A stretch of 64,000 nt of DNA from Lysobacter spongiicola DSM 21749 (lineage in GTDB: Bacteria; Pseudomonadota; Gammaproteobacteria; Xanthomonadales; Xanthomonadaceae): positions 62,001-126,000 of the forward strand of contig NZ_FUXP01000004.1 in NCBI RefSeq assembly GCF_900167055.1, read 5' to 3'. A program made the position numbers and the translations under genes. Below the pieces are notes generated by a model. That model saw only the letters and a list, made by a program, of their open reading frames with translations. It was not told where the DNA came from and ran no database searches. This document shows positions 1 through 64,000 of the stretch, piece by piece; positions within the stretch are counted from its first letter, which is position 1; the number at the start of each line of letters is the position of its first letter.

Positions 1-366
1 ATCGTCCATCGACTGCAGGCGCTCGGGCGTCAACCGGTGCCGCTGTCCTTCCGCGCCCGGCACTTCCAGCATGAGCGGGCCGATCAATGCGTGCGGGTAA
101 CGCCGCAGGTACCGCAACAGCCCACCGAATACGGCCTGGTTGAGGATTCCCTCGGCTTCCCGCCATTCCGGCCGCCCACTGATGGTCAGGTCCAGGCTGT
201 CCTTGAGGTCGGTATGGACGCCGCCGCCGACCTGGCCGGGGCGGGCATGGGTACTGGCGTCGAACAGCCCGACCAGCTGGCGGCAGCTGGCGGCATCCAG
301 CGCCCCGGCTTCGACGTGGATGAAATCACCCGGATCCGCGGGCGGCGCCTGCGTTGTCTTCTCCAT
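1..366 (-). CDS. 2OG-Fe(II) oxygenase family protein, partial (C-terminus beyond window edge)
   Basis: Only the first 122 codons are in the window; the gene runs leftward off the edge. The ATG at 364-366 has AAAGGA just upstream. The visible part includes RPGQVGGGVHTDLKDSLDLT (about residues 42-61). To me this resembles the N-terminal half of bacterial 2-oxoglutarate/iron-dependent oxygenases, in which a Gly-rich turn is followed by a KxSxD-type stretch. The iron-binding HxD...H motif would lie in the missing part, so catalysis cannot be judged. No signal peptide is visible, so it is probably cytoplasmic. It is divergent from the fap-like operon and shares its upstream region. The family call rests on motif memory only. 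Confidence 0.5.
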   Translation of the reverse strand, partial: MEKTTQAPPADPGDFIHVEAGALDAASCRQLVGLFDASTHARPGQVGGGVHTDLKDSLDLTISGRPEWREAEGILNQAVFGGLLRYLRRYPHALIGPLMLEVPGAEGQRHRLTPERLQSMDD

Positions 367-670
367 GATCCTTTCCCGGTCGCAACCAGCGACATGGTCG
401 CACGGCCGGCGTCCGCGCCGGACCATACGCCACCGTTGTACAGCTCTGTCCCCCGGTGGTGCCCCGGGTGTTACATCGGAGCCGGGGCCAATGGACACGC
501 GGCTTTCACGGCCGGCCCGGGCCCGGCCAGTCAGCGAGGTGATACAGCCGTGAAACACATACCTGTGGCGCCCCGGTCGCGTAAAAAACGCAACTCCATG
601 ATTTAAAAAGGAATCCGAGGTTGGCACGCGGCATGCGTTGGTCCCTGCACACGATTCGCAGGACATCTCC
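367..670. promoter_or_regulatory. Divergent intergenic region upstream of the fap-like operon
   Basis: This 304-bp gap separates the leftward oxygenase gene from the rightward fap-like operon. It holds a GC-rich dyad at 510-528 (GGCCGG...CCGGCC), an A-rich patch at 584-609 that is unusual for this genome, and the sigma-54-type promoter described separately. An enhancer-binding activator would be expected to bind upstream of that promoter, but I could not pick out a convincing repeated operator. Confidence 0.5.
622..637 (+). promoter_or_regulatory. Sigma-54 (RpoN) -24/-12 promoter of the fap-like operon
   Basis: The sequence TGGCACGCGGCATGCG has TGGCAC at 622-627 and ATGC at 633-636. The invariant GG (623-624) and GC (635-636) are spaced exactly as in the RpoN consensus TGGCACG-N4-TTGCW; only the first T of the -12 TTGC is replaced by A. 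Transcription would start near 648, about 22 nt before the first start codon at 671. A gene for an RpoN activator with the GAFTGA loop lies at the other end of the operon, which supports the call. Confidence 0.82.
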
Positions 671-1210
671 ATGGCCGTCTCCATCCGCCCGTTCCACTGC
701 ATCCCGGTCGCCTTTGTCGCCGGTCTGCTGCTCACTGCCCCTCCGGCCTCCGCTTCCGGCGGGCGCCAGGGCGTGCATGCCGTGGGCGGGGAGATGGTGA
801 TCCTCCGTGACGTATCCGCACGGCCCGCCTACCGCCCCGCCCCCCCGGGCATGGCGCTGATCGTCGACCCGTCCCCGGTCAACGAAATCAACATGATGCT
901 CGGCCTGGGCGAGATGTCCGACGCGGAATACGCGGAGATCGGCGCCGGCAGTGGACCCGACCTCGGCCCCGGCGGCCATGCCCCCACCACCATGGTGGAG
1001 CGGGTGGCCGGCGGAGCGATCAACGGCAGTCTGGGACGCGTGACCGACCGGGGCGGGATTCTTTCCGGAACCGGCATGACCGGCGCCATGAGCGCGCCGA
1101 TGGGCGCGATGGGCAACACCACCCGCGGCATCGGCGACCACGTCAAGGGCGCGCTGTCCCAGTTCCCCCTGTTCACCCAGCCCGCCACCAGCGGCGCCCC
1201 GGGGGGCTGA
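671..1210 (+). CDS. Exported protein in the fapA position of a fap-like amyloid operon
   Basis: This is a 179-residue protein with an N-terminal signal peptide (cleavage probably after ASA near residue 29). The start at 671 is preferred because it has AGGA upstream and lies downstream of the sigma-54 promoter; an in-frame TTG at 638 overlaps the promoter and is rejected. The mature part is rich in Gly, Met and Pro, with no domain that I recognise, and contains a SDAEY stretch that recalls the DAEL motif in the fapE-like protein of the same operon. By position (first of six, before the repeat proteins) it could be the periplasmic chaperone-like FapA, but I cannot show sequence similarity. The next gene starts one base after its stop codon. 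Confidence 0.55.
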   Translation: MAVSIRPFHCIPVAFVAGLLLTAPPASASGGRQGVHAVGGEMVILRDVSARPAYRPAPPGMALIVDPSPVNEINMMLGLGEMSDAEYAEIGAGSGPDLGPGGHAPTTMVERVAGGAINGSLGRVTDRGGILSGTGMTGAMSAPMGAMGNTTRGIGDHVKGALSQFPLFTQPATSGAPGG

Positions 1211-1211
1211 G

Positions 1212-1865
1212 ATGAACCTGCGACACCTGCCCCGCAACTGCGCAGCGGTCCTCGCGCTGTGTGCCGGCGCGATCGTGGTGCCGCCGGCCGACGCCCAGGC
1301 CCCGCCGGACGAGTACGACCGCATGCTCGGTTACCTCGCCGACACCCGCATCGACGGCAACGCCCTGGCGGGAGCCAATGGCGCCATCGCGATCAACCAG
1401 GCAGCCGGGGATCTCAACCGCCAGGCCAACCTGCGCTCGATCGCGAGCGGCCGGCATGCATCGGCCGACGTGCGCGCGGCCCAGCACCAGGTCGCGGACC
1501 GCCACGACAGCCCTTCCGAGGCATCCGCCGTGATCGGCGGTCGCGCGCTCGATGGCGCCAGCGGCCTGGCCTCGATCAACCAGGCCAGCGGCAGCGGCAA
1601 CAGCGAAATGAACGTGGTCGCGGTGACGCTGGCCACCCAGGGCATGCGCGAGGCAGACGACGGGAATGCACCCGCCGCCTCCCCCGCGTCGGCAGGGGGG
1701 CAGCCCCCGCTGAACCGGACGCCGGCGAAGGCCGGCCTCCGCCACGTCGCGGTGGAGGCCACCGCGCTGCACGGATTCAGCGGAGTGCTGCAACTCAATC
1801 AGGTCGCGGGCGCCGGAAACGCCACCGGGAACCAGCTCGGGCTGTCCATCCAGGGCGGCCCGTAG
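1212..1865 (+). CDS. fapB: Fap-type amyloid repeat protein, FapB-like minor subunit
   Basis: A 217-residue exported protein with a signal peptide (cleavage after ADA, about residue 28). It carries three spaced copies of a GxxGxxxxNQxxGxxNxxxN unit at about residues 54-78, 115-140 and 188-212 (for example INQAAGDLNRQAN). The same type of unit occurs in the next gene and in the fapE-like gene. In Pseudomonas, FapB and FapC share such Asn/Gln-containing repeats, and FapB acts as the minor subunit or nucleator of the fibre. Small size, three repeats and position before the large repeat protein make FapB the best match. The linkers between repeats are Ala/Pro/Gly-rich. Translation is probably coupled to the upstream gene. 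Confidence 0.7.
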   Translation: MNLRHLPRNCAAVLALCAGAIVVPPADAQAPPDEYDRMLGYLADTRIDGNALAGANGAIAINQAAGDLNRQANLRSIASGRHASADVRAAQHQVADRHDSPSEASAVIGGRALDGASGLASINQASGSGNSEMNVVAVTLATQGMREADDGNAPAASPASAGGQPPLNRTPAKAGLRHVAVEATALHGFSGVLQLNQVAGAGNATGNQLGLSIQGGP

Positions 1866-1890
1866 GACGCCCGCGACCCTTCGTCCAACA

Positions 1891-1900
1891 GTGGTACCAC
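1891..1900. promoter_or_regulatory. Palindrome ahead of the main fibre gene
   Basis: GTGGTACCAC is a perfect 10-bp palindrome in the 57-bp gap between the FapB-like and FapC-like genes, just before a purine-rich ribosome binding region (GAGAGAGAGAGGAAA, 1904-1918). It may be an operator or a small RNA stem near the ribosome binding site. The function is inferred from location only. Confidence 0.3.
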
Positions 1901-1922
1901 CAAGAGAGAGAGAGGAAACACC

Positions 1923-3428
1923 ATGAACAGCACCATCAGGAAGACCGGACTCGCACTGGCTGTCGCCGCACTCGCGGCCAGCCCGGCGGCCTTCGCGCAG
2001 GACGACCAGAACGCCAGCGCCAACATCGACCACCAGCACGTGGTGAACGAGGACTGGGACATCGACGTCGATGACACCCGCGACTACATCCTCAACAACG
2101 ACACCACCAACACGACCACGACCAACACCTACAACAACACGGTCAACAACCTGACCAACAACACCGCCAACAACACGGTCGACACCAATGTCGACCTGTC
2201 GCTCGACGCCGCCGCCCGCCTGCGGCTGAACGCGGCCGCGAACATCCAGTTCGATGGCGACTACGACGAGACCATCAGCAGCACCGAGAGCTATCGCTAC
2301 AGCGAGAATGTCGTATTCGAAGACATCCAGCGCACCGAGAACGTCCAGTCGGACATCCGCCGCGAAGGCAACGAGCACCAGGTGTCCGTCTCGCTCGAGA
2401 AGGACCTGTCGCTGAGCTCGGACATCAACTTCTCCGGCGACCCGACCATCAGCGGCGACATCGCCATCGATTCGGCCGCCATCGCCGTGGTCGACAATCG
2501 CCAGTCGGTCACCGGCAACGTCGGTTACAACGACATGCTCGACAACGACGCCTCGATAGCCGACGACGCCGCCGAAGGCGCCGCGGGCAACCTGGCGTTC
2601 AACGTCGCGGCCGGCGACAACAACGTCCAGGACAACGCCGTTGCCCTGTCCGCTGCCGACGCCAGCTTCGCCTTCGGCATGGCCGATGCGGAAGTGTTCG
2701 TGAACCAGGTCGGCTCCGGCAACGGCACCATCAACATGGGCGTAGCCAACGACGCCAGCATCGGTGGCAACGCGTTCGCCAATGCCGCCGGCAACCTCGG
2801 CGTCAACGTCGCTTCGGGCAACAACAACTCGCAGAAGAACGCGATGGCCGCCTCGGTGGCGACCGCCGCCTATGCGCAGTCCAGCGTCAGCTCGAACCAG
2901 ATGTCCTCGGGCAACGTGACCTCCAACGAAGGCAGCTTCACCACCGTGCAGGACAGCATCGCCATCAACCTGGGCGGCACCGTCAGCGGCTCGGCCGACG
3001 GCACCTACGAGGGGTCCGGCGCTTCCTACCAGCAGTCCAACTTCTATCCGGACTACTGGGAAGGCAACACCCATCCCGACGGCACGCAGCTGGGCCACAT
3101 CGACTATGACAACGATGCCCAGGGCGCGGTCGAGAACCCGAACCGTGACGGCGTCGGTGGCTTCGCGTTCGACAACGAAGAGAGCGGCGTCATCGCCCTC
3201 GACGACATGGCGCTCGATGCCAGCCTGAGCGGCACGCTGGACTTCAGCTACCAGGTCGCCGTGGCTGCCACCAACAGCGCCACGCTCGATGGCAGTGCCT
3301 TCCAGGGCGCGTCGGGCAACATCGGCGTGAACATCGCCTCGGGCACCGGCAACATGCAGGCCAACAGCCTGGCCATGGCCGTGGCACAGCCGTCCACCGG
3401 TGGTGGCGGCGGCGGTGGCGAGCAGTAA
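1923..3428 (+). CDS. fapC: Fap-type functional amyloid fibre subunit, FapC-like
   Basis: A 501-residue exported protein (signal peptide to about residue 26, ending AFAQ). After the signal comes an unusual Asn/Thr-rich stretch (about 57-90). Three amyloid-type repeats follow at about 219-241, 284-311 and 460-488, with the core GNLGVNVASGNNNSQKN or close variants (FNVAAGDNNVQDN, GVNIASGTGNMQAN). This agrees well with the Fap repeat pattern GVNxAAGxxNxQxN as I recall it from Pseudomonas FapC, which also has three repeats joined by variable linkers. It ends in a Gly run and EQ. The product is predicted to be secreted through the FapF-like pore and to assemble into extracellular fibres in biofilm. 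A strong hairpin follows the gene. Confidence 0.75.
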   Translation: MNSTIRKTGLALAVAALAASPAAFAQDDQNASANIDHQHVVNEDWDIDVDDTRDYILNNDTTNTTTTNTYNNTVNNLTNNTANNTVDTNVDLSLDAAARLRLNAAANIQFDGDYDETISSTESYRYSENVVFEDIQRTENVQSDIRREGNEHQVSVSLEKDLSLSSDINFSGDPTISGDIAIDSAAIAVVDNRQSVTGNVGYNDMLDNDASIADDAAEGAAGNLAFNVAAGDNNVQDNAVALSAADASFAFGMADAEVFVNQVGSGNGTINMGVANDASIGGNAFANAAGNLGVNVASGNNNSQKNAMAASVATAAYAQSSVSSNQMSSGNVTSNEGSFTTVQDSIAINLGGTVSGSADGTYEGSGASYQQSNFYPDYWEGNTHPDGTQLGHIDYDNDAQGAVENPNRDGVGGFAFDNEESGVIALDDMALDASLSGTLDFSYQVAVAATNSATLDGSAFQGASGNIGVNIASGTGNMQANSLAMAVAQPSTGGGGGGGEQ

Positions 3429-3487
3429 GCGCTAGTACCGCAACCCCGCGTCAACCCCGGCCATCCCCCTGGTGGCCGGGTTCCCCG

Positions 3488-3523
3488 AAAGCCCCGCTCC
3501 ACTTCCCCCGGGAGCGGGGCTTT
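3488..3523 (+). terminator. Intra-operon hairpin after the fibre gene
   Basis: AAAGCCCCGCTCC (3488-3500) and GGAGCGGGGCTTT (3511-3523) form a perfect 13-bp stem with a 10-nt loop, followed by CCCTTCT. It lies between the fibre gene and the C39 peptidase gene. It could act as a partial terminator or an RNA-stabilising 3' end, giving more fibre-subunit mRNA than export-protein mRNA. There is no long U tract, so read-through is likely. Confidence 0.65.
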
Positions 3524-3546
3524 CCCTTCTAAGGAATGGACCCACC

Positions 3547-4248
3547 ATGTTTCGACACCTCCTGCTCGCCGTGTTGGCTTCCTGCAGCGCGCTGGCATCG
3601 CTGCCGGCGTTGGCGGCGGAAGTCGGCTTCAGTGGCGTGCTTCCCAACGGGGCGCTCTATACACAGCCCGTGGAAAGCATGCGGGAGCAACGTTTCAAGT
3701 ACCTGGTAAGGCAACAGACCGACTACAGCTGCGGCGCTGCCTCGCTGGCCACCATCCTGCGCTACGCCTACCACCTGGACGCGGACGAAGAGACCGTCAT
3801 CCAGGGCATGTTGCGCGTCGCAGACGCCGAACTGGTCGCCCAGCGCGGCTTCTCGCTGCTGGACATCAAGCACTACATCGAATCGCTTGGCCTGCGCGGC
3901 CGTGGTTACCGGGTCGACGAGGAACGCCTGCGTTCGCTTCGGATCCCGGCGCTGGTCCTGATGGACGTGCGCGGCTTCCGGCACTTCGTGGTGCTCAAGC
4001 AGGTCAACGGCGACTACGTGGAAGTGGCCGACCCGATCCTGGGCAACCGCAGCGTGCCGTTCGACGAGTTCCTGGAGTCGTGGCCTTCGCGCGCGGTGTT
4101 CGTCGTTATTGGCAGTGACTTCGACCGCAATACCGTTTTGCTCGAGCCCTCCGGGCGGGCCAGTGCCCGCACGCTGCTGGCCCGGCAATCCCCCATTTCC
4201 GATGCCGAACTGCTCGACTTCGGTTTCACCCATGCAGACCTGTTCTAA
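3547..4248 (+). CDS. fapD: C39-family peptidase, FapD-like
   Basis: A 233-residue protein with a signal peptide (cleavage after ALA, about residue 23). The papain-like C39 domain is clear: catalytic Cys62 in DYSCGAAS, His146 in FRHFVVLK and Asp162 in VADPILG. The usual oxyanion Gln sits shortly before the Cys (RQQTDYSC). C39 domains in bacteriocin exporters cut after double-glycine leaders; here the domain stands alone and is exported, as in FapD of Pseudomonas, where it is needed for fibre secretion. The start at 3547 follows AAGGAATGG. The stop overlaps the ribosome binding site of the next gene (10-bp gap), so the two are coupled. Confidence 0.78.
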   Translation: MFRHLLLAVLASCSALASLPALAAEVGFSGVLPNGALYTQPVESMREQRFKYLVRQQTDYSCGAASLATILRYAYHLDADEETVIQGMLRVADAELVAQRGFSLLDIKHYIESLGLRGRGYRVDEERLRSLRIPALVLMDVRGFRHFVVLKQVNGDYVEVADPILGNRSVPFDEFLESWPSRAVFVVIGSDFDRNTVLLEPSGRASARTLLARQSPISDAELLDFGFTHADLF

Positions 4249-4258
4249 GGAGGGTGCC

Positions 4259-5038
4259 ATGCGACCCCCGTATCTCCTGATCCTGGCAGCCGGCCTCGGT
4301 GGCTTCTTTCCCGCGGTCGACGCGACCGCCGCAGAAGCGGAGCGCCCCACCGCCAGGGGATTGACCGAAATTCCCGACGCGGAGCTCAACCTGATGCGCG
4401 GCCGCTATACCGTCGGCCACAACGAAGTGGCGTGGTTCGGCGTGTCGATGATCTCCACCTGGCAGGACGCCGCGGGCCAGACCCTGCAGAGCACGATGAC
4501 GCTGGGCATGGATTTCTCCGGCTCCGGTGCGCCCGAGCTCAGCTTCACCCCCACCGTCAGCATCACCGCCGCCGATGCGCCGCTGCCGGTCACCGCCGAC
4601 GGGGTGCAGCGCAGCGTCGACGGCTCGGGCCTGGCCAACGCCTCGGGCCTGGTGCAGAGCGTGCAGGTGGCCGGTGACGGCAACCTCGCCAACAACCTCA
4701 CCCAGTTGAACGTGCGCGATGGCGACGCACCCGCCGCCGGCACCGGGGCGGCGACTGCAGGCTCGGCCTCGACCAGTGCAGGCAGCGCCGTTGCCAGCGC
4801 CAGCTTCGACGGCTCGGCTGCTCAGGTAATGCTGCAGATCCAAGGCCAGGGCGCGGTGCGCCAGTGGATCGGAAGCGGCAGCCTGGGCCAGACCATCCAG
4901 CTGACCAGCGACAACCAGCAGGTCAGCAACCGGATGCAGGTGGACCTGGTCCGCCAGCCGCTGGCGGCCAACACGATGCTTGCCCAGAACGTGGCGCAGG
5001 CGATGACCATGACCCGCGGAATCGGGTCCGGCTATTGA
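4259..5038 (+). CDS. fapE: Fap-system protein, FapE-like
   Basis: A 259-residue exported protein with a signal peptide (about residues 1-25). The N-terminal part has PDAELNLMRGRYTVG (39-53) followed by FGVSMISTWQ, which I recall as a feature of FapE-like proteins, though from memory only. One copy of the fap-type repeat appears at about 124-149 (NASGLVQSVQVAGDGNLANN), linking it to the two subunit genes upstream. An Ala/Ser/Thr/Gly-rich linker follows. FapE in Pseudomonas is a minor component found with the fibres. The ribosome binding site AAGGAGGG is strong, so the start is well supported. Confidence 0.68.
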   Translation: MRPPYLLILAAGLGGFFPAVDATAAEAERPTARGLTEIPDAELNLMRGRYTVGHNEVAWFGVSMISTWQDAAGQTLQSTMTLGMDFSGSGAPELSFTPTVSITAADAPLPVTADGVQRSVDGSGLANASGLVQSVQVAGDGNLANNLTQLNVRDGDAPAAGTGAATAGSASTSAGSAVASASFDGSAAQVMLQIQGQGAVRQWIGSGSLGQTIQLTSDNQQVSNRMQVDLVRQPLAANTMLAQNVAQAMTMTRGIGSGY

Positions 5039-5072
5039 GCGCGTCGCGGGGGCGACGGTGCGGGGGATGACG

Positions 5073-6491
5073 ATGGACAGGAACATGCAGTTGCAGGCCA
5101 GGGCGCTCGCCCTGGCGATCGCGGGCGGCCTGGTGGCCGCTTTTCCCGGCGGCGTGCTCGCCCAGCAGTCCCCGACCGGTGCCCAGCCGGTCAGCCCGGG
5201 CACGGATGGCGACATCGACCCGGCCGAGGTGCGGGCGTTGCTGGGCCAGCTGGAATCGCTGAAGCAGAGCTATGCCCAGGAGGTCCGCAGGCTCCGTGAG
5301 CTGGACATGCAGGTGCAGGCGCTGCAGGCCAAGCTGGAGGGGCGATCCATGCCCGCCAGCGCGGGAGGGCCTCCGCCCGGAGCGACGCCGGCGACGGCAC
5401 GGCCGGCCCCGTCGGCCGCCAGCCGCGTTGCCAGCCAACCCGCCCAACCCTCCCAGCCGACCCAGCCGTCCCAGCCGCAGGAAGGCTACGCCAGCACCGC
5501 CACCGAGGCCCGCGAGGCGCAGGAAGCGGCACGGCGCAGCGTCGACGATGTCAAACAGCAACAGGCCGCACTGTTCAACCGCCGGCTGACGCTGGAGAAC
5601 AGCATCGCCTACAACCGCTATGACCGTAAGCAGCTCACCCTGACCGGCTTTCTGGCGCTGGACGCGATTTTCCTGGGCAACATCGCCATCGAGAACGTCG
5701 AATCCGACACCCTCACCCACAACTTCGCGCTGCGCTACGGGCTCAACCCGCGGTTGACGCTGAACCTCGACGTGCCCTACATCGCGCGCAAGACCGTCTA
5801 CCAGAAGGGTGGCGCCGGCGGTTCTGCCGCCGCCATCGCACAGGAGGACACCACCGGCCATGGACTGGGGGATGTCACCTTCAGCGGCAACTACCGGCTG
5901 ATCGCCGAGCGTGAGCGCTGGCCGGAAACCGTATTGACGCTGGGCGTGACGGCACCGACCGGACGTGAGCCCTACGGGATTTCCTGGGACGTGCTGGAGC
6001 GCGACGATGACGGCTTCATCCGCTTCGCGGTGCCGGAGAAGGAGCCGACCGGCAACGGTGTCTGGCAGGCCAACCTCGGCGTGTCGATGGTCAAGACCAC
6101 CGATCCGGCGATCCTGTTCGCCAACGCCGGCTATATCCATTCGGTGGAAGCCAGCTTCGACGACCTGGACAACAATCCGGACACCACCAACCCCGGCGAC
6201 GTGCAACTGGGGCGGTCGGTGTACTTCGGTGCCGGCGTCGCATTCGCCTTCAACGAGCGCACCAGCCTCAGCATCTCGGTCAGCGACAAGCTCAGCGCGC
6301 GTGCACGGACCCGCTATGAAGGCCAGGAGTGGCTGAAGGTGATCGGCAGCGACGCCAACGCCGCGATGTTCAACCTCGGCGTGACCTATGCGTTGAACCA
6401 GAACACCACGCTGGTCAGCCAGCTGGGCATCGGCCTGACGCCTGATGCGCCGGACTTCAGCCTCGTCTTCAAGGTGCCCTACATGCTGTGA
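5073..6491 (+). CDS. fapF: Outer-membrane fibre export pore, FapF-like
   Basis: A 472-residue protein with signal peptide (to about residue 30, VLAQ), a heptad coiled coil (about 52-90, VRALLGQLESLKQSYAQEVR), a Pro/Gln-rich linker (93-145), a second helical stretch (150-180) and a C-terminal region of alternating amphipathic strands ending FKVPYML, as expected of an outer-membrane beta-barrel. FapF is known as a trimeric barrel with an N-terminal coiled coil that gates secretion of the Fap subunits, and this layout matches. ATG at 5073 is chosen because GGGGG lies at 5062-5066; ATG 5067 and GTG 5058 are alternatives. It is the last gene of the operon. Confidence 0.75.
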   Translation: MDRNMQLQARALALAIAGGLVAAFPGGVLAQQSPTGAQPVSPGTDGDIDPAEVRALLGQLESLKQSYAQEVRRLRELDMQVQALQAKLEGRSMPASAGGPPPGATPATARPAPSAASRVASQPAQPSQPTQPSQPQEGYASTATEAREAQEAARRSVDDVKQQQAALFNRRLTLENSIAYNRYDRKQLTLTGFLALDAIFLGNIAIENVESDTLTHNFALRYGLNPRLTLNLDVPYIARKTVYQKGGAGGSAAAIAQEDTTGHGLGDVTFSGNYRLIAERERWPETVLTLGVTAPTGREPYGISWDVLERDDDGFIRFAVPEKEPTGNGVWQANLGVSMVKTTDPAILFANAGYIHSVEASFDDLDNNPDTTNPGDVQLGRSVYFGAGVAFAFNERTSLSISVSDKLSARARTRYEGQEWLKVIGSDANAAMFNLGVTYALNQNTTLVSQLGIGLTPDAPDFSLVFKVPYML

Positions 6492-6499
6492 GCAATGCC

Positions 6500-6519
6500 G
6501 GGCCGGGGCCGCCCGGCCC
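6500..6519. terminator. Hairpin between convergent fapF-like and sigma-54 activator genes
   Basis: GGGCCGGG (6500-6507) pairs with CCCGGCCC (6512-6519) around a 4-nt loop. It is the only structure in the 33-bp gap between two convergent stop codons and could serve both strands. There is no T tract on either side. Confidence 0.4.
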
Positions 6520-6524
6520 CTGGC

Positions 6525-7859
6525 TCAGCGCAGCTCGTCGAGCGCGAGCGAGTGCTTCTTGCACAGGCGGTAGACGGTGACCCGCGAGACCTTGAGCCGT
6601 CGCGCGACCTCGCTGACGTTGAAATCGCTTTCCTTCAGGCAGGTCAGCACCGCGTCGTGCTCGGCGACCTCCCGGGCGGAATCCAGGCCGCCATCGTTGG
6701 CGGCCACGTCCGTCACCGGCAGTTCCATGTCCTGGGCGGTGATCAGCTCGGACTCCGCCACCACCGCCGCGCGCTGCACACGGTTAAGCAGCTCGCGCAC
6801 ATTGCCGGGCCATTCGAAGCGCGCCATCGCCCGCCGTGCGGAGGCGCTGAAGCCGCGGGCGCGTCCCGGGTGTTTGCCCCGGAAGGTCTCCAGGAAATGC
6901 GTGGCCAGCAGCGGAATGTCCTCGCCGCGGTCGGCGAGGCGCGGCATCTGCAGGCGCAGGACGTTGAGGCGGTAGTACAGGTCGCTGCGGAACCGGCCGC
7001 TGGCGACGGCAGCCTCCAGGTCGACGTTGGTGGCCGCCAGCACCCGCACGTCCACGGCGATCGGCTGGTTGCTGCCGACACGCTCCAGGCTCGACTCCTG
7101 CAGCACGCGCAACAGGTTGGTCTGCGCCTCCAGCGGCAGGTCACCGATCTCGTCGAGGAACACCGTGCCGCCGTTGGCCGACTCGAACAGGCCGGCGCGG
7201 CGGGCGGTCGCGCCGGTGAATGCACCCCGCTCGTGGCCGAACAGCTCCGATTGCAGCAGGTTGGCCGGCAGCGCACCGCAGTTGACGGCCATGAAGGGCC
7301 GGGCATGGCGCGGCGACAGCTCGTGCAGCGCGCGGGCCGCCACCTCCTTGCCGGTGCCGGTCTGGCCGGTGATCAGCACCGGCAGGTCCACCGGCGCGTA
7401 CTTGCGGATCGCCGCCTGGGTCTTGCGCATGACCGGGCTCCGGCCGATCACCGCGTCGATGCCACGGCCGCGGGGCATGAACTGCTGGCCGCGCAGCCCG
7501 TCGAGCGCGCGGATCAGCCGCGTCGTGTCGACCGGCGCCGGCAGGGTTTCGCTGCATCGCTCCAGCAGCGCCCCGGCGGCATCGGAATCCGGCCGCCGCG
7601 GGGGCACGATCGCGACCAGGGACAGCAGGGTGAGGTCGCTGGCCAGTTGCTCGAGGCCGCGCAGGGCTTCCGGCCCCATCGACCTCAGGTCGACCATGCC
7701 GACCACGGTGTCGGCTGCGCGAAGGCCGACGCGGGCGTGGGATCCCGGTTCGGCGACCCTGACCTGCCAACCCGCGGCTGCGAGCGCGTCCTTCTCCTGT
7801 TGCAGCGGTGTGCCGAACCAGATCACGCACTGGTCGGCGGATTCCCGGACTGCAGCCAT
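6525..7859 (-). CDS. Sigma-54-dependent transcriptional activator (VpsR/NtrC type)
   Basis: A 444-residue enhancer-binding protein. The N-terminal 130 residues resemble the pseudo-receiver of VpsR-type regulators and lack an obvious phospho-acceptor context. The AAA+ domain (about 135-375) has Walker A GQTGTGKE (165-172), the sigma-54-contacting loop GAFTGA (212-217) and Walker B VFLDEIGD (233-240). The C-terminus (about 400-440) is a Fis-type helix-turn-helix (NVSEVARRLKVSRVTVYRL). ATG 7859 is preferred because GGGGGAA lies upstream. It converges on the fap-like operon, which has an RpoN promoter, so it is the obvious candidate activator. VpsR of Vibrio responds to c-di-GMP; whether this one does is not visible. 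Confidence 0.88.
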   Translation of the reverse strand: MAAVRESADQCVIWFGTPLQQEKDALAAAGWQVRVAEPGSHARVGLRAADTVVGMVDLRSMGPEALRGLEQLASDLTLLSLVAIVPPRRPDSDAAGALLERCSETLPAPVDTTRLIRALDGLRGQQFMPRGRGIDAVIGRSPVMRKTQAAIRKYAPVDLPVLITGQTGTGKEVAARALHELSPRHARPFMAVNCGALPANLLQSELFGHERGAFTGATARRAGLFESANGGTVFLDEIGDLPLEAQTNLLRVLQESSLERVGSNQPIAVDVRVLAATNVDLEAAVASGRFRSDLYYRLNVLRLQMPRLADRGEDIPLLATHFLETFRGKHPGRARGFSASARRAMARFEWPGNVRELLNRVQRAAVVAESELITAQDMELPVTDVAANDGGLDSAREVAEHDAVLTCLKESDFNVSEVARRLKVSRVTVYRLCKKHSLALDELR

Positions 7860-7974
7860 GGCTTCCCCCAAAGGCTGTTGTACACGACAGTGGCCCCGCA
7901 CGGCGGGCCCGGCCCGGGCATGTCCGGGCGCAGTGGTGTCAACGGCACTTTGCGACGATGGCGGTCACCCGCAG

Positions 7975-7996
7975 GCCCCGCTCGTTCAGGCGGGGC
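7975..7996 (-). terminator. Hairpin downstream of fbp
   Basis: GCCCCGC (7975-7981) and GCGGGGC (7990-7996) form a 7-bp stem four bases beyond the fbp stop codon. No U tract follows on the minus strand, so this is a weak terminator candidate. Confidence 0.35.
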
Positions 7997-7999
7997 TGG

Positions 8000-9070
8000 T
8001 CAACCGGTTGCGGCAGCGGCCGACCGGCCGGTGTCGTGCTCCCGGTGGTACCGCTCGGCGTGGGCGACTTCCGCTCGCGAGCCCAGGAACACCGGGACCC
8101 GCTGGTGCAGGCCGGTCGGCTGCACTTCCAGCATGCGACCGCGACCGGTGCTGGCGGCACCGCCCGCCTGTTCGACCAGGAAAGCCATCGGGTTGGCCTC
8201 GTACATCAGCCGCAGTTTTCCGCCCTTGGCCGCGCACTTGGCGTCCAGCGGGTAGGAGAAGATCCCGCCCCGGGTCAGGATGCGGTGCACGTCGGCGACC
8301 ATGCTGGCCACCCAGCGCATGTTGAAATCCTTGCCGCGCGGGCCGGTGGTGCCGGCGAGGAGGTCGCCCACGTAGGCCTGCATCGGCGGCTCCCAGTGGC
8401 GCTGGTTGGACATGTTGACCGCGAACTCGGCGGTCTCCTCCGGGATCCGCATGCCACGGGTGGTGAGCATGAAGCTGCCGATTTCCCGGTCCAGCGTGAA
8501 GGCGTGGGTGCCGCGGCCGATGGTCAGGACCAGCGTGGTGTTGGGGCCGTAGGTGCAGTAGCCGGCGGCGACCTGCTCGGTGCCGGGCTGAAGATAGTGC
8601 TCGTCCTCGGGCACGGTCACGCCCTCGGGGCAGCGCAGCACGGAGAAGATGGTGCCGACGGAAATGTTCACGTCGATGTTGGAGCTGCCGTCCAGGGGAT
8701 CGAACAGGAGCAGGTAGTTGCCGCGCGGATAGACATCCGGGATAGGCATGCTGTGGTCCATCTCCTCGGAGGCCAGCCCCGCCAGGTGGCCGCCCCAGGC
8801 ATTGGCTTCCAGCAGCACGTCGTTGGCGATGACGTCGAGCTTCTTCTGTGCCTCGCCCTGGACATTGATGCTGGCCGAACCGGGCGTGCCCGCGTCGCCC
8901 AGCACGCCGCCCAGCGCACCCTTGCCGACCTCGATGGAAATGCGTTTGCAGGCCCGCGCGACGACCTCGATCAGCAGCCTCAGGTCCGGGCCGATGTGCC
9001 CGCCACGTTGTTCTTCGATCAGGAAGCGGGTCAGCGAACAGGCAGGGTTGGAGCGCGAGGCGGGCGTCAT
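8000..9070 (-). CDS. fbp: Fructose-1,6-bisphosphatase class I
   Basis: This is the gluconeogenic enzyme that removes the 1-phosphate from fructose 1,6-bisphosphate in the cytoplasm. The 356-residue protein shows the class I signature: metal-site [11 protein letters not shown] and EEMDHS, the NMSNQRHWE region, YVGDLLAG, and the sugar-phosphate-binding [12 protein letters not shown] near the C-terminus. Length is normal for proteobacterial FBPase. The start at 9070 (MTPASRS, followed by [10 protein letters not shown]) is chosen because conservation begins at [10 protein letters not shown]; an ATG at 9100 is possible and neither has a strong ribosome binding site. It stands between the sigma-54 activator and a small gene of unknown function, all on the same strand. 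Confidence 0.97.
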
Positions 9071-9145
9071 GGCGGTGGCTGCTGGTGGCGAAACCGCCAT
9101 TGTAAGCAAAGCCCCGGGAGCCGGCCCCGCGGCGTGATGGTCAGT

Positions 9146-9451
9146 TCAGGCCGCCTGCCCCAGGCGCTGGGAGCGCCGGACGATCGACGACAGGTTGTCC
9201 CGGGCCATCTGCAACATCAGCAGCGGCGCGGCCGGCTCGGCCGAGTGCAGCACGCGCTTGGCGGCATCGACCGCATCGGCGACGACGTCGGCGCCGTCAG
9301 CACCCAGCATCACCCTCAGGGCCCGCGCGTGCGCGTCCAGCTGGCGCTCCAGCTCCGGATCGGCACCCTCGCCGGCGCGCCGGGCGGCGGTATCCATGGT
9401 CGCCTCGGTGCGGGTGAGTTCGTGGATCAGTTCGTCGTGGGAGAAGTTCAT
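9146..9451 (-). CDS. Small uncharacterised acidic helical protein
   Basis: A 101-residue protein, probably cytoplasmic (no signal peptide or membrane segment). It reads as a mainly alpha-helical, Ala- and acidic-rich chain (HDELIHELTRTEATMDTAAR at the N-terminus). I do not recognise the family. Codon use and strand agree with the flanking genes and it is 75 bp upstream of fbp, so it may be cotranscribed. The start at 9451 (MNFSHDE) is preferred over the in-frame upstream start at 9472, which would add MLATLRP. Confidence 0.6.
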   Translation of the reverse strand: MNFSHDELIHELTRTEATMDTAARRAGEGADPELERQLDAHARALRVMLGADGADVVADAVDAAKRVLHSAEPAAPLLMLQMARDNLSSIVRRSQRLGQAA

Positions 9452-9589
9452 GGGGCGCAGGGTAGCCAACATCGGTCTCAGCCGTTGAGAGAGGTGCCTC
9501 GGAGGCGGCGGATCATGCCGTCCCGGCCGTGATTTCCCGGTGCAGACGGGCCGGACATGTGCGCACGGGCGGCCCGGGTTGCCGACCGT

Positions 9590-10246
9590 TCAGATCACCC
9601 GCAGCGTGATCGCCTTGAGCACCGCGCGGGTGCGGTCGCGGGTACCGAGCTTGTCGAGGATCACCGACACGTAGTTCTTGATCGTGCCTTCGGCAAGGAA
9701 CATCGCGCGGGCGATCTCCTTGTTGGAATAGCCGCCGGCCAGCAGGCGCAAGACCGCCACTTCCTTCTCGGTGAACAGCGTCGCGGGGGCATCGTCGGCG
9801 TGGTAGCGGTAGCGCGCCCTGACCGGCCCGGTACTGACCGGCTGCAGCAGCGTCTGTCCGGCGGCCACCCGGGTGATGGCATCACGCAGGTCGGCGGGGG
9901 CGGCATCCTTGAGCAGGAACCCCTGGGCGCCGGCTTCGGTTGCGCGGAGCAGCAGTTCGCTGTCGTCGAAGGTGGTGAGCATCAGCACCGGGGTGGCATC
10001 GCCACTGTCTCGAAGCCGCCGCAGGGCCTCGATGCCGTCCACCCCCGGCATGCGGATGTCGCTGAGCACCACGTCCACCGGCAGTCCCGGCAGCTGCTCC
10101 AGCAGTTCGGCGCCGTCCGCCGCCTCGAAGACGACGTTGATGCCCTGGCGCTCCAGCAGCGCGCGCAGGCCGGCGCGCACCAGTGCCTGGTCGTCGACCA
10201 GTGCGATCCGCACCGCCTCGCGTGGCGCCTCCGGGATGGCGGTCAT
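9590..10246 (-). CDS. NarL/LuxR-family response regulator
   Basis: A 218-residue response regulator. The receiver (about 13-130) has the acidic pair in LVDDQ, the phospho-acceptor Asp in VVLSDIRMPGVDG, the Thr in LMLTTFDDSE and the Lys in FLLKDA. The C-terminal LuxR-type helix-turn-helix (about 150-215) reads TEKEVAVLRLLAGGYSNKEI, then a degenerate but recognisable EGTIKNYVSVILDKLG. Its ATG overlaps the stop codon of the histidine kinase gene by four bases (ATGA), so the two are translationally coupled. It resembles DesR-type regulators, which control neighbouring membrane or transporter genes. Confidence 0.93.
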   Translation of the reverse strand: MTAIPEAPREAVRIALVDDQALVRAGLRALLERQGINVVFEAADGAELLEQLPGLPVDVVLSDIRMPGVDGIEALRRLRDSGDATPVLMLTTFDDSELLLRATEAGAQGFLLKDAAPADLRDAITRVAAGQTLLQPVSTGPVRARYRYHADDAPATLFTEKEVAVLRLLAGGYSNKEIARAMFLAEGTIKNYVSVILDKLGTRDRTRAVLKAITLRVI

Positions 10247-11349
10247 GCCGGCAGCTCCGCTTCGATGTGCAGGGGCAACCCGGCGGAACCGGACAGGCTC
10301 AGCCTTCCGCCCATGGCCTCGATGCGTTCGCGCATGCCGCCCAGGCCATTGCCCTCGCGCAGCGGACCACGCAGCCGCCCGTTGTCGCGGACGCTCAGGT
10401 GGAGCTGGCCGTTGCGCCGCTGCAGGTCCACCTCCAGCCGGTCGGCACTGCCGTGGCGCGCACTGTTGGTCAGCGCCTCCTGCACCACCCGCAGCACGGT
10501 TTCCGCGGTGCCGGCATCGGTCACCTGTACGCTGGGGCCGATGTGCAACTGCAAGGCCAGGTTCGGTAGCGGGGCCGCGAGCGCGTGCAACGCGGTATCC
10601 AGGTCCAGCCCGGTCGCGTCGCGCAGCTCCTGCACGACGTTGCGGATGTCCCCGAGCAGCTCGCGGGACAGGCGCTGCAGGACCTCGATTTCGGCGCTGC
10701 CCGAGAGCGCCGGATGGTCGGCCAGCAGGCGCAGGTTGAGGTTCATCGCGGTGAGCTTGTGCCCCGCCACGTCGTGCAGCTCCCTGGCGACCCTGACCCG
10801 TTCCGCATCGCGCGCGCTGTCGGCGAGCAGGGCCCGGGTGGCGAGCAGGTCGGTATTGACCCGCGCCAGCTGGTCCCGCGCCCGTTCCGCGCTGTGGGCG
10901 TAGTGGGCAGTGAGGGCGGCGAAGCCCTGGAAGCCGGCGTACAGCAGGCTCACCGTCAGCGGCGCCGGGTGCTCGGCCTGGCGCAGCACCAGGTACACCA
11001 CCAGGTCGACCGCCACCACCGCAGCGAGCAGGACCCGTGGAGGCCACAGCGACGCCACCATCGCCACCCAGACCACCAGCAGGACCTGGGCCGCACCGTT
11101 CTGCGTGCTCAACGCCACCAGCAGCACCGCCGCTACCGGCATCAACGCCAGCAACAGGTGCCCCGCGACTTTCGATCGCCGCAGGCACGGCTCCCGGCAA
11201 ACGAAGGCCAGGGTGAAGGCGCCGAGCAGCAGGGCGCCCGACAAGCGGTCCTCCGCCGGCATCCACCGCAACGTCAGGCCGACCGCGGACAGGGTCAGCA
11301 GGCCGGCAAGGTCGAGGGGTTGAAACAGCTCGCGCCAGTTCACTTTCAT
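10243..11349 (-). CDS. Membrane sensor histidine kinase (HisKA_3, DesK-like)
   Basis: A 368-residue kinase. Residues about 15-150 contain five or six hydrophobic membrane segments and no large periplasmic loop, so it probably senses the membrane or an intramembrane signal, as DesK does. The phospho-acceptor His is in RVARELHDVAGHKLTAMNL, the HisKA_3 pattern. The ATPase part has VVQEALTNSARHG (N box) and VRDNGRL...GNGLGGMRERIEAMGG (G1 and G2 boxes). The start MKVNWREL at 11349 avoids a Pro/Gly-rich upstream extension. It is divergent from the membrane-protein gene at 11495, a likely regulatory target because the 145-bp gap is shared. Confidence 0.9.
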   Translation of the reverse strand: MKVNWRELFQPLDLAGLLTLSAVGLTLRWMPAEDRLSGALLLGAFTLAFVCREPCLRRSKVAGHLLLALMPVAAVLLVALSTQNGAAQVLLVVWVAMVASLWPPRVLLAAVVAVDLVVYLVLRQAEHPAPLTVSLLYAGFQGFAALTAHYAHSAERARDQLARVNTDLLATRALLADSARDAERVRVARELHDVAGHKLTAMNLNLRLLADHPALSGSAEIEVLQRLSRELLGDIRNVVQELRDATGLDLDTALHALAAPLPNLALQLHIGPSVQVTDAGTAETVLRVVQEALTNSARHGSADRLEVDLQRRNGQLHLSVRDNGRLRGPLREGNGLGGMRERIEAMGGRLSLSGSAGLPLHIEAELPA

Positions 11350-11494
11350 CGATTCATGCTGAGCGCCGCGGGTGGCGCTGGCAATGCCGTGGGCGTCGAA
11401 AGTGACTTCCGGCAGGGCGAGGTCGTGACCGGCGGGACTACGGCCGGCCGGCGGCGGGGACGATCCTGCAGGTGATCCCCAAGGAGTCGCCGCC

Positions 11495-12217
11495 ATGCCC
11501 GCCTATGCCCTGTTCGTATCGCTACACATCAGTGCCGGCGTGATCGCCCTCACCACCTTCTGGCTGGCGGCGGCCCTGCGGAAAGGCAGCCCCGCGCATC
11601 GCCTGTCCGGCCAGGTCTACCTCTGCGCGATGACGGCGATCATCGCCACCGGCTTTCCGCTGGTCATCCAGCGGCTGGTCGACGACCAGGTGGTGACCGC
11701 GACCTTCCTCGCCTACCTGCTGGTAATCACCGCGACCGGTGTCTGGGTATCGTGGCGTGCGATCCGCGACAAGCACGACGTGGCCAGGTTCACCGGCCCG
11801 GTCTACGTCGCGCTGGCGATCCTGTCATTGGCCAGCGGGCTGGGCGTGCTGGCGCTGGGCATCAAGGTAGGCGCGCCGCTGCTGATGGGGTTCTCCGGCG
11901 TGGGCCTGCTTGCCGGCATGGGCATGTTGCGCAAGCGCCGGAACCGCGCGGCACTGGCGCAGCGGCCGCGCTGGTGGTTGTCGGAGCACTACACCGGGAT
12001 GCTGGGCAACTTCGTGGCCACCCATATCGCGTTCCTTTCGATCGGGTTGCCGAAGCTGCTGCCGATGCTCGATGGCGTCGTCCTCAACTACGCGTCGTGG
12101 TTCGGCCCGCTGCTGCTCGCCGGCCTGGCCAAGTTCTGGCTGGACCGGCGCTGGTCGCAGCGGCCCAGTCAGACGTCGCCGTCGTTGAGCCAGCCTTCGC
12201 CGGTGCCGCGGTTGTAG
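11495..12217 (+). CDS. Multi-pass membrane protein, DUF2306-like
   Basis: A 240-residue inner-membrane protein with about seven hydrophobic segments, from LFVSLHISAGVIALTTFWLA at the N-terminus to VLNYASWFGPLLLAGLAKFW. Conserved-looking His residues sit in or near the membrane segments (LHISAG, HRLSG, SEHYTGM, ATHIAFLS), which suggests haem or metal binding, but that is inference. The family guess (DUF2306-like predicted membrane protein) is from memory. AAGGAG lies 8 bases before the ATG. It is divergent from the histidine kinase/response regulator pair, and its 3' end overlaps the convergent phhA gene by 49 bp. Confidence 0.65.
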   Translation: MPAYALFVSLHISAGVIALTTFWLAAALRKGSPAHRLSGQVYLCAMTAIIATGFPLVIQRLVDDQVVTATFLAYLLVITATGVWVSWRAIRDKHDVARFTGPVYVALAILSLASGLGVLALGIKVGAPLLMGFSGVGLLAGMGMLRKRRNRAALAQRPRWWLSEHYTGMLGNFVATHIAFLSIGLPKLLPMLDGVVLNYASWFGPLLLAGLAKFWLDRRWSQRPSQTSPSLSQPSPVPRL

Positions 12218-13056
12218 ACACGGTCGCCTTCCAGAACGTCGCCCGCCGGGACCGATTCGAGCCGGGCCAGTTTCTCGTAGATCGGGGCGAAGTCCGGGCC
12301 GGTGGCATCCATCAGCTGCTCGAAGCTGTCGATCACGAAGTAGGTCTTCTGATAGGTGTCGATGCGATAGCGGGTGCGCATGATGCGCTCCAGGTCGAAA
12401 CCGATCCGGTTGGGCGCGTCGCTCTCCAGGCTGTACATGGACTCGCCCTTGGAGCTGACGATGCCGCTGCCGTAGATGCGCAGGCCGTCCTTCTGCCGGA
12501 TCAGCCCGAACTCGACCGTGTACCAGTACAACCGGGTCAGGTTGACCAGCGCATCCTCGCCGATCCCGTGGGCCTTCACGCCGCCGCGGCCGTAGGCTTC
12601 CATGTAGTCGGCGAACACCGGGTTCATCAACAGCGGCACGTGGCCGAACAGGTCATGGAACAGGTCAGGCTCGGACAGGTAGTCCATCTGGTCGGGCTTG
12701 CGGATCCACCACGTCACCGGGAAGCGGCGGTTGGCCAGGTGGTCGAAGAAGGTCAGCTCAGGCAGCAGCCCTTCCACGCCGATCAGCTCCCAGCCGGTGG
12801 CCGCGCGCAGGATCGGGTTGAGGTCGGTGAACTTCGGGATCCGGTCCGGCGTCATCTCCATCGCCGACAGGGCGGACAGGAATTCGTCGCTGGCCCGGCC
12901 GGGCAGGATGGCGCACTGGCGCTCGAACAGCTGCGCCCAGACCGAATGGTCGGTATCGGTATAGGTGTCCCACGGCTGGTCGACCACCGAAGTGGTGTAG
13001 ACCGGGACGTAACCCTTGTCGGTCATCTGGTGTTCGACGCGTTTGGGCGATTCCAT
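12169..13056 (-). CDS. phhA: Phenylalanine 4-monooxygenase
   Basis: This iron- and pterin-dependent enzyme converts phenylalanine to tyrosine, the first step of phenylalanine breakdown. The 295-residue length is typical of the bacterial monodomain form. The iron ligands are visible: His134 and His139 in FHDLFGHVP and Glu182 in YWYTVEFGL. Pterin-site residues sit around WWIRKPDQMDYL and the C-terminal YGSGIVSSKGES region. There is no regulatory ACT domain, as expected in bacteria. The divergent Lrp/AsnC gene 231 bp away is its likely regulator. Its 3' end overlaps the convergent membrane-protein gene. Confidence 0.97.
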   Translation of the reverse strand: MESPKRVEHQMTDKGYVPVYTTSVVDQPWDTYTDTDHSVWAQLFERQCAILPGRASDEFLSALSAMEMTPDRIPKFTDLNPILRAATGWELIGVEGLLPELTFFDHLANRRFPVTWWIRKPDQMDYLSEPDLFHDLFGHVPLLMNPVFADYMEAYGRGGVKAHGIGEDALVNLTRLYWYTVEFGLIRQKDGLRIYGSGIVSSKGESMYSLESDAPNRIGFDLERIMRTRYRIDTYQKTYFVIDSFEQLMDATGPDFAPIYEKLARLESVPAGDVLEGDRVYNRGTGEGWLNDGDV

Positions 13057-13087
13057 GGCGGGCTTCTCCCTGGTGGGGTGGGGCTGG

Positions 13088-13166
13088 TGTAGGAGCGGCT
13101 TCAGCCGCGATCGTGAAACTGGACGAGCGACCGACTATCCGATCTCGGCTGCAGCCGCTCCGACAC
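13088..13166. repeat. GTAG-headed hairpin repeat, copy 1 (one arm degraded)
   Basis: TGTAGGAGCGGCTTCAGCCG opens the left arm; the right arm (GATCTCGGCTGCAGCCGCTC, from 13141) is an imperfect inverted copy with several mismatches compared with the other copies. It lies between the divergent phhA and Lrp genes. Confidence 0.8.
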
Positions 13167-13229
13167 CAGCTTGAATGTGGGTCCCACCACTCTAGCGAGT
13201 AGACGCAGCAAGCGTGTTGCGTTCTTGTC

Positions 13230-13260
13230 TTGTTGACTCCGCAATTGGCACCATAATTGC
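13230..13260 (+). promoter_or_regulatory. Promoter and operator-like dyad of the Lrp-family gene
   Basis: TTGTTG (13230-13235) and CATAAT (13252-13257) are 16 bp apart, a plausible -35/-10 pair. GCAATT (13241-13246) and AATTGC (13255-13260) form a 6-bp dyad with an 8-bp spacer that covers the -10 region. AT-rich dyads of this type are bound by Lrp/AsnC regulators, so self-repression is likely. This is inferred from position and symmetry. Confidence 0.5.
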
Positions 13261-13287
13261 GCCGACGACGGGAAAAGGAGAGGAAAC

Positions 13288-13764
13288 GTGCAAGAGGCAA
13301 GCCTGGACCGCATCGATCTGCTGCTGCTGGATGAACTGCAGCGTTCCGGTCGCCAGACCAACGCCGAATTGGCCGAGCGGGTCAATCTTTCACCCTCGGC
13401 CTGCCTGCGGCGGGTCCAGCGGCTGGAGCGGGATGGCGTCATCGCCGGTTACCGCGCCGTGGTGGACCCGGACCGGGTGGGGCTGGGGCTGCAGGCCTTC
13501 GTCCGGGTGCAGCTGAGCCGCCACGACAGCGCCGCGATCGAGGCCTTCGTCGGGTTCGTCGAGACCTGGGACGAAGTGGTGAGTTGCCACGCGCTGACCG
13601 GTGACATGGACTACCTGCTGCAGGTGGCGGTGCGCGACCTGGAGCACTTCTCCCGCTTCCTGCTGGACCGTCTCCTGAACCAGGCGGGGGTCGACGATGT
13701 GAACTCCAGCTTCGTGTTGCGCACCGTCAAGGCGTTCAAGGGCGTTCCGCTGCCATCGCGTTGA
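13288..13764 (+). CDS. Lrp/AsnC-family transcriptional regulator
   Basis: A 158-residue regulator: an N-terminal winged helix-turn-helix (about 5-62, with NAELAERVNLSPSACLRRVQ) and a C-terminal RAM/AsnC ligand-binding domain (about 70-150, with VVSCHALTGDMDYLLQVAV). The start is GTG at 13288 with AAGGAGAGG upstream. It is divergent from phhA; in related bacteria an Lrp-type protein controls phenylalanine or other amino-acid catabolism, so a phenylalanine-responsive role is a reasonable inference. A dyad over its own promoter suggests autoregulation. Confidence 0.93.
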   Translation: MQEASLDRIDLLLLDELQRSGRQTNAELAERVNLSPSACLRRVQRLERDGVIAGYRAVVDPDRVGLGLQAFVRVQLSRHDSAAIEAFVGFVETWDEVVSCHALTGDMDYLLQVAVRDLEHFSRFLLDRLLNQAGVDDVNSSFVLRTVKAFKGVPLPSR

Positions 13765-13852
13765 ACCGATCCTGGCTCCGGTGATGCCCACCGCCGGCCC
13801 TTCGGGAACCACCGCGACGGCCGATAGCCCTGCCGACTACCGGGGAAGCCAC

Positions 13853-14854
13853 ATGTCCATCGATCGCCTCAAAAACGACCTGAGGCTCACATTGATACTG
13901 ATGTTCGGCGTGCTGACGATCACCGGCATCACGCCGTTCGTCATCTATCGCTTCGCCTCGGGGCAGTGGGCAGCGGGCCTGTTGGACATTGCCATACAGG
14001 CGGGGATCGGCGCAGCCGTGCTCTACGCGTGGCGTGGCGGCGACGTGGATCGGGCCGGCCTGCTGGTAGCAGTGTTCTGCTCGACGGGCTGCGTCGCGGT
14101 AGGCCAGGTCATGGGTCTACCGGGCGCCTTGTGGCTATATCCGGTCCTGTTGGCCAACTTCCTGCTCGCCGCCAGGAGCGCCGCGGCGATCCTGTCCGTG
14201 CTGACCGTGGCGCTGGTATCGGCGACCGATGCACTTGGCGGTGCCATCAATACCGGAACCTTCGTGGTGACGGCGGCCATGGTGGCCGGGTTCGCATACA
14301 TCTTCTCCTATCGCACGGAGGAACAGCGGCGGCTGCTCGAGGGCGTGGCGGCGATGGACCCGCTGACCGGTGCCCTGAATCGGCGGGGGCTGGACGATGA
14401 ACTTGACGCGGCAATGGCCGAGGCCATGCGCACGGGGAGCCCGGTCGGGCTCGCGGTCCTCGACCTGGACGGATTCAAGCAGGTCAATGACGAGAACGGG
14501 CACGAAGCCGGCGACGCCGTTCTGCTCGAGTTCGCCGGCCTGGTGCGCGAACTGACCAGGAAGAGCGACCGCTTCTTTCGCCTGGGCGGGGACGAGTTCG
14601 CCCTGCTGGTGCCGGGTGCCGACGCCGACGCGATGTCCCGCATCGCACAGGCGGTGCGGCATGCGGTGCAAAACCGGATCGCCGGGAATGGCCAGCCGGT
14701 CACGGTGTCGATCGGCGCGACGATCATGCTGCCCGGCGACACGCCCGGGAGCTGGCTGCACCGTGCGGACACCGCCATGTACCGCGCCAAGCGCGAGGGC
14801 AGCAATCGTGTCGTCGTCAGCTGCCCCCCGCCCGCTGGCGAGGGTCAGCGCTGA
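13853..14854 (+). CDS. Membrane-bound diguanylate cyclase (GGDEF)
   Basis: A 333-residue protein. The N-terminal half (about 10-155) holds five or six membrane segments. The GGDEF domain (about 165-325) starts at MDPLTGALNRRGLDDEL and has an intact active site, GGDEF (245-249), with the product-inhibition site RKSD (236-239) five residues before it. It should make c-di-GMP at the inner membrane and be feedback inhibited. ATG 13853 is preferred because conserved sequence and the first membrane segment follow it and GGGGAAG lies upstream; upstream in-frame codons are Pro/Gly/Thr-rich. It converges on the AIM24 gene with a 9-bp gap. Confidence 0.93.
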   Translation: MSIDRLKNDLRLTLILMFGVLTITGITPFVIYRFASGQWAAGLLDIAIQAGIGAAVLYAWRGGDVDRAGLLVAVFCSTGCVAVGQVMGLPGALWLYPVLLANFLLAARSAAAILSVLTVALVSATDALGGAINTGTFVVTAAMVAGFAYIFSYRTEEQRRLLEGVAAMDPLTGALNRRGLDDELDAAMAEAMRTGSPVGLAVLDLDGFKQVNDENGHEAGDAVLLEFAGLVRELTRKSDRFFRLGGDEFALLVPGADADAMSRIAQAVRHAVQNRIAGNGQPVTVSIGATIMLPGDTPGSWLHRADTAMYRAKREGSNRVVVSCPPPAGEGQR

Positions 14855-14863
14855 CGGCTGGCC

Positions 14864-15907
14864 TCAGAAGCGGCGATCGCCGCCGAGGATGTCGCCCAGT
14901 CCGCCGAGGACGGAGCCCTCGCCGCGGTCCTTGCCGCCGCCGCCCGGCGCAGCCGCCAGCATTCGTCCAGCCATGCGGGAGAACGGCAGCGACTGCAGCC
15001 ATACCTTGCCGGGGCCGGTCAGCGTGGCCAGGAACATGCCCTCGCCGCCGAACACCATGCTCTTGATGCCGCCCACCGCGCGCACGTCCATGTCGACGTT
15101 GGAGTGGTAGGCCATCACGCAGCCGGTGTCGACGTCCAGCCGCTCGCCCGGCTTCAGGTCGTATTCGACCACCGTTCCGCCGGCGTGCACGAACACCCAG
15201 CCATCACCCTCCAGCTTCTGCATGATGAAGCCCTCGCCGCCGAACAGGCCGGTGAGGATCTTGCGCTGGAAGTGGATGCCGACCTGCACGCCGCGTGCGC
15301 CGGCCAGGAACGCGTCCTTCTGGCAGATCAGGCGGCCGCCGTGGTCGGACAGCTTCATCGCCAGCACCGTGCCCGGGTAGGGCGCGGCGAACGCGACCTT
15401 GGCCTTGCCCTGGCCGGAATGGGTGAACACGGTGGTGAACAGGCTCTCGCCAGTGATCACGCGCTTGCCGGCGGACATCAGCTTGTCCATGAAGCCGCTG
15501 CCGGCGCCGGCCGGGCCGGAATGGCTGCCATCACCGAAGACGGTGTCCATCTGCACCGCGGCGTCCTTGTACATCATCGAGCCGGCTTCGGCGATCGCGC
15601 TTTCGCCCGGATCCAGCTCGACCTCGACGAACTGCATGTCGGTGCCGACGATGCGGTAGTCGATCTCGTCGTCGCGTCCGGCGCCGGAGCCGGTCGACGG
15701 CAACGGCGGCATTCCCGCCGGGCCCTGCCCGGCCGCCGGCGACTGCGGGGCCAGCTCGGCGACCTTGCCGACCGGCTGCCAGTCGGACATCCCGTCACGC
15801 CAGCACCAGTCCTCCGGATGCTGCTGCGCGTGCACGCGCGCTGCGTTGTCGTCGAGCGGGCCCACCCGCGGGCTGTTGCTGCCGGCGCTGAAATACCAAC
15901 GTTCCAT
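14864..15907 (-). CDS. AIM24/TIGR00266-family protein with N-terminal GYF_2-like domain
   Basis: A 347-residue, probably cytoplasmic or membrane-associated protein. Residues 1-55 (MERWYFSAG...DWCWRDGMSDWQPVGKV) look like a GYF_2 domain. A Pro/Gly linker follows, then a beta-rich AIM24-type domain (about 80-310) with EAGSMMYKD, MKLSDHGGRLICQKDAFLA and FIMQKLEGDGWVFVHAGGTV. The C-terminus is Gly-rich. The biochemical role of this family is not established. It is on the same strand as the rhomboid gene upstream (82-bp gap). Confidence 0.85.
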   Translation of the reverse strand: MERWYFSAGSNSPRVGPLDDNAARVHAQQHPEDWCWRDGMSDWQPVGKVAELAPQSPAAGQGPAGMPPLPSTGSGAGRDDEIDYRIVGTDMQFVEVELDPGESAIAEAGSMMYKDAAVQMDTVFGDGSHSGPAGAGSGFMDKLMSAGKRVITGESLFTTVFTHSGQGKAKVAFAAPYPGTVLAMKLSDHGGRLICQKDAFLAGARGVQVGIHFQRKILTGLFGGEGFIMQKLEGDGWVFVHAGGTVVEYDLKPGERLDVDTGCVMAYHSNVDMDVRAVGGIKSMVFGGEGMFLATLTGPGKVWLQSLPFSRMAGRMLAAAPGGGGKDRGEGSVLGGLGDILGGDRRF

Positions 15908-15989
15908 CTGAAATCCCTCTCCGGAGTGAAGCGCCGAGTCTAGTACCCCGGCATGGCGCTTGCCCATGCCGGAAGTGCGGTCACTTGCA

Positions 15990-16766
15990 CTACTCGCGCC
16001 GGCGGAACGGCAGCACGGTGCCGCGGTCGACATCTTCCGGCCGCGTCCAGATCACCGGTACCGCATCCGGTGACGGAGGCTCCAGGCCATCGGCCGCTTC
16101 ACGTTCGGCCAGGCGGGCTTCCAGTTCTTCCTCGATTTCCCAGCTGTAGCGCTTCCGCGCGGCCTGGGGATCGGACCGCCGCCACAGGAACGCCGCGGCC
16201 ACGCCGCCGATCGCGCCGCCCAGGTGTGCCTGCCACGATACGCCCGCCTCGCGCGGCAGCACCGTCAGCAGCATGCCACCGTAGAGGAAGAACGCGATCA
16301 TGGCCGCGGCTATCGCTGGTCGGTCGCGACGCAGCAGCCCGAGGACGAAGACCAGGAACATCAGTCCGTGGGTCAGCCCGCTGGCGCCCAGGTGGTGGGA
16401 GCCGGCAGTACCCAGCAACCACGCGCCGAGGCCCGACCCGATCCACGCCAACGGGAAGGCCCGCGCAGTGGCACGCGGATACATGCCGCCCGCCAGGGTG
16501 CCGAGCATCAACATCGATATCGCGTTGGCGGCGAGGTGGTCGATCGAGCCGTGCAGCAGTGGCGCGCCGACGAGTCCCTTCAGCCCTTCCATTGACCAGG
16601 GCTGCACCGTCCAGCCGCGCAGGTCCACGCTGCCCTGCAGCGAGAACATGACCAGCATGGCCAGCACGAAGGCGAGGCTGAGGTTGAACGCCCGCAGCCA
16701 GCGCTTGCGATCGGCGGTGCGCTGGGCCTTGGGGTCGGCGGGAAGGTCGTCGTCGGGCAGGTGCAT
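15990..16766 (-). CDS. Rhomboid-family intramembrane serine protease
   Basis: A 258-residue inner-membrane protein with about six membrane segments. Catalytic residues are visible: Ser129 in GASGLTHG and His181 in AHLGGAIGG; His77 and Asn81 in HGSIDHLAAN correspond to the oxyanion site. The C-terminal 50 residues are charged and cytoplasmic. Substrates cannot be inferred. The start at 16766 (MHLPDDD) lies 73 bp from the divergent methyltransferase gene. Confidence 0.9.
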   Translation of the reverse strand: MHLPDDDLPADPKAQRTADRKRWLRAFNLSLAFVLAMLVMFSLQGSVDLRGWTVQPWSMEGLKGLVGAPLLHGSIDHLAANAISMLMLGTLAGGMYPRATARAFPLAWIGSGLGAWLLGTAGSHHLGASGLTHGLMFLVFVLGLLRRDRPAIAAAMIAFFLYGGMLLTVLPREAGVSWQAHLGGAIGGVAAAFLWRRSDPQAARKRYSWEIEEELEARLAEREAADGLEPPSPDAVPVIWTRPEDVDRGTVLPFRRRE

Positions 16767-16839
16767 GATCGAACAGTGGCGTCGCGTGGGCCGATTGCAA
16801 GCCGCGGGATGGTGCATCCCGGCCGCGTAGAATGGCGAG

Positions 16840-18081
16840 ATGAACAACGATACCCCCACCGTCCGCCTCAAGAACGCCTGGAAATCCACCCATCCCTGGA
16901 TCTTCCAGCGGCTGGTCGAAAAGCCCGCCCAACGCCCCCGCCCGGGCAGCATCGTCGACGTGGTCGGCGTGGATGGCGACTGGATCGGCCGCGGCTTCTA
17001 CAACGGACATTCGCGCATCGCGCTGCGCATGCTCGACAGTGATCCGGAAGCGGTGATCGACGCCGGCTGGTTCAGCCGCAAGATCGCCGCGGCGGTGTCG
17101 CTGCGCCGGGACGTGCTGCGGCTGGACGAGGTGTCGGATGCCTGGCGGGTCTTCCACAGCGAGGGTGACGGCATCAGTGGCCTGGTCGTGGATCGCTATG
17201 CCGACTTGCTGGTGCTGGAGTACTTCAGTGCGGGCGCATTCCGGCACCGCGAGTGGATCATGGCGGCGCTGCGCGAGCAGTTCCCGGGCTGCCGCTTCCA
17301 TGCCACGGCCGACGAGCATGTGCAGAAGCAGGAAAGTTTCGATTTCCGTGGCTTCAGCAGCGACGGCACCGGGCCGACGACGCCGGCGATCATCACCGAG
17401 CATGGCGTGAGGTTCCGGGCCGATCCGGCCGGTGCACACAAGACTGGCTTCTTCGCCGACCAGCGCGACAACCGCCAGTGGCTGAGCCAGCACGTGGAGG
17501 GCCGCCGGGTGCTCGACCTGTGCTGCAACACCGGCGGGTTCGCGGTCTACGCGGCGGTGCGGGGTGCGTCCGAGGTGGTCGGGGTGGATATCGATGCGGA
17601 GGTCATCGAGATCGCCAAGGGCAACGCCAAGCTCAACGGGGTACGCCCGCGTTTCGTGCAGGCGGACATCTTTCCGTGGCTGCGCGACCAGGGCAACGCG
17701 GGCGAGCAGTACGACGTGGTGATCCTGGATCCGGCCAAAATGACGCGCGACCGTGACCAGGTGATCCCGGCGCTGAAGAAGTACCTGGATATGAACAAGC
17801 TGGCGATCAGTGTGGTGAAGCCGGGGGGGTTGTTCGCGACGTTCTCGTGCACGGGGCTGGTGGCGGAAGACCAGTTCCTGGACATGCTGCGGCGGGCGGC
17901 GTTCTATTCGAACCGGACGGTGCAGGTGCTGAAGGTGGCGGGCGCGGGGCCGGACCATCCGTGGCTGGCGCAGGTGCCGGAGTCGCGGTACCTGAAGGCG
18001 GTGTTCTGCCGGGTGGTGGATAGAAGCTTCGGCGTGATCTGTAGCGCCAGGAGCAACGGCAACAGCAACAGCAGTGCGTAG
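16840..18081 (+). CDS. Class I SAM-dependent rRNA methyltransferase, RlmI-like
   Basis: A 413-residue RNA methyltransferase: N-terminal PUA-like region (about 1-75), a central domain, and a Rossmann methyltransferase (about 215-380). SAM motif I is VLDLCCNTGGFAVYA and motif IV is VILDPAKMTRD (DPAK in place of the DPPK I would expect); motif VI includes FSCTGLV. RlmI methylates C1962 of 23S rRNA in E. coli; a 23S cytosine is the likely but unproven target. The last 15 residues, after RYLKAVFCRVV where the family normally ends, are a low-complexity Ser/Asn tail. Confidence 0.83.
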   Translation: MNNDTPTVRLKNAWKSTHPWIFQRLVEKPAQRPRPGSIVDVVGVDGDWIGRGFYNGHSRIALRMLDSDPEAVIDAGWFSRKIAAAVSLRRDVLRLDEVSDAWRVFHSEGDGISGLVVDRYADLLVLEYFSAGAFRHREWIMAALREQFPGCRFHATADEHVQKQESFDFRGFSSDGTGPTTPAIITEHGVRFRADPAGAHKTGFFADQRDNRQWLSQHVEGRRVLDLCCNTGGFAVYAAVRGASEVVGVDIDAEVIEIAKGNAKLNGVRPRFVQADIFPWLRDQGNAGEQYDVVILDPAKMTRDRDQVIPALKKYLDMNKLAISVVKPGGLFATFSCTGLVAEDQFLDMLRRAAFYSNRTVQVLKVAGAGPDHPWLAQVPESRYLKAVFCRVVDRSFGVICSARSNGNSNSSA

Positions 18082-18095
18082 GCTTCGGGGGGAGC

Positions 18096-18199
18096 GGTGC
18101 GCCCCACAGGCGTTGCTCCTCGGCTCGGTCAGCCATCCATGGCTGACTCGCCGCCGCGGACATCCATGTCCGCTCTACGCAATGCCTGTGGGGCGCACC
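18096..18199. repeat. Nested-hairpin (cloverleaf-like) intergenic repeat, unit A
   Basis: A perfect 16-bp inverted repeat, GGTGCGCCCCACAGGC (18096-18111) and its complement (18184-18199), encloses two smaller hairpins: GTCAGCC-ATCCAT-GGCTGAC (18128-18147) and GCGGAC-ATCCAT-GTCCGC (18156-18173). Both have the same ATCCAT loop. The unit lies between the methyltransferase and rmuC genes. Confidence 0.85.
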
Positions 18200-18273
18200 G
18201 CGTCGCGATCTGGTCGATCACCGCTTCTGCATCCGGAGACCTGCCGGAGCAAACGGAGGCCGGGTGGAGTGAC

Positions 18274-18374
18274 GGGTGGTGGGGGTGTTGCGGAAAGTCG
18301 GCCAAGGATGGCCGACGTCCCCGAGTCAGGACAGGACGTCCTGACCGAGGGGTGCAGAAACACCCCCACCGCCC
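18274..18374. repeat. Nested-hairpin (cloverleaf-like) intergenic repeat, unit B
   Basis: GGGTGGTGGGGGTGTT (18274-18289) and AACACCCCCACCGCCC (18359-18374) form a 16-bp inverted repeat with one mismatch (G-U possible). Inside are GTCGGCC-AAGGAT-GGCCGAC (18297-18316) and a GTCAGGAC/GTCCTGAC hairpin (18325-18345). The architecture copies unit A but the outer arms differ. The whole gap 18082-18459 contains no gene that I can support. Confidence 0.82.
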
Positions 18375-18459
18375 GGCGCTCCAGCGCGCACCCCGGAGCA
18401 CTGGCTCCCGGCAGCACAGAGATCGCAGCCCCTGAGACACCCCCCGCTACACTGACAAC

Positions 18460-19830
18460 ATGCTTGAATCCTCAACGCTCCTGATCCTCATCCTGCTCGC
18501 CGTACTGGTGGCGATTGCACTGCTTGTCGTGCTCCTGCTGCGCAGGCCCGACGCCATGCTGGAGGCCCACCGGTCGAAGCTGGAGCAGGCGCTGCGCGAC
18601 GAACAACGCGAGGGGCGGGGTGAGCTTCGCCAGCATCTGGACAGCATCTCGGCGCAGCAGGAAGCGCGTATCGAGGGGTTCAGCGGGAAGCTCGGGGACC
18701 TGACCTCGCGGACCGACCAGCGGCTGGAGTCGCTGCGTGCGGCCTTGATCGAGGATGCCCGGGTGGCCCGGGTCGAGGCGGCCGAGGTGCAGCAGCGGTC
18801 CAGCGATGCCATTGGCCAGAAGCTCAGCGAACTGACCCAGCGCAATGAGCAGCGCATTGGTGAGATGCGCACGACATTGGAGCAGCAGCTCCAGAAGCTG
18901 CAGGCCGACAACGCTGCCAAGCTTGAGCAGATGCGCGCCACGGTCGACGAGAAGCTGCATGCGACGCTCGAGACGCGCCTGACCGAGAGCTTCGGCAACG
19001 TCACCACCATGCTGGCCAAGGTCCACCAGGGACTGGGCGACATGACCAAGCTGGCTGCGGATGTCGGCGGGCTGCAGCGCGTGCTCACCAACGTGAAGTC
19101 ACGCGGTGTATTCGGCGAAGTCCAGTTGGCCGGATTGCTCGAGCAGGTGTTCGCGCCGGACCAGTACGCCGCCAACGTCTGCACGGTGCCGGGCAGCGCG
19201 GCATCGGTGGAGTTTGCCGTGCGTTTCCCGGGGTCGACCGGCGAGGCGCCGGTGTGGCTGCCGATCGATGCCAAGTTCCCGCGCGAGGATTACGAGCGCC
19301 TGCTCGATGCCCAGGAGCGCGGGGAGGTGGATGCGGCCCGTGCCGCCAGCGATGCGCTGGAGCGGGCGGTGAAGAAGGAGGCGCTGCGCATCCGCGACAA
19401 GTACGTTTGCCCGCCGCACACCACCGAGTTCGCGATCCTGTTCCTGCCGACCGAAGGCCTTTATGCAGAGGTCCTTCGCCGACCGGGGCTGGTCGAGGGG
19501 CTGCAGCGGGACTGCCGCATTGCCGTCGCCGGGCCGACCACGCTGCTGGCATTGATGACCAGCTTCCAGATGGGTTTCCGCACCCTTGCGATCCAGGAAC
19601 GCTCGAGCGAGGTCTGGCGCACGCTGGGCGCGGTCAAGACCGAGTTCGGCAAGTTCGGGAGCGTCCTGGATGGCGTCAAGAAGAAGCTCGACGAAGCCAG
19701 CAAGAAGATCGACGAAACCGGTGTCCGCACCCGCGTGTTGACGCGCAGGCTGCGGGACGTGGAGGAGTTGCCTGCCGACCAGACCCAGCGGCTGCTGGGA
19801 GCGACGCTGGAAGGCTTGGACGAGGACTGA
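18460..19830 (+). CDS. rmuC: DNA recombination protein RmuC
   Basis: A 456-residue protein with one N-terminal membrane segment (LLILILLAVLVAIALLVVLL), a long coiled coil (about 35-190) and the conserved RmuC nuclease-like domain (about 200-420) with SRGVFGEVQL, LPIDAKFPREDYERL and FLPTEGLYAEV. RmuC limits rearrangements at inverted repeats in E. coli; the PD-(D/E)XK-like fold is expected from family knowledge. The start follows the hairpin cluster, and a strong hairpin lies three bases after its stop. Confidence 0.96.
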   Translation: MLESSTLLILILLAVLVAIALLVVLLLRRPDAMLEAHRSKLEQALRDEQREGRGELRQHLDSISAQQEARIEGFSGKLGDLTSRTDQRLESLRAALIEDARVARVEAAEVQQRSSDAIGQKLSELTQRNEQRIGEMRTTLEQQLQKLQADNAAKLEQMRATVDEKLHATLETRLTESFGNVTTMLAKVHQGLGDMTKLAADVGGLQRVLTNVKSRGVFGEVQLAGLLEQVFAPDQYAANVCTVPGSAASVEFAVRFPGSTGEAPVWLPIDAKFPREDYERLLDAQERGEVDAARAASDALERAVKKEALRIRDKYVCPPHTTEFAILFLPTEGLYAEVLRRPGLVEGLQRDCRIAVAGPTTLLALMTSFQMGFRTLAIQERSSEVWRTLGAVKTEFGKFGSVLDGVKKKLDEASKKIDETGVRTRVLTRRLRDVEELPADQTQRLLGATLEGLDED

Positions 19831-19832
19831 CG

Positions 19833-19857
19833 CCGCGGGTGGATCCGCCACCCGCGG
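19833..19857. terminator. Terminator-type hairpin between rmuC and a convergent lipoprotein gene
   Basis: CCGCGGGTGG (19833-19842) and CCACCCGCGG (19848-19857) form a perfect 10-bp stem with a 5-nt loop, beginning two bases after the rmuC stop codon. There is no clear T tract, but position and stem strength suggest transcript ending, possibly for both strands. Confidence 0.55.
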
Positions 19858-19890
19858 CCTTCGGGTGCCGCGCCTTGCGGCGCCGCTCGC

Positions 19891-20307
19891 TCAGCCGGCC
19901 GGGGCCGGCGCCACCGCCGGTGCGGAGCAGCTTGCGGGCAGGTGGTCGGCCAGCACGTGCGCACCCTGGGCACGCAACGCGGTCTGGTAGCCCGGGGGCA
20001 CATCGGGCTGCGCCGGTGATTCGAGGGCGCCGGTGATCTCGGCGTAGATCCCCTGGTGCGGCTGTCCGAGCGCGGTGGAGCGGGCGGAGGAGCGGGTGCG
20101 CAAGGGCTCCATCAGCGGGTCGCCGCCGATGATCCAGTACGTGTCGTTGGAGCCGCATGGGCGCAGCGTGTGGGCGCCGTCGTGGAAGATGTACAGGCCC
20201 CGCACGGTGGTCGGGGGCTCGCTCGGCTCCGGTGTGGAGGCACATGCGGCTACGGTGGTGACGGACAACAGGGCGGCCAGCTGGACCAGCCGAAGGGCAC
20301 TGCGCAT
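19891..20307 (-). CDS. Uncharacterised lipoprotein
   Basis: A 138-residue precursor with a lipoprotein signal (LLSVTTVAACAST, lipobox at AAC about residue 21). The mature part has GLYIFHDGAHTLRPCGSNDT and YWIIGGDP, which recalls the beta-barrel halves of NlpE-like envelope proteins, in which a Cys follows the strand; this is a weak resemblance only. The start at 20307 is chosen because the signal peptide begins there. It is the last gene downstream of mlaA on the same strand and may be read from the mla operon. Confidence 0.7.
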   Translation of the reverse strand: MRSALRLVQLAALLSVTTVAACASTPEPSEPPTTVRGLYIFHDGAHTLRPCGSNDTYWIIGGDPLMEPLRTRSSARSTALGQPHQGIYAEITGALESPAQPDVPPGYQTALRAQGAHVLADHLPASCSAPAVAPAPAG

Positions 20308-20387
20308 CTTGCAAACTCCATTTCTGCGGTAGGCGCGTTCAGGGTAGCCCCAGCCGCCGGTCAAGTGCCACCGCGAAGACGCAAGGC

Positions 20388-21413
20388 TCAGCCGTCGCCC
20401 GGCAGTACCGGTACCGCACCGGCGGGTACCAGCGGCAGGTTGTCGTCCTTGAGGTAGTCGGGCAGCCCGTCGTCGTCTTCCTGCATCCGGTCGCCGAAGA
20501 TCTGGTAATTGCGGCGCTGCATCCAGGCGTCACGCACCAGCGCGTAATCGTCGGCGGCGCCCTCCCGCAGGCTGTCGGTGGCAAGCAGCTGGGTACGCAC
20601 GTCCACCAGTTGCAGGCCCTGCAACGGGATGCGGGTGGCGTCGTCGCTGACCTGCCGCAGCGGACTCAGCGGTGCATCGCCGACCATGCCGAACACGTCA
20701 CGCACCGTGCGCGGCCCGAACAGCGGCAGCTCCACGTAGCGCGAGCGCTGCCAGCCCCAGGTACCCAGGGTCTGGCCGAAGTCTTCGCTGCGGTTGGCAA
20801 GCGATGCATCGCTTGCCGGGTCGAATATGCCGCCGATGCCCAACGTGGTGTTGAGGGTGAAGCGTCCGATGGCGTGGGCCGCCTGCTTCGGCTTGCCTTG
20901 CAACAGCGCGTTGACCGCGGCGACGGGCTGTCCCAGGTTGCTGAAGAAGTTGCTCACCCCCAGGCGCACCGGCCGGGGCACCACGGCGACGTAGGCTCGG
21001 GCCAGGGGGCGGGCCACCGTGCGATCAACCGCGTTGTTGAACCGGTGCATCCGGCGGTTGTACGGCTCCCACGGGTCATAGACCTGCTGCTGCACCGCGG
21101 GTGCGGGCAACGTCGGGTCCGCTACCGGGTCGTAGCTGCCGTTGCCATAGATTTCCGCGAAGTCCTGTTCCGCTTGGGTTGGCGGGATGGCGTCTACACC
21201 TCCAACCGGCTCCACGGGGGTCGCGGTGCTGGCCGGCTCAACGGAGGTCGTCGCCACGGGCGCGGAAGGGGCGTCATTGCGGGGCGCGGACGCGCAGCCA
21301 CCCAGCAGCAGCGCCAGCGTTACCGCGAGCACGATGGGCGATGCGGGTCCTGGAGCGCGAACGGAGGTGCCGGCGGAGACGGCCGGGCCGGAAACGGGGG
21401 AATGGAGGCGCAT
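20388..21413 (-). CDS. mlaA: MlaA/VacJ outer-membrane lipoprotein
   Basis: This is the outer-membrane partner of the Mla system, which removes misplaced phospholipids from the outer leaflet. The 341-residue precursor has a long N-terminus and a lipobox at GGCAS (about residue 40). The VacJ signature is clear: YDPWEPYNRRMHRFNNAVDR, FFSNLGQPVAAVNALLQGK and RFTLNTTLGIGGIFDPA. An acidic/Pro-rich stretch (about 45-105) precedes the domain. It closes the mla operon, 93 bp after mlaB, unlike E. coli, where mlaA is unlinked. Confidence 0.96.
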   Translation of the reverse strand: MRLHSPVSGPAVSAGTSVRAPGPASPIVLAVTLALLLGGCASAPRNDAPSAPVATTSVEPASTATPVEPVGGVDAIPPTQAEQDFAEIYGNGSYDPVADPTLPAPAVQQQVYDPWEPYNRRMHRFNNAVDRTVARPLARAYVAVVPRPVRLGVSNFFSNLGQPVAAVNALLQGKPKQAAHAIGRFTLNTTLGIGGIFDPASDASLANRSEDFGQTLGTWGWQRSRYVELPLFGPRTVRDVFGMVGDAPLSPLRQVSDDATRIPLQGLQLVDVRTQLLATDSLREGAADDYALVRDAWMQRRNYQIFGDRMQEDDDGLPDYLKDDNLPLVPAGAVPVLPGDG

Positions 21414-21506
21414 GGGCGGGCAGTCTAAGGCGCCTCGGCTACCGGAGCCATGTGCGCAGGTGGGAAAGTGGGTTTCGCCGGCGGGCCATTTGGCCCGGCC
21501 AGTGGA

Positions 21507-21803
21507 TCAGCTGGCGAAGGCGAGGTTGCCGTCGAGCCGGTACGCATCCCTCAGTGCAGCGAGTCCAACGGGATCGCCTTCGATGGAGATCCCCCGACCC
21601 TGCCCGGCCAGCTCCGCCAGCATCGCCAGGCCGGCGCTGTCGATGGACGAAGCGCCGGCCAGGTCGAACCGTCGGATGCCAGCCGCCAGCGGCGCCGCCT
21701 GCGTCCAGAGCGCCGGGACAGCAGCACGGTCCAGCGGCCCGGTGAACACCAAGGCGTCGCCTTCGCGTACCACGCCAGCGGAGTTGGCCCGATCGGTTGC
21801 CAC
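21507..21803 (-). CDS. mlaB: STAS-domain protein MlaB
   Basis: A 98-residue single STAS domain. The core FDLAGASSIDSAGLAMLAEL has the Asp-Ser-Ala-Gly turn typical of the family. MlaB binds the MlaF ATPase and is needed for transporter assembly and activity. Its ATG lies one base after the mlaC stop codon, so translation is coupled. Confidence 0.93.
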   Translation of the reverse strand: MATDRANSAGVVREGDALVFTGPLDRAAVPALWTQAAPLAAGIRRFDLAGASSIDSAGLAMLAELAGQGRGISIEGDPVGLAALRDAYRLDGNLAFAS

Positions 21804-21804
21804 G

Positions 21805-22461
21805 TTACTGGGCTTGCGCCTGCAGCTTGCCGGCCGCCAGGTCGTTGGCGACCTCGGTGATCGTAGCGCGCGACAGCGGGCCGTCGAACTGGTTGCGGAA
21901 GGTCTGGACGAAGCTGACCCCCTCCACCATCACGTCGAACACTTTCCAGTCGTTGCCGCTCTTGCGCATCAGGTAGTCCACCGGGATCGGCTCGCCACCC
22001 TGGCGCAGGAATTCGCTGGAAACCTTCACCATCGAACCGCCGCGCAGCGGGGTCTCGGACTTCACCCGGACCTGCAGCTTGCTGTTGAAGTCCAGCAGCG
22101 AGCTGCCGTAGCGCTGCATCAGGTTGTTGGTCAGGGCGTCGGCAAAGCGGTTGATCTCGGCGTCGGACGCGCCGCGGCCATGGCGGCCGAGCACCAGCTG
22201 CGCGGCGTACTTGCGATCGAACATCTGGTCGAACTCGCCGGCGATGAACTGCCTCAACGCGGTGCGATCGGAGGTGAACTCGCCGCGCCGGGCTTCCAGC
22301 GTGGTCAGGATGCGGGTGGCATTGTCCAGCACCAGTCTGCTGGGGGATCCGGCGACGGCCTGGCTGGAGGCCTGTGGCTGCGCGGACGCCAGCATCGGGG
22401 CGCCGGCGAGCAACGCGCCGGCAATGAAGGTGGCAATCAGGGTCTGCTTCATGGGATTCAT
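21805..22461 (-). CDS. mlaC: Periplasmic phospholipid-binding protein MlaC
   Basis: A 218-residue protein with a signal peptide (about 1-28, ending ASAQ). It shuttles phospholipids between MlaA at the outer membrane and the MlaFEDB complex. The Tol-toluene-tolerance fold is recognisable from RQFIAGEFDQMFDRKYAAQL and the C-terminal DWKVFDVMVEGVSFVQTFRNQF. The ATG at 22461 overlaps the mlaD stop (ATGA); an internal ATG at 22452 is possible. Confidence 0.95.
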   Translation of the reverse strand: MNPMKQTLIATFIAGALLAGAPMLASAQPQASSQAVAGSPSRLVLDNATRILTTLEARRGEFTSDRTALRQFIAGEFDQMFDRKYAAQLVLGRHGRGASDAEINRFADALTNNLMQRYGSSLLDFNSKLQVRVKSETPLRGGSMVKVSSEFLRQGGEPIPVDYLMRKSGNDWKVFDVMVEGVSFVQTFRNQFDGPLSRATITEVANDLAAGKLQAQAQ

Positions 22462-23012
22462 TCCGTGGGGGGGACGGGATCGGCTTCCTGCAGGTAGGCC
22501 GGGACGTCGGTCGCCTCGCTCGATGGCGCCGCAGGATCGCCGCCATTGTCGCCACCGCCGCTGAACATGTACTTGCCGACCATCTGGATCAGGTCGACGG
22601 AGGACTGGGTCAGGAAGATCTGGTCGCCTTCGCGCAGCGGCTCCGGATCGCCACCGGGCTGCAGGCCGACATAGCTCTCGCCGAGCAGGCCCGAGGTCAG
22701 AATCGCGGCGCTGGTGTCGGCTGGCAGGTCGTCGTAGCGGGCATCAATGGCCAGGGTGACCACCGAATCGAGCTTCACCGGGTCCAGCGTGATGGCGGAG
22801 ACGCGGCCGACGTTGACGCCGCCGATCTTCACCGGTGCGTTGGCCCTCAGCGGCCCCAGGTTGGTGAAGCGCGCGGTGATTTCATAGGCGTTGCCGCCGA
22901 ACCAGCCCAGCTTGCCGTTGGTGGAGGCGAGCGCGAGGACCAGCAGCGATGCCAGTGCGAGCAGGAGGAAGGCGCCGACGGCGAATTCGATGCGTGGGGC
23001 GTGCGAGGACAT
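22458..23012 (-). CDS. mlaD: MCE-domain protein MlaD
   Basis: A 184-residue inner-membrane protein: one N-terminal membrane helix (FAVGAFLLLALASLLVLALA) and an MCE domain (about 38-115) with VKIGGVNVGRVSAITLD and TSGLLGESYVGLQPGG. MlaD forms a hexameric ring that passes lipid to or from MlaC. The C-terminus is disordered and acidic. ATG at 23012 lies 14 bp after the mlaE stop. Confidence 0.95.
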   Translation of the reverse strand: MSSHAPRIEFAVGAFLLLALASLLVLALASTNGKLGWFGGNAYEITARFTNLGPLRANAPVKIGGVNVGRVSAITLDPVKLDSVVTLAIDARYDDLPADTSAAILTSGLLGESYVGLQPGGDPEPLREGDQIFLTQSSVDLIQMVGKYMFSGGGDNGGDPAAPSSEATDVPAYLQEADPVPPTE

Positions 23013-23026
23013 GGATCGGGTACCTG

Positions 23027-23776
23027 TCACTGGAAGAGGAGCGCGGACATCACGAAGTTGAGCATCAGCACCAGCAGCGAGGCGTTGACCACGGCCTTGG
23101 TGGTGGCCACGGAGGTGCCCTCGATGGTGGGTTCGGCGTGGAAGCCGACATAGGCGGCGACCAGCGCGGCGACACCGCCGAACACCGCGGACTTCACCAG
23201 CGCCATGCCGAAGTCGTCGACGAGGTCGACGTTGTCCTTCAGCACCTGCCAGAAGATGCCCGAGTCGATGCCGATCACCTGCACCGCCTCGAAGTAGCTG
23301 GCGCTGATCGCGAAGCTGCAGAAGAAGCCGGTCAGCAGCGGCACGCACAGCACCGCTGCCCAGAACCGCGGGGCGACCGCCTTGCCGACGGGATCGATCG
23401 CCATCAGGCCGAGCGCGGTGATCTGGTCGGTGGCGCGCATCAGGCCGAGTTCGGCGGCGATCGAGCTGCCGGCGCGGCCGATGAACAGCAGCGCGGTCAG
23501 CACAGGCCCGAGCTCGCGGTAGATGCCCAGCCCGAGGATGGCGCTGACCTGGTTGCTGGCGCCGTAGGTGTCCAGGGCGCGATAGCCCAGCAGCGTCACC
23601 GACAGGCCGACGAAGGCGCCGCCGACGGCGATGATCGGCAGCGAGCGGGCGCCGATCTTGTAGATCTCCCGCACGAACTCGCGGAACAGGTCGGCGCCCG
23701 GCCTGGACGCGCGCAGCACCGAGAGGGTGAACAGGCCGGCGCGGCCGACCGAGCGGGTGGCGGCAACAAGCGACAT
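23027..23776 (-). CDS. mlaE: Lipid ABC transporter permease MlaE
   Basis: A 249-residue permease of the MlaE/YrbE family with five membrane segments. Typical stretches include YGASNQVSAILGLGIYRELG, FIGRAGSSIAAELGLMRATD and ALGLMAIDPVGKAVAPRFWA. Its start codon overlaps the mlaF stop (TGATG), so the permease is made with its ATPase. Confidence 0.95.
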   Translation of the reverse strand: MSLVAATRSVGRAGLFTLSVLRASRPGADLFREFVREIYKIGARSLPIIAVGGAFVGLSVTLLGYRALDTYGASNQVSAILGLGIYRELGPVLTALLFIGRAGSSIAAELGLMRATDQITALGLMAIDPVGKAVAPRFWAAVLCVPLLTGFFCSFAISASYFEAVQVIGIDSGIFWQVLKDNVDLVDDFGMALVKSAVFGGVAALVAAYVGFHAEPTIEGTSVATTKAVVNASLLVLMLNFVMSALLFQ

Positions 23777-24582
23777 CAGGCGGCCTCGGTGGCGTGTGGC
23801 GCGGCGCCATGGCGCGCGGCGCTGTCGAAGGGAATGGGGCCGTCGGGTTGGCCGTCGAGGAACTGCCGGACCAGCGGATCGGTGCTCGCCTGCAGCGCCT
23901 GGGGCGTGCCAGAGAACACGATGCCGCCGTTGGCGATCACCACCGCATGGTCGGCCACCGGCAGGGTCTCGTGCACGTGGTGGGTGACGACGATGCTGGT
24001 CATGCCCAGGTGGTCGTTGAGCCGGCGCACCAGGTCCATCACCACGCCCGATGCGATCGGGTCCAGGCCGGTCAAAGGCTCGTCGTAGATCATCAGCGGC
24101 GGATCGAGCGCCAGCGCACGTGCCAGCGCCACCCGACGGGCCATGCCCCCGGACAGCTCGCGCGGGAAGGCGTCGGCCGCGGCGCGCAGCCCGACCGCAT
24201 GCAGCTTCATCGCCACCAGCCGGTCGATCACCGGCCTGGGCAGGCGGGTGTGGGTGCGCAGCGGCAGGGCCACGTTCTCGGCCGCGGTCAGGTCGGTCAG
24301 CAGGCCGTTGCCCTGCAGCAGGACGCCGATGCCCTTGCGCAGCTCCAGCAGCGCGCGCTGGTTGCGGGGCACGGGTTGCCCCAGTACCTCGACCGAGCCC
24401 GAGGCGGGTGCGAGCTCGCCGGTGATGGCGGCCAGCAGGGTCGACTTGCCGCTGCCCGAGGGCCCCAGCACCGCCACCACCTGGCCGCGCGGCACGACCA
24501 GGTCGACATCGCGCAGCACGTTGCGGCCGCCGCGGTCGAGGCGCAGGCCGGCAATCCGAACGATGGGATCTGCTGTCGTCAT
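23776..24582 (-). CDS. mlaF: Lipid ABC transporter ATP-binding protein MlaF
   Basis: A 268-residue ABC ATPase, the energy subunit of the Mla system. Walker A is GPSGSGKST, the ABC signature is LSGGMARRVALARALALDPP, Walker B is LMIYDEPLTGLDP, and the switch His is in VVTHHVHE. It is the first gene of the mlaFEDCBA operon and is divergent from recC with a 149-bp gap. Confidence 0.95.
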   Translation of the reverse strand: MTTADPIVRIAGLRLDRGGRNVLRDVDLVVPRGQVVAVLGPSGSGKSTLLAAITGELAPASGSVEVLGQPVPRNQRALLELRKGIGVLLQGNGLLTDLTAAENVALPLRTHTRLPRPVIDRLVAMKLHAVGLRAAADAFPRELSGGMARRVALARALALDPPLMIYDEPLTGLDPIASGVVMDLVRRLNDHLGMTSIVVTHHVHETLPVADHAVVIANGGIVFSGTPQALQASTDPLVRQFLDGQPDGPIPFDSAARHGAAPHATEAA

Positions 24583-24731
24583 GGGGCTCCTGGGTGGGCG
24601 CGCCGTCACGCGGGCCGAATGGACCGCACAGCTTGGCGCGCAGGTGCTGAACGGCAGGCGCATTGTCGCAGGTGCGCGCAGCGGCTGCCCGGTCTCGGCG
24701 GGTGCGACGCCGGTACGGCAAGATGGCCGCC

Positions 24732-27700
24732 ATGCCCGCCGCGCCCGACTTCCGCCTCTACCACTCCAATTCGCTCGAGGTGCTGGCCGGGCTGCTGGCC
24801 GAGGCATTGCGCGAGCCGGCACCGGGCCAGTCGCTGCTGGCGCCGGACATCGTGCTGATCCCGCAGGTGGCGATGCGCCGCTGGCTGCAGGCCACCCTGG
24901 CGCAGGCACATGGCATCGCCGCCAACCTCGAATTCCTGACCCCGGGCGAATTCGTCCGGCACGCGCTGGATGCCAACGTCGCTGGTGCCGACGACGACAT
25001 GGATGCCGAAGCGCTGTGCTGGCGGCTGCTCGGCGTGCTGTCGGACTCCGCCGCGGTGCGCGAGCCCGCCCTGCAGCCCTTGCGGCGCTACCTGGGAGAC
25101 GGCGATCCGCTCAAGCCCTGGTCGCTGGCCGGCGAACTGGCTTCGGTGTTCGAGAAGTACCAGGCGTGGCGCCGCGACTGGCTGCTGGACTGGGAATCCG
25201 GCAAGGGGCCCGCCGATCCGCAGGCGGCGCTATGGCGCCGTGTGGCCGGCGGGCGCCGCCATCGTGCCCGCCGCATCGATGACTACCTGCGCGGGTTCGC
25301 CGCACCCGACGCGCCGCTGCCGGCCGGGCTGCCGGGCCGGTTGTTCGCCTTCGCCACCCTCAATGTCTCCCCGGACGTGCTGCGGGTGATCGCGACCCAG
25401 GCGCGGGTCGGCGTACTGCACTTCTACCTGCCCACCCCGACCTGCTCGTACTGGGGCGACCTGCAGACCCTCGGTGAACGGTTGCGCAGCGGCGCCGATG
25501 ATCCCTTCGACGGTGGAGGCGGGGAGAACCCTTTGCTGCAGGCCTGGGGGGCGGCGGGTCGTGACTTCATGGCAGTGCTCGGCAGCTACGAGGTCGTGCA
25601 TCCGTCCGGCGAGATCGCCGCCTACGACGATCCCGAGCAGCGCCCGCAGGATGGCCCGTTCGCCGACACCCTGCTGAAGCGCTTGCATCGGGACCTGTTC
25701 CATCGCCGTGCCCACCCCGGCGCACCGCTGCGCGCCGCGGTCGACCGGCACGACCCGAGCCTGCAGGTGCATGCCTGCCACACCCGCCTGCGCGAGGTGC
25801 AGGTGCTGCACGATCGCCTGCGCGGCCTGCTGGAGGACGCGCGTTTCGATCCACCGCTGGAGCCGCGCGAGATCGCCGTGCTGGCACCCGACATCGATCC
25901 CTACGTGCCCTACATCCATGCCGTCTTCGGCGGCGTGGCCGGCGCGGATGCCATTCCCTACGCGTTGGCCGACACCAGTCCGCTGACCGGCGAACCGCTG
26001 GCCGAGGTCTTCCTGCGCCTGCTGGACCTGCCGGTCTCGCGTTTCGGGTTCGGCGAGGTGCTGGACCTGCTGGCCAGCCCGCCGATCGCTGGCGTGGCCG
26101 GGCTCGATCCCGCCGCGCTCGACCGGCTGCGGCACTGGCTGGGTGCGGCGGGTGCGCGCTGGGGCATCGACGCCGCCCACCGCGGGCGGCAACAGGCGCC
26201 GGTGGACGACGCCTACACCTGGTCGTTCGCGCTGGACCGGTTGTTGCTGGGCCATGCCAGCGGCAGCGATGCCCCCATCGGCGGGGTAGCGCCCTGGACG
26301 GACCTGGAAGGCGGCGCAATGGCGGCACTGGACACGCTGGTCCGCCTGCTGCGCGTGCTGGCCCGCCATGAGCGCACCCTGGGCGAGGCGATGCCGGCGT
26401 CGCAGTGGCGCGAGCGCCTGCTGGGCCTGCTCGACGCCCTGCTCCCTGCCGGTGCCGTGGGCACCGCCGACGTGCGCGCACTGGAACGGCTGCGCGCGCA
26501 TGTCGATGCCTTCGCGGACTCGGCGGCCCGGGCGGGTTTCGATCGCCCCGTGGCCCCGGAAGTCGTGCGGGCCCATTTCGCCACCACGCTCGCCGAGGCC
26601 GACACCCGCGCGCCGCTGCTCACCGGCGGGGTGAGCTTCGGCCGGATGGTGCCGATGCGCCTGTTGCCGTTCCGGGTGATCTGCGTCCTGGGCATGAACG
26701 ACGGCGAGTACCCGCGGCGGGATCCGGCAGCCGGGCTGAACCTGTTGACCGCCGAACTCGGCACGTCGCGGCGCCGTGCCGGCGACCGATCGCTGCGCGA
26801 GGACGACCGCTTCCTGTTCCTGCAGCTGTTCGCGTCGGCCGCCGAGGTGTTCCACCTCAGCTACCTCGGTGCGGACCCGCGCGACGGCAGCGACCGGGAG
26901 CCGTCGGTGCTGGTGTCCGAATTGCTGGACATCGCCGCCTTGCAGTACGACGACCCCGCCGCGGCACGGCGTGAGCTGGTAGTGCGCCATCCGCTGCAAC
27001 CGTTCTCGCCCGCGGCTTTCGGCGCGACTGCCGATGAGCCGGAGCCACGTCGTTTCAGCTACCGCGCCGAGTGGCGTCCCGCAGCCACGAGTGCTGCCGG
27101 CGGGCGCGCGAGCCCGGGCCGCTGGGCGCTGGACCCGCTGCCGCCCGGTGGCGAACTCGAGCGGGTGTCACTGGAGCAACTGCGCGGGTTCCTGCGTGAT
27201 CCGTCCGCCGCATTCCTGCGCCAGCGCCTGGGCATCCGGCTGCCCGACAGCGAGGACGCACCGGAGGACCGGGAGCCGCTCGCGCTGCCCGAGCGCGGGC
27301 TCGAGCGCTGGCACCTGCAGCAGGCGGTGCTGGCAGCCTGCACCCAGGGCGAAACCGACGGCCTGCATGCGCGTCTGCGTGCACGCGGGCTGCTGCCCAG
27401 CGGCGCATTGGGCGAGCGACAGCTGGCCGGGCAGCTCGCCCAGCTCCGGCCGTATGCGGACGCCTTCAACGAATGGCGCAATGGCACCGCGCCGGTGTCA
27501 CGGGCATTCGAGCTGGACCTGGACGGCGTGCTGCTGCATGGGCGCGTCGACGGCATCCACCCGCACGGGCTGCCGCGCCTGCGCCATGACAAGTTGAACG
27601 GCCCTGCGCAGATCACCCACGGGCTGGACTGGCTGGTGATGGCGGCGATCGGCAAGGGGCTGCCGCTGGCCCAGTTCTTCGACACCGGTGCCGGGCCCGG

Positions 27701-28043
27701 GCCGGTGCTGCGTGAGCCACCCGCGCCAGACCGGGCGCGCGAGGCGTTGCGCGCGCTGCTGCGTCTTCGCGCCTGGGGTCTCCGCGAACCGTTGCCGTTC
27801 GGCCCCCGCGCCGGCTGGTGCTGGTACGAAGCGCAGGACGACGGCAAGGGTTGGGCGGCCGCGGCACGCCAGTGGCAGGCCGAGCGTGGCTTCAGCGAGG
27901 GCGGCACCGACAGTGCAAGGATCGCGCTGCGCGGCCGTGATCCCTTCGCCGACGAAGTGCTCGGGCAGGACTTCCGGCGGATCGCGGGCATCGTGTTCGA
28001 CGCCGTGGTGGCCGGCCGGGACGCGGAGGCCGAGCCGACATGA
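24732..28043 (+). CDS. recC: Exodeoxyribonuclease V gamma subunit
   Basis: A 1103-residue subunit of the RecBCD helicase-nuclease that processes double-strand breaks and recognises Chi. The N-terminus reads FRLYHSNSLEVLAGLLAEAL, typical of RecC; inactive helicase-like motifs follow, with LGMNDGEYPRRDP and DRSLREDDRFLFLQLFASA in the middle, and the nuclease-like C-terminal region. The ATG at 24732 is chosen from family N-termini; the ATG at 24723 would add three residues. It is first in recC-recB-recD, with four-base overlaps throughout. Confidence 0.95.
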   Translation: MPAAPDFRLYHSNSLEVLAGLLAEALREPAPGQSLLAPDIVLIPQVAMRRWLQATLAQAHGIAANLEFLTPGEFVRHALDANVAGADDDMDAEALCWRLLGVLSDSAAVREPALQPLRRYLGDGDPLKPWSLAGELASVFEKYQAWRRDWLLDWESGKGPADPQAALWRRVAGGRRHRARRIDDYLRGFAAPDAPLPAGLPGRLFAFATLNVSPDVLRVIATQARVGVLHFYLPTPTCSYWGDLQTLGERLRSGADDPFDGGGGENPLLQAWGAAGRDFMAVLGSYEVVHPSGEIAAYDDPEQRPQDGPFADTLLKRLHRDLFHRRAHPGAPLRAAVDRHDPSLQVHACHTRLREVQVLHDRLRGLLEDARFDPPLEPREIAVLAPDIDPYVPYIHAVFGGVAGADAIPYALADTSPLTGEPLAEVFLRLLDLPVSRFGFGEVLDLLASPPIAGVAGLDPAALDRLRHWLGAAGARWGIDAAHRGRQQAPVDDAYTWSFALDRLLLGHASGSDAPIGGVAPWTDLEGGAMAALDTLVRLLRVLARHERTLGEAMPASQWRERLLGLLDALLPAGAVGTADVRALERLRAHVDAFADSAARAGFDRPVAPEVVRAHFATTLAEADTRAPLLTGGVSFGRMVPMRLLPFRVICVLGMNDGEYPRRDPAAGLNLLTAELGTSRRRAGDRSLREDDRFLFLQLFASAAEVFHLSYLGADPRDGSDREPSVLVSELLDIAALQYDDPAAARRELVVRHPLQPFSPAAFGATADEPEPRRFSYRAEWRPAATSAAGGRASPGRWALDPLPPGGELERVSLEQLRGFLRDPSAAFLRQRLGIRLPDSEDAPEDREPLALPERGLERWHLQQAVLAACTQGETDGLHARLRARGLLPSGALGERQLAGQLAQLRPYADAFNEWRNGTAPVSRAFELDLDGVLLHGRVDGIHPHGLPRLRHDKLNGPAQITHGLDWLVMAAIGKGLPLAQFFDTGAGPGPVLREPPAPDRAREALRALLRLRAWGLREPLPFGPRAGWCWYEAQDDGKGWAAAARQWQAERGFSEGGTDSARIALRGRDPFADEVLGQDFRRIAGIVFDAVVAGRDAEAEPT

Positions 28044-31000
28044 ACGCCATCGACCACGCGCCCGCCGATGCCTACCTGGACGTCGAACTCGACGGCCTGC
28101 AGCTGATCGAGGCCAGCGCCGGCACCGGCAAGACCTTCACCCTCGCCACGCTGGTGGTGCGGCTGGTGGTCGAGCGCGGATTGCGGCTGGGGGAGGTGCT
28201 CGCCGTGACCTTCACCGATGCCGCGACCCAGGAGCTGCGTGCCCGCCTGCGCAGGCGCCTGATCGTTGCAGCCGACATCGCCCGGTCGCTGGCATCCGAA
28301 ACCGATCCGGACGCATCCGCCGGAGCGGAGCCCGATCCGGAGGCCGCACTGACCCGCGCCATCATCGAGCGCCGGTTGCAGCACGAGCCACTGCGGGCGC
28401 TGCTGGCGCGACTGGAGCGCGCGACGCTCGAGATCGACCTTGCGCCGGTGTTCACCATCCATGGCTTCTGCGCGCGGGTGTTGGCCGAACATGCGCTGCA
28501 TACCGGCCAGCCGTTCGATCCCGCGAAGCTGGTCGCCAGCGACCGGGAGTGGCGCGAGGAAGTCGCCGCCGACCTCTGGCGCGTGCATGGCGCCGAGGCC
28601 CTGGGTGCCGAGCTGTTGCACGTGTTGTGGAAGCGGCCGGCCGAGCTGGCCGACGACCTCGGCGCGCTGCTCGGTGCGACACGGGTGTTGCCCGAACCGC
28701 CACCGGACGTGCCTGACCCCACGCCCGAACTGCAGCAGGCATTCGCAAGGCTGTGCTCGTTGTTCCACCACCACGGAGACGAGGCCCGGGCAGCACTGGA
28801 CGCGGCCATCGCCGCGAAACACATCGACGGGCGCAAGGCGCGGTCGACCAGCTACGAGAAGGCATGGGCATCGTTGACGCGCGGCGTGGCCGGTGCATGC
28901 CTGGACCGAGACGACGACCACCTGGACAAACTCACCACCACGCGCCTGCGCGAGTGCGCCAAGGTCGGCTGCGAGGACAAGCTGCCCGCATCCCCTTTGT
29001 TCGATGCCCTGTCCCACTGGTTCGAAGTGGACCAGCGCCGCCGGTACTGGCTGTCGCGGCAGGCGCTGACCCTGCTGCACCGCATCCGCGAGGATGCTCG
29101 CGGGCGCATGGCGCACCTCAAGCGGGTGCGCCGCGTACAGGGTTACGACGACCTGATCGCGGGCGTTGCCGACGCGCTTGCCGGCGAACAGGGCGCGGAC
29201 CTCGTGCGCAGCCTGCGTGCGCAATACGCGGTGGCGCTGGTCGACGAGTTCCAGGACACCGATCCGCGCCAGTGGGCCATCTTCCGCCGCATCTTCGCCG
29301 GAACGGAGGGGCCGCCTTCGCTGTTCCTGATTGGCGACCCGAAGCAGGCGATCTACGGCTTCCGCGGCGGTGACGTGCATACGTACCTGGCCGCCCGCCA
29401 GGACGCGCGTCTGGCGCCGCCGTTGTCGCACAACTTCCGCTCGCGCCCGTCGGTGCTGCGTGCTGTCGAGGCGCTGTACAACCAGGCCGGGGAGGAGGCT
29501 TTCGTCGATGCCCGGATCCGCTTCCACCCGGTGCAGCCCGGCGGCCGCAATGACGACACGCAGTTCCTGAGGGACGGCAAGGCCGCCACGGCGCTGACGG
29601 TGCGGGTATTACCACCGGCGCAGGACGGCAAACCGCACAAGGCCGACGACTCCAAGGCGCTCGCGACGGGCGCCTGCGTCGCCGGGATCCACGCGCTGCT
29701 GTCGGAGGCCCGCGAAGGGCGGGCAGAGCTGGAAGGTCGGCCGGTGCGTCCGGGCGACATCGCGGTGCTGGTGCGCAGCCACAAGGAGGCCACGCGGGTG
29801 CAGTCGGCGCTGGCGCAGCTCGGCATTCCGGCGGTCGCGGCCGGCCGCCAGAGCCTGTTCGAAACCGAACAGGCCGGCGAGGTGCTGGCGGTCCTGGAGG
29901 CGGCGCTGCATCCGGCCGATGACGGCCGGCTGCGCGCGGCGCTTTCGACCGTGCTGCTGGGCGTCGACGCCGCCGGCATCGATCGCCTCGACCACGATGG
30001 CGAATGGCAGCGCAGCCAGCAGATGCTGGCGCTGGCCTGGCACGAGCGCTGGAAGCGGCAGGGGCCGCTCGCGCTGGTGTCGGACCTGTGCGCGACGCAC
30101 GCCGAACGCCTGCTCGGATTGGCCGATGGCGAGCGCCGCCTGACCAACCTCCTGCAGCTGGGAGAGTTCCTGCAGGATGCCGAAGCGCACGCGCTGGGCC
30201 TGCACGGCCTGGTGGACTGGCTGCGCGGGCGCATCGCCGGCGCCGATCCATCGGACGACCAGCAACTGTTGCGGCTGGAGTCCGATGCCGGCCGCGTGCA
30301 GATCATGACCCTGCACAAGAGCAAGGGCCTCGAGTTCCCGCTGGTGTTCCTGCCCTTCGTCGGCATCGGTCGCAAGCCGGGTTCCCCCGCCCGCCACTGC
30401 GAGGTGGTCGGCGAGTCCGGTCGGGCGTTGCACTGGAAGGCCGGGAGCGAAGAAGGCGCCTGGCAAGCGGCTGCTTCGGATTGGCAGGACGAGCAGCGCG
30501 CCGAGGATGCGCGCCTGCTGTACGTCGGCCTGACCCGTGCACGACATGCGCTTTGGCTGGCGTGCGGGCCACTGTTCGAAGCAAGGGCCACCGCACTCGC
30601 GCCGATGGTGGCGGACCTGGAGGCCTTGGCTGCGGACGATGCGATCCGGCTCGACCGGAGACCGCCGCAGGCTTTGCCCCTCCCGCTGGCGCCGGAACCG
30701 GCCGGCGAAGTGCCGGCTGCCCGTCGCGCCAGCCGCTCCCTCCCGCGCGACTGGTGGGTGTACAGCTTCACCCAGCTCAGCAAGTCCGAGGGTGGCGAGG
30801 AGGTTGCGCCGACGACCACGATCCCGGAGGAACGCGCCGCCGACGACGAGCCGGGGCCGGCGTTGCCGCCTGCTGCCGCCGACACCGCGGCAACGGAAGA
30901 GGCGGAGGTCGCTGATCGCCGGTTCAGCGGCAGCCGGTTCGGCAACGTGCTGCATGAAGCACTGGAGCATGTCGACTTCGCGGCGTGGCGGGACTGGCGG

Positions 31001-31642
31001 GAGATGGCGGCGCCGCCCGGCCAGGACGCGCCGCTGCGCGCCGCCCTGCGCACGGCGGGTTATCCGGACGCCGATCTCGACGACGGCGTCGCCGAGCTCA
31101 CCCGGCTGGTCGGCCGCACCCTGACGGCCGCGCTGCCCGAGGGCGGCCGCCTTGCGGACCTGCCCGCGGATGCCCGGCGGGCCGAGCTGGAGTTCCACTT
31201 CTCGATCCAGCCGACCTCGGTGCCGCGACTGCTGAAGATCCTGCACGGCCACGGCGTGGTGCCGGCCCGCGAAGGGTTCGGCCCCCGCCGCCAGCTGGAA
31301 GGGCTGATGACGGGCAAGATCGACCTCACCTACACCCGCGACGGACGCTGGTACCTGCTGGACTACAAGTCCAATCGCTTGCCGGCCTATGACACGGACG
31401 GCCTGGCCGCGGCGATGGCGCATAGCGAGTACGACCTGCAGGCGCTGGTCTACACCCTGGCGCTGCATCGCTGGTTGCGGTTCCGCCTTGGCAGCGCCTA
31501 CGACTACGGGCGCGACTTCGGCGGCGTGCGCTATGTGTTCAGCCGGGGCCTCGGGACGGCGGGTGAAGGCGTGCACGCGCATGTCCCGCCTGCCGCGCTG
31601 GTCGAAGCACTCGACCGCCTGTTCGATGGAGTGGCCGCATGA
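28040..31642 (+). CDS. recB: Exodeoxyribonuclease V beta subunit
   Basis: A 1200-residue UvrD-type 3'-5' helicase with a C-terminal nuclease. Walker A is ASAGTGKT (about 31-38). Helicase motifs include ALVDEFQDTDPRQW, LIGDPKQAIYGFRGGDV and IMTLHKSKGLEFPLVFLPF; the late motif is LLYVGLTRARHALWLA. The nuclease domain near the C-terminus has GLMTGKIDLTY and WYLLDYKSNRL, with the Asp/Asp-Lys active-site residues. ATGA overlap with recC and recD indicates tight coupling. Confidence 0.97.
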   Translation: MNAIDHAPADAYLDVELDGLQLIEASAGTGKTFTLATLVVRLVVERGLRLGEVLAVTFTDAATQELRARLRRRLIVAADIARSLASETDPDASAGAEPDPEAALTRAIIERRLQHEPLRALLARLERATLEIDLAPVFTIHGFCARVLAEHALHTGQPFDPAKLVASDREWREEVAADLWRVHGAEALGAELLHVLWKRPAELADDLGALLGATRVLPEPPPDVPDPTPELQQAFARLCSLFHHHGDEARAALDAAIAAKHIDGRKARSTSYEKAWASLTRGVAGACLDRDDDHLDKLTTTRLRECAKVGCEDKLPASPLFDALSHWFEVDQRRRYWLSRQALTLLHRIREDARGRMAHLKRVRRVQGYDDLIAGVADALAGEQGADLVRSLRAQYAVALVDEFQDTDPRQWAIFRRIFAGTEGPPSLFLIGDPKQAIYGFRGGDVHTYLAARQDARLAPPLSHNFRSRPSVLRAVEALYNQAGEEAFVDARIRFHPVQPGGRNDDTQFLRDGKAATALTVRVLPPAQDGKPHKADDSKALATGACVAGIHALLSEAREGRAELEGRPVRPGDIAVLVRSHKEATRVQSALAQLGIPAVAAGRQSLFETEQAGEVLAVLEAALHPADDGRLRAALSTVLLGVDAAGIDRLDHDGEWQRSQQMLALAWHERWKRQGPLALVSDLCATHAERLLGLADGERRLTNLLQLGEFLQDAEAHALGLHGLVDWLRGRIAGADPSDDQQLLRLESDAGRVQIMTLHKSKGLEFPLVFLPFVGIGRKPGSPARHCEVVGESGRALHWKAGSEEGAWQAAASDWQDEQRAEDARLLYVGLTRARHALWLACGPLFEARATALAPMVADLEALAADDAIRLDRRPPQALPLPLAPEPAGEVPAARRASRSLPRDWWVYSFTQLSKSEGGEEVAPTTTIPEERAADDEPGPALPPAAADTAATEEAEVADRRFSGSRFGNVLHEALEHVDFAAWRDWREMAAPPGQDAPLRAALRTAGYPDADLDDGVAELTRLVGRTLTAALPEGGRLADLPADARRAELEFHFSIQPTSVPRLLKILHGHGVVPAREGFGPRRQLEGLMTGKIDLTYTRDGRWYLLDYKSNRLPAYDTDGLAAAMAHSEYDLQALVYTLALHRWLRFRLGSAYDYGRDFGGVRYVFSRGLGTAGEGVHAHVPPAALVEALDRLFDGVAA

Positions 31643-33486
31643 GCCTGATGGACCAGCTGTCCCGACCGGGCGGCCTGCGGCCGCTCGACCATGCGCTGGC
31701 CCAGGTGCTGCGGCGGCTCGGGATGGCGGACACCGGGTCGGCGCCGCCAGAGCCCGTACTTGCGGCTGCCGGACTCGCCTCGCTGGCGGTCGCGCAAGGC
31801 CATGCCGGGTTCGAGCTCGCGCGTCCATCGCTGTTGCTGGACGGGCCGGTCGACTGGCCGGACCCGCGGCAGTGGCGTGATGCGCTGGCACGGTCGCCGT
31901 GGGTCTCCACCCCGGCCGCGGAAGACGCGGCACCGACCTCGGCACCGCTGGTCATGGAGCAGGGGCTGGTCTACCTGCGCCGTTACCGCGAGTACGAGCG
32001 CAGGCTCGCGCAAGGGCTGCTGCGCATCGCCGCAGCGGCCCCGGCGGGCGGGGATGTCGCTGCGCTGGCGCCCGTGTTCGCGGCACTGTTCCCTGCTGCG
32101 GCCGGCGGCGCCGACGCCCAGGCGCGTGCGGCGGCGCTGGCGCTGCTGCGATCCCTGCTGCTGGTCACCGGCGGACCCGGCACCGGCAAGACCACGACCA
32201 TCGCCCGGATGCTGGTGCTCCTGCTGGAGCAGGCGCGCGCCGAAGGTCGCACGCCCCCGCGAATCGCGCTGGCCGCGCCGACCGGCCGCGCCGCCGACCG
32301 CATGGCCGGCAGCATGCGCAACGCGATCGCCAGGCTCGACCAATTGCCACTGCTCGACGACGACCTGCTGTCCGAACTGCCTGTCCGCGCCAGCACCCTG
32401 CACCGCCTGCTCGGCACCATCCCCGACAGCCCCCGGTTCCGCCACGACGCCGACCACCCGCTCCCGTTCGACGTGGTGGTGGTCGACGAGGCCTCGATGG
32501 TGGACCTCCCGCTGATGTGCAAGCTGGTCGAGGCCGTGCCCAATGGCTGCCGGCTGGTCCTGCTGGGCGATCCGGACCAGCTGCCGTCCGTGGAGGCTGG
32601 CGACGTGCTGTCGGGCATCCTTCGTGCCGCGGGCGACGGACAGGTGCTGGCAATCGCCGACGCCACGCGCCTGCAGCCATTGCTTGGCGACCCCCCTGCA
32701 ACACAGGGCGATGCGACGGCCGGCGGGCTGGCCGGTCACCGGGTGCACCTGCAACACGGCTACCGCCAGTCCAGCGGCCTGCAGTTGTCGCCATTGGCCG
32801 ACGCCGTGCGCACGGGTGATGCCGACGCGGCGCTGGCCCTGCTGCGCGGCGCCTTGGCGGGCGTGGAATTCCATGAGGGTGCACTGGACCCCCTGGTTGC
32901 CGGCCGCGAGGCACTGGTGGGGCACTGGCGCGCGCTGGCATCGCGGGAAGACCCTGCCACCGCCCTGCGGGAAGCCGGCCGGCTGTGCCTGCTGACCGCA
33001 CTGCGCGAAGGTCCGCAGGGCGCCCGCGGCCTCAACGCGCGGATCGAGGAGCTGCTTGGAGGGCGCCAGTCCGGTTACTTCCAGGGCCGCCTGCTGCAGG
33101 TGACCGAGAACAGCTATCGGCACCGCCTGTTCAACGGCGACGTCGGCATCTGCATGCGTGATGCATCTGGCGCGATGGTGGCCTGGTTCGCCGGCGATGG
33201 CGACGGCGGCCTGCGGGGGTTCCACCCCGGCGCCCTGCCCGCGCATGAATCCGCATTCGCGATGACCGTGCACAAGGCGCAGGGTTCGGAATTCGACGAA
33301 GTGTGGCTGCAGTTGCCGAGGCAGCCCTCGAAGGTGCTGTCGCGCGAGCTGGTCTATACCGCGCTGACCCGGGCCCGGAGCGTCCTGCATCTGTGTGCGG
33401 ACGAAACGGTCCTGCGCGAGGCGCTTTCGCGCCATTCGATGCGGGTTTCCGGACTTGCCGCGCGGCTGGGCGTGGAGGCTTCCTGA
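31639..33486 (+). CDS. recD: Exodeoxyribonuclease V alpha subunit
   Basis: A 615-residue SF1B 5'-3' helicase. Walker A is VTGGPGTGKTTT (about 175-186), motif II is VVVDEASMVDLPLM, motif III is LLGDPDQLPSVEAGD and the C-terminal motif is MTVHKAQGSEFDEV followed by LVYTALTRARSVL. It completes the recCBD operon. Length and motif order are normal. Confidence 0.97.
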   Translation: MSLMDQLSRPGGLRPLDHALAQVLRRLGMADTGSAPPEPVLAAAGLASLAVAQGHAGFELARPSLLLDGPVDWPDPRQWRDALARSPWVSTPAAEDAAPTSAPLVMEQGLVYLRRYREYERRLAQGLLRIAAAAPAGGDVAALAPVFAALFPAAAGGADAQARAAALALLRSLLLVTGGPGTGKTTTIARMLVLLLEQARAEGRTPPRIALAAPTGRAADRMAGSMRNAIARLDQLPLLDDDLLSELPVRASTLHRLLGTIPDSPRFRHDADHPLPFDVVVVDEASMVDLPLMCKLVEAVPNGCRLVLLGDPDQLPSVEAGDVLSGILRAAGDGQVLAIADATRLQPLLGDPPATQGDATAGGLAGHRVHLQHGYRQSSGLQLSPLADAVRTGDADAALALLRGALAGVEFHEGALDPLVAGREALVGHWRALASREDPATALREAGRLCLLTALREGPQGARGLNARIEELLGGRQSGYFQGRLLQVTENSYRHRLFNGDVGICMRDASGAMVAWFAGDGDGGLRGFHPGALPAHESAFAMTVHKAQGSEFDEVWLQLPRQPSKVLSRELVYTALTRARSVLHLCADETVLREALSRHSMRVSGLAARLGVEAS

Positions 33487-33597
33487 ACGGTAGCGGCCGC
33501 GGCCCTGGGTCCTTCACCATGGTTCAACCGGCCCCGGCCTAGCTTGCACGGGCCGGTGTTCGTTGCCGGCTTCCCCCACGAGCAACGGAGTAAACCC

Positions 33598-34065
33598 ATG
33601 AATGACGTCAAGAAGGACCACAGTCTCGGTGCAGGCACCGGCGCGGTCGCAGGTGCGGTGGCAGGCGCGGCGGTCGGATCGGCTGGAGGCCCCATCGGCA
33701 GTGCGGTCGGTGCCGTCGCCGGTGGCGTGCTTGGAGCGAAGGCTGGCGATTCGGCGGCCGAAGCGATCAACCCGACCGAATATCGCGAGCACTTCAAGAA
33801 CGAATACAGGAATACCCCCTACTACTCCGCCGACAAGGAGTGGAACGACTACGAGCCGGCCTACCAGTATGGTTACGAGACCTACGGCCAGCACCGCGGC
33901 AAGCGTTTCGAGGACGCCGAACCGGAACTGCAGCGCGATTGGAACAAGACCCGCGCGCAGAGCAATTCGCGGCTGGAGTGGAACGATGCCAAGCATGCCG
34001 TGCGCGACGGCTGGCACCATATCGAGCGGCGCCTGCCGGGCGACGCCGACGGCGACGGCCGCTGA
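33598..34065 (+). CDS. Small glycine-zipper protein of unknown function
   Basis: A 155-residue protein. Residues about 10-55 are a run of Gly/Ala with a GxxxG-like pattern (GTGAVAGAVAGAAVGSAGGP), which usually means membrane association or oligomerisation. The rest is charged and rich in Tyr, Trp and Asn (YYSADKEWNDYEPAYQYGYE). It has no classical signal peptide. I do not recognise a function. CGGAG precedes the ATG, and a strong intrinsic terminator follows, so it is probably a single-gene transcript. Confidence 0.7.
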   Translation: MNDVKKDHSLGAGTGAVAGAVAGAAVGSAGGPIGSAVGAVAGGVLGAKAGDSAAEAINPTEYREHFKNEYRNTPYYSADKEWNDYEPAYQYGYETYGQHRGKRFEDAEPELQRDWNKTRAQSNSRLEWNDAKHAVRDGWHHIERRLPGDADGDGR

Positions 34066-34122
34066 GCAAGGCGGCATCTGCTTGAACTAGAAGAACAAGC
34101 AAACAAGAAGAACGCGGTTTCG

Positions 34123-34152
34123 ACGGGGTCGCCAGGTGCGGCCCCGTTTTTT
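34123..34152 (+). terminator. Rho-independent terminator
   Basis: ACGGGG (34123-34128) and CCCCGT (34142-34147), extended inside by CGC/GCG pairing, are followed by a run of T (34147-34152). This is the clearest intrinsic terminator in the window and ends the transcript of the glycine-zipper gene. Confidence 0.85.
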
Positions 34153-34236
34153 CTGGCGGAGCCGGTACTGAAGCCGTGCGGACACTGGAGTAGCATGGCG
34201 GGCCCGCTATCCCCCGTTACCCCCGGACCCCCGACC

Positions 34237-34854
34237 ATGGCCGAAGACCCCCGACAGCACGACGACCTGGAACAGCCCCGGCCGACCCGTGAAGACGCGG
34301 AAGCGGCGATCGCCACACTGTTGCGCTGGGCCGGTGACGACCCGAGCCGCGAAGGCCTGCTCGACACCCCGCGGCGCGTGGCCAAGGCCTATACCGAGTG
34401 GTTCAGCGGCTACGGCCTGGATCCGGATGCCTACCTGGCACGCACCTTCGAGGAAGTCGCCGGCTATGACGAGCTGATCGTGCTGCGCGACATCCAGTTC
34501 GAGAGCCATTGCGAGCACCACATGGCACCGATCATCGGCCGCGTGCACGTGGGCTACCTGCCGGACAACAAGGTGGTCGGCATCAGCAAGCTGGCGCGGG
34601 TGGTCGAGGCATTCTCGCGCCGCCTGCAGGTGCAGGAGAAGATGACCTCGCAGATCGCCGACTGCATCCAGCGCGTGCTGCAGCCGCGCGGCGTCGGGGT
34701 GGTGGTCGAAGGCGCCCACCAATGCATGACCACGCGTGGCGTGTACAACCGCGGCGTGAGCATGATCACCTCGAAGATGCTTGGCAGCTTCCGCGAGGAC
34801 GCGAGGACGCGTGCCGAATTCCTGCAGTTCATCGACGTCGGCCCCGGGCGCTGA
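34237..34854 (+). CDS. folE: GTP cyclohydrolase I
   Basis: This enzyme turns GTP into dihydroneopterin triphosphate, the first step of folate and tetrahydropterin synthesis. The 205-residue protein has the zinc and active-site residues in [20 protein letters not shown] and [12 protein letters not shown], and the substrate-site [20 protein letters not shown]. The ATG at 34237 (MAEDPRQ) is preferred; an in-frame ATG at 34195 is possible. It could also supply pterin needed by PhhA encoded elsewhere in the window. Confidence 0.97.
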
Positions 34855-34921
34855 CGTCCGAAGCGCGCGGACTTCACGGACTTTTAACCGGGCCTTCGCG
34901 GCCGATCCGTAAGCTTGGCGG

Positions 34922-36232
34922 ATGAGCGCCGTCAACGACCCCGCCCTTCCGGACCCACAGAGCGCCGACCCTTCGGGCGCGGATTCCAAGGCCCTTCGCG
35001 AGGCATTCCTTCGCGTCCGCCAGCGCACCCTGTCCCTGGCCGCACCGTTGTCGGCCGAAGACGCGATGGTGCAGTCGATGCCCGATGCCAGTCCGGCGAA
35101 ATGGCACCTCGGGCACACCACGTGGTTCTTCGAGCGATTCGTGCTCGGGCACGATCCGGGGTATCGGCCGATCGAGCCGGACTGGCACTTCATCTTCAAC
35201 AGCTACTACGAAACCGTCGGTCCGATGCACGCCCGGCCGATGCGCGGCCTGCTGTCCCGGCCCTCGTTGCAGGAGGTGGTGGATTATCGCCAGATGGTGG
35301 ATGAGCGCGTCGCGTGCCTGTTATCCGGGGGCGTCGACCCCGAGGTCCTGGAACACCTGACGCTGGGCCTGCACCACGAGCAGCAACATCAGGAGTTGCT
35401 GCTGACGGATATCAAGCATGCGCTCTGGTGTAACCCGCTGAGGCCGGCCTACCAACCGGAGCTGCAGGCGGTCACCGGCGAGGCCCGCCCGCTGGAATGG
35501 CATCGGGTCGACGAACAGCTGGTCGAGGTCGGAGCGCCACCATGGCCGGCAGCCACCGCGTTCGCCTTCGACAGCGAGTCACCCCGCCACCGCGTCCTGC
35601 TGCAGCCGCATGCCCTGGCCTCGCGCCCGGTGACCAACGCCGAGTACCGCGCCTTCATTGACGATGGCGGCTATCGGACCGTCGACCTGTGGCTCAGTGA
35701 TGGCTGGGCGCGGATCAACGCCGAAGGCTGGACGAGACCGTTCTACTGGGACGAGGACCTGGAGCGGGAATTCACCCTCGGTGGTGTCCGGCCGATCGAT
35801 CCCGCCGCACCGGTCAGCCACCTGAGCTATATCGAGGCCGATGCCTTTGCACGCTGGGCCGGCGCGCGGCTGCCGACGGAGTTCGAGTGGGAACATGCCG
35901 CCGCCCCGCTGCCGGTCCGCGGCAACTTCGCCGATCGCGGCCTGCTGCATCCCGCCGCGGCGCTGGGCCCGGTGGATGCCGGCGCGCCGATGCAGATGTT
36001 CGGTGACGTCTGGGAGTGGACCAGCAGCGCCTATGCCGCCTACCCGGCCTTCCGTCCACTGCCCGGCTCCCTGGGCGAATACAACGGCAAGTTCATGAGT
36101 GGGCAGCAGGTGCTGCGCGGCGGCAGTTGCGCCAGTCCCGCCGACCACATGCGGGCGAGCTACCGCAACTTCTTCCATCCGCCCGACCGCTGGCAATTCA
36201 GCGGATTGCGGCTTGCCAGGGACATTCGATGA
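34922..36232 (+). CDS. egtB: Ergothioneine biosynthesis sulfoxide synthase EgtB
   Basis: A 436-residue non-haem iron enzyme that joins hercynine to a thiol (cysteine or gamma-glutamylcysteine) with oxygen. The N-terminal DinB-like domain (about 20-180) supplies the iron ligands: KWHLGHTTWFFE and the HHEQQHQELL segment. The C-terminal formylglycine-enzyme-like domain (about 200-436) has RPVTNAEYRAF, LPTEFEWEHAA, FGDVWEWTSSAY and VLRGGSCASP. It overlaps egtD by four bases. No egtA, egtC or egtE is present here, so the remaining steps must be encoded elsewhere. Confidence 0.95.
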   Translation: MSAVNDPALPDPQSADPSGADSKALREAFLRVRQRTLSLAAPLSAEDAMVQSMPDASPAKWHLGHTTWFFERFVLGHDPGYRPIEPDWHFIFNSYYETVGPMHARPMRGLLSRPSLQEVVDYRQMVDERVACLLSGGVDPEVLEHLTLGLHHEQQHQELLLTDIKHALWCNPLRPAYQPELQAVTGEARPLEWHRVDEQLVEVGAPPWPAATAFAFDSESPRHRVLLQPHALASRPVTNAEYRAFIDDGGYRTVDLWLSDGWARINAEGWTRPFYWDEDLEREFTLGGVRPIDPAAPVSHLSYIEADAFARWAGARLPTEFEWEHAAAPLPVRGNFADRGLLHPAAALGPVDAGAPMQMFGDVWEWTSSAYAAYPAFRPLPGSLGEYNGKFMSGQQVLRGGSCASPADHMRASYRNFFHPPDRWQFSGLRLARDIR

Positions 36233-37200
36233 GTATTGCCGCGGCCGACATCCCGCTGACCGACCTGCACCCCAGTTCCGGCGACATCACCAGCGACGCG
36301 ATCGAAGGCCTGTCGTCCTCGCCGAAATGGTTGCCTTCCAAGTACTTCTACGACAGTCGCGGCTCGCAGCTGTTCGAGGCGATCACCCGACAGCCCGAGT
36401 ACTACCTGACCCGGGTCGAGCTGGAACTGCTGGCGACCTCCATGCCGGCGATCGCCGACGCGGTGGCCTCGTGTGCGCACGTGGTGGAGTACGGCAGTGG
36501 CAGTGGCCGCAAGACCGAGTTGCTGTTGGAGGGGTTGGAGGACCCGGTCGCCTATACCCCGATCGAGATCTCCCGCACGGCGCTGCTGGCCAGCGTTGGC
36601 CGGCTGGCGGAAGCCTTCCCCGCGATCGAGATGCTGCCGGTCTGCGCCGACTTCACCCAGCCGGTGCCGTTGCCGCAGCCAACCCGCGAGAGCGGGCACA
36701 CGCTGGTCTTTTTCCCCGGCTCCACGCTCGGCAATTTCACCCACGACGATGCCGCGCTGCTGCTTCGCTCCATGCGCGAGACGATGGGGCCGCGAGGGCA
36801 GGCACTGGTGGGCATCGACCTGGACAAGGACACGGCCCTGATCGAAGCGGCATACAACGATGCCGCCGGCGTGACCCGTGATTTCACCCTGAACCTGCTC
36901 GCGCGCCTGAACCGCGACACCGGCAGCGACTTCGACCTGGCCGGCTTCGAACACCGTGCGCGCTACTCGCGCGAGCGTGGCCGCATCGAAACCCACCTGG
37001 TGAGCCTGCGCGAGCAGCACGTGCGACTGGCGGACCACAGTTTCCACTTCCACGCCGACGAGGCGATGCAGGTCGAGTACAGCCACAAGTACACCGACCA
37101 GAGCTTCGAGGCCTTGATTGCACGGGCCGGGCTGCGAGTGGCGCGACGCTGGAACGATCCGCGGGACTGGTTCGGCCTGCGCCTGCTGGAGCCGGCGTAG
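36229..37200 (+). CDS. egtD: L-histidine N-alpha-methyltransferase EgtD
   Basis: A 323-residue SAM-dependent enzyme that trimethylates histidine to hercynine, the first committed step of ergothioneine synthesis. Signature stretches are KYFYDSRGSQLFEAITRQPE, YYLTRVELELL, the SAM loop VEYGSGSGRKTELLL, FFPGSTLGNF and IDLDKDTALIEAAYND. The ATG at 36229 overlaps the egtB stop (ATGA), so EgtB and EgtD are made together. Confidence 0.96.
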   Translation: MSIAAADIPLTDLHPSSGDITSDAIEGLSSSPKWLPSKYFYDSRGSQLFEAITRQPEYYLTRVELELLATSMPAIADAVASCAHVVEYGSGSGRKTELLLEGLEDPVAYTPIEISRTALLASVGRLAEAFPAIEMLPVCADFTQPVPLPQPTRESGHTLVFFPGSTLGNFTHDDAALLLRSMRETMGPRGQALVGIDLDKDTALIEAAYNDAAGVTRDFTLNLLARLNRDTGSDFDLAGFEHRARYSRERGRIETHLVSLREQHVRLADHSFHFHADEAMQVEYSHKYTDQSFEALIARAGLRVARRWNDPRDWFGLRLLEPA

Positions 37201-37282
37201 ACCTGCATGCCGCACCTCCGGCACTTCCGCCGCAGGTGCGTCGTTCGCATACTGCCCGCTCCAGAAGCCGGAGCGACCTGAC

Positions 37283-37513
37283 ATGAAGATCCTCGCCCCC
37301 CTGTTGGCGGCCGCCTTGCTGTCCGCCTGTGCGAGCGCCGAATACCGCGACAACAATGCCGCCGTCGATGCGCGTCCCGAGTGTGCCGGCACCGACTACG
37401 ACAACCCCGCACAGGGCCGACCCGGCTGGTGTGACCGTGAAGCCGGCACCGCCTGGTCGAGCGGGTCCGAAGGCATGAAAGTGGAGTTCAGCGCGGACGA
37501 CGACGACCGCTGA
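37283..37513 (+). CDS. Small lipoprotein of unknown function
   Basis: A 76-residue precursor with a clear lipoprotein signal (LLAAALLSACAS, lipid Cys at about residue 16). The mature peptide is short, acidic, and has two further Cys residues (ECAGTDYDNP and GWCDRE) that could form a disulfide. The start has GGAGCGACC upstream. No family is recognised. It lies between egtD and the topoisomerase gene on the same strand. Confidence 0.7.
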   Translation: MKILAPLLAAALLSACASAEYRDNNAAVDARPECAGTDYDNPAQGRPGWCDREAGTAWSSGSEGMKVEFSADDDDR

Positions 37514-37578
37514 ACACCACCCACTTAACATCGCGGCGTTTCGCGCGTCCTAGACGGGCGGCGGCTGATGCTGCCGCC

Positions 37579-38679
37579 ATGCCTTCCCGACCCCTGCAGA
37601 CGGCCGACCCCGAAGCCACCGCGCGCCAGGCCGGGCTGCGCTATGTGTGCGACGACAATCCGGGCATTGAGCGCCGCCGGGGAAAGGACGCGTTCTCCTA
37701 CTTCCTGCCTTCCGGTGCAGCGGTCGACGACGAGGCGACGCTGCAGCGCATCCGGTCGCTGGCGATTCCGCCGGCCTGGACCGAGGTATGGATCTGCCGC
37801 ACCCGCAATGGCCACCTGCAGGCGACCGGCCGGGATGCGCGCGGTCGCAAGCAGTACCGCTACCACCCCGACTGGGCGCAGGTGCGTGGCGACGGCAAGT
37901 TCGACCGCATCGTCGCGTTCGGCGAGGCGTTGCCGAGGCTGCGCCGGCGCCTTCGCCGCGACCTGAAACAGCCCGGCTTCCCGCGCGAAAAGGTGCTGGC
38001 GATCGTGGTGGCGCTGCTGGCCGATACCCTGGCCCGCATCGGCAACGACAGTTATGCCCGCAGCAACAAATCCTTCGGCCTGACCACGCTGCGCAACCGT
38101 CATGTTGCATTCGTGCGCGGTGGCCGCGCCCGTCTGCGATTCCGTGGCAAAGGCGGAACCGAACACGACATCGAACTCGACGACGCACGGCTGGCGCGCC
38201 TGATCCGGCGCTGTCAGCAACTGCCGGGACAGGCGCTGTTCCAGTACAAGGACGAGGACGGCACCCTGCAGCCGGTCGATTCCGGCGAGGTCAACCAGTA
38301 CCTGCGTGACGCCATGGGCGAGGCCTTCAGCGCGAAGGATTTCCGCACATGGGGCGGCACGCTGTCGGCTTTCCGACGGTTGGCATGCACGCCATTGCCG
38401 CAGCCCCACAGCGGCGGTGAGCCGAGTGAGCGGGCGCTGGCAGCCACCTGCAACGTCGTGGTCAAGGATGTCGCGCGTGAGCTGGGCAACACGCCGGCGG
38501 TGGCACGCAAGGCCTACATCGATCCGCACGTGTTCGAAGGCTGGCGTGACGGCCGCCTGCTGCGCGCGGCCGCCAGCGCCCGCGGCCCGCGGCAGTGGGA
38601 ACAGGCGGCCCTGAAGTTCCTGAAGGCCGCGCACCGGCGCAACGGCAAGGGCAGGCGCCGCGCCCCAGCGAAGCGTTGA
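37579..38679 (+). CDS. DNA topoisomerase IB
   Basis: A 366-residue eukaryotic-type topoisomerase IB, which relaxes supercoils through a 3'-phosphotyrosine intermediate. Visible features: N-terminal GLRYVCDDNPGIERRR and IRSLAIPPAWTEVWI, the catalytic-core SNKSFGLTTLRNRHV, FRTWGGTLSAFR, and the active-site Tyr in VARKAYIDPHV. The C-terminus is basic. Length is typical for the bacterial family. Confidence 0.95.
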   Translation: MPSRPLQTADPEATARQAGLRYVCDDNPGIERRRGKDAFSYFLPSGAAVDDEATLQRIRSLAIPPAWTEVWICRTRNGHLQATGRDARGRKQYRYHPDWAQVRGDGKFDRIVAFGEALPRLRRRLRRDLKQPGFPREKVLAIVVALLADTLARIGNDSYARSNKSFGLTTLRNRHVAFVRGGRARLRFRGKGGTEHDIELDDARLARLIRRCQQLPGQALFQYKDEDGTLQPVDSGEVNQYLRDAMGEAFSAKDFRTWGGTLSAFRRLACTPLPQPHSGGEPSERALAATCNVVVKDVARELGNTPAVARKAYIDPHVFEGWRDGRLLRAAASARGPRQWEQAALKFLKAAHRRNGKGRRRAPAKR

Positions 38680-38739
38680 CCCCGCCTTGCGCCCTGGCCC
38701 CCTAGGGTGGCGATTCCGACAACGAAGACGGGAACCACC

Positions 38740-38973
38740 ATGGCCACCTGCGACGTCTGCGGCAACGACTACGACAAGAGCTTCACCATCAAGACCCATG
38801 ACGGCGGCGGCACGTTCGACTCCTTCGAATGTGCCATCCATGCGCTCGCCCCAACCTGCGCCCACTGCCAGTGCAGGATCATCGGCCACGGCGCCGAGCA
38901 TGACGGCACCTTCTACTGCTGCGCGCGCTGCGCAAAGCAGTCCGGCGTGGTCGGCATCGACGACCGGATCTGA
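38740..38973 (+). CDS. Small Cys-rich, probably metal-binding protein
   Basis: A 77-residue protein with nine Cys: CDVCG at the N-terminus, FECAIHA, CAHCQC and YCCARC, plus several His. The spacing suggests two zinc-ribbon-like sites. From memory, similar small proteins in proteobacteria and actinobacteria carry loose labels such as metallothionein-like. It has no signal peptide. The start at 38740 follows GGGAACCACC and the in-frame upstream start at 38707 lacks conserved-looking sequence. Confidence 0.7.
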   Translation: MATCDVCGNDYDKSFTIKTHDGGGTFDSFECAIHALAPTCAHCQCRIIGHGAEHDGTFYCCARCAKQSGVVGIDDRI

Positions 38974-39060
38974 GGGTGGTCAGGCAAGTGACCCGCTGCA
39001 CTCGTGCGGCGCCATGCACGACTGGCCGGAACTCGAGACCCAATCGGAACCGCCCGCGTT

Positions 39061-39138
39061 TGTAGGAGCGGCTTCAGCCGCGATCGGATGCCGGCGGACC
39101 CTCGCCGGTTCCAGATCGCGGCTGAAGCCGCTCCTACA
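39061..39138. repeat. GTAG-headed hairpin repeat, copy 2
   Basis: TGTAGGAGCGGCTTCAGCCG... opens and ...CGGCTGAAGCCGCTCCTACA closes a near-perfect inverted repeat with arms of about 25 bp and a 28-bp spacer. It lies just beyond the barstar stop codon. Confidence 0.9.
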
Positions 39139-39156
39139 GGCATGCAGTGGCGCGGG

Positions 39157-39594
39157 TCAGGGCGCCAGCATCTCCAGCGTCTCCTCCGGCAGCGGCACCA
39201 GGGCCCAGAACGGGACGTTCTGCCCGCGCCACTCCTCGGCGGCTTCGTTGAAGATCGCCAGCAGCGTATCGAACGCGGCCTGGTCCGCCTCCCGCCATTG
39301 CCCGGCATGCTCCAGCAACAGCAGGTAACCGGGCGCGTGCCACCAGGACATGTCGCCGAGGCTGTCGGCCAGGGCATCCCAGTTGCCCCCGAACCAGTCG
39401 GGAAAGCGCAGGGCCTTGCCGATGTGCCTGAGTGCTTCGGCCTTGTCCGTGACGCCTTCGAGGTCGATGCGTGCGACCGCCAGGTTGAGGGCCGCGCCGG
39501 CTTCCACCATGGGCCGGGTGTCGCGCTCATCGACGAAATAGGCGCCCGACTGCAGCGGGTCGACCAGCATCGCCCGGATGTCGACTGCGTTCAT
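39157..39594 (-). CDS. Barstar-family RNase inhibitor
   Basis: A 145-residue cytoplasmic protein. The C-terminal 95 residues have the barstar core: IDLEGVTDKAEALRHIGKAL, FPDWFGGNWDALADSLGDMS and LLLLEHAGQW. Barstar folds bind and block barnase or T1-like guanyl RNases. The gene begins inside the end of the RNase gene (four-base overlap), so toxin and immunity protein are made together. It protects the producer cell from its own RNase, by inference. Confidence 0.88.
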   Translation of the reverse strand: MNAVDIRAMLVDPLQSGAYFVDERDTRPMVEAGAALNLAVARIDLEGVTDKAEALRHIGKALRFPDWFGGNWDALADSLGDMSWWHAPGYLLLLEHAGQWREADQAAFDTLLAIFNEAAEEWRGQNVPFWALVPLPEETLEMLAP

Positions 39595-40154
39595 CGCGAC
39601 ACCCGGGGGATGTCAAAGCGGCGGAAGCTTGCGTAGTGGTCGTCCGTGTAGAAATAGACCTCCGGTGGATCGCCCCCGATCACGATGCGGCGCGCGCCGC
39701 GATCGTCCGACCCGGGCGTGGGCACGGTGAACTCGCGGTAGTAGCCGCGCCCGCGCTCGGGCAACAGGCCTTCGCGGTTGTGGAACACGCTGCCGTCCTG
39801 TCGGTATTCGAAAGGCCCGCCGTGGGCGATGTCGTCCAGCACCGGGTGCGCTTCGGCAGGCAGGAAAGCGGGATAGTCGGCCGATCGGCTGCCGGGCGGC
39901 GGTGCCGGCGCAGGAACGGTGCCGGGGATGGCGCTGCCGGAACTGGTAGTCGGGCCGGATCCGGATCCGGATCCGGAGGATGGAGAGCCTCCGGCACCCG
40001 GGCTGCCCGGCCCATCGGACGTGGCGGCGTCGGCAGGTGTCTCCACCGGGGCAGGCGGTGCGTCGAGGGTGCCGTCGTCGGCCGGGCGGGTCCAGAACCA
40101 CAGGACCACCACCACGATGGCGGCGAGCAGCCAGAAATAGTGCTTGCGTCGCAT
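39591..40154 (-). CDS. Membrane-anchored or secreted guanyl-specific RNase (N1/T1/barnase family)
   Basis: A 187-residue protein. The N-terminus (HYFWLLAAIVVVVLWFW) is a membrane anchor or uncleaved signal; a Pro/Ser/Gly linker (about 25-90) follows; the C-terminal domain (about 95-187) has the microbial RNase pattern: GGPFEYRQDGSVFHNREGLL, GYYREFTVPTPGSDDRGARR and YFYTDDHYASFRRF. Catalytic residues are probably the Glu in YREFTV, the Arg in GARRIV and the His in DDHYASF. The linker DNA contains tandem hexamers (see the repeat entry). Coupled to the barstar gene. Confidence 0.85.
   Translation of the reverse strand: MRRKHYFWLLAAIVVVVLWFWTRPADDGTLDAPPAPVETPADAATSDGPGSPGAGGSPSSGSGSGSGPTTSSGSAIPGTVPAPAPPPGSRSADYPAFLPAEAHPVLDDIAHGGPFEYRQDGSVFHNREGLLPERGRGYYREFTVPTPGSDDRGARRIVIGGDPPEVYFYTDDHYASFRRFDIPRVSR
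39955..39978. repeat. Tandem hexanucleotide repeat in the RNase linker
   Basis: CCGGAT occurs three times in a row and then as CCGGAG, coding for alternating Gly/Ser in the linker. Changes in copy number would keep the frame and alter only linker length. Confidence 0.85.
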
Positions 40155-40209
40155 GGCATCAGCCCGTTGCTGGGTGGACCGCCAGTCTAACGCCAGCGCA
40201 GGCAGCGGC

Positions 40210-40332
40210 CCGTAGGAGCGACGTCAGTCGCGACCACGAAACACCAATGCTGTCGTAGGAGCGGCTTCAGCCGCGATCGTGCAACCGGCGCGTGCGGCCC
40301 ATTGCCGGATCGCGGCTGAAGCCGCTCCTACA
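40210..40332. repeat. GTAG-headed hairpin repeat, half copy plus full copy 3
   Basis: A lone left arm of the second sequence type (CGTAGGAGCGACGTCAGTCG, from 40211) is followed by a full hairpin of the main type (40254-40332, GTAGGAGCGGCTTCAGCC... to ...GGCTGAAGCCGCTCCTAC). The pair occupies most of the gap between the RNase gene and the I78 inhibitor gene. Confidence 0.85.
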
Positions 40333-40357
40333 AGATCCGAGGCCGTCGCGACCGCCT

Positions 40358-40654
40358 TCAGCCGCAGCGCAATCCGGTGATCGCGCCGCGTTCGTTGACG
40401 TCGATGTTCAGCCGGTCCGGCCGGTGGTCCATGGTGACTGCCTGCCCGGGCTCGATGACGCGTACGTCACGGCTGTTGCTGCCTGCGCGCGCGCGTTCGA
40501 CCACTTCCGGCGTGGCTGCCTGGCCCACTGCCCAGCTGGCGTTGTCGGCATTGCACGGCCCGGTGGCACCCGCGTCCGCGCCCGGGGGCGGCATGGTGGT
40601 GCAGGCGACGACGGAACCCAGCAGCACGGCGATGGGCAGGACATTGCGGATCAT
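40358..40654 (-). CDS. I78-family protease inhibitor lipoprotein
   Basis: A 98-residue precursor with a lipoprotein signal (AVLLGSVVACTTM, lipid Cys near residue 18). The mature domain has the I78 inhibitor pattern: a leading Cys (GPCNADNASW), then VVERARAGSNSRDVRVIEPG, the MDHRPDRLNIDV loop and the closing ITGLRCG. Such proteins inhibit subtilisin-like serine proteases in the periplasm or at the outer membrane. The start at 40654 places the signal peptide correctly. Confidence 0.88.
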   Translation of the reverse strand: MIRNVLPIAVLLGSVVACTTMPPPGADAGATGPCNADNASWAVGQAATPEVVERARAGSNSRDVRVIEPGQAVTMDHRPDRLNIDVNERGAITGLRCG

Positions 40655-40706
40655 GGCGTCTCTCCGGGAGGCAATCCGCAGCAGGTTGCGGGCGCCGTCG
40701 TGTGCA

Positions 40707-41771
40707 TCATGTAAAGGTGGCCGGATCCTCCTGGTCCCGTGCATGCGCCTCCACCAGTCGCAGCATCAGGCGCGCCAGCGTCACCACGTCCTGGTGGTTG
40801 TGGGCGCAGACGCGGCGCAGCAGCCCCGAGGAGCCGCCGCGCAGGTACGACAGCCATGCGGCCGGGGCCTGCGAGCCGGGCAGGTCATCCTCGCGGATGA
40901 TGCGCAGCAGCTCGCGCTCGATCGTCGCCAGCCGGCAGTTCTCCCAGACACCACGGTAGCGGCGGCGCGTGGGGTGCAGCAGGTCGACGTGGTCCAGTGG
41001 CGTGATCGGATCACCCATCCGGGCAAGGCGGTAGCGCGTCTTGAGCAGCGGCGCGTCGTAGCTGCGGCCGTTGTAGCTCGACAGCACCGTCGATGGCCGC
41101 AGCCAGCTCCGGAACATCTCCAGCATCGAGCGCTCCGCCGCCAGCGTGGTGATCAGCAACTGGCGTATGCGCAGGCTGTCGCCATGCTCCGGGTCGTGGT
41201 GCCAGTCGGCCGCACCGATCTGGAAGGCGCGGGTGCCGGTGCCGCCGGCCAACCCGGTGGTCTCGGTATCGAAGAACAGCAGGTCGCGGGGGTTCACGAC
41301 GTCGCTGCGGCGCGCAAAGTCCAGGGGCAGCGGACCTGCGGGCGCGGCGAACGGCAACCGGGACTCGATCAGCAGCAGCCCCGGCGCGATTTCATGTCCC
41401 GGCAGGGACCGGTCCACCGGTCCGCGGGCGACGGTGTAGGAAGGCACCCGCTCACGTACGCCGAGCAGCCGGCGCAGCGAGTCGATCGAGGTGCTGGCGC
41501 GGGTGGGCGCAGCTGCCATGGTGGGCATGGGTGCCGACACAGGCGCCGGGACCGTTGCCGGCGTTTGCGCCGATACCGATGCCGAAGCCGTTGCAGATGC
41601 GGATGCCGACGCCGATGTCGTTGCCGCTGCAGATGCAGATGAACTTTGCGTGGATTCGCGTGACCCTGGTCGCGGCGTGGGCACGATGGCTCGCGTCCCT
41701 TCCTTCCGGCGCGGGCCATCGACACCCGCTTGCCGCTTGAGCGTACGCAGCCGGTCCAGCGTGATGCTCAT
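40707..41771 (-). CDS. RNase H-like exonuclease, YprB/MrfB family
   Basis: A 354-residue protein. The N-terminal third (about 40-90) is a low-complexity Ser/Ala/Thr/Pro linker. The nuclease domain (about 155-350) has the DEDD residues: FFDTETTGLAGGTG, LSSYNGRSYDAPLL, and AHNHQDVVTLARL (DEDDh-like). In Bacillus subtilis YprB (MrfB) works with helicase YprA (MrfA) in removing mitomycin C adducts. The helicase gene lies directly upstream on the same strand, separated by 367 bp that contain two hairpin repeats. Function here is inferred from the pair. Confidence 0.82.
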   Translation of the reverse strand: MSITLDRLRTLKRQAGVDGPRRKEGTRAIVPTPRPGSRESTQSSSASAAATTSASASASATASASVSAQTPATVPAPVSAPMPTMAAAPTRASTSIDSLRRLLGVRERVPSYTVARGPVDRSLPGHEIAPGLLLIESRLPFAAPAGPLPLDFARRSDVVNPRDLLFFDTETTGLAGGTGTRAFQIGAADWHHDPEHGDSLRIRQLLITTLAAERSMLEMFRSWLRPSTVLSSYNGRSYDAPLLKTRYRLARMGDPITPLDHVDLLHPTRRRYRGVWENCRLATIERELLRIIREDDLPGSQAPAAWLSYLRGGSSGLLRRVCAHNHQDVVTLARLMLRLVEAHARDQEDPATFT

Positions 41772-41849
41772 CGCGATGCTCCGCAGAAGATGCTTGGCGA
41801 TACGCGCCGCCCGCGATCTCGCCCGGGCACCCGTGCCGCCAGCCGTCCT

Positions 41850-41923
41850 GTAGGAGCGACGTGAGTCGCGACCTGTACATCGTTTCCAGGCGTCGGCGGG
41901 TCGCGACTCACGTCGCTCCTACA
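41850..41923. repeat. GTAG-headed hairpin repeat, copy 4 (second sequence type)
   Basis: TGTAGGAGCGACGTGAGTCG... and its inverted copy (ending GTCGCTCCTACA at 41923) form arms of about 24 bp. The stem core GACGTGAGTCGC differs from the GGCTTCAGCCGC core of the other copies. Confidence 0.88.
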
Positions 41924-41975
41924 ACCCGCTGTCGGGAGGAAAGGGAGCCGTGTTTGCGATGCAGCACCCCGCCTC

Positions 41976-42052
41976 TGTAGAAGCGGCTTCAGCCGCGATC
42001 GGATGTCTGGCTGGGTGCCCGGTTCCAGATCGCGGCTGAAGCCGCTCCTACA
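41976..42052. repeat. GTAG-headed hairpin repeat, copy 5
   Basis: Main-type copy (TGTAGAAGCGGCTTCAGCCG... to ...GGCTGAAGCCGCTCCTACA) with one base change in the left arm. Together with copy 4 it fills the 367-bp gap (41772-42138) between the mrfA-like and mrfB-like genes, where I see no coding sequence. Confidence 0.88.
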
Positions 42053-42138
42053 TGCCAGCGGAGGTCGCGGTCGTGGATGAGCGGCCGCCACCTCACCGGA
42101 CGTCGGGGCACGAGGAGCGTGGACGGGGCCGAAAAGCT

Positions 42139-44802
42139 TCACGCCGTTGCCTCCGCCAGCAATCCCAGCACCCGCCGCGCCAGCGATTTCGGGGTCGTGC
42201 CTTCGCCGGTTTCATCGCTTGCCAGTACCGGGCCGACGCAGGCGGGGCAGCCGGCCTTGCAGTCGCAGCGCTCTACCAGTTCGGTCGCACGGCGCACCAG
42301 TTCGGCCTGTCGTGTCCACAGCGGTTCGCTCAGGCCGACGCCGCCGGGGAAGTTGTCGTACAGGTAGATGGTCGGCACGAACTGCTGCATTTCGACGTCC
42401 CCGGCGGTGGCGTCGTGGGCCGGTATCCCATCGCGCCTCGAATCGCCCTCGGCGCCGCCATCGGCGGACACCGCACGCATCACCGGGTGCCCCGCGTCAT
42501 GGTTGTCGGTCCCGTCGCGGCCCTCGCCGGCGCCATGTATTTCCATGTAGTCCTCGTGCGCGTCCTGCGGCAACCGAGCGCGCGCGCCGGGGGCGATCGA
42601 CAGGCCTTCGACCGGACCCTCCACCCCGCGCAGCTGGCCGCGGCCCTTCGCATCGGCGGTCGCGAACCACGCGCCGTCGCCGCTGCCGACCGCCTTCTGC
42701 AGGTCGCGCGCGTCGGCCATCACCGCGACGGTCGCCACCACGTGCAGCGCGTATCCGGCGCCGAGGAAACCGTCGAGCGCGTCCTGGCGCGAGGCGAACC
42801 ACGCCAGCAGGGTCGCCTGCGGCAACTGCCACCAGACCGCGGTGGTGTGCAGTTCCTGGTCGGGCAGGTTGACCGGGCCGTAGCCGATGTTCTCGTGGGT
42901 GTAGTAGCGGATCTTCTTGTAGCCGGCGACGCGCCGCACCACGTGCACCTCGCCGTGCCCGCAGTCGCCGTGGCCGGCGTCGATGCCGTCGAAGCGCTCG
43001 AGCACCTTCAGCTTCGAGTAGTCGATCGAGTCGGTGTAGTAGTCGACGTGGGTGCGGGTGACGTAGGCCTTGCGGCCTTCCCAGTCGAGCCGTTCGACCT
43101 GGTACGGCGTGCTCTGCACCATGTGGATCGCGCCTTCGTACAGGGTCAGCGCGGCCGCCGAGTAGTCGACCTCGGCGATGATCTGCTGCTTGCCGCCGGT
43201 GCGGTCGACCACCACGAAATTGCCGTCGGCGACCGAACGCAGCGACACCGCGTTGGCCGGATAACTGTCGGCGATCCACTCCCAGCGGTCGCCCTCGCGG
43301 TGGACGACCTCGGTCTCCGCCAACGCCTCGAGATACACCTCCGGCTCGATCGGGCCGAACATTTCGTCGACCACGAACGGCAGCTCGAACGCGGCGCAGC
43401 GGATGTGGTCGAACAGGATCAGCGGCTGGTCGGGCGCGGTGCGCGCGTGCTCGGGGGAAGCGTCGGCGAAGAAATCGGGATGGCGCACGACGTACTGGTC
43501 GAGCGGCTGCGAGTTCGCCACCAGCACGCCGAGGCTCGGCTGCTGCCGGCGGCCCGCGCGACCGAAACGCTGCCACGTAGCGGCGACCGAGCCCGGGTAG
43601 CCGTTGAGCACGACCACGTCGAGCGAGCCGATGTCGACGCCGAGCTCCAGCGCCGAGGTCGAGATGATCCCGTCGATGTTGCCGGCGCGCATGTCGCGCT
43701 CGGCCGCGCGGCGCTCGGTCGGCAGGTAGCCGCCGCGGTAGGCGCGGATGCGCGGGGGCCGGCGCGGGTCGCTGTCGAACACGTCCTTGAGGTACTTGGT
43801 CAGCACCTCGACCATCAGCCGGGTCTGCGCGAACACCAGCGTCTTCAGCCCGGACTTGATCGCGATGCGGGCGATGCGGTTGGCCTGCGACCGCGCTGAC
43901 GCCCGCAGCCCGAGGTCGGGGTTGATCACCGGCGGGTTCCACAGCAGCACGTGTTTGTCGCCGGTGGGCGCGCCGGACTCGGTGATCGCGTGCACGTCGG
44001 CCTCGATCAGCGCGCGCGCGTGCTCGGCCGGGTTGCCGATCGTCGCCGAGCACAGGATGAACTGCGGGGTGACGCCGTAGAACGCGCAGATGCGCTTGAG
44101 CCGGCGCAGCACGTTGGTGACGTGGCTGCCGAATACACCCCTGTAAGTGTGGATCTCGTCGATCACCACGTAGCGCAGGTTCTCGAAGAACTGCGCCCAC
44201 TTGGTGTGGTGCGGCAGGATCGCCTGGTGGAGCATGTCGGGGTTGGACACGACGATGTCGCCGTGCAGGCGGATGGCCTGGCGCGCGTCGCCGGGGGTGT
44301 CGCCGTCGAAGGTAAACGCCTTGACCCCGAGGTCGCCGGCGCGGTTGAGTTCGAGCAGCTCGGCCACCTGGTCCTGCGCCAGCGCCTTGGTCGGGAACAG
44401 GTAGAGGGCCTTGGCATTGCCCTGCATCGCCGCGCTCACCACCGGCAGCGTGTAGCACAGCGACTTGCCCGAAGCGGTCGGGGTGACGATGGCGACGTTT
44501 TCGCCACGCTGCGACGCGGCCCAGGCGTTGGCCTGGTGGCGGTAGAGGCGGTCGACGCCGCGCGCGCGCAACGCATCGGCGAGCGCCACGGGGACGTCAT
44601 CGGGAATCGGTGCGTAGTCGCCCTCGCGACCGGGGATGGTGAAGCTGCCGGTGATCCGGTCGGCGTAGCGCTTGGACAGCGCCTGGGTCAGCGCGGCACC
44701 GTCGCCGCGGCGGCGTGTCTCCCGCACCGGCAGGATCCCGCCTGCATCGAGGCGGTCGACTTTGTCGCCCGCCCCCTCCTGCCGTACCAGTGCCCGCCCC
44801 AT
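42139..44802 (-). CDS. DEAD/DEAH-box helicase with DUF1998 domain, YprA/MrfA family
   Basis: An 887-residue SF2 helicase. Motif I is TPTASGKSLCY, motif II is VIDEIHTYRG, motif III is CSATIGNP, and late motifs include STSALELGVDIGSLDVV and WQRFGRAGRRQQP. The C-terminal DUF1998 region ends with four Cys (CDCKAGCPACVG), the zinc site of the MrfA group. The start at 44802 (MGRALVRQ) is preferred over the upstream in-frame start at 44850 because family similarity, as I recall it, begins there. It lies upstream of the mrfB-like nuclease gene, forming a likely DNA repair pair. Confidence 0.88.
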   Translation of the reverse strand: MGRALVRQEGAGDKVDRLDAGGILPVRETRRRGDGAALTQALSKRYADRITGSFTIPGREGDYAPIPDDVPVALADALRARGVDRLYRHQANAWAASQRGENVAIVTPTASGKSLCYTLPVVSAAMQGNAKALYLFPTKALAQDQVAELLELNRAGDLGVKAFTFDGDTPGDARQAIRLHGDIVVSNPDMLHQAILPHHTKWAQFFENLRYVVIDEIHTYRGVFGSHVTNVLRRLKRICAFYGVTPQFILCSATIGNPAEHARALIEADVHAITESGAPTGDKHVLLWNPPVINPDLGLRASARSQANRIARIAIKSGLKTLVFAQTRLMVEVLTKYLKDVFDSDPRRPPRIRAYRGGYLPTERRAAERDMRAGNIDGIISTSALELGVDIGSLDVVVLNGYPGSVAATWQRFGRAGRRQQPSLGVLVANSQPLDQYVVRHPDFFADASPEHARTAPDQPLILFDHIRCAAFELPFVVDEMFGPIEPEVYLEALAETEVVHREGDRWEWIADSYPANAVSLRSVADGNFVVVDRTGGKQQIIAEVDYSAAALTLYEGAIHMVQSTPYQVERLDWEGRKAYVTRTHVDYYTDSIDYSKLKVLERFDGIDAGHGDCGHGEVHVVRRVAGYKKIRYYTHENIGYGPVNLPDQELHTTAVWWQLPQATLLAWFASRQDALDGFLGAGYALHVVATVAVMADARDLQKAVGSGDGAWFATADAKGRGQLRGVEGPVEGLSIAPGARARLPQDAHEDYMEIHGAGEGRDGTDNHDAGHPVMRAVSADGGAEGDSRRDGIPAHDATAGDVEMQQFVPTIYLYDNFPGGVGLSEPLWTRQAELVRRATELVERCDCKAGCPACVGPVLASDETGEGTTPKSLARRVLGLLAEATA

Positions 44803-44897
44803 GCGCCCGCTCCCGCCAAAGGCGCGCAGTAGACCAGCGTCGTGTCGCATCCGTTGAGACAGCGAATGAACGATTCAGACGGTGAGGCCTCGCCTTT

Positions 44898-44975
44898 TGT
44901 AGGAGCGGCTTCAGCCGCGATTGGGAGCCGTCCGCCCGCGCCGGCTTCACGATCGCGGTTGAAGCCGCTCCTACA
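44898..44975. repeat. GTAG-headed hairpin repeat, copy 6
   Basis: Main-type copy in the gap between the divergent helicase and MFS genes. In one frame it stays open and produces a false N-terminal extension to the MFS gene. Confidence 0.88.
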
Positions 44976-45075
44976 AAGAGCTTTGTCGAGCGCGGCACAC
45001 GCTGTTCCGCTGCTGTTACCCCTTCCGGTTGTGCTGCGGCGCACAATAGCCGGCCCGTTTCCAGAAGATTCCGCC

Positions 45076-46287
45076 TTGGCGCCCGCCACAGCCCCGACCG
45101 CCCATGAGCGCAACCGCGCCCGCTACGCCGCGATCCTGTTCGCGCTCGCGGTTGGCGGGTTCGCGATCGGCACCAGCGAGTTCGCGATGATGGGCCTGAT
45201 GCCGAGCCTGGTCGCGGATCTGGGCGTCAACGAGCCGCAGGTCGGCCACATGATCAGCGCCTACGCGCTCGGCGTAGTGGTGGGCGCACCATTGCTGGCG
45301 ATCCTCGGGGCGCGGCTGCCACGGCGCACGCTGCTGCTGGCGCTGATGGGCTTCTACGCGCTCGCCAACCTGGCCACCGCCTTCGCGCCCGACTATCACG
45401 TGATGCTGGCGTTCCGCTTCATCGCCGGCCTGCCGCACGGGGCGTACTTCGGCGTGGCGATGCTGGTGGCCGCGTCCATCGGTGGCCCGGGCCAGCGGGG
45501 CGCGGCGATCAGCCGGGTGATGCTGGGCCTGTCGGTCGCGATTTTGGTCGGCAACCCGTTGGCCACCTGGATGGGTCAGGCACTGAGCTGGCGCTATGTG
45601 TTTGCCCTCGTCGCTGCGGTCGCGGTGTTGACCGTCATCCTGGTCGCGAGCTCGCTGGTCGACGATCGCGCCGAACCGCGGCAGGCGCCGCTGCGGGAGA
45701 TGCGGGCGTTTAATACGTCGCAGGTCTGGCTGACGCTGCTGATCGGCGCGATCGGCTTCGCCGGCATGTTCTGCGCCTTCAGCTACCTTGCGCCGACGCT
45801 CACTGAAGTGACGGGCACCGCCGAGGGCTGGATCCCCGTGGCGATGGCGGTGTTCGGCGTCGGCTCGATCATCGGCAACCTCGCCGGCGGGTGGCTGGTC
45901 GACCGGCTGCAGTTCCGCGCCACGCCGGTGATCCTGGGATGGTCGGCGCTGGTGCTGCTGGCCTACCCGTTAGCGGCGCACTCGTTGTGGTCGATGCTGC
46001 CGGCAGTGATCGCGGTCGGCACGATGGGTGCACTGGCGCCGGTGTTGCAGACGCGCCTTATGGACGTGGCCGGCGACGCGCAGACCCTGGCCGCCGCGTC
46101 CAACCATGCCGCGTTCAACGCCGCCAATGCGCTGGGGCCCTGGCTCGGCGGACTGGCGATCAGCGCCGGCCTGGGGTGGACATCGACCGGCTATGTCGGT
46201 GCGGCGACGGCGGTTGGTGGCCTGCTGGTATATGTCTGGGCACGCCGGGACGAGCGGCGCATGACAACGGCGCTGGCGCGAGGCTGA
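45076..46287 (+). CDS. MFS transporter (AraJ/PbuE-like exporter)
   Basis: A 403-residue inner-membrane transporter with about 12 membrane helices. The loop after helix 2 (LGARLPRRTLLLALM) is the MFS motif A position. GLPHGAYFGVAMLVAASI and ANLATAFAP are typical of the DHA1 sugar- or purine-efflux subgroup. The start is uncertain: TTG at 45076 is chosen because an earlier ATG would translate a hairpin repeat and non-coding sequence. The substrate cannot be told from sequence. Confidence 0.85.
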   Translation: MAPATAPTAHERNRARYAAILFALAVGGFAIGTSEFAMMGLMPSLVADLGVNEPQVGHMISAYALGVVVGAPLLAILGARLPRRTLLLALMGFYALANLATAFAPDYHVMLAFRFIAGLPHGAYFGVAMLVAASIGGPGQRGAAISRVMLGLSVAILVGNPLATWMGQALSWRYVFALVAAVAVLTVILVASSLVDDRAEPRQAPLREMRAFNTSQVWLTLLIGAIGFAGMFCAFSYLAPTLTEVTGTAEGWIPVAMAVFGVGSIIGNLAGGWLVDRLQFRATPVILGWSALVLLAYPLAAHSLWSMLPAVIAVGTMGALAPVLQTRLMDVAGDAQTLAAASNHAAFNAANALGPWLGGLAISAGLGWTSTGYVGAATAVGGLLVYVWARRDERRMTTALARG

Positions 46288-46333
46288 CCCGCCGTTCGAC
46301 CATCGCGGGGTCGCGTGCCACCATCGTATCGCG

Positions 46334-47929
46334 ATGAATCCCGACACCCCACCCATGGCGCCCACGCTGCGAAGACGCCTGCTGCGCGGGATCGCGGTCG
46401 CGATCGTGCTGCTGATGGCCCTGGTCGGCAGCGGCCTGTTGTTCAGCGAGCAACTCGCTCCCAAGGCCACCGGCGCGTCCGGGCATGCGTTGCCGCTGCA
46501 CCCGGCGCGCACGGCGATCGATCGCGAACTCGCCCCGATCCTCGCCGCCCACCCCGGGCAGACCGGCGCACTGCTGCTCACCGATGGCCTGGATGCCTTC
46601 GCCGCCCGCGCCATGAGCGCGCGGCGGGCCGGCCGCAGCCTGGACCTGCAGTACTACATCTGGAACGACGACCTGGCCGGCCAGCTGCTCGCACGCGAGG
46701 CGCATGCCGCCGCCAAGCGGGGCGTGCGCGTGCGGATCCTGCTCGACGACCTGACTGCCGAGGGGCTGGATCCGAAGTGGATGGCGCTGGACGCGCACCC
46801 CGGCATCGAGCTGCGGCTGTACAACCCCTTCCGCAACCGCGCCAGCGGACTGGAGCGCGGGGTCGAGCTGGTGCAACGGGCCTTCAGCATCAACTACCGG
46901 ATGCACAACAAGGCCTGGATCGCCGACGGGCGGGTGGCGGTGATCGGCGGGCGCAACATCGGCGAGGAATACTTCGCTGCCGCTGAAGCGGTCAACTTCC
47001 ACGACCTCGACCTGATGCTGTTCGGGCCGGCGGTGGAGCAGGCCAGCGCGATCTTCGACGCGTTCTGGAACAGCCCGGCGGTGGTGCCGATCGCCGCGCT
47101 CAACACGACCACGCCGGACCAGCTGGCCGGCTTCCTTTCGGATGTCGAGGACGCCGCACTGGAGGCGCGTGCGCGGCCGTACCTGTCACGCGTCGCCGCC
47201 TCCCGCACCGTGCACGGTTACCTCGAAGGCCGGTTGCAGCCCCACTGGAGCGACAGCCTGGAAGTCGTTTCCGATCCTCCGTTGAAGGCCGGCGACGATG
47301 ACCGTGGCGACTGGTTGTCGACCCGGCTCGGCGACGCGGTGCGCGGCAGTCGCGACAAGGCCCTGCTGGTCTCGCCGTACTTCGTGCCGGGCGACACACT
47401 GACCCGCGAGTTCGGTGCGCTGGTGGACGCCGGCGTGCAGGTCGGCATCGTCACCAACTCGCTGGCCGCCAACGACGTGCCGGCGGTGCACAGCGGCTAC
47501 GCCGGCTACCGCGGTCCGCTGCTGCGTGGCGGCGTGCAGCTGTATGAAATGAAGGCACGCGGGCATCAGGACACGGCGGGCGCGTTCGGCAGCAGCGGCG
47601 CCAGCCTGCACACGAAGGCATTCGTGCTCGACGACCGCCACGGATTCGTCGGCTCGTTCAACCTCGACCCACGCTCTGCCAACCTCAACACCGAGATGGG
47701 CGTGCTGTTCGATGACCCCGGGTTGGCCGCCGGCGTGCGCGCCGAATACCTGCGACTGTCGTCGCCGCAGCTGAGCTACTGGCTGTACCTGGACGCCGGC
47801 GGCGAGCTGCGCTGGCTGGACCGCGCCAGCGACCCGGCGACCGTCCTGGAGGACGAGCCGGATGTATCGTGGCCACGCCGGGCCCTGGCGGCCATCCTGG
47901 GTTGGCTGCCGATCGAGTCACAGCTCTAG
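46334..47929 (+). CDS. Phospholipase D-family protein (cardiolipin synthase-like)
   Basis: A 531-residue protein with one N-terminal membrane segment (GIAVAIVLLMALVGSGLLF) and two HKD catalytic motifs: HNKAWIADGRVAVIGGRN (near residue 190) and HTKAFVLDDRHGFVGSFN (near 425). Two HKD motifs at this spacing are found in cardiolipin synthases and related phosphatidyltransferases; the catalytic part is probably periplasmic. It follows the MFS gene by 46 bp on the same strand. The exact lipid substrate is unknown. Confidence 0.9.
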   Translation: MNPDTPPMAPTLRRRLLRGIAVAIVLLMALVGSGLLFSEQLAPKATGASGHALPLHPARTAIDRELAPILAAHPGQTGALLLTDGLDAFAARAMSARRAGRSLDLQYYIWNDDLAGQLLAREAHAAAKRGVRVRILLDDLTAEGLDPKWMALDAHPGIELRLYNPFRNRASGLERGVELVQRAFSINYRMHNKAWIADGRVAVIGGRNIGEEYFAAAEAVNFHDLDLMLFGPAVEQASAIFDAFWNSPAVVPIAALNTTTPDQLAGFLSDVEDAALEARARPYLSRVAASRTVHGYLEGRLQPHWSDSLEVVSDPPLKAGDDDRGDWLSTRLGDAVRGSRDKALLVSPYFVPGDTLTREFGALVDAGVQVGIVTNSLAANDVPAVHSGYAGYRGPLLRGGVQLYEMKARGHQDTAGAFGSSGASLHTKAFVLDDRHGFVGSFNLDPRSANLNTEMGVLFDDPGLAAGVRAEYLRLSSPQLSYWLYLDAGGELRWLDRASDPATVLEDEPDVSWPRRALAAILGWLPIESQL

Positions 47930-47959
47930 GTCCGCCACCCCGCCAGTGCGACGAAGAAC

Positions 47960-47989
47960 GGGGCGCCCGCCGCGAACGGCAGGCACCCC
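47960..47989. terminator. Imperfect hairpin between convergent genes
   Basis: GGGGCGCCCGCCG and CGGCAGGCACCCC pair with two mismatches to make a stem of about 11 bp around a short loop. It lies between the ends of the convergent phospholipase D-family and amidase genes and may end both transcripts. Confidence 0.4.
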
Positions 47990-48001
47990 GGCGCTACCCG
48001 G

Positions 48002-49933
48002 TCAGTTCTGGATCTGTACGTCGTCGATGTAGACGTTGACGTCCCAGGCGGTCTGCGCCCGGTACAGCCAGATCGCGTCCAGTTTCACCGTGCCGGCGCT
48101 GATGGCGCCGTTGCCGCCGGCCCAGGCATTCCACTGCGCCGCATCGGTCAGCGACCACGACACATAGGTCCACTGGTTGGCCGGCAGCGAACGGCGTACC
48201 GAACGCTCGGTGCCGTCGCTGTCGTCGATGCCCAGCCCGACCTGCATGCCGCTACCGGCGGCGAACACCCAGAACCCGACCTTGCCGCCGGAGCGGGTCA
48301 GCGGGGTGTTGCTGCCGGGACGGCCGGTGCCCGACAACAGGCGGACCGCCCAGTTGGCGGAGGAGCCACTGTTGTCCTTCAGCAGCACCCGCAGCGAACA
48401 GTTCCCGTTGCGCCGGGTGGCGCAGGTGCGCGTGGCGCTGGAGGCGGTCGAGATGCCGGTGGTGCTGCCGGAATAGGACGGACTGGTGTTGAAGTGCCCG
48501 ACGCTGCCCTCGAAGCTGTCGAGGATGGTGGTACCGCCGCCACCGCCGCCGCCCGGGTTCAACAGGTTGTAGTAGCGCCCCCAGTTCCAGTTGATGCCCG
48601 GGTCGGTGTGGGTCTGGCTGCTGTAGTGCTGGTGGCCCTTGACGTCGATCGCGGTCGACAGCACCACCACGCCGCTGTGGGCGGGGCCGCTGTAGGCGTT
48701 GGCGCAGCTGATCGCCGAGTACTTGCTGCAGAAGCTGCGCACCAGCGCCGCCGAGCTGTTGTACATCGCGGTGGTGTACCACGAGCTGTTGTTGACGTAG
48801 CCCTCGTGCTCGATGCCCAGCGTGGTGCCGTTGTGCACGCCGACGTGGTGGGCCCCGCGCGAGTTGCGCACCATCTGCGTGACCTGCCCATCGGAACTGC
48901 GGATCACGTAGTGCGCACTGACGCTGTACGGATTGTTCTGGAACCAGGAGATGGTGCCGCCGTAGCTGCCCTGTGCGGTGTGGATGGTGACCGAGCTGTA
49001 GCTGCTGCGGGTGCGGTGGTAGGGCGAGGCCACCCACAGCGCCGGCCCGTAGTCGGTGCTCTGCGTGCCCATGTCCGGCGCATCTTCGGCCGCGAGCAGG
49101 CCGACCTCCGGTGACCGGGCCTGCAACGTCTCGCTGATCGGGTCGAGCTCGAAGCCGGCGGTCTCGATCCGGTCGCGGGTGACGTCCAGGCGCACGAACG
49201 GCGCGCGCAACTTCACCAGCTGGTCCATCTCGAACGCCCGTTCCCATTCGATGGCACGCTCCGGCACCTTGATGCCGCGGTCGTCCACTCCGCGGTCCTG
49301 GGCCAACAGCACGTCGTAGGCAAAGCTGGTGCGGGCGTAGTCGGCGACTTCACTGTCGGCCGCGGCGCCCGCCGGCGCGGATGCGAATCCGGCGTAGCGC
49401 ATCAGCGCGGGGCGGATCGACTCGGGGGTGGGTTTGCCGAGCCGGCCGCGGAGTGCTTCGGCCTGGCCGGCATCACTGCGGATTTCCCGATCCAGCAATG
49501 CGGCGGCCGCGAGCACGTTGGTCCGCGGGTCATCGCGCACCCGGCTCGCGCTGACGCCCAGCAGGCGTGCCGCCTCGCCCACCTGGTCGGCGAAACCGTC
49601 ACCGGCGTACAGCCCCATGGCGCCGTGCGCGGCAGGCATGTGGTGGTGGCGCTCGCCCTGCATCTGCTTCGGGTCGGGCCGCAGGTGGAGCCAACGGCTC
49701 TGTACGTAGGCGATCGCTTCGAGCGTGCCGGCGGGAATCGCCGGGTACCGGGCGTAGGCGTCGCGGAAATAGCTCTGCAATGCCTGCCGCTGCGGTAGCA
49801 GCGCGGCTTCTTCGGCGTCGAGGCCGACTTGGAGGCCGGCGTCCGGGCGCTGCGACGGCTCGGCGGCGAGCGCGGGTGAAACGAGCAGGCTGCCGAGCAT
49901 GGCCGACAGCAATACCTTGGATCCCTGATTCAT
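48002..49933 (-). CDS. Exported N-acetylmuramoyl-L-alanine amidase with extra N- and C-terminal domains
   Basis: A 643-residue exported protein (signal peptide to about residue 24). Residues about 50-170 look like a lytic-transglycosylase (SLT) fold (GTLEAIAYVQSRW, AAHGAMGLYAGDGF, DPRTNVLAAAALL), but Gln78 stands where the catalytic Glu would be. The zinc amidase domain (about 310-480) follows: VTIHTAQGSY, SVSAHYVIRSSDG, GIEHEG and GHQHYSSQTHTDPGINW. After a Gly linker (about 495), a beta-rich C-terminal domain (to IDDVQIQN) may bind carbohydrate. It should cut the amide bond between muramic acid and peptide in its own or prey cell walls. Confidence 0.88.
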   Translation of the reverse strand: MNQGSKVLLSAMLGSLLVSPALAAEPSQRPDAGLQVGLDAEEAALLPQRQALQSYFRDAYARYPAIPAGTLEAIAYVQSRWLHLRPDPKQMQGERHHHMPAAHGAMGLYAGDGFADQVGEAARLLGVSASRVRDDPRTNVLAAAALLDREIRSDAGQAEALRGRLGKPTPESIRPALMRYAGFASAPAGAAADSEVADYARTSFAYDVLLAQDRGVDDRGIKVPERAIEWERAFEMDQLVKLRAPFVRLDVTRDRIETAGFELDPISETLQARSPEVGLLAAEDAPDMGTQSTDYGPALWVASPYHRTRSSYSSVTIHTAQGSYGGTISWFQNNPYSVSAHYVIRSSDGQVTQMVRNSRGAHHVGVHNGTTLGIEHEGYVNNSSWYTTAMYNSSAALVRSFCSKYSAISCANAYSGPAHSGVVVLSTAIDVKGHQHYSSQTHTDPGINWNWGRYYNLLNPGGGGGGGTTILDSFEGSVGHFNTSPSYSGSTTGISTASSATRTCATRRNGNCSLRVLLKDNSGSSANWAVRLLSGTGRPGSNTPLTRSGGKVGFWVFAAGSGMQVGLGIDDSDGTERSVRRSLPANQWTYVSWSLTDAAQWNAWAGGNGAISAGTVKLDAIWLYRAQTAWDVNVYIDDVQIQN

Positions 49934-50170
49934 TCCATGAACCCCTTGTGTTGGTTCGTGTGCCCCCTGCCCGGCCGGTTCTACCCGCGACGCAAGGTGG
50001 GATGGCGAAGAATCCACGGAAGAGGCGAAAAGCGTGACGCCGGTCGTGAACGCGACAGCGTCAGTTGCCGTTCATGTGAAGGGCCCGTGTAGGCGGTGTG
50101 GATATCGCAGGGGCCAATGACGCAGCGCATCGACACTTTCCGATGCGGAACCGTATGGAGTGGGCACCGA

Positions 50171-50671
50171 TCAGTCCGGAATCTCGCCGGCGTGAATCTC
50201 CCGCACGCACAAACCGCGAAGCTGTGCCGGCGATGCCACCCCGATCCCGCGGTCGCGCCCCGCCACGTACAGCGTCACGTGCGGTGGCGGGACCAGCAAC
50301 TCCCGCCCCAGCCAACGGCCCAGGTGCCGGTGGAAGTCCGCCATTGCCGGCATCAGCAGGCACTCGATGACCGAATGGGCGGTGGGACCGTGCCGGGCGG
50401 TAAGCATCGGCTTGCACAGCAGCAGCCGGCGGCCCGTCCGTTCGTATGACCAGTCCAGCGATTGGAAGACCTGCCTCACCGGGCCGTCCAGCATTCCGGA
50501 GCCGAGCGAGCCGGACAGCTCCCTCCCCAGCCGGCCCGATACCACGGTGATGTGGAGCTCGGATTTCGGCCCGAGGTGGATACCGTCAAGCTGCAGGCCC
50601 TGTGCCGGTGGTGCCCATTCATGCCGGGGGATGGGAATGACCAGCGTGTGGGCGGCAGACAACAGGCTCAT
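50171..50671 (-). CDS. 2H phosphoesterase-superfamily protein (2'-5' RNA ligase-like)
   Basis: A 166-residue cytoplasmic protein. It has two HxT motifs: HITV (His40, Thr42) and HVTLYV (His131, Thr133), the signature of 2H phosphoesterases, which act on cyclic phosphates or 2'-5' bonds. The spacing of about 90 residues is normal. The start at 50671 (MSLLSAAH) is the first that avoids low-complexity antisense-type sequence. It is divergent from the Phd/zeta-like gene pair (112-bp gap). Its substrate cannot be told from sequence. Confidence 0.72.
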   Translation of the reverse strand: MSLLSAAHTLVIPIPRHEWAPPAQGLQLDGIHLGPKSELHITVVSGRLGRELSGSLGSGMLDGPVRQVFQSLDWSYERTGRRLLLCKPMLTARHGPTAHSVIECLLMPAMADFHRHLGRWLGRELLVPPPHVTLYVAGRDRGIGVASPAQLRGLCVREIHAGEIPD

Positions 50672-50783
50672 GGCTCCATGCTCCACGATGGCCGTGCAGG
50701 CAGGGTCGCAGCACCCGGCACGAAATGGACAAAAAGGGAAATAAGGCCTAAATTGACTTCGGTTCCCCCGTTGGATCGACGCC

Positions 50784-51143
50784 ATGCAGCCACTCCGGAA
50801 CATCGAACACGTCCGCCAGCTCGCCGGCGACGACACGCCGGTGCGCTCAGCCTCGGAAGTGAAGAGTGGCTGGAGTGGCATCGTGCGCGAAGTGGTGCGC
50901 CATGGCGAGGTCATCGTGACCCACCACGGCCGGCCACAGGCCGTGGTGGTGGATGTCGAGGCCTACGCCGACCTGGTGCGTCGCGCCAACGCGAATGATC
51001 CTTTGGAAGTGCTGGCCGCGGAATTCGATCGACGGTTCGCCGCGCTCGACACGCCCGCCGGTGCCAGCCGGCTGCGCAGCGTGGCTGCCGGCGGCATCCC
51101 CAGTCCGGCCCGTCGCCGCAGGGATGGCCTCCGCAGCCGATGA
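50784..51143 (+). CDS. Phd/YefM-family antitoxin
   Basis: A 119-residue protein. The N-terminal part has the Phd/YefM fold: RSASEVKSGWSGIVREVVRH, EVIVTHHGRPQAVVVDVEAY. These proteins bind their own promoter and neutralise a partner toxin with the C-terminal tail; the tail here (after about residue 75) is longer and Arg-rich. The stop overlaps the start of the zeta-like kinase gene by four bases, so the two are coupled. Confidence 0.85.
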   Translation: MQPLRNIEHVRQLAGDDTPVRSASEVKSGWSGIVREVVRHGEVIVTHHGRPQAVVVDVEAYADLVRRANANDPLEVLAAEFDRRFAALDTPAGASRLRSVAAGGIPSPARRRRDGLRSR

Positions 51144-51790
51144 CGCCACCCACGCCGGCCGACCGGCCGACCCTGCTGGTGCTGGCCGGGGTCAACGGCG
51201 CCGGCAAGAGCTCGGTGGCTGGCGCCGCCATCCGCAGCCAGGGACTCGACTACTACAACCCGGACGAAGCCACCACGCGTTTCCTCGCCACCGGCATGGA
51301 GCCGGGCGAGGCGAACGCCGCGGCCTGGCACTACGGACGGCGCGCGCTGGAACGTGCCATTGCCCAGGGTCGCAACTTCGCCCTGGAAACCACCCTGGGC
51401 GGCAACACCATCCCGGCGCTGATCGCAAAAGCCTGCGACAGCCATGACGTCACCCTGTGGTTCGTGGGACTCGATTCTCCCGAGCGCCACCTGGCGCGGA
51501 TCGCATCGCGGGTGGCCGCGGGCGGACACGACATCCCCGCCGACAAGGTCCGCGCGCGCTGGGATGGTGCACGCCGCAACCTGATCCGATTGCTGCCGGG
51601 CCTGTACGAGTTGCGCCTGTACGACAACAGCCACGAGCAGCCTGATGGTGCCGCCGCGGCCAATCCATCCCTGCTGCTGCATTGGCGCGACCGCCGCATC
51701 GTCGCCCCCGCCGCCTCGCGCTTTCGCCACACGCCGCAGTGGGCGAAACCGATCGTCGAGGCGGTGGGGCGGCTGCAGGAGCAGGGCTGA
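51140..51790 (+). CDS. Zeta-toxin-like P-loop kinase
   Basis: A 216-residue P-loop kinase. Walker A is GVNGAGKS (17-24); NPDE (40-43) and FALETTLGG (80-88) correspond to the catalytic Asp and strand-3 region of zeta toxins, which phosphorylate UDP-N-acetylglucosamine. A LID-like Arg pair follows (RHLARIASRV and KVRARWDGARRN). It is smaller than PezT and lacks an epsilon/PezA partner; its partner gene encodes a Phd antitoxin. It could also be a small-molecule or nucleotide kinase of the same fold. Confidence 0.82.
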   Translation: MTPPTPADRPTLLVLAGVNGAGKSSVAGAAIRSQGLDYYNPDEATTRFLATGMEPGEANAAAWHYGRRALERAIAQGRNFALETTLGGNTIPALIAKACDSHDVTLWFVGLDSPERHLARIASRVAAGGHDIPADKVRARWDGARRNLIRLLPGLYELRLYDNSHEQPDGAAAANPSLLLHWRDRRIVAPAASRFRHTPQWAKPIVEAVGRLQEQG

Positions 51791-51818
51791 AGCCTTCCGG
51801 ACAGCGGCGTCGCGTCCC

Positions 51819-53297
51819 TCACCGTGGCAGCGCAACGTCTCCCGGCGCCTCCTTCTCGCAGCGTGCGCCGGCGTCCGCCACGGGCGCCGGTACCTGCGCC
51901 GGCACCTCAGACGGAATGGCGACCGAATCGAGATCGGCCGGCAGCATGTTCGCCTCCCGCCACCGCCCCCAGCGGTAGTAGGCGATCGACAGCGCCATGG
52001 AGACGAATGCGCTGACCGGGAAGCTCCACCAGATCGCGTCCACCCCCAGCCGTGGTTGCAGCCCGTTGGCGAATGGAATGCGGATGCCCCATAGCGCCAC
52101 CCCGAGGATCACCAGGGGCGGGATCACCGCGCCGGTGGAGCGCACCACGCCGGCGATCACGAACGTCACCCCGAAGAACAGGAACGACCACACCGCGATG
52201 TGGTTGAGGTGGCGCGCGATCTCCAACGCTTCGCTGCCGGCGGGCATGAACATCGACAGGGTGAAGCGATCCAGCAGGATCAGCGGCGCGATCAGCCCAC
52301 CGGTCAGCAGGAAGTTGAAACCGACGCCTGCGCGCGTGGTCGCCTCCACCCGGGGCCAGTTGCCCGCACCGACGTTCTGCGCAGCCATCGACGAGCAGGC
52401 CACGCCGATCGCCATGGCCGGCATCTGCACATAGGTCCACAGTTGCAGCGCCGCACCGTAGGCTGCCGTGGTGTGGGTGCCGTACTGGTTGACCATGGTG
52501 ATCATCGCGATCATCGCCATCGAAATCAGCACCATCTGGAGCCCCATGGGCACGCCCTTGGTGACCAGCGTGCGCACGATGGCCCAGTCCGGGCGGTAAA
52601 GTTGGCGCTCGCCTCGGCCGATCCACAATGGATGTCGGCGATGACGCAGCCAGGCGAGTATCGCCGCCAGCGCAACAGCGTTTGCGACCAGCGTCGCCAT
52701 GGCGCTGCCGGCCATGCCCATCTCCGGCAGCGGTCCGACGCCGAAGATCAGCAGCGGCACCAGCACGATGTCCAGCGCCACCGCTAACAGCAGGAACAGG
52801 AAGGGCGTGCGGGTATCTCCGGCCCCACGAAGTATCGCCGACAGGAATGCGAACGCGTAGAGGAACGGCAGCGCCAGGAAGATGATCTTCAGGTAGGCGT
52901 CGGCCAGCGGCAGCGAGGCCTCGGGTGTCGACATCCAGGCCAGCACGTGGCGCGACAGGGGCAGGCCGATTGCCGCCAGCGCGATCGAGATGCCGAGGAA
53001 AAACGTCGCTGCGGTGCCGATCACCCGGCGCGCGCCCGGCAGGTCCTTCCGGCCCATCGCCTGGCCGACCAGAATGGTCGAGGCCATGCCGAAGCCGAAC
53101 ACGCCGCCAAGCAGCAGGAACATGATGTTGTTGGCGTTGGCGATCGCCGTCAGTGCTTCCTCGCCCAGGAAGCGGCCGACCCAGATCGCATTGACCGAGC
53201 CGTTGAGGGACTGCAGCACGTTGCCACCGAGGATCGGCAGCGCGAACACGAACAGGGTCCGCGCAATCGGCCCCCGGGTCAGGTCACGGGATTCCAT
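51819..53297 (-). CDS. MATE-family multidrug efflux transporter
   Basis: A 492-residue inner-membrane protein with 12 membrane helices in two halves. Typical MATE stretches are FALPILGGNVLQSLNGSVNA, WVGRFLGEEALTAIANANN and VGFNFLLTGGLIAPLILL. It exports cationic drugs in exchange for Na+ or H+. ATG 53297 is preferred over GTG 53303. The last 40 residues are a charged Pro/Ala-rich tail. It converges on the zeta-like kinase gene with a 28-bp gap. Confidence 0.93.
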   Translation of the reverse strand: MESRDLTRGPIARTLFVFALPILGGNVLQSLNGSVNAIWVGRFLGEEALTAIANANNIMFLLLGGVFGFGMASTILVGQAMGRKDLPGARRVIGTAATFFLGISIALAAIGLPLSRHVLAWMSTPEASLPLADAYLKIIFLALPFLYAFAFLSAILRGAGDTRTPFLFLLLAVALDIVLVPLLIFGVGPLPEMGMAGSAMATLVANAVALAAILAWLRHRRHPLWIGRGERQLYRPDWAIVRTLVTKGVPMGLQMVLISMAMIAMITMVNQYGTHTTAAYGAALQLWTYVQMPAMAIGVACSSMAAQNVGAGNWPRVEATTRAGVGFNFLLTGGLIAPLILLDRFTLSMFMPAGSEALEIARHLNHIAVWSFLFFGVTFVIAGVVRSTGAVIPPLVILGVALWGIRIPFANGLQPRLGVDAIWWSFPVSAFVSMALSIAYYRWGRWREANMLPADLDSVAIPSEVPAQVPAPVADAGARCEKEAPGDVALPR

Positions 53298-53467
53298 GGA
53301 CACAAGGTAGGCGGTGGACCCGTGCCGGTGCCGCGAAGACCACGCAAGCTGTCTGGTGCCTGACCGGGATCATGGGTCTCGCGCTCCAGCGCCGTTCTTT
53401 CGACACTCCCGTGATGCCCAGTGCTCCAGAATTCGCCACCAGAACGAGACCAGATGGAAGCAATCCA

Positions 53468-53794
53468 ATGAACCGGCCGTGGGAAGTGATCAGGTACGTC
53501 AAGGCGACGCTCGGCGAGTGCGGCTGGGCATGCCTGTCGCTGGTCGCGGCGATCATCTTCGTGGGCGTGTTCGTCCTGCTTGCCGAAGCACCCGCGGCGT
53601 CGGTGTGGGAGGCGCTGCGCAGCCCGGTCAACATCGTGCGGGTGGCAGTGCTGACCGCCGCAATCTGGATCTGGGCGTACATCGCCCGGGCGATCCGCAG
53701 CGTTCGCGACGAGCAGCGGGAGCGTGCCGATAGCGGCGGTGAGCGGCCACTGGCGGACCTGGGGTTCGATGGCATCCTGCGGGATACGCGATAG
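53468..53794 (+). CDS. Small two-helix membrane protein of unknown function
   Basis: A 108-residue protein with two hydrophobic helices (ACLSLVAAIIFVGVFVLL and VRVAVLTAAIWIWAYIARA) and a charged C-terminal tail rich in Arg, Glu and Asp. No family is recognised. The start at 53468 has GGAAGCAATCC upstream. Confidence 0.6.
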   Translation: MNRPWEVIRYVKATLGECGWACLSLVAAIIFVGVFVLLAEAPAASVWEALRSPVNIVRVAVLTAAIWIWAYIARAIRSVRDEQRERADSGGERPLADLGFDGILRDTR

Positions 53795-53859
53795 CCGCCG
53801 GCCCCCGGGGGCCCAAAGGTTGGGTTGATCCACCCTTCGCGCCCTGCTAACAAGGGGGC

Positions 53860-54480
53860 ATGGATTCGATCACAGCGCCTTCCAGACCTTTCTCCGCGGC
53901 CTGCGCCCGCAACCGCGAACCCATCCTGACCGTGCTCCTGGAGCAGTTCCGCAACGCGAAACAGGTGCTGGAAGTCGGTAGTGGCACCGGACAGCACGCC
54001 GTGCATTTCGCCGCGGCGATGCCATGGTTGTCCTGGCAGTGTTCGGATCGCGCGGGGAACCTGCCCGGGGTGCGCGCATGGTTGGACGAAGCCGCGCTCG
54101 CCAACACGCCGGCGCCGGTGGAGCTGGACGTCGCCATGGTGCCCTGGCCGGCGCTTGGCCCACGCGACCGTTTCGATGCGGTGTTCTCCGCAAACACGCT
54201 GCACATCATGTCGTGGGCGGAGGTGCAGGCCTTCTTCGCAGGTGCCAGTGCGGCCCTGGCCCAGCACGCCACGATCGTGGTGTACGGGCCCTTCAATTAC
54301 GACGGTGAATTCACCAGCGCCAGCAACCGCGAGTTCGACGCTTCCCTGAAGGCGAGGGATCCGCGCTCGGGCATCCGCGATGTCGAGGCGGTCGACGGCC
54401 TCGCCTCCGGCCTGGGGTTCCAGCTGGCCGAGGACGTGGCCATGCCTGCCAACAACCGTTGCCTGGTCTGGCGCCGCTGA
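53860..54480 (+). CDS. DUF938-family SAM-dependent methyltransferase-like protein
   Basis: A 206-residue protein. It begins RPFSAACARNREPILTVLLE and has the SAM-binding loop VLEVGSGTGQHAVHFA, then DAVFSANTLHIMSWAEV and VVYGPFNYDGEFTSASNREF. This matches DUF938, a family of predicted methyltransferases of unknown substrate. It is probably cytoplasmic. Confidence 0.88.
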   Translation: MDSITAPSRPFSAACARNREPILTVLLEQFRNAKQVLEVGSGTGQHAVHFAAAMPWLSWQCSDRAGNLPGVRAWLDEAALANTPAPVELDVAMVPWPALGPRDRFDAVFSANTLHIMSWAEVQAFFAGASAALAQHATIVVYGPFNYDGEFTSASNREFDASLKARDPRSGIRDVEAVDGLASGLGFQLAEDVAMPANNRCLVWRR

Positions 54481-54589
54481 CGGCAACTGCTCACCCGGCG
54501 GGATCGGGTTCACCAGGTATCTACCCCAAGACAGGCACCCTCGGCATGCGTTGCGCCGCTGCGCGATGCCCACCTGCAGGAGGGATGCG

Positions 54590-55123
54590 ATGAGGACTGA
54601 CGGTCCGGTACTGGGCGAACGCGCCCCGAGCAAGGTTGCCGCATTGTTCGGCGACCAGCGTGGGGCCGAGGCGGCCGCTGCGCGCCTGCGGCGGGAGCTG
54701 GGGCTGGGCGAAGCGCAGGTGCGGGTGCTCTCCCCCGGTGAGCCGCACCCGGGCCGGAAGATCGAGCCTGACGACCGCGGTATCTGGCACACGGCGATCA
54801 AGGCGCACGTCACGCTCGGCCTGCTCGGGTTGATGGCGGGCCTGGTGCTGTTCGGACTGCTGTGGGCGGCCGGCATCACCGCGGTCCGCAGCTCACCCTG
54901 GGCGGCCGGAGGCGCGGTGGTGATGTTCGGTGCCGTCTTCGGGCTGCTCGCCGGTGGCCTGGTGACGCTGAGGCCCGATCACGACAAGCTTATCGTGGAG
55001 GTCAGGGAGGCGGTGGCCGGCGGTCGCTATGCCGTCGTCACCCATCCGGTCGATCGTGGCCAGCGCGAGCGCAGCATCGAGCTGCTGGCGGAGGAATCCG
55101 GCGAGGTGCTGCGCACACTGTGA
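54590..55123 (+). CDS. Membrane protein of unknown function
   Basis: A 177-residue protein. The N-terminal region (about 15-45, ALFGDQRGAEAAAARLRREL) resembles the short alpha/beta region of stress-related or DUF1269-like proteins; two membrane helices follow (about 75-130: LGLLGLMAGLVLFGLLWAAG and GGAVVMFGAVFGLLAGG). The C-terminal part (HDKLIVEVREAVAGGRYAVV) looks like a second alpha/beta segment. GGAGGGATGCG precedes the ATG. No confident family. Confidence 0.6.
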   Translation: MRTDGPVLGERAPSKVAALFGDQRGAEAAAARLRRELGLGEAQVRVLSPGEPHPGRKIEPDDRGIWHTAIKAHVTLGLLGLMAGLVLFGLLWAAGITAVRSSPWAAGGAVVMFGAVFGLLAGGLVTLRPDHDKLIVEVREAVAGGRYAVVTHPVDRGQRERSIELLAEESGEVLRTL

Positions 55124-55130
55124 GACCGGG

Positions 55131-58046
55131 TTACGGTGCGCTTGCCGTGGCCGGCATCGGCTTCCCGAACAGGTAGCCCTGGCCGAACTCGCAACCCAGC
55201 TCCAGCAGGACCTGGCGTTGCTCCTCCGTCTCGATCCCTTCCGCCACCACGTCCAGTCCCAGCGCCCCGGCCAGTGCGATGACCGCCGAAATCACGGCCG
55301 CGCTGTGGCCCTGCTGGCCGAGGCTGGCAAGGAAGGTGCGGTCTATCTTGAGGACCCGCAACGGAAACGCGTGCAGGTAACTGAGCGAGGAATAGCCGGT
55401 GCCGAAGTCGTCGAGCGCCGTGCCCACCCCGTGCGACTGCAGCCGGGTCAGGATCATCCGCGCGTTGTCCGGGTCGTCGAGCAGCGAGCCTTCGGTCACT
55501 TCGATCACCAGGTGCTTCGGATCCATGCCGGTTCGCCCGAGCAGTTCCAGCATGCGCTGGTCGAAGTCCTCGCGGCGCAGGTGCCGCGGCGACACGTTGA
55601 TGCTCAGGTAGGTACCCGGCGGCATGCCGGCGGCCCACGCCGCGCTGCGCTTGAACAGCCGCCAGTCCATCGCATCGATCAGTCCGCTCTCTTCGGCGAC
55701 CGCCAGGAAATCGCCTGGAGCGAGCACGCCCCGCCGGGGGTGGTTCCAGCGCATCAGTGCCTCGTGGCCGACTACGCTGCGGTCGTCCAGTCGCACGATC
55801 GGCTGGAAGTAGGGCTCCAGCTGGTCCAGCCGCAAGGCCTCGCGCAGCTCGCCCTCCATCTCCAGTACGTCGATGGCGGTACGTTGCAGGGACTCGTCGA
55901 ACAACTGCCAGCGCTTCCGACCCAGCGCCTTGGCGCGATACAGCGCGGTGTCGGCATCGCGCACAAGATCGTCGACCTCGGCATAGCGCGCGTCGCCCAC
56001 GGCGATGCCGATACTTGCCGAAGGTTCGAGCGCCCGCCCACCGACCGGCATTGGCCGCGACAGCAGGTCGAGGATCCGCTCGGCCACCGCGATGGCGGCG
56101 GTCGGCCGGCCGGAGGCGTCCACCGAGGCGTCCTCGATCAGGATCGCAAACTCGTCGCCGGACAGGCGCGCCACCAGGTCCGGCTTGCGCACGCAGGCCT
56201 GCAGGCGGCGGGCCACCTCGCGGAGCAGGTCGTCGCCGGCAAGATGGCCGAGGCTGTCGTTGACCACCTTGAAGCGGTCGACGTCCAGGTAGAGCAGCGC
56301 GCAGCGGCGCTGTGGCTCCAGCTGCAACCGTGCCAGCACCCGCTCGATGCGCGCATGCAGCTGGCCGCGGTTGGGCAGCCCGGTCAGGGCGTCGTGCATG
56401 ACTTCGTGCTGCAACTGGTCCTGCACGCGCTCGCGTTCGCTGATTTCTCGGCGCAACTCATGGGTGCGTTCGGCGACCCGCTCCTCCAGCTGGGCGTAGG
56501 CCTGCTGAAGTACCTGCGCGCTCCGGCGCCGGTGCAGGCTGCTGGCGATCTGCGAGGCGACGAAGCCCAGCAGTTCGCGGTCGTTCTGGCCGTATCCGAC
56601 CGATGCATCGTAGCTCTGGACGGCGACCAGGCCGATCACGTCTTCGCCCAGGAACAGCGGGATGCCAAGCCAGCAGTGGCACCGCGGGCCGCGACCGGGG
56701 TGGTACTCGATCTCGCCGGTGGCCTCGAGCGCCGCCATCCCGGGCGCGGTGGCGAGCAATGGCTGCCGGGTACGCAGCACGTACTCGCTCAGCCCGCGCG
56801 ACAGGGGCCGGTGCATGGGGCCGTTGTTGCCGTGGGAATCAACGTAGTAGGGGAATTCCAGCCGCGTGCCATCGGCCGACAGCAGGGCGATGAAGAAGTT
56901 GCCGGCGTTCAGCAGCTGGCCGACGATGTCGTGGACGCGCAGGTAGAACGCCTCCTCGCCGATGTCGTCGGTCGCCAGTTGGGCGATCTGGAACAGCGCG
57001 GACTGCAGCCGTTCCGCGCGCTGGCGCTCGGCCACTTCCAGTTGCAGGTCGCAGTTGGCCTGCGCCAGCTCCTGCGTGCGCAGCTTGACACTGTGCTCCA
57101 GCAACTCGGTGCTGCGTTTGCGTTCGAGGGTGGTGAGTACGTGGTCGGCGACGAAGCCCAGCAGGGTCTGGTCGTCTTCGCTGAATCCCTGGTCGTCGCG
57201 GTAGCTCTGCACCACGATCGCTCCCAGCGCCTCGCCGTTGCGCAGCATCGGCACGCCCAGCCAGTCATGGCAGTCGCTGCCGACCATCCGCAACGGGCCG
57301 TCGACCTGCCGGATCAGCCGTTCCTCGTTGCCGCGCAGAGCAACGCCCGAGCGCAGCAGGTACCACGTCAGCGACTGCCTGAGCTCGTCCAGCGGCAGTT
57401 CGCCGAACGGTGGCTCATCCTCGACGTCGACGAAATAGAGGAAGCGGATGGTGTCCTGGCCGGGATCACGCAGCACGATGAAGAAGTTCTCGGCGTACAT
57501 CAGCGAACCGACGATGCCGTGGATGCCCTGCAGCACCTCGGGCATCTCCCGGTCGGAGCCGGCCAGCTCGGAGATGGCGAACAGCGCGCGCTGGACCTGT
57601 TCGGCGCGCTCCAGATGGAGCACCTCGCGCTCCAGTTCGGTCAGGCGCAGGCGGTTGCGCAGGCGACGGTCGGCTGCGGCCAGGGGCGCGGCCAGGTCGC
57701 GTGCCAGTGCTTCGGATCCGGCACCCGCGACGAGCTCCACCAGGAGGACGGCGGTACTGACCGGCAGCGGGATCGCGACCAGGCCACCATCGCCCTCGAC
57801 GATCGAGCCCGTCAGCATCGCCTCATCGGCCAGCAGCAGCGCCTCATCGCCCGGTGGCTCGCTCGCCGGCACCCCCTGCGGATCCAGCTCCCACAGCACG
57901 CGGGCGCGGCCCACACCCGGCTGCCCTTCGGCGAGCTGGAGGATCAGTCCGACCAGGTCGGCCGCGCTGTCGGCCTCCAGCAGCGCGGTACGCCAGTCGT
58001 CAGGCAACCCGACCGGCGGCTCGAAAGCAGGCAGTTGCAGGTTCAT
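55131..58046 (-). CDS. c-di-GMP signalling protein, GAF-GAF-GGDEF-EAL
   Basis: A 971-residue cytoplasmic protein. A short unique N-terminal region precedes two related GAF-type sensory domains (about 180-350 and 385-550; both contain AxNFFIxL and the CHxWLGxP motif), a coiled coil (about 545-585), a GGDEF domain (about 590-705) with an SGDEF site, and an EAL domain (about 720-965). The EAL residues are intact (EALMRW, INVSPRHL, LDDFGTGYSSL, LKIDRTFL, AEGIETEEQ), so phosphodiesterase activity is likely; the cyclase site may also be active. No membrane segment is visible. Confidence 0.93.
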   Translation of the reverse strand: MNLQLPAFEPPVGLPDDWRTALLEADSAADLVGLILQLAEGQPGVGRARVLWELDPQGVPASEPPGDEALLLADEAMLTGSIVEGDGGLVAIPLPVSTAVLLVELVAGAGSEALARDLAAPLAAADRRLRNRLRLTELEREVLHLERAEQVQRALFAISELAGSDREMPEVLQGIHGIVGSLMYAENFFIVLRDPGQDTIRFLYFVDVEDEPPFGELPLDELRQSLTWYLLRSGVALRGNEERLIRQVDGPLRMVGSDCHDWLGVPMLRNGEALGAIVVQSYRDDQGFSEDDQTLLGFVADHVLTTLERKRSTELLEHSVKLRTQELAQANCDLQLEVAERQRAERLQSALFQIAQLATDDIGEEAFYLRVHDIVGQLLNAGNFFIALLSADGTRLEFPYYVDSHGNNGPMHRPLSRGLSEYVLRTRQPLLATAPGMAALEATGEIEYHPGRGPRCHCWLGIPLFLGEDVIGLVAVQSYDASVGYGQNDRELLGFVASQIASSLHRRRSAQVLQQAYAQLEERVAERTHELRREISERERVQDQLQHEVMHDALTGLPNRGQLHARIERVLARLQLEPQRRCALLYLDVDRFKVVNDSLGHLAGDDLLREVARRLQACVRKPDLVARLSGDEFAILIEDASVDASGRPTAAIAVAERILDLLSRPMPVGGRALEPSASIGIAVGDARYAEVDDLVRDADTALYRAKALGRKRWQLFDESLQRTAIDVLEMEGELREALRLDQLEPYFQPIVRLDDRSVVGHEALMRWNHPRRGVLAPGDFLAVAEESGLIDAMDWRLFKRSAAWAAGMPPGTYLSINVSPRHLRREDFDQRMLELLGRTGMDPKHLVIEVTEGSLLDDPDNARMILTRLQSHGVGTALDDFGTGYSSLSYLHAFPLRVLKIDRTFLASLGQQGHSAAVISAVIALAGALGLDVVAEGIETEEQRQVLLELGCEFGQGYLFGKPMPATASAP

Positions 58047-58170
58047 GTCCGGCTCGCGCCCGCGTTTTGTGACCGCTGTGACATCTCCAGGCCCGGCCGG
58101 CAGGGAGGCCGGCACGATCGTGATATCGGCTGCGGGGGCGCCATCTTTAACCTGCGCCCGTCCAGCAAGG

Positions 58171-61100
58171 TCAGGCGACCTGCACCACCCGCAGCGGATT
58201 GTCCCACTGGGCAAGCAAGTCCTGTTCCCGCGCCTTTGCGTCGTGCAGGTGCGCTTCCTTGACGTGCCCATAGCCGCGGATGTGTTCGGGCACCGATGCG
58301 ATGCGGGCCGCCAGGTCGACGTTGGCGCGGTCCAGGCGCGGCAGCAGGCCTTCGACCGTCCGGAAATAATCCTCGACCAGCTGGCGCTCCATCCGTCGTT
58401 CCGCCGTATAGCCAAAGATATCCAGCGGCGTACCGCGCAGGCGCCGTACCTTCGCCAGCCACTTGAAGGCGGTGAACACCCAAGGCCCGAATTCGCGCTT
58501 GACCAGGCGGCCCTCGGCATCCTTCCGCGCCAGCAACGGCGGGGCGAGGTGGAACTTCAGCTTGAAGTCGCCCTCGAACTGCTGTTCCAGCTTCCGCCGG
58601 AACTCGCCGCTGGTGTACAGCCGGGCCACTTCGTACTCGTCCTTGTAGGCCATCAGCTTGAAGGCGTAGCGAGCGACCGCTTCGGTCAGGTCGGTGCTGC
58701 CCGGGGCACGCGCGGTTTCGGCTTCACGTACACGGGTCACCAACCCGGCGTAGCGGCGGGCATAGGCGGCATTCTGGTAGTCCTGCAGGAAGGCCGTGCG
58801 TCGGGCGACCAGCTCGTCGAGCGAGCGCGACAGGCGCTCGTCGTCCAGCGGCAGGAAGGCGACCGCCTGGTCGGCCGAGGCATGGGCCGGGACGTGGCGC
58901 AGCTCATCGCCGTCCGGGTAGCTCGACGGTGCCGACGCGCTGCCGGCCTCGTGGCCTTCCCACTCGCCGGCACCCAGCACCGGAAGTTCGTGCACGGCCG
59001 ACTCCGCTGCGGTGGCCGCATTGCGCACCAGGCCCGCGGCCCCGGCAACCGCCGCCGGATCGATGACCGCCAGCCGGCCCCAGGCAAAGGCGGTCTTGTT
59101 GGCCTCGACCGCGGCGCCATTGAGCTCAACCGCCCGCATGATCGACTCCAGCGACAGCGGCACCAGCCCCTGCTGCCAGGCGTGGCCGAGGATGAACAGG
59201 TTCGACATGATCGCGTCGCCCATCAGGGCGGTGGCCAGCTGGGTGGCATCGACCACGGACAGCGCACCGGCGGCCGCGTCGTTTCCGCCCAGGGCCTGGC
59301 GAACCGCATCGATGATGTCGTTGGCGGGGAACTGCATGTCCGGCCGGGTGGTGAAGGAGCCCGGCATCGCCTCGTAGCTGTTGAGTACCACGTGGCTGCG
59401 GCCACCGCGGATCTTGGACAGCGCCCAGTAATCGTTGACCACCACCATGTCGCAGCCCAGCACCAGGTCGGCCTCGCCGGCGGCGATGCGCACGGCGTGG
59501 ATGTCGGCCGGGGTGTTGGCGATGCGGATGTGGGTGGTGACCGCGCCGCCCTTCTGCGCCAGGCCGGTCTGGTCGAGCACGCTCGCGCCCTTGCCCTCCA
59601 GGTGCCCCGCCATGCCGAGCAGCGCGCCGATGGTGACCACGCCGGTACCACCGACGCCGGTTATCAGGATGTTCCAGGGGCGGTCCAGTGCCGGCAGTCG
59701 CGGCATCGGCAGGTTGTCCAGGCGGCTGGCCGCGGAGTCGCGCCCGCCCACCGGCTTGCCCTTGCGCACGCGGCCACCCTCGACCGTCACGAAGCTCGGG
59801 CAGAAGCCCTCGACGCAGCTGTAGTCCTTGTTGCAATTGGACTGGTCGATCGCACGCTTGCGGCCGAACTCGGTTTCCTTTGGCAGCACCGACACGCAGA
59901 ACGACTTCTTGCCGCAGTCACCGCAGCCTTCGCAGACCAGGCTGTTGACCATCACCCGCTTCTGCGGGTCGACCATCTTGCCGCGCTTGCGGCGGCGGCG
60001 CTTCTCGGTGGCGCAGGTCTGGTCATAGATGAGGATGGTGGTGCCGGCGGTCTCGCGCAGGCGCTTCTGCACCGCGTCGAGTTCGCGCCGGTCGAAGAAC
60101 TCCGTGCCGGCGGGGAAGATGGTCGGGTCGGACCACTTTTCAATCTCATCGGACACCACCACGATCGCCTGCACGCCTTCGCTGTGCACCTGCCGGGCGA
60201 TCTGCGGCACGCTGAGCTGGCCATCCACCGGCTGCCCGCCGGTCATTGCCACCGCGTCGTTGTAGAGGATCTTGTAGGTGATGTTGACGCCGGCGGCCAC
60301 CGACTGCCGGATGGCCAGGCTGCCGGAGTGGAAGTAGGTGCCGTCGCCGAGGTTCTGGAACACGTGCGGGGTATCGGTGAACGCCGCCTGCCCGGCCCAG
60401 GTGACGCCTTCGCCGCCCATGTGGGTGTAGGTCTCGGTGCTGCGGTCCATCCAGGTGACCATGTAGTGGCAGCCGATGCCGCCCAGCGCGCGGCTGCCTT
60501 CCGGCACCACCGTCGATGTGTTGTGCGGGCAGCCCGAGCAGTAGTGCGGCACGCGCGGGAAGCTTGCGCGGGGCAGGGCCAGCTCGGCCTCCTTCCGTTC
60601 CATCCACGCCAGGACGTTGTCCATGTGCTCGGAGCGATGGAAGCGCTGGATGCGCTGGGCGATCACGCGCGCGATGCGGGCGGGGGTCAGCTCGCCGGTG
60701 CTGGGCAGGATCCATTCGCCGGACTCGTCGTACTTGCCGACGATGCTCGGACGCTGGCTGCCGCCGAAATCTGTGGAGTTCCAGTTGTACATCGACTCCT
60801 TCATCTGGTTTTCGATGAAGGCATGCTTCTCCTCCACCACCAGGATGTCCGACAACCCGCGCACGAAGCGGCGCAGCCCGGTCGGCTCCAGCGGCCAGGT
60901 CATGCCGACCTTGTAGACGCGAAGGCCCAGGTCGCTGCAGGCGCGCTCGTCCAGGCCCAGGTACTCCAGCGCCTGCAGCACGTCCAGGTAGGACTTGCCG
61001 GTGGTGATGATGCCCAGTTGCGGCCGCGGCGAATCGATCACGATGCGGTCGATGCGGTTGGCCCGGGCGAATGCCTGCGCCGCCTTCACCGCGTACTGGT

Positions 61101-61887
61101 GCAGGCGCATCTCCTGGTCCATCGGCGGGTCAGGCCAGCGGATGTTGAGGCCGCCCGGCGGCAGTTCGAAGTCATCGGGTGTGGCGATCTGCAGCGCCAG
61201 CGGGTTGACGTCGACCGAGGCCGAGGACTCCACCGTCTCGGCGATCGTCTTGAAGCCGATCCAGCGCCCGGTGTAGCGGCTCATCGCCCAGCCGATCGCG
61301 CCCATGTCGAGGATGTCCTGCACGCCTGCCGGGTTCAGGATCGGCATCATCGCGCTGGTGAACTCGCCTTCGCTGCCGTGCGGCAGGGTCGAGCTGCGGC
61401 AGGCGTGGTCGTCCGCCGCCAGCGCCAGCACCCCGCCGAAGCGGGAGGTGCCGGCGGCGTTGGCGTGCTTGAACACGTCGCCGCTGCGGTCCACGCCCGG
61501 CCCCTTGCCGTACCACATGCCGAACACGCCATCGTGGCGCGCGCCCGGGAACAGCTGGGTCTGCTGGGTGCCCCAGACCATGGTCGCGCCGAGATCCTCG
61601 TTGAGGCCGGGGCTGAACTTCACGCCCGCGCCCTCGAGGTGCTTCTTGGCCCGCCACAGCTCCAGGTCGAAGCCGCCCAGCGGGCTGCCGCGATAGCCGG
61701 AGATGAAGCCGGCGGTGTCCAGCCCGGCGGCCTGGTCGCGCAGCCGCTGCATCAGCGGCAACCGCACCAGCGCCTGCACGCCTGACAGGTAGATGCGCCC
61801 GGACTCGCGGCTGTAGCGGTGGTCGAGCGAATACTCGGCATCGACGATGGGGCCGGCGGCGGGGCCGGTCGTGGCGGTATCGGACAT
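58171..61887 (-). CDS. Fused indolepyruvate ferredoxin oxidoreductase family protein
   Basis: A 1238-residue enzyme. It begins with a pyrimidine/TPP-type region (YSRESGRIYLSGVQALVRLP), contains the TPP-binding stretch (GGIGCHYM, MGGEGVTWAGQAAF, NLGDGTYFHSGSLAIRQS), a Cys-rich iron-sulfur part (LVCEGCGDCGKKSFCVSV; NCNKDYSCVEGFCPSF), a gamma-type domain (ITGVGGTGVVTIGALLGMAG) and a C-terminal domain of unknown function. These single-chain enzymes decarboxylate aryl-pyruvates or branched-chain 2-oxo acids with an internal or external acceptor. The start at 61887 (MSDTATT) is preferred. Confidence 0.92.
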   Translation of the reverse strand: MSDTATTGPAAGPIVDAEYSLDHRYSRESGRIYLSGVQALVRLPLMQRLRDQAAGLDTAGFISGYRGSPLGGFDLELWRAKKHLEGAGVKFSPGLNEDLGATMVWGTQQTQLFPGARHDGVFGMWYGKGPGVDRSGDVFKHANAAGTSRFGGVLALAADDHACRSSTLPHGSEGEFTSAMMPILNPAGVQDILDMGAIGWAMSRYTGRWIGFKTIAETVESSASVDVNPLALQIATPDDFELPPGGLNIRWPDPPMDQEMRLHQYAVKAAQAFARANRIDRIVIDSPRPQLGIITTGKSYLDVLQALEYLGLDERACSDLGLRVYKVGMTWPLEPTGLRRFVRGLSDILVVEEKHAFIENQMKESMYNWNSTDFGGSQRPSIVGKYDESGEWILPSTGELTPARIARVIAQRIQRFHRSEHMDNVLAWMERKEAELALPRASFPRVPHYCSGCPHNTSTVVPEGSRALGGIGCHYMVTWMDRSTETYTHMGGEGVTWAGQAAFTDTPHVFQNLGDGTYFHSGSLAIRQSVAAGVNITYKILYNDAVAMTGGQPVDGQLSVPQIARQVHSEGVQAIVVVSDEIEKWSDPTIFPAGTEFFDRRELDAVQKRLRETAGTTILIYDQTCATEKRRRRKRGKMVDPQKRVMVNSLVCEGCGDCGKKSFCVSVLPKETEFGRKRAIDQSNCNKDYSCVEGFCPSFVTVEGGRVRKGKPVGGRDSAASRLDNLPMPRLPALDRPWNILITGVGGTGVVTIGALLGMAGHLEGKGASVLDQTGLAQKGGAVTTHIRIANTPADIHAVRIAAGEADLVLGCDMVVVNDYWALSKIRGGRSHVVLNSYEAMPGSFTTRPDMQFPANDIIDAVRQALGGNDAAAGALSVVDATQLATALMGDAIMSNLFILGHAWQQGLVPLSLESIMRAVELNGAAVEANKTAFAWGRLAVIDPAAVAGAAGLVRNAATAAESAVHELPVLGAGEWEGHEAGSASAPSSYPDGDELRHVPAHASADQAVAFLPLDDERLSRSLDELVARRTAFLQDYQNAAYARRYAGLVTRVREAETARAPGSTDLTEAVARYAFKLMAYKDEYEVARLYTSGEFRRKLEQQFEGDFKLKFHLAPPLLARKDAEGRLVKREFGPWVFTAFKWLAKVRRLRGTPLDIFGYTAERRMERQLVEDYFRTVEGLLPRLDRANVDLAARIASVPEHIRGYGHVKEAHLHDAKAREQDLLAQWDNPLRVVQVA

Positions 61888-62037
61888 GCGTGGCTCCGGC
61901 GCGGCAGGGGCCGCGGGCGTGGCTGCGGGGGGAGCCCGGCGGTGCAAAGTGCCGGGCAAATCCGTCTGATTGTAGCAGTGCGCGACACGGCGCCTGCCCG
62001 CCGGTATCATGGGCGGGTACACAGGGGGAATACCACA

Positions 62038-62688
62038 ATGAAGTCCTACAGCCCGCTATTCCGGGGCTTGGCCGTCGCGGCCTGCCTTGCCATGTCCGGC
62101 GTCGCCGCCGCCCAGTCGCAACGCCTCGTGCCGATGTCCGAGTTCTATTTCGACGAGGATGCACGAACCGCGCAGCCCATCGCGCCGGTCAAAGGATCCG
62201 GCGACGCGCTGGTCGACAGGCTGCTCAAGCTCATCGCGCGAAACCCGCACGCGAAGGAAGAAACCGCACAACTCGCACACATCGCGATGGAAGGCGGACG
62301 GCCGGAGCTGGGTCGGGAGCTGTACGGGCGGGTGCTGGCAGGGCTGAACGCCAGCGACGGCCTGTGGAGACCGGTCCTCTGGAACTACGGTTGGGACCTC
62401 TACCGCCAGGGCGACCACGCCGGGGCGCTGGCGCAGTGGCAGACCATGATGCAGGCTCGATCAGTATCGGCGCAGTGGATTCCTACAACCTTTGCATTGG
62501 TACTGTGGCAGCTGGATCGGAAGGATGAAGCGGTCCAGTGGTACGCCGCCGCGGTCCGCACCGAACCGGGCAAGTGGAACAGTCCTGGCCGCTATGCCGA
62601 ACTTCTGCCCGATTGGCGTGAGGAAGACCGTGCGGTGCTGGCCGAAGTGCAGCAGGCATGGGCGGCGAATCCGCCGGAATGGCGCTGA
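62038..62688 (+). CDS. Exported TPR-like protein of unknown function
   Basis: A 216-residue protein with a signal peptide (about 1-25, ending VAAAQ). The C-terminal two thirds have TPR-like helices (YGWDLYRQGDHAGALAQWQT, LVLWQLDRKDEAVQWYAAAV). It probably acts as a periplasmic binding or scaffold protein. AGGGGGAA precedes the ATG at 62038. It lies directly before another exported protein gene with similar character. Confidence 0.75.
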   Translation: MKSYSPLFRGLAVAACLAMSGVAAAQSQRLVPMSEFYFDEDARTAQPIAPVKGSGDALVDRLLKLIARNPHAKEETAQLAHIAMEGGRPELGRELYGRVLAGLNASDGLWRPVLWNYGWDLYRQGDHAGALAQWQTMMQARSVSAQWIPTTFALVLWQLDRKDEAVQWYAAAVRTEPGKWNSPGRYAELLPDWREEDRAVLAEVQQAWAANPPEWR

Positions 62689-62745
62689 CGGTATAGTCCG
62701 GAAAGCGGTCCCTGCGATCAGGCGGGACGATCCATGGAGGGAAGC

Positions 62746-63858
62746 ATGACGCGTTCGATACTGTTGATGGGACTGTGGTGGCTGGCACAACCGGCCGCCG
62801 CGCAGGTTGCGGAACCTGGCTTTGAATCCTGGGGCGTTGCGGTCGACGTGTCGCCCGCGCCGCCCGCGGTGACCAAGTGGAACGAGCAGTTCAACGCTGC
62901 CATGTCGGCCCGTGCAGCGGAACTGGCCGCCGCCGGAACCGCCGAGGGCTTGCTGGCCGCGGCGCTGATCGAGCCGCCATTAACCGACGCCGCAGCCCAT
63001 TCGAGTGATGCTCCGGCGCCCGTCTGGATGCAGGCCGCACTGGATGCAAGGCCTACGACCCCACTGGTCCAGTGGGTGGCAGCCAGCGACTGCCCATTGT
63101 CCCCGGTGGTGGAGTGCGATCGCGAACGAGCGCTGGAGCGGTTGCTCGAGCTCGACGGGGACAATGCCGCGGTCCATCTGATGGCGGCATCGTTCGCTTC
63201 ATCGGCGGGCGACGAGGTGGCTGCCCGCACCCATCTGGCGCGAGCGGCGGAGTTGCCGCGCTATAACAACTACGGCAGCGACCTGTTCCGCATTATCGTT
63301 GACGCGAGGCGGGGTGCGTCGTTGCCGCGGATGCCCGATGAGGTCGTGGCTTATCACCAAGCGGCGGACGCATTAATGGCCAGTGCCGAGGACGTGTCGG
63401 CGGTGTCCTCGATCAGCCAGTGGGCGGCCCAGGTGCTACCGACCTTCACAGGTGTAATGGACCTCTGCCGCCGTGACGAGAGCTCTCTGGTCCGCGATTC
63501 CGGCCTTCGGCAGGACTGCCTGGGGGCTTTTGCCCATCTGGCCGGGTCCGATGCCACCATCATCGAGCCGCTGGTCGCGCTTCGCACACTCGTCCGCTAT
63601 TCGGAGGGTGCCGAAAAGGGCCGCTGGAAGGCACGTCTCCGGCAGGTGGCATGGCTGCACGAGCAGGCCCTGCAGCTTGCGCCGGGTTGGCCGGGCGCAA
63701 GCATCGAATCGGCCCAGTACGTCGATTGGCTCATGGAGGAGGGCGAGCTCGGGGCGTACAGGCGTGTGCTGCGGGAGCACGGCATCCCTGTGGAGCCACC
63801 GCCGGGCTGGCTCCCCGACAACCCCGATCATCGGGCGCTGCTCTCCGGCGACGCCTGA
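62746..63858 (+). CDS. Exported protein of unknown function
   Basis: A 370-residue protein with a signal peptide (about 1-20, ending AAAQV). The body is largely helical and Ala-rich, with possible helical repeats (ERLLELDGDNAAVHLMAASF; DEVAARTHLARAAELPRYNN). The ATG at 62746 has GGAGGGAAGC upstream and is preferred over ATG 62734. No family is recognised. It may be cotranscribed with the TPR-like gene (57-bp gap). Confidence 0.7.
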   Translation: MTRSILLMGLWWLAQPAAAQVAEPGFESWGVAVDVSPAPPAVTKWNEQFNAAMSARAAELAAAGTAEGLLAAALIEPPLTDAAAHSSDAPAPVWMQAALDARPTTPLVQWVAASDCPLSPVVECDRERALERLLELDGDNAAVHLMAASFASSAGDEVAARTHLARAAELPRYNNYGSDLFRIIVDARRGASLPRMPDEVVAYHQAADALMASAEDVSAVSSISQWAAQVLPTFTGVMDLCRRDESSLVRDSGLRQDCLGAFAHLAGSDATIIEPLVALRTLVRYSEGAEKGRWKARLRQVAWLHEQALQLAPGWPGASIESAQYVDWLMEEGELGAYRRVLREHGIPVEPPPGWLPDNPDHRALLSGDA

Positions 63859-63930
63859 TCGCCCACGGCCCCCGGCCGGTGTAGGCTGCGGTTTCCAGTG
63901 CAGCCTGTGCAGCCCAACCGGGGGAACCGC

Positions 63931-64000
63931 ATGAAGACCGTACTCGTGGCCAGCTCGAAGGGTGGTGTCGGCAAGACCACCATCGCCACCCACCTCGCCG
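63931..64000 (+). CDS. ParA/MinD-type ATPase, partial (start only)
   Basis: Only the first 23 codons are in the window: MKTVLVASSKGGVGKTTIAT carries the deviant Walker A motif KGGVGKTT of ParA/MinD ATPases, which position DNA or protein complexes. GGGGAACCGC precedes the ATG. The rest lies beyond the window edge, so plasmid-type ParA, MinD or another family member cannot be told apart. Confidence 0.85.
   Translation, partial: MKTVLVASSKGGVGKTTIATHLA

Follow-up and report, generated by a model that had tools for sequence, protein, structure and literature searches.

A complete fapABCDEF operon, with its genes in the order A-B-C-D-E-F on one strand, occupies positions 621-7859 of the window, the whole stretch of 64,000 nucleotides of Lysobacter DNA that we analysed. 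Six co-directional genes at 671-6491 are preceded by a candidate -24/-12 site and followed by a convergent sigma-54 activator gene at 6525-7859 on the minus strand. Fap amyloid fibres belong to the biofilm scaffolds already described, and, judged from its sequence, the operon is probably a complete, working Fap gene set. We consider it very probable that it makes a Fap amyloid fibre and that RpoN turns it on jointly with the BrfA-type activator encoded next to it. Furthermore, comparison with relatives suggests where the peptidase FapD may bind and cut, with FapE as its probable substrate. The features are as follows; signal peptides were assessed by eye only.

621 to 637, plus strand: candidate sigma-54 -24/-12 promoter TTGGCACGCGGCATGCG, 33 bases before the fapA ATG
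671 to 1210, plus strand: fapA, 179 aa, exported, putative chaperone (NCBIfam NF058617, E 3e-7, below cut-off)
914 to 949, plus strand: leader-like motif MSDAEYAEIGAG in FapA, residues 82-93, placed by alignment
1212 to 1865, plus strand: fapB, 217 aa, minor/nucleator subunit (NF058557, E 2e-25)
1335 to 1451, 1518 to 1634 and 1737 to 1853, plus strand: three exact FapB repeats
1923 to 3428, plus strand: fapC, 501 aa, main fibre subunit, no Cys (NF058558, E 2e-45)
2091 to 2198, plus strand: Asn/Thr-rich tract of FapC, encoded by imperfect short tandem repeats with periods of 6 to 36 bases
2541 to 2657, plus strand: FapC repeat 1
2745 to 2861, plus strand: FapC repeat 2, 68 residues after repeat 1
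3270 to 3386, plus strand: FapC repeat 3
3547 to 4248, plus strand: fapD, 233 aa, C39 peptidase, exported as judged from its signal peptide (NF058616, E 3e-79)
3730, 3982 and 4030, plus strand: codons of the FapD triad Cys62, His146 and Asp162
4195 to 4227, plus strand: leader-like C-terminal segment of FapD, ISDAELLDFGF, residues 217-227, of low confidence in the model
4259 to 5038, plus strand: fapE, 259 aa, minor secreted subunit (NF058559, E 6e-29)
4367 to 4408, plus strand: FapE leader motif EIPDAELNLMRGRY, residues 37-50, proposed cut after Arg49 (4405/4406)
5058 to 6491, plus strand: fapF, 477 aa, outer-membrane barrel with an N-terminal coiled-coil region (NF058560, E 3e-110)
6525 to 7859, minus strand: BrfA-type sigma-54 activator, 444 aa, with a VpsR-like N domain, AAA+ with GAFTGA and a Fis-type HTH

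The best NCBIfam match of each protein was the corresponding FapA, B, C, D, E or F, in order (the fapA query was two codons and the fapE query one codon too long; ATG starts were verified for fapE at 4259 and for the activator at 7859). FapF matched the solved FapF barrel, PDB 5o65, with an E-value of 1.9e-80, and FapC matched the PDB FapC structures 9nqd (E 3e-11) and 9u4u (E 4e-11). The best fold match of the predicted FapC model, a low-confidence model with a mean pLDDT of 60.7 and nearly all of residues 1-180 below 50, was also 9u4u. A sequence-only reading of this DNA had named a complete fapABCDEF operon and proposed an HMM or structure comparison with FapA-F; profile, repeat, structure-sequence and gene-order tests all pointed to Fap. 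Its description of the last protein as a coiled coil plus a beta-barrel also held, the barrel by NCBIfam and 5o65 and the coiled coil by weak family matches below cut-off only.

None of the six proteins reached its NCBIfam equivalog cut-off, and FapC is without the CxxC of some Pseudomonas, as might be found if the operon were decaying or made no fibre. We regard this as very unlikely. Of 398 genomes drawn from the window's order, none passed the FapF equivalog cut-off, so the cut-off omits this order as sampled, and equivalog cut-offs are no defining feature of a Fap system. Furthermore, all six frames are open with catalytic and repeat residues intact, relatives with 40-82% identity in Fap proteins have the same parts, and a passage of PMC3684753 describes P. 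putida as also being without CxxC.

The Fap repeat pattern X15GX4NX3GX6NX7, taken from PMC3792158, occurs exactly three times in FapB, three times in FapC and not at all in FapE, and three repeat cores appeared in 0 of 2000 shuffled versions of either FapB or FapC. The earlier statement that three proteins share the repeat is thus correct for FapB and FapC but not for FapE, in which a single degenerate copy is visible by eye. From repeat 1 to repeat 2 the distance in FapC is 68 residues in 77 of 77 relatives measured as well. The Asn/Thr-rich stretch of FapC, which had been singled out, is real: its best 35 residues are 71% Asn plus Thr, versus 40% for the next best and a median of 14% among the 201 stop-to-stop reading frames of at least 150 aa in the window. 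The long linkers had been called unusual too, a claim we drop, since the second linker of Pseudomonas FapC can be long as well (35-259 residues in the data quoted from PMC12392863). What is unusual in FapC is the long, variable Asn/Thr-rich N-terminal region before repeat 1. We rejected a new FapC domain at this place: a profile of it matched 77 of 78 FapC of class A, our comparison set of the window and 79 loci (80 in total), and elsewhere only weakly (best E 0.007), but a comparable segment can be seen by eye in other FapC, and we therefore claim the Asn/Thr tract alone as an addition. This hypervariable N-terminus would probably form a flexible coat on the fibre.

By itself the -24/-12 site was weak, as the window holds 34 such sites with up to 2 mismatches where 33 are expected. 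Because the site taken from the window alone is no better than chance, we used its conserved place as evidence. In 78 of the 80 class A loci fapA is preceded by a site with a score of 9 or more out of 13, and in 10/10 class B loci by one with 10 or more. The activator gene lies beside fap in 79/80 class A loci, 10/10 class B loci (up to 5.9 kb away), 13/15 others, 8/8 Pseudomonas-like loci and 4/6 further loci. Its Walker A/B and GAFTGA motifs are conserved in 80 (Ser replaces the first Ala in 17), and in the whole genome there are two rpoN genes and, at E 1e-30, no more than 6 sigma-54 activators. The sigma-54 control suggested earlier thus gains comparative support from the conserved site, the linked activator and the rpoN genes, although not from the site on its own. 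In P. fluorescens PF07, as described in the part of PMC9207406 drawn on here, fapA has an RpoN promoter, the adjacent reverse gene brfA lies downstream of fapF, and RpoN and BrfA control of fap was demonstrated. Because this arrangement is already published, it is not new, and the window operon is of a known kind.

It could instead be that intact fap genes are run by other regulators, the linked activator acting on a different operon. Such a reading would fit a site at chance level and our scan of the eight Pseudomonas-like loci (the phylum draw gave seven genomes above the FapE cut-off and one below), in which no convincing -24/-12 site was found (the highest scores ranged from 8 to 11, and three of the loci yielded no fapA). 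We nevertheless think it unlikely, given the control demonstrated in P. fluorescens, the failure of any activator to turn up in 6 sister loci, each some 18 kb long, and the fact that almost every class A relative retains both promoter and activator with fap, including the 16 of 79 in which the activator lies upstream. In the Pseudomonas-like loci its position after fapF is the same as in the window in all 8. We rejected a FleQ-type c-di-GMP pocket in the activator, leaving c-di-GMP control no more than possible, because the pocket is mostly not conserved: by alignment and manual count, FleQ Arg144 corresponds to Asp, Arg185 to Arg and Arg334 to Thr, one Arg of three, and the Arg185 position is Arg in 26 of 80 activators.

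FapD had been read as a stand-alone C39 peptidase with an intact Cys/His/Asp triad, and C62/H146/D162 proved invariant in 80/80 aligned FapD, with 7n87 and 6mpz as fold matches. Fap proteins are said to be without canonical C39 sequences. The FapD target is stated as unknown in section 8 of both PMC5557850 and PMC6173800, the former proposing the FapF linker and GG/GA sites as cut sites. We found, just after the FapE signal peptide, a motif [ILV]-x3-E-[LM]-x2-[ML]-R-G-[RK]-[YF] in 117 of 120 FapE, its residues spaced as in C39 leader peptides; the leader expressions were written after inspecting the window proteins. The consensus quoted from PMC6363468 is Leu at -12, Glu at -8, Leu at -7 and a hydrophobic residue at -4; window FapE has a hydrophobic residue at -12, Glu at -8, Leu at -7, a hydrophobic residue at -4 and Gly at -2. 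Among the 117 matches, Glu is at -8 in 99, and -7 is Leu in 105 or Met in 12.

Where a sister locus has genes resembling fapD and fapF, its FapE-like protein shows a true Gly-Gly at the motif place (29/29 loci). In two of these (L160, L171) the profile-match strings show another RGG and the motif was taken from a separate search; the 29 exclude L170 (Vibrio) and L174 (Acinetobacter), in which no FapE-like gene was resolved, most class C places and other plasmid matches. Fap-like repeats in the small subunits of the sister loci are at best marginal (best E 0.004, most >0.1). A related leader pattern matched 74/81 class A FapE versus 1/400 background proteins; the profile used in the same analysis, which also covered the sister loci, was seeded with sequences chosen by an RGGF pattern. 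In other Fap proteins the leader pattern was found in 0/80 FapB and 1/79 FapC, and the FapE motif is present in 8/8 Pseudomonas-like loci.

The main doubt about FapE as a FapD substrate concerns the residue before the cut, which is basic in FapE, whereas C39 enzymes as a rule require Gly, Ala or Ser there. No small residue occurs at -1 in the 117 matches (Arg in 100, Lys in 17), although the pattern itself demands Arg or Lys there and only 3 of the 120 proteins fall outside it; PMC6363468, in the part cited, associates small cut-site residues with a narrow pocket. The motif may thus be a structural element or a FapF docking helix, with FapD cutting elsewhere, for example in the FapF linker that PMC5557850 proposes or at other GG/GA sites of FapE, and in class A it does run on into a conserved WFGV segment. 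We give this a real but smaller chance: the leader pattern was found in 0/81 FapF. The motif in 117/120 FapE, its C39 leader spacing and the Gly-Gly in 29/29 sister loci make FapE a probable FapD substrate, and taken alone the FapD-FapE leader step is the reading towards which we lean slightly. In favour of the leader step, FapE stands out among the Fap proteins in mass spectrometry of UK4, according to section 8 of PMC5557850: it alone has its mature N-terminus completely missing, with peptides absent over about 70 residues. This exceeds what the motif site alone would remove, which counts against that site. A FapD cut after Arg or Lys would be indistinguishable from a tryptic cut in a trypsin digest.

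A wider proposal, which we hold tentatively and at just under even chances, is that FapD is a periplasmic leader peptidase reading a FapE motif descended from the Gly-Gly site of a wider C39 and FapF-type family, the Fap cut having shifted from Gly-Gly to Gly-Arg/Lys, and that FapA and the FapD tail carry uncut leader-like segments competing for the same groove and timing secretion. A loose leader pattern is present in 71/80 FapA. Absence of fapA from class B was rejected, as weak upstream matches in L040, L147 and L148 suggest a divergent fapA there. The C39 enzymes of the sister loci also end in a tail, similar in length (71-74 residues beyond the Asp) but different in sequence, and a HADLF-like tail end was found in 0/29 of them versus 78/80 class A FapD. 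Docking of the FapD tail in the leader groove found no support in the model (pLDDT below 50 for residues 223-233, about 59 for 211-220).

In the mechanism that we infer, RpoN and the neighbouring activator would switch on fapABCDEF, Sec would export FapB and FapC, and these would cross the outer membrane through a FapF trimer and polymerise, FapB acting as nucleator. Periplasmic FapD would bind the leader-like segment at the mature FapE N-terminus (EIPDAELNLMRG-RY) and cut there, which would license FapE for secretion or free it to open FapF. In Pseudomonas, FapD catalysis and FapE are both reported to be required for FapC secretion, and a FapD cut of FapE would explain the need for both.

With this operon, a biofilm amyloid that was already known is found, together with its regulator, in a further genus. 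More important than the operon itself is how it compares with sister loci and relatives, as a conserved leader-like FapE site with a Gly-Gly counterpart in sister systems makes the FapD target a peptide-cleavage question. The Acinetobacter Fil system (FilA, FilB, FilC) likewise pairs a C39 peptidase with a FapF-like barrel, and window FapD and FapF also match Fil families in NCBIfam, but more weakly, their scores as FapD and FapF being far higher; the Fil locus examined showed no FapE-like gene. With the C39 leader peptidases LahT150 and PCAT1 (6mpz, 7n87) the system shares the catalytic fold and the leader spacing at -12, -8, -7, -4 and -2, whereas window FapD is exported and stand-alone and its proposed site has Arg or Lys at -1. 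RpoN/BrfA control in P. fluorescens PF07, as outlined in the cited parts of PMC9207406 and PMC13101488, is alike in the -24/-12 site before fapA and the convergent activator after fapF, and unlike in that the FleQ-type residues are mostly not kept in the window activator. The published brfA is 1326 bp; an activator reading frame of the same length (441 aa) is present in 5/8 Pseudomonas-like loci, and the full-length Pseudomonas-like matches closest to the window activator are about 44-45% identical to it over 427 aa. Compared with the Fap systems of Pseudomonas UK4 and PAO1, the window FapC differs by its long Asn/Thr-rich N-terminus and lack of CxxC, and the window sequences fall below the equivalog cut-offs, but gene order, three repeats in FapB and in FapC, a C39 FapD, the FapF barrel and the FapE leader motif are all alike.

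The window carries six co-directional open reading frames and a neighbouring regulator gene, with checked start codons:

671-6491, plus strand: six co-directional open reading frames
6525-7859, convergent to the six frames: sigma-54 activator gene

The sequence-only reading had taken the six frames for a fapABCDEF-like operon, and profile, repeat and structure comparisons agree. Profile comparison named all six as the corresponding Fap protein, with NCBIfam giving FapA to FapF in order, each score being below the equivalog cut-off. The published minimal Fap repeat occurs in three exact copies in FapB and three in FapC, and the window FapF matches 5o65, the solved FapF barrel. Of 398 genomes drawn from the order, none passed the FapF equivalog cut-off, and 59 contain a strong FapF (rows above 300 bits, counted manually). 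The repeat had been ascribed to three proteins; this holds for FapB and FapC, and FapE has no exact copy, with a single degenerate one seen by eye. The intact triad of the C39 peptidase was borne out, since FapD Cys62, His146 and Asp162 are kept in 80/80 aligned relatives, and the predicted model of FapD matches C39 leader peptidases, 6mpz among them. The earlier observation is sound and its interpretation correct: both the system and its regulation are of known kinds. What deserves interest is a site in FapE that was brought out by comparison across loci.

According to the main text of PMC5557850, FapD catalysis is required for FapC secretion in Pseudomonas sp. UK4, the FapD target is unclear, canonical C39 sequences are absent from Fap proteins, and FapE, alone among these proteins, shows a complete loss of N-terminal peptides. 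Directly after its signal peptide, the window FapE reads EIPDAELNLMRGRY, a segment resembling a C39 leader. This leader motif was present in 117 of 120 FapE proteins: 80/81 from class A (loci orthologous to the window operon), 10/10 from class B (more distant fap loci), 8/8 from Pseudomonas-like loci, 14/14 from other loci, and 5/7 from further loci. Of the three without it, one is truncated (L128) and the others come close to matching (L208 and L210). Counting from the proposed cut, the 117 matches all have Gly at -2, with Arg (100) or Lys (17) at -1 and Tyr (100) or Phe (17) at +1; these counts are fixed by the search pattern, outside which only three FapE proteins fall. As outlined in the text of PMC6363468, C39 leader recognition involves Leu at -12, Glu at -8, Leu at -7, and a hydrophobic residue at -4, followed by Gly-Gly/Ala/Ser, and FapE agrees with this consensus at every position except -1. 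A related leader pattern was matched by 1 of 400 background proteins versus 74 of 81 class A FapE proteins, and a leader pattern scan of other Fap proteins gave 0/80 for FapB, 1/79 for FapC, and 0/81 for FapF. The FapE leader motif is unmentioned in the literature searched, which comprised passages from accessible main texts (including PMC5557850, PMC5135000, PMC3684753, and PMC7764130); GG and GA motifs in FapE are mentioned by PMC5557850 and displayed in a supplementary figure.

A set of sister systems, designated class C, combines a FapD homologue with a FapF homologue that is only distantly related (25-29% identity; FapF profile scores of 140-170 bits):

L043-L048, L150-L169, L171-L173: class C loci (29), C39 peptidase and FapF-like protein, Gly-Gly leader in the FapE-like protein

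In 29/29, the gene between the FapD and FapF homologues codes for a FapE-like protein in which the corresponding position reads L-x-x-x-R-G-G, as found with a profile that was seeded with RGGF sequences and free to find others. These loci come from 26 Xanthomonadales, Cupriavidus, Polymorphobacter, and Croceicoccus; no FapE-like gene could be made out in two more loci, one of Vibrio and one on an Acinetobacter plasmid (Fil), and these were left out. The first 6/6 class C loci also encode, upstream of the peptidase, a small exported protein with a Gly-Gly leader, and a crude pattern picked it up in at least 7 of the next 20. At L151 and L172, neither this protein nor the FapE-like protein exceeded any NCBIfam or Pfam cut-off. 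That homologues of fapD and fapF lie together in other phyla as well is noted in the text of PMC6173800.

It is likely that FapE is the substrate of FapD and is recognised through the leader motif segment. Either the cut has shifted to Gly-Arg/Lys or recognition alone has been retained. Cleavage after Arg would mimic trypsin, and therefore the trypsin digest would have been unable to reveal a new end there. Leader-like segments also lie in FapA (residues 82-93) and in FapD, whose C-terminal tail has one at residues 217-227. That they act as competitors or self-inhibitors is a guess, because the tails of the 29 class C enzymes are equal in length and different in sequence, the segment is degraded in the two class B tails inspected, and the predicted model has low confidence in the tail.

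The window FapC matches solved Pseudomonas FapC from residue 185 onward. Among 77 class A FapC proteins measured (script-chosen start codons; L122, L128, and L129 skipped), repeats 1 and 2 are always 68 residues apart, repeats 2 and 3 are separated by 149-215 residues, and 60-298 residues, signal peptide counted, precede repeat 1. The N-terminus is the most variable region, and in 69/77 Asn + Thr make up at least 40% of its richest 35-residue stretch. FapC had been considered unlike its Pseudomonas counterpart in both this tract and its linkers; the tract stands, but the linkers do not, since the text of PMC12392863 describes a constrained first and a variable second linker in Pseudomonas and attributes length differences to linkers. 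In the window (2091-2198) and in locus L057, imperfect short tandem repeats code the tract, and therefore it could lengthen in frame by slippage. We take this N-terminus, for which the predicted model has low confidence (residues 1-180), as a flexible coat.

The class A set is the best 80 of 475 relatives from the scan. Nearly all record titles belong to what we take to be Lysobacteraceae or Rhodanobacteraceae; the exceptions are L080 ([Pseudomonas] hibiscicola), L125 (an unclassified gammaproteobacterium), and L062, a contig titled Bacillus subtilis SK7B5 with a Stenotrophomonas-like fap operon, probably through contamination or mislabelling. Within these best 80, the activator adjoins fap in 79, at most 514 bases away, and is upstream and divergent rather than downstream in 16/79; the sole exception, L116, is on a contig that ends 346 bases 3' of fapF. 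With GG and GC pairs mandatory, a -24/-12 site scoring at least 9/13 was found near the fapA start in 78/80 loci (the window plus 79 class A; misses, L109 and L129), and 146 of 4000 single-base shuffles attained the observed score. The host genome (3.1 Mb, 31 contigs) has two rpoN genes and, at E 1e-30, six genes for sigma-54 activators. At the positions aligned with the FleQ arginines that hold c-di-GMP, the window activator has Arg at 1 of 3. Lysobacter tolerans UM1 has two neighbouring sigma-54 activators 3' of fapF (L123, 11279-14225).

Class B FapF is ~37% identical, and fapC, its product bearing CxxC, is present in one to four tandem copies at these loci:

L038-L042, L144-L148: class B fap operons, fapC 255-281 aa where resolved, CxxC

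All 10 have the activator, up to 5.9 kb away, and a -24/-12 site scoring at least 10. Because both flanks of L038 to L041 match those of class A operons in the window's genus, the two fap types share one chromosomal slot. A further fap operon (L149) lies on a 4.9 Mb Aeromonas caviae record, NZ_AP026896.1, that is filed as a plasmid and looks like a chromosome. L205 has two tandem fapBCDE sets with one activator upstream; a single fapF was detected at this locus, and it comes after the second set. Linkage was also seen in 13/15 other loci (one of the two without it, L136, has a partial activator at the contig end), 8/8 Pseudomonas-like loci, and 4/6 further loci. The -24/-12 scan of the 8 Pseudomonas-like loci gave no convincing site: top scores ranged from 8 to 11, and in three of these loci fapA could not be located. 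The linkage of activator and fap generalises to more loci the arrangement published for P. fluorescens PF07 with BrfA, as described in the text of PMC9207406.
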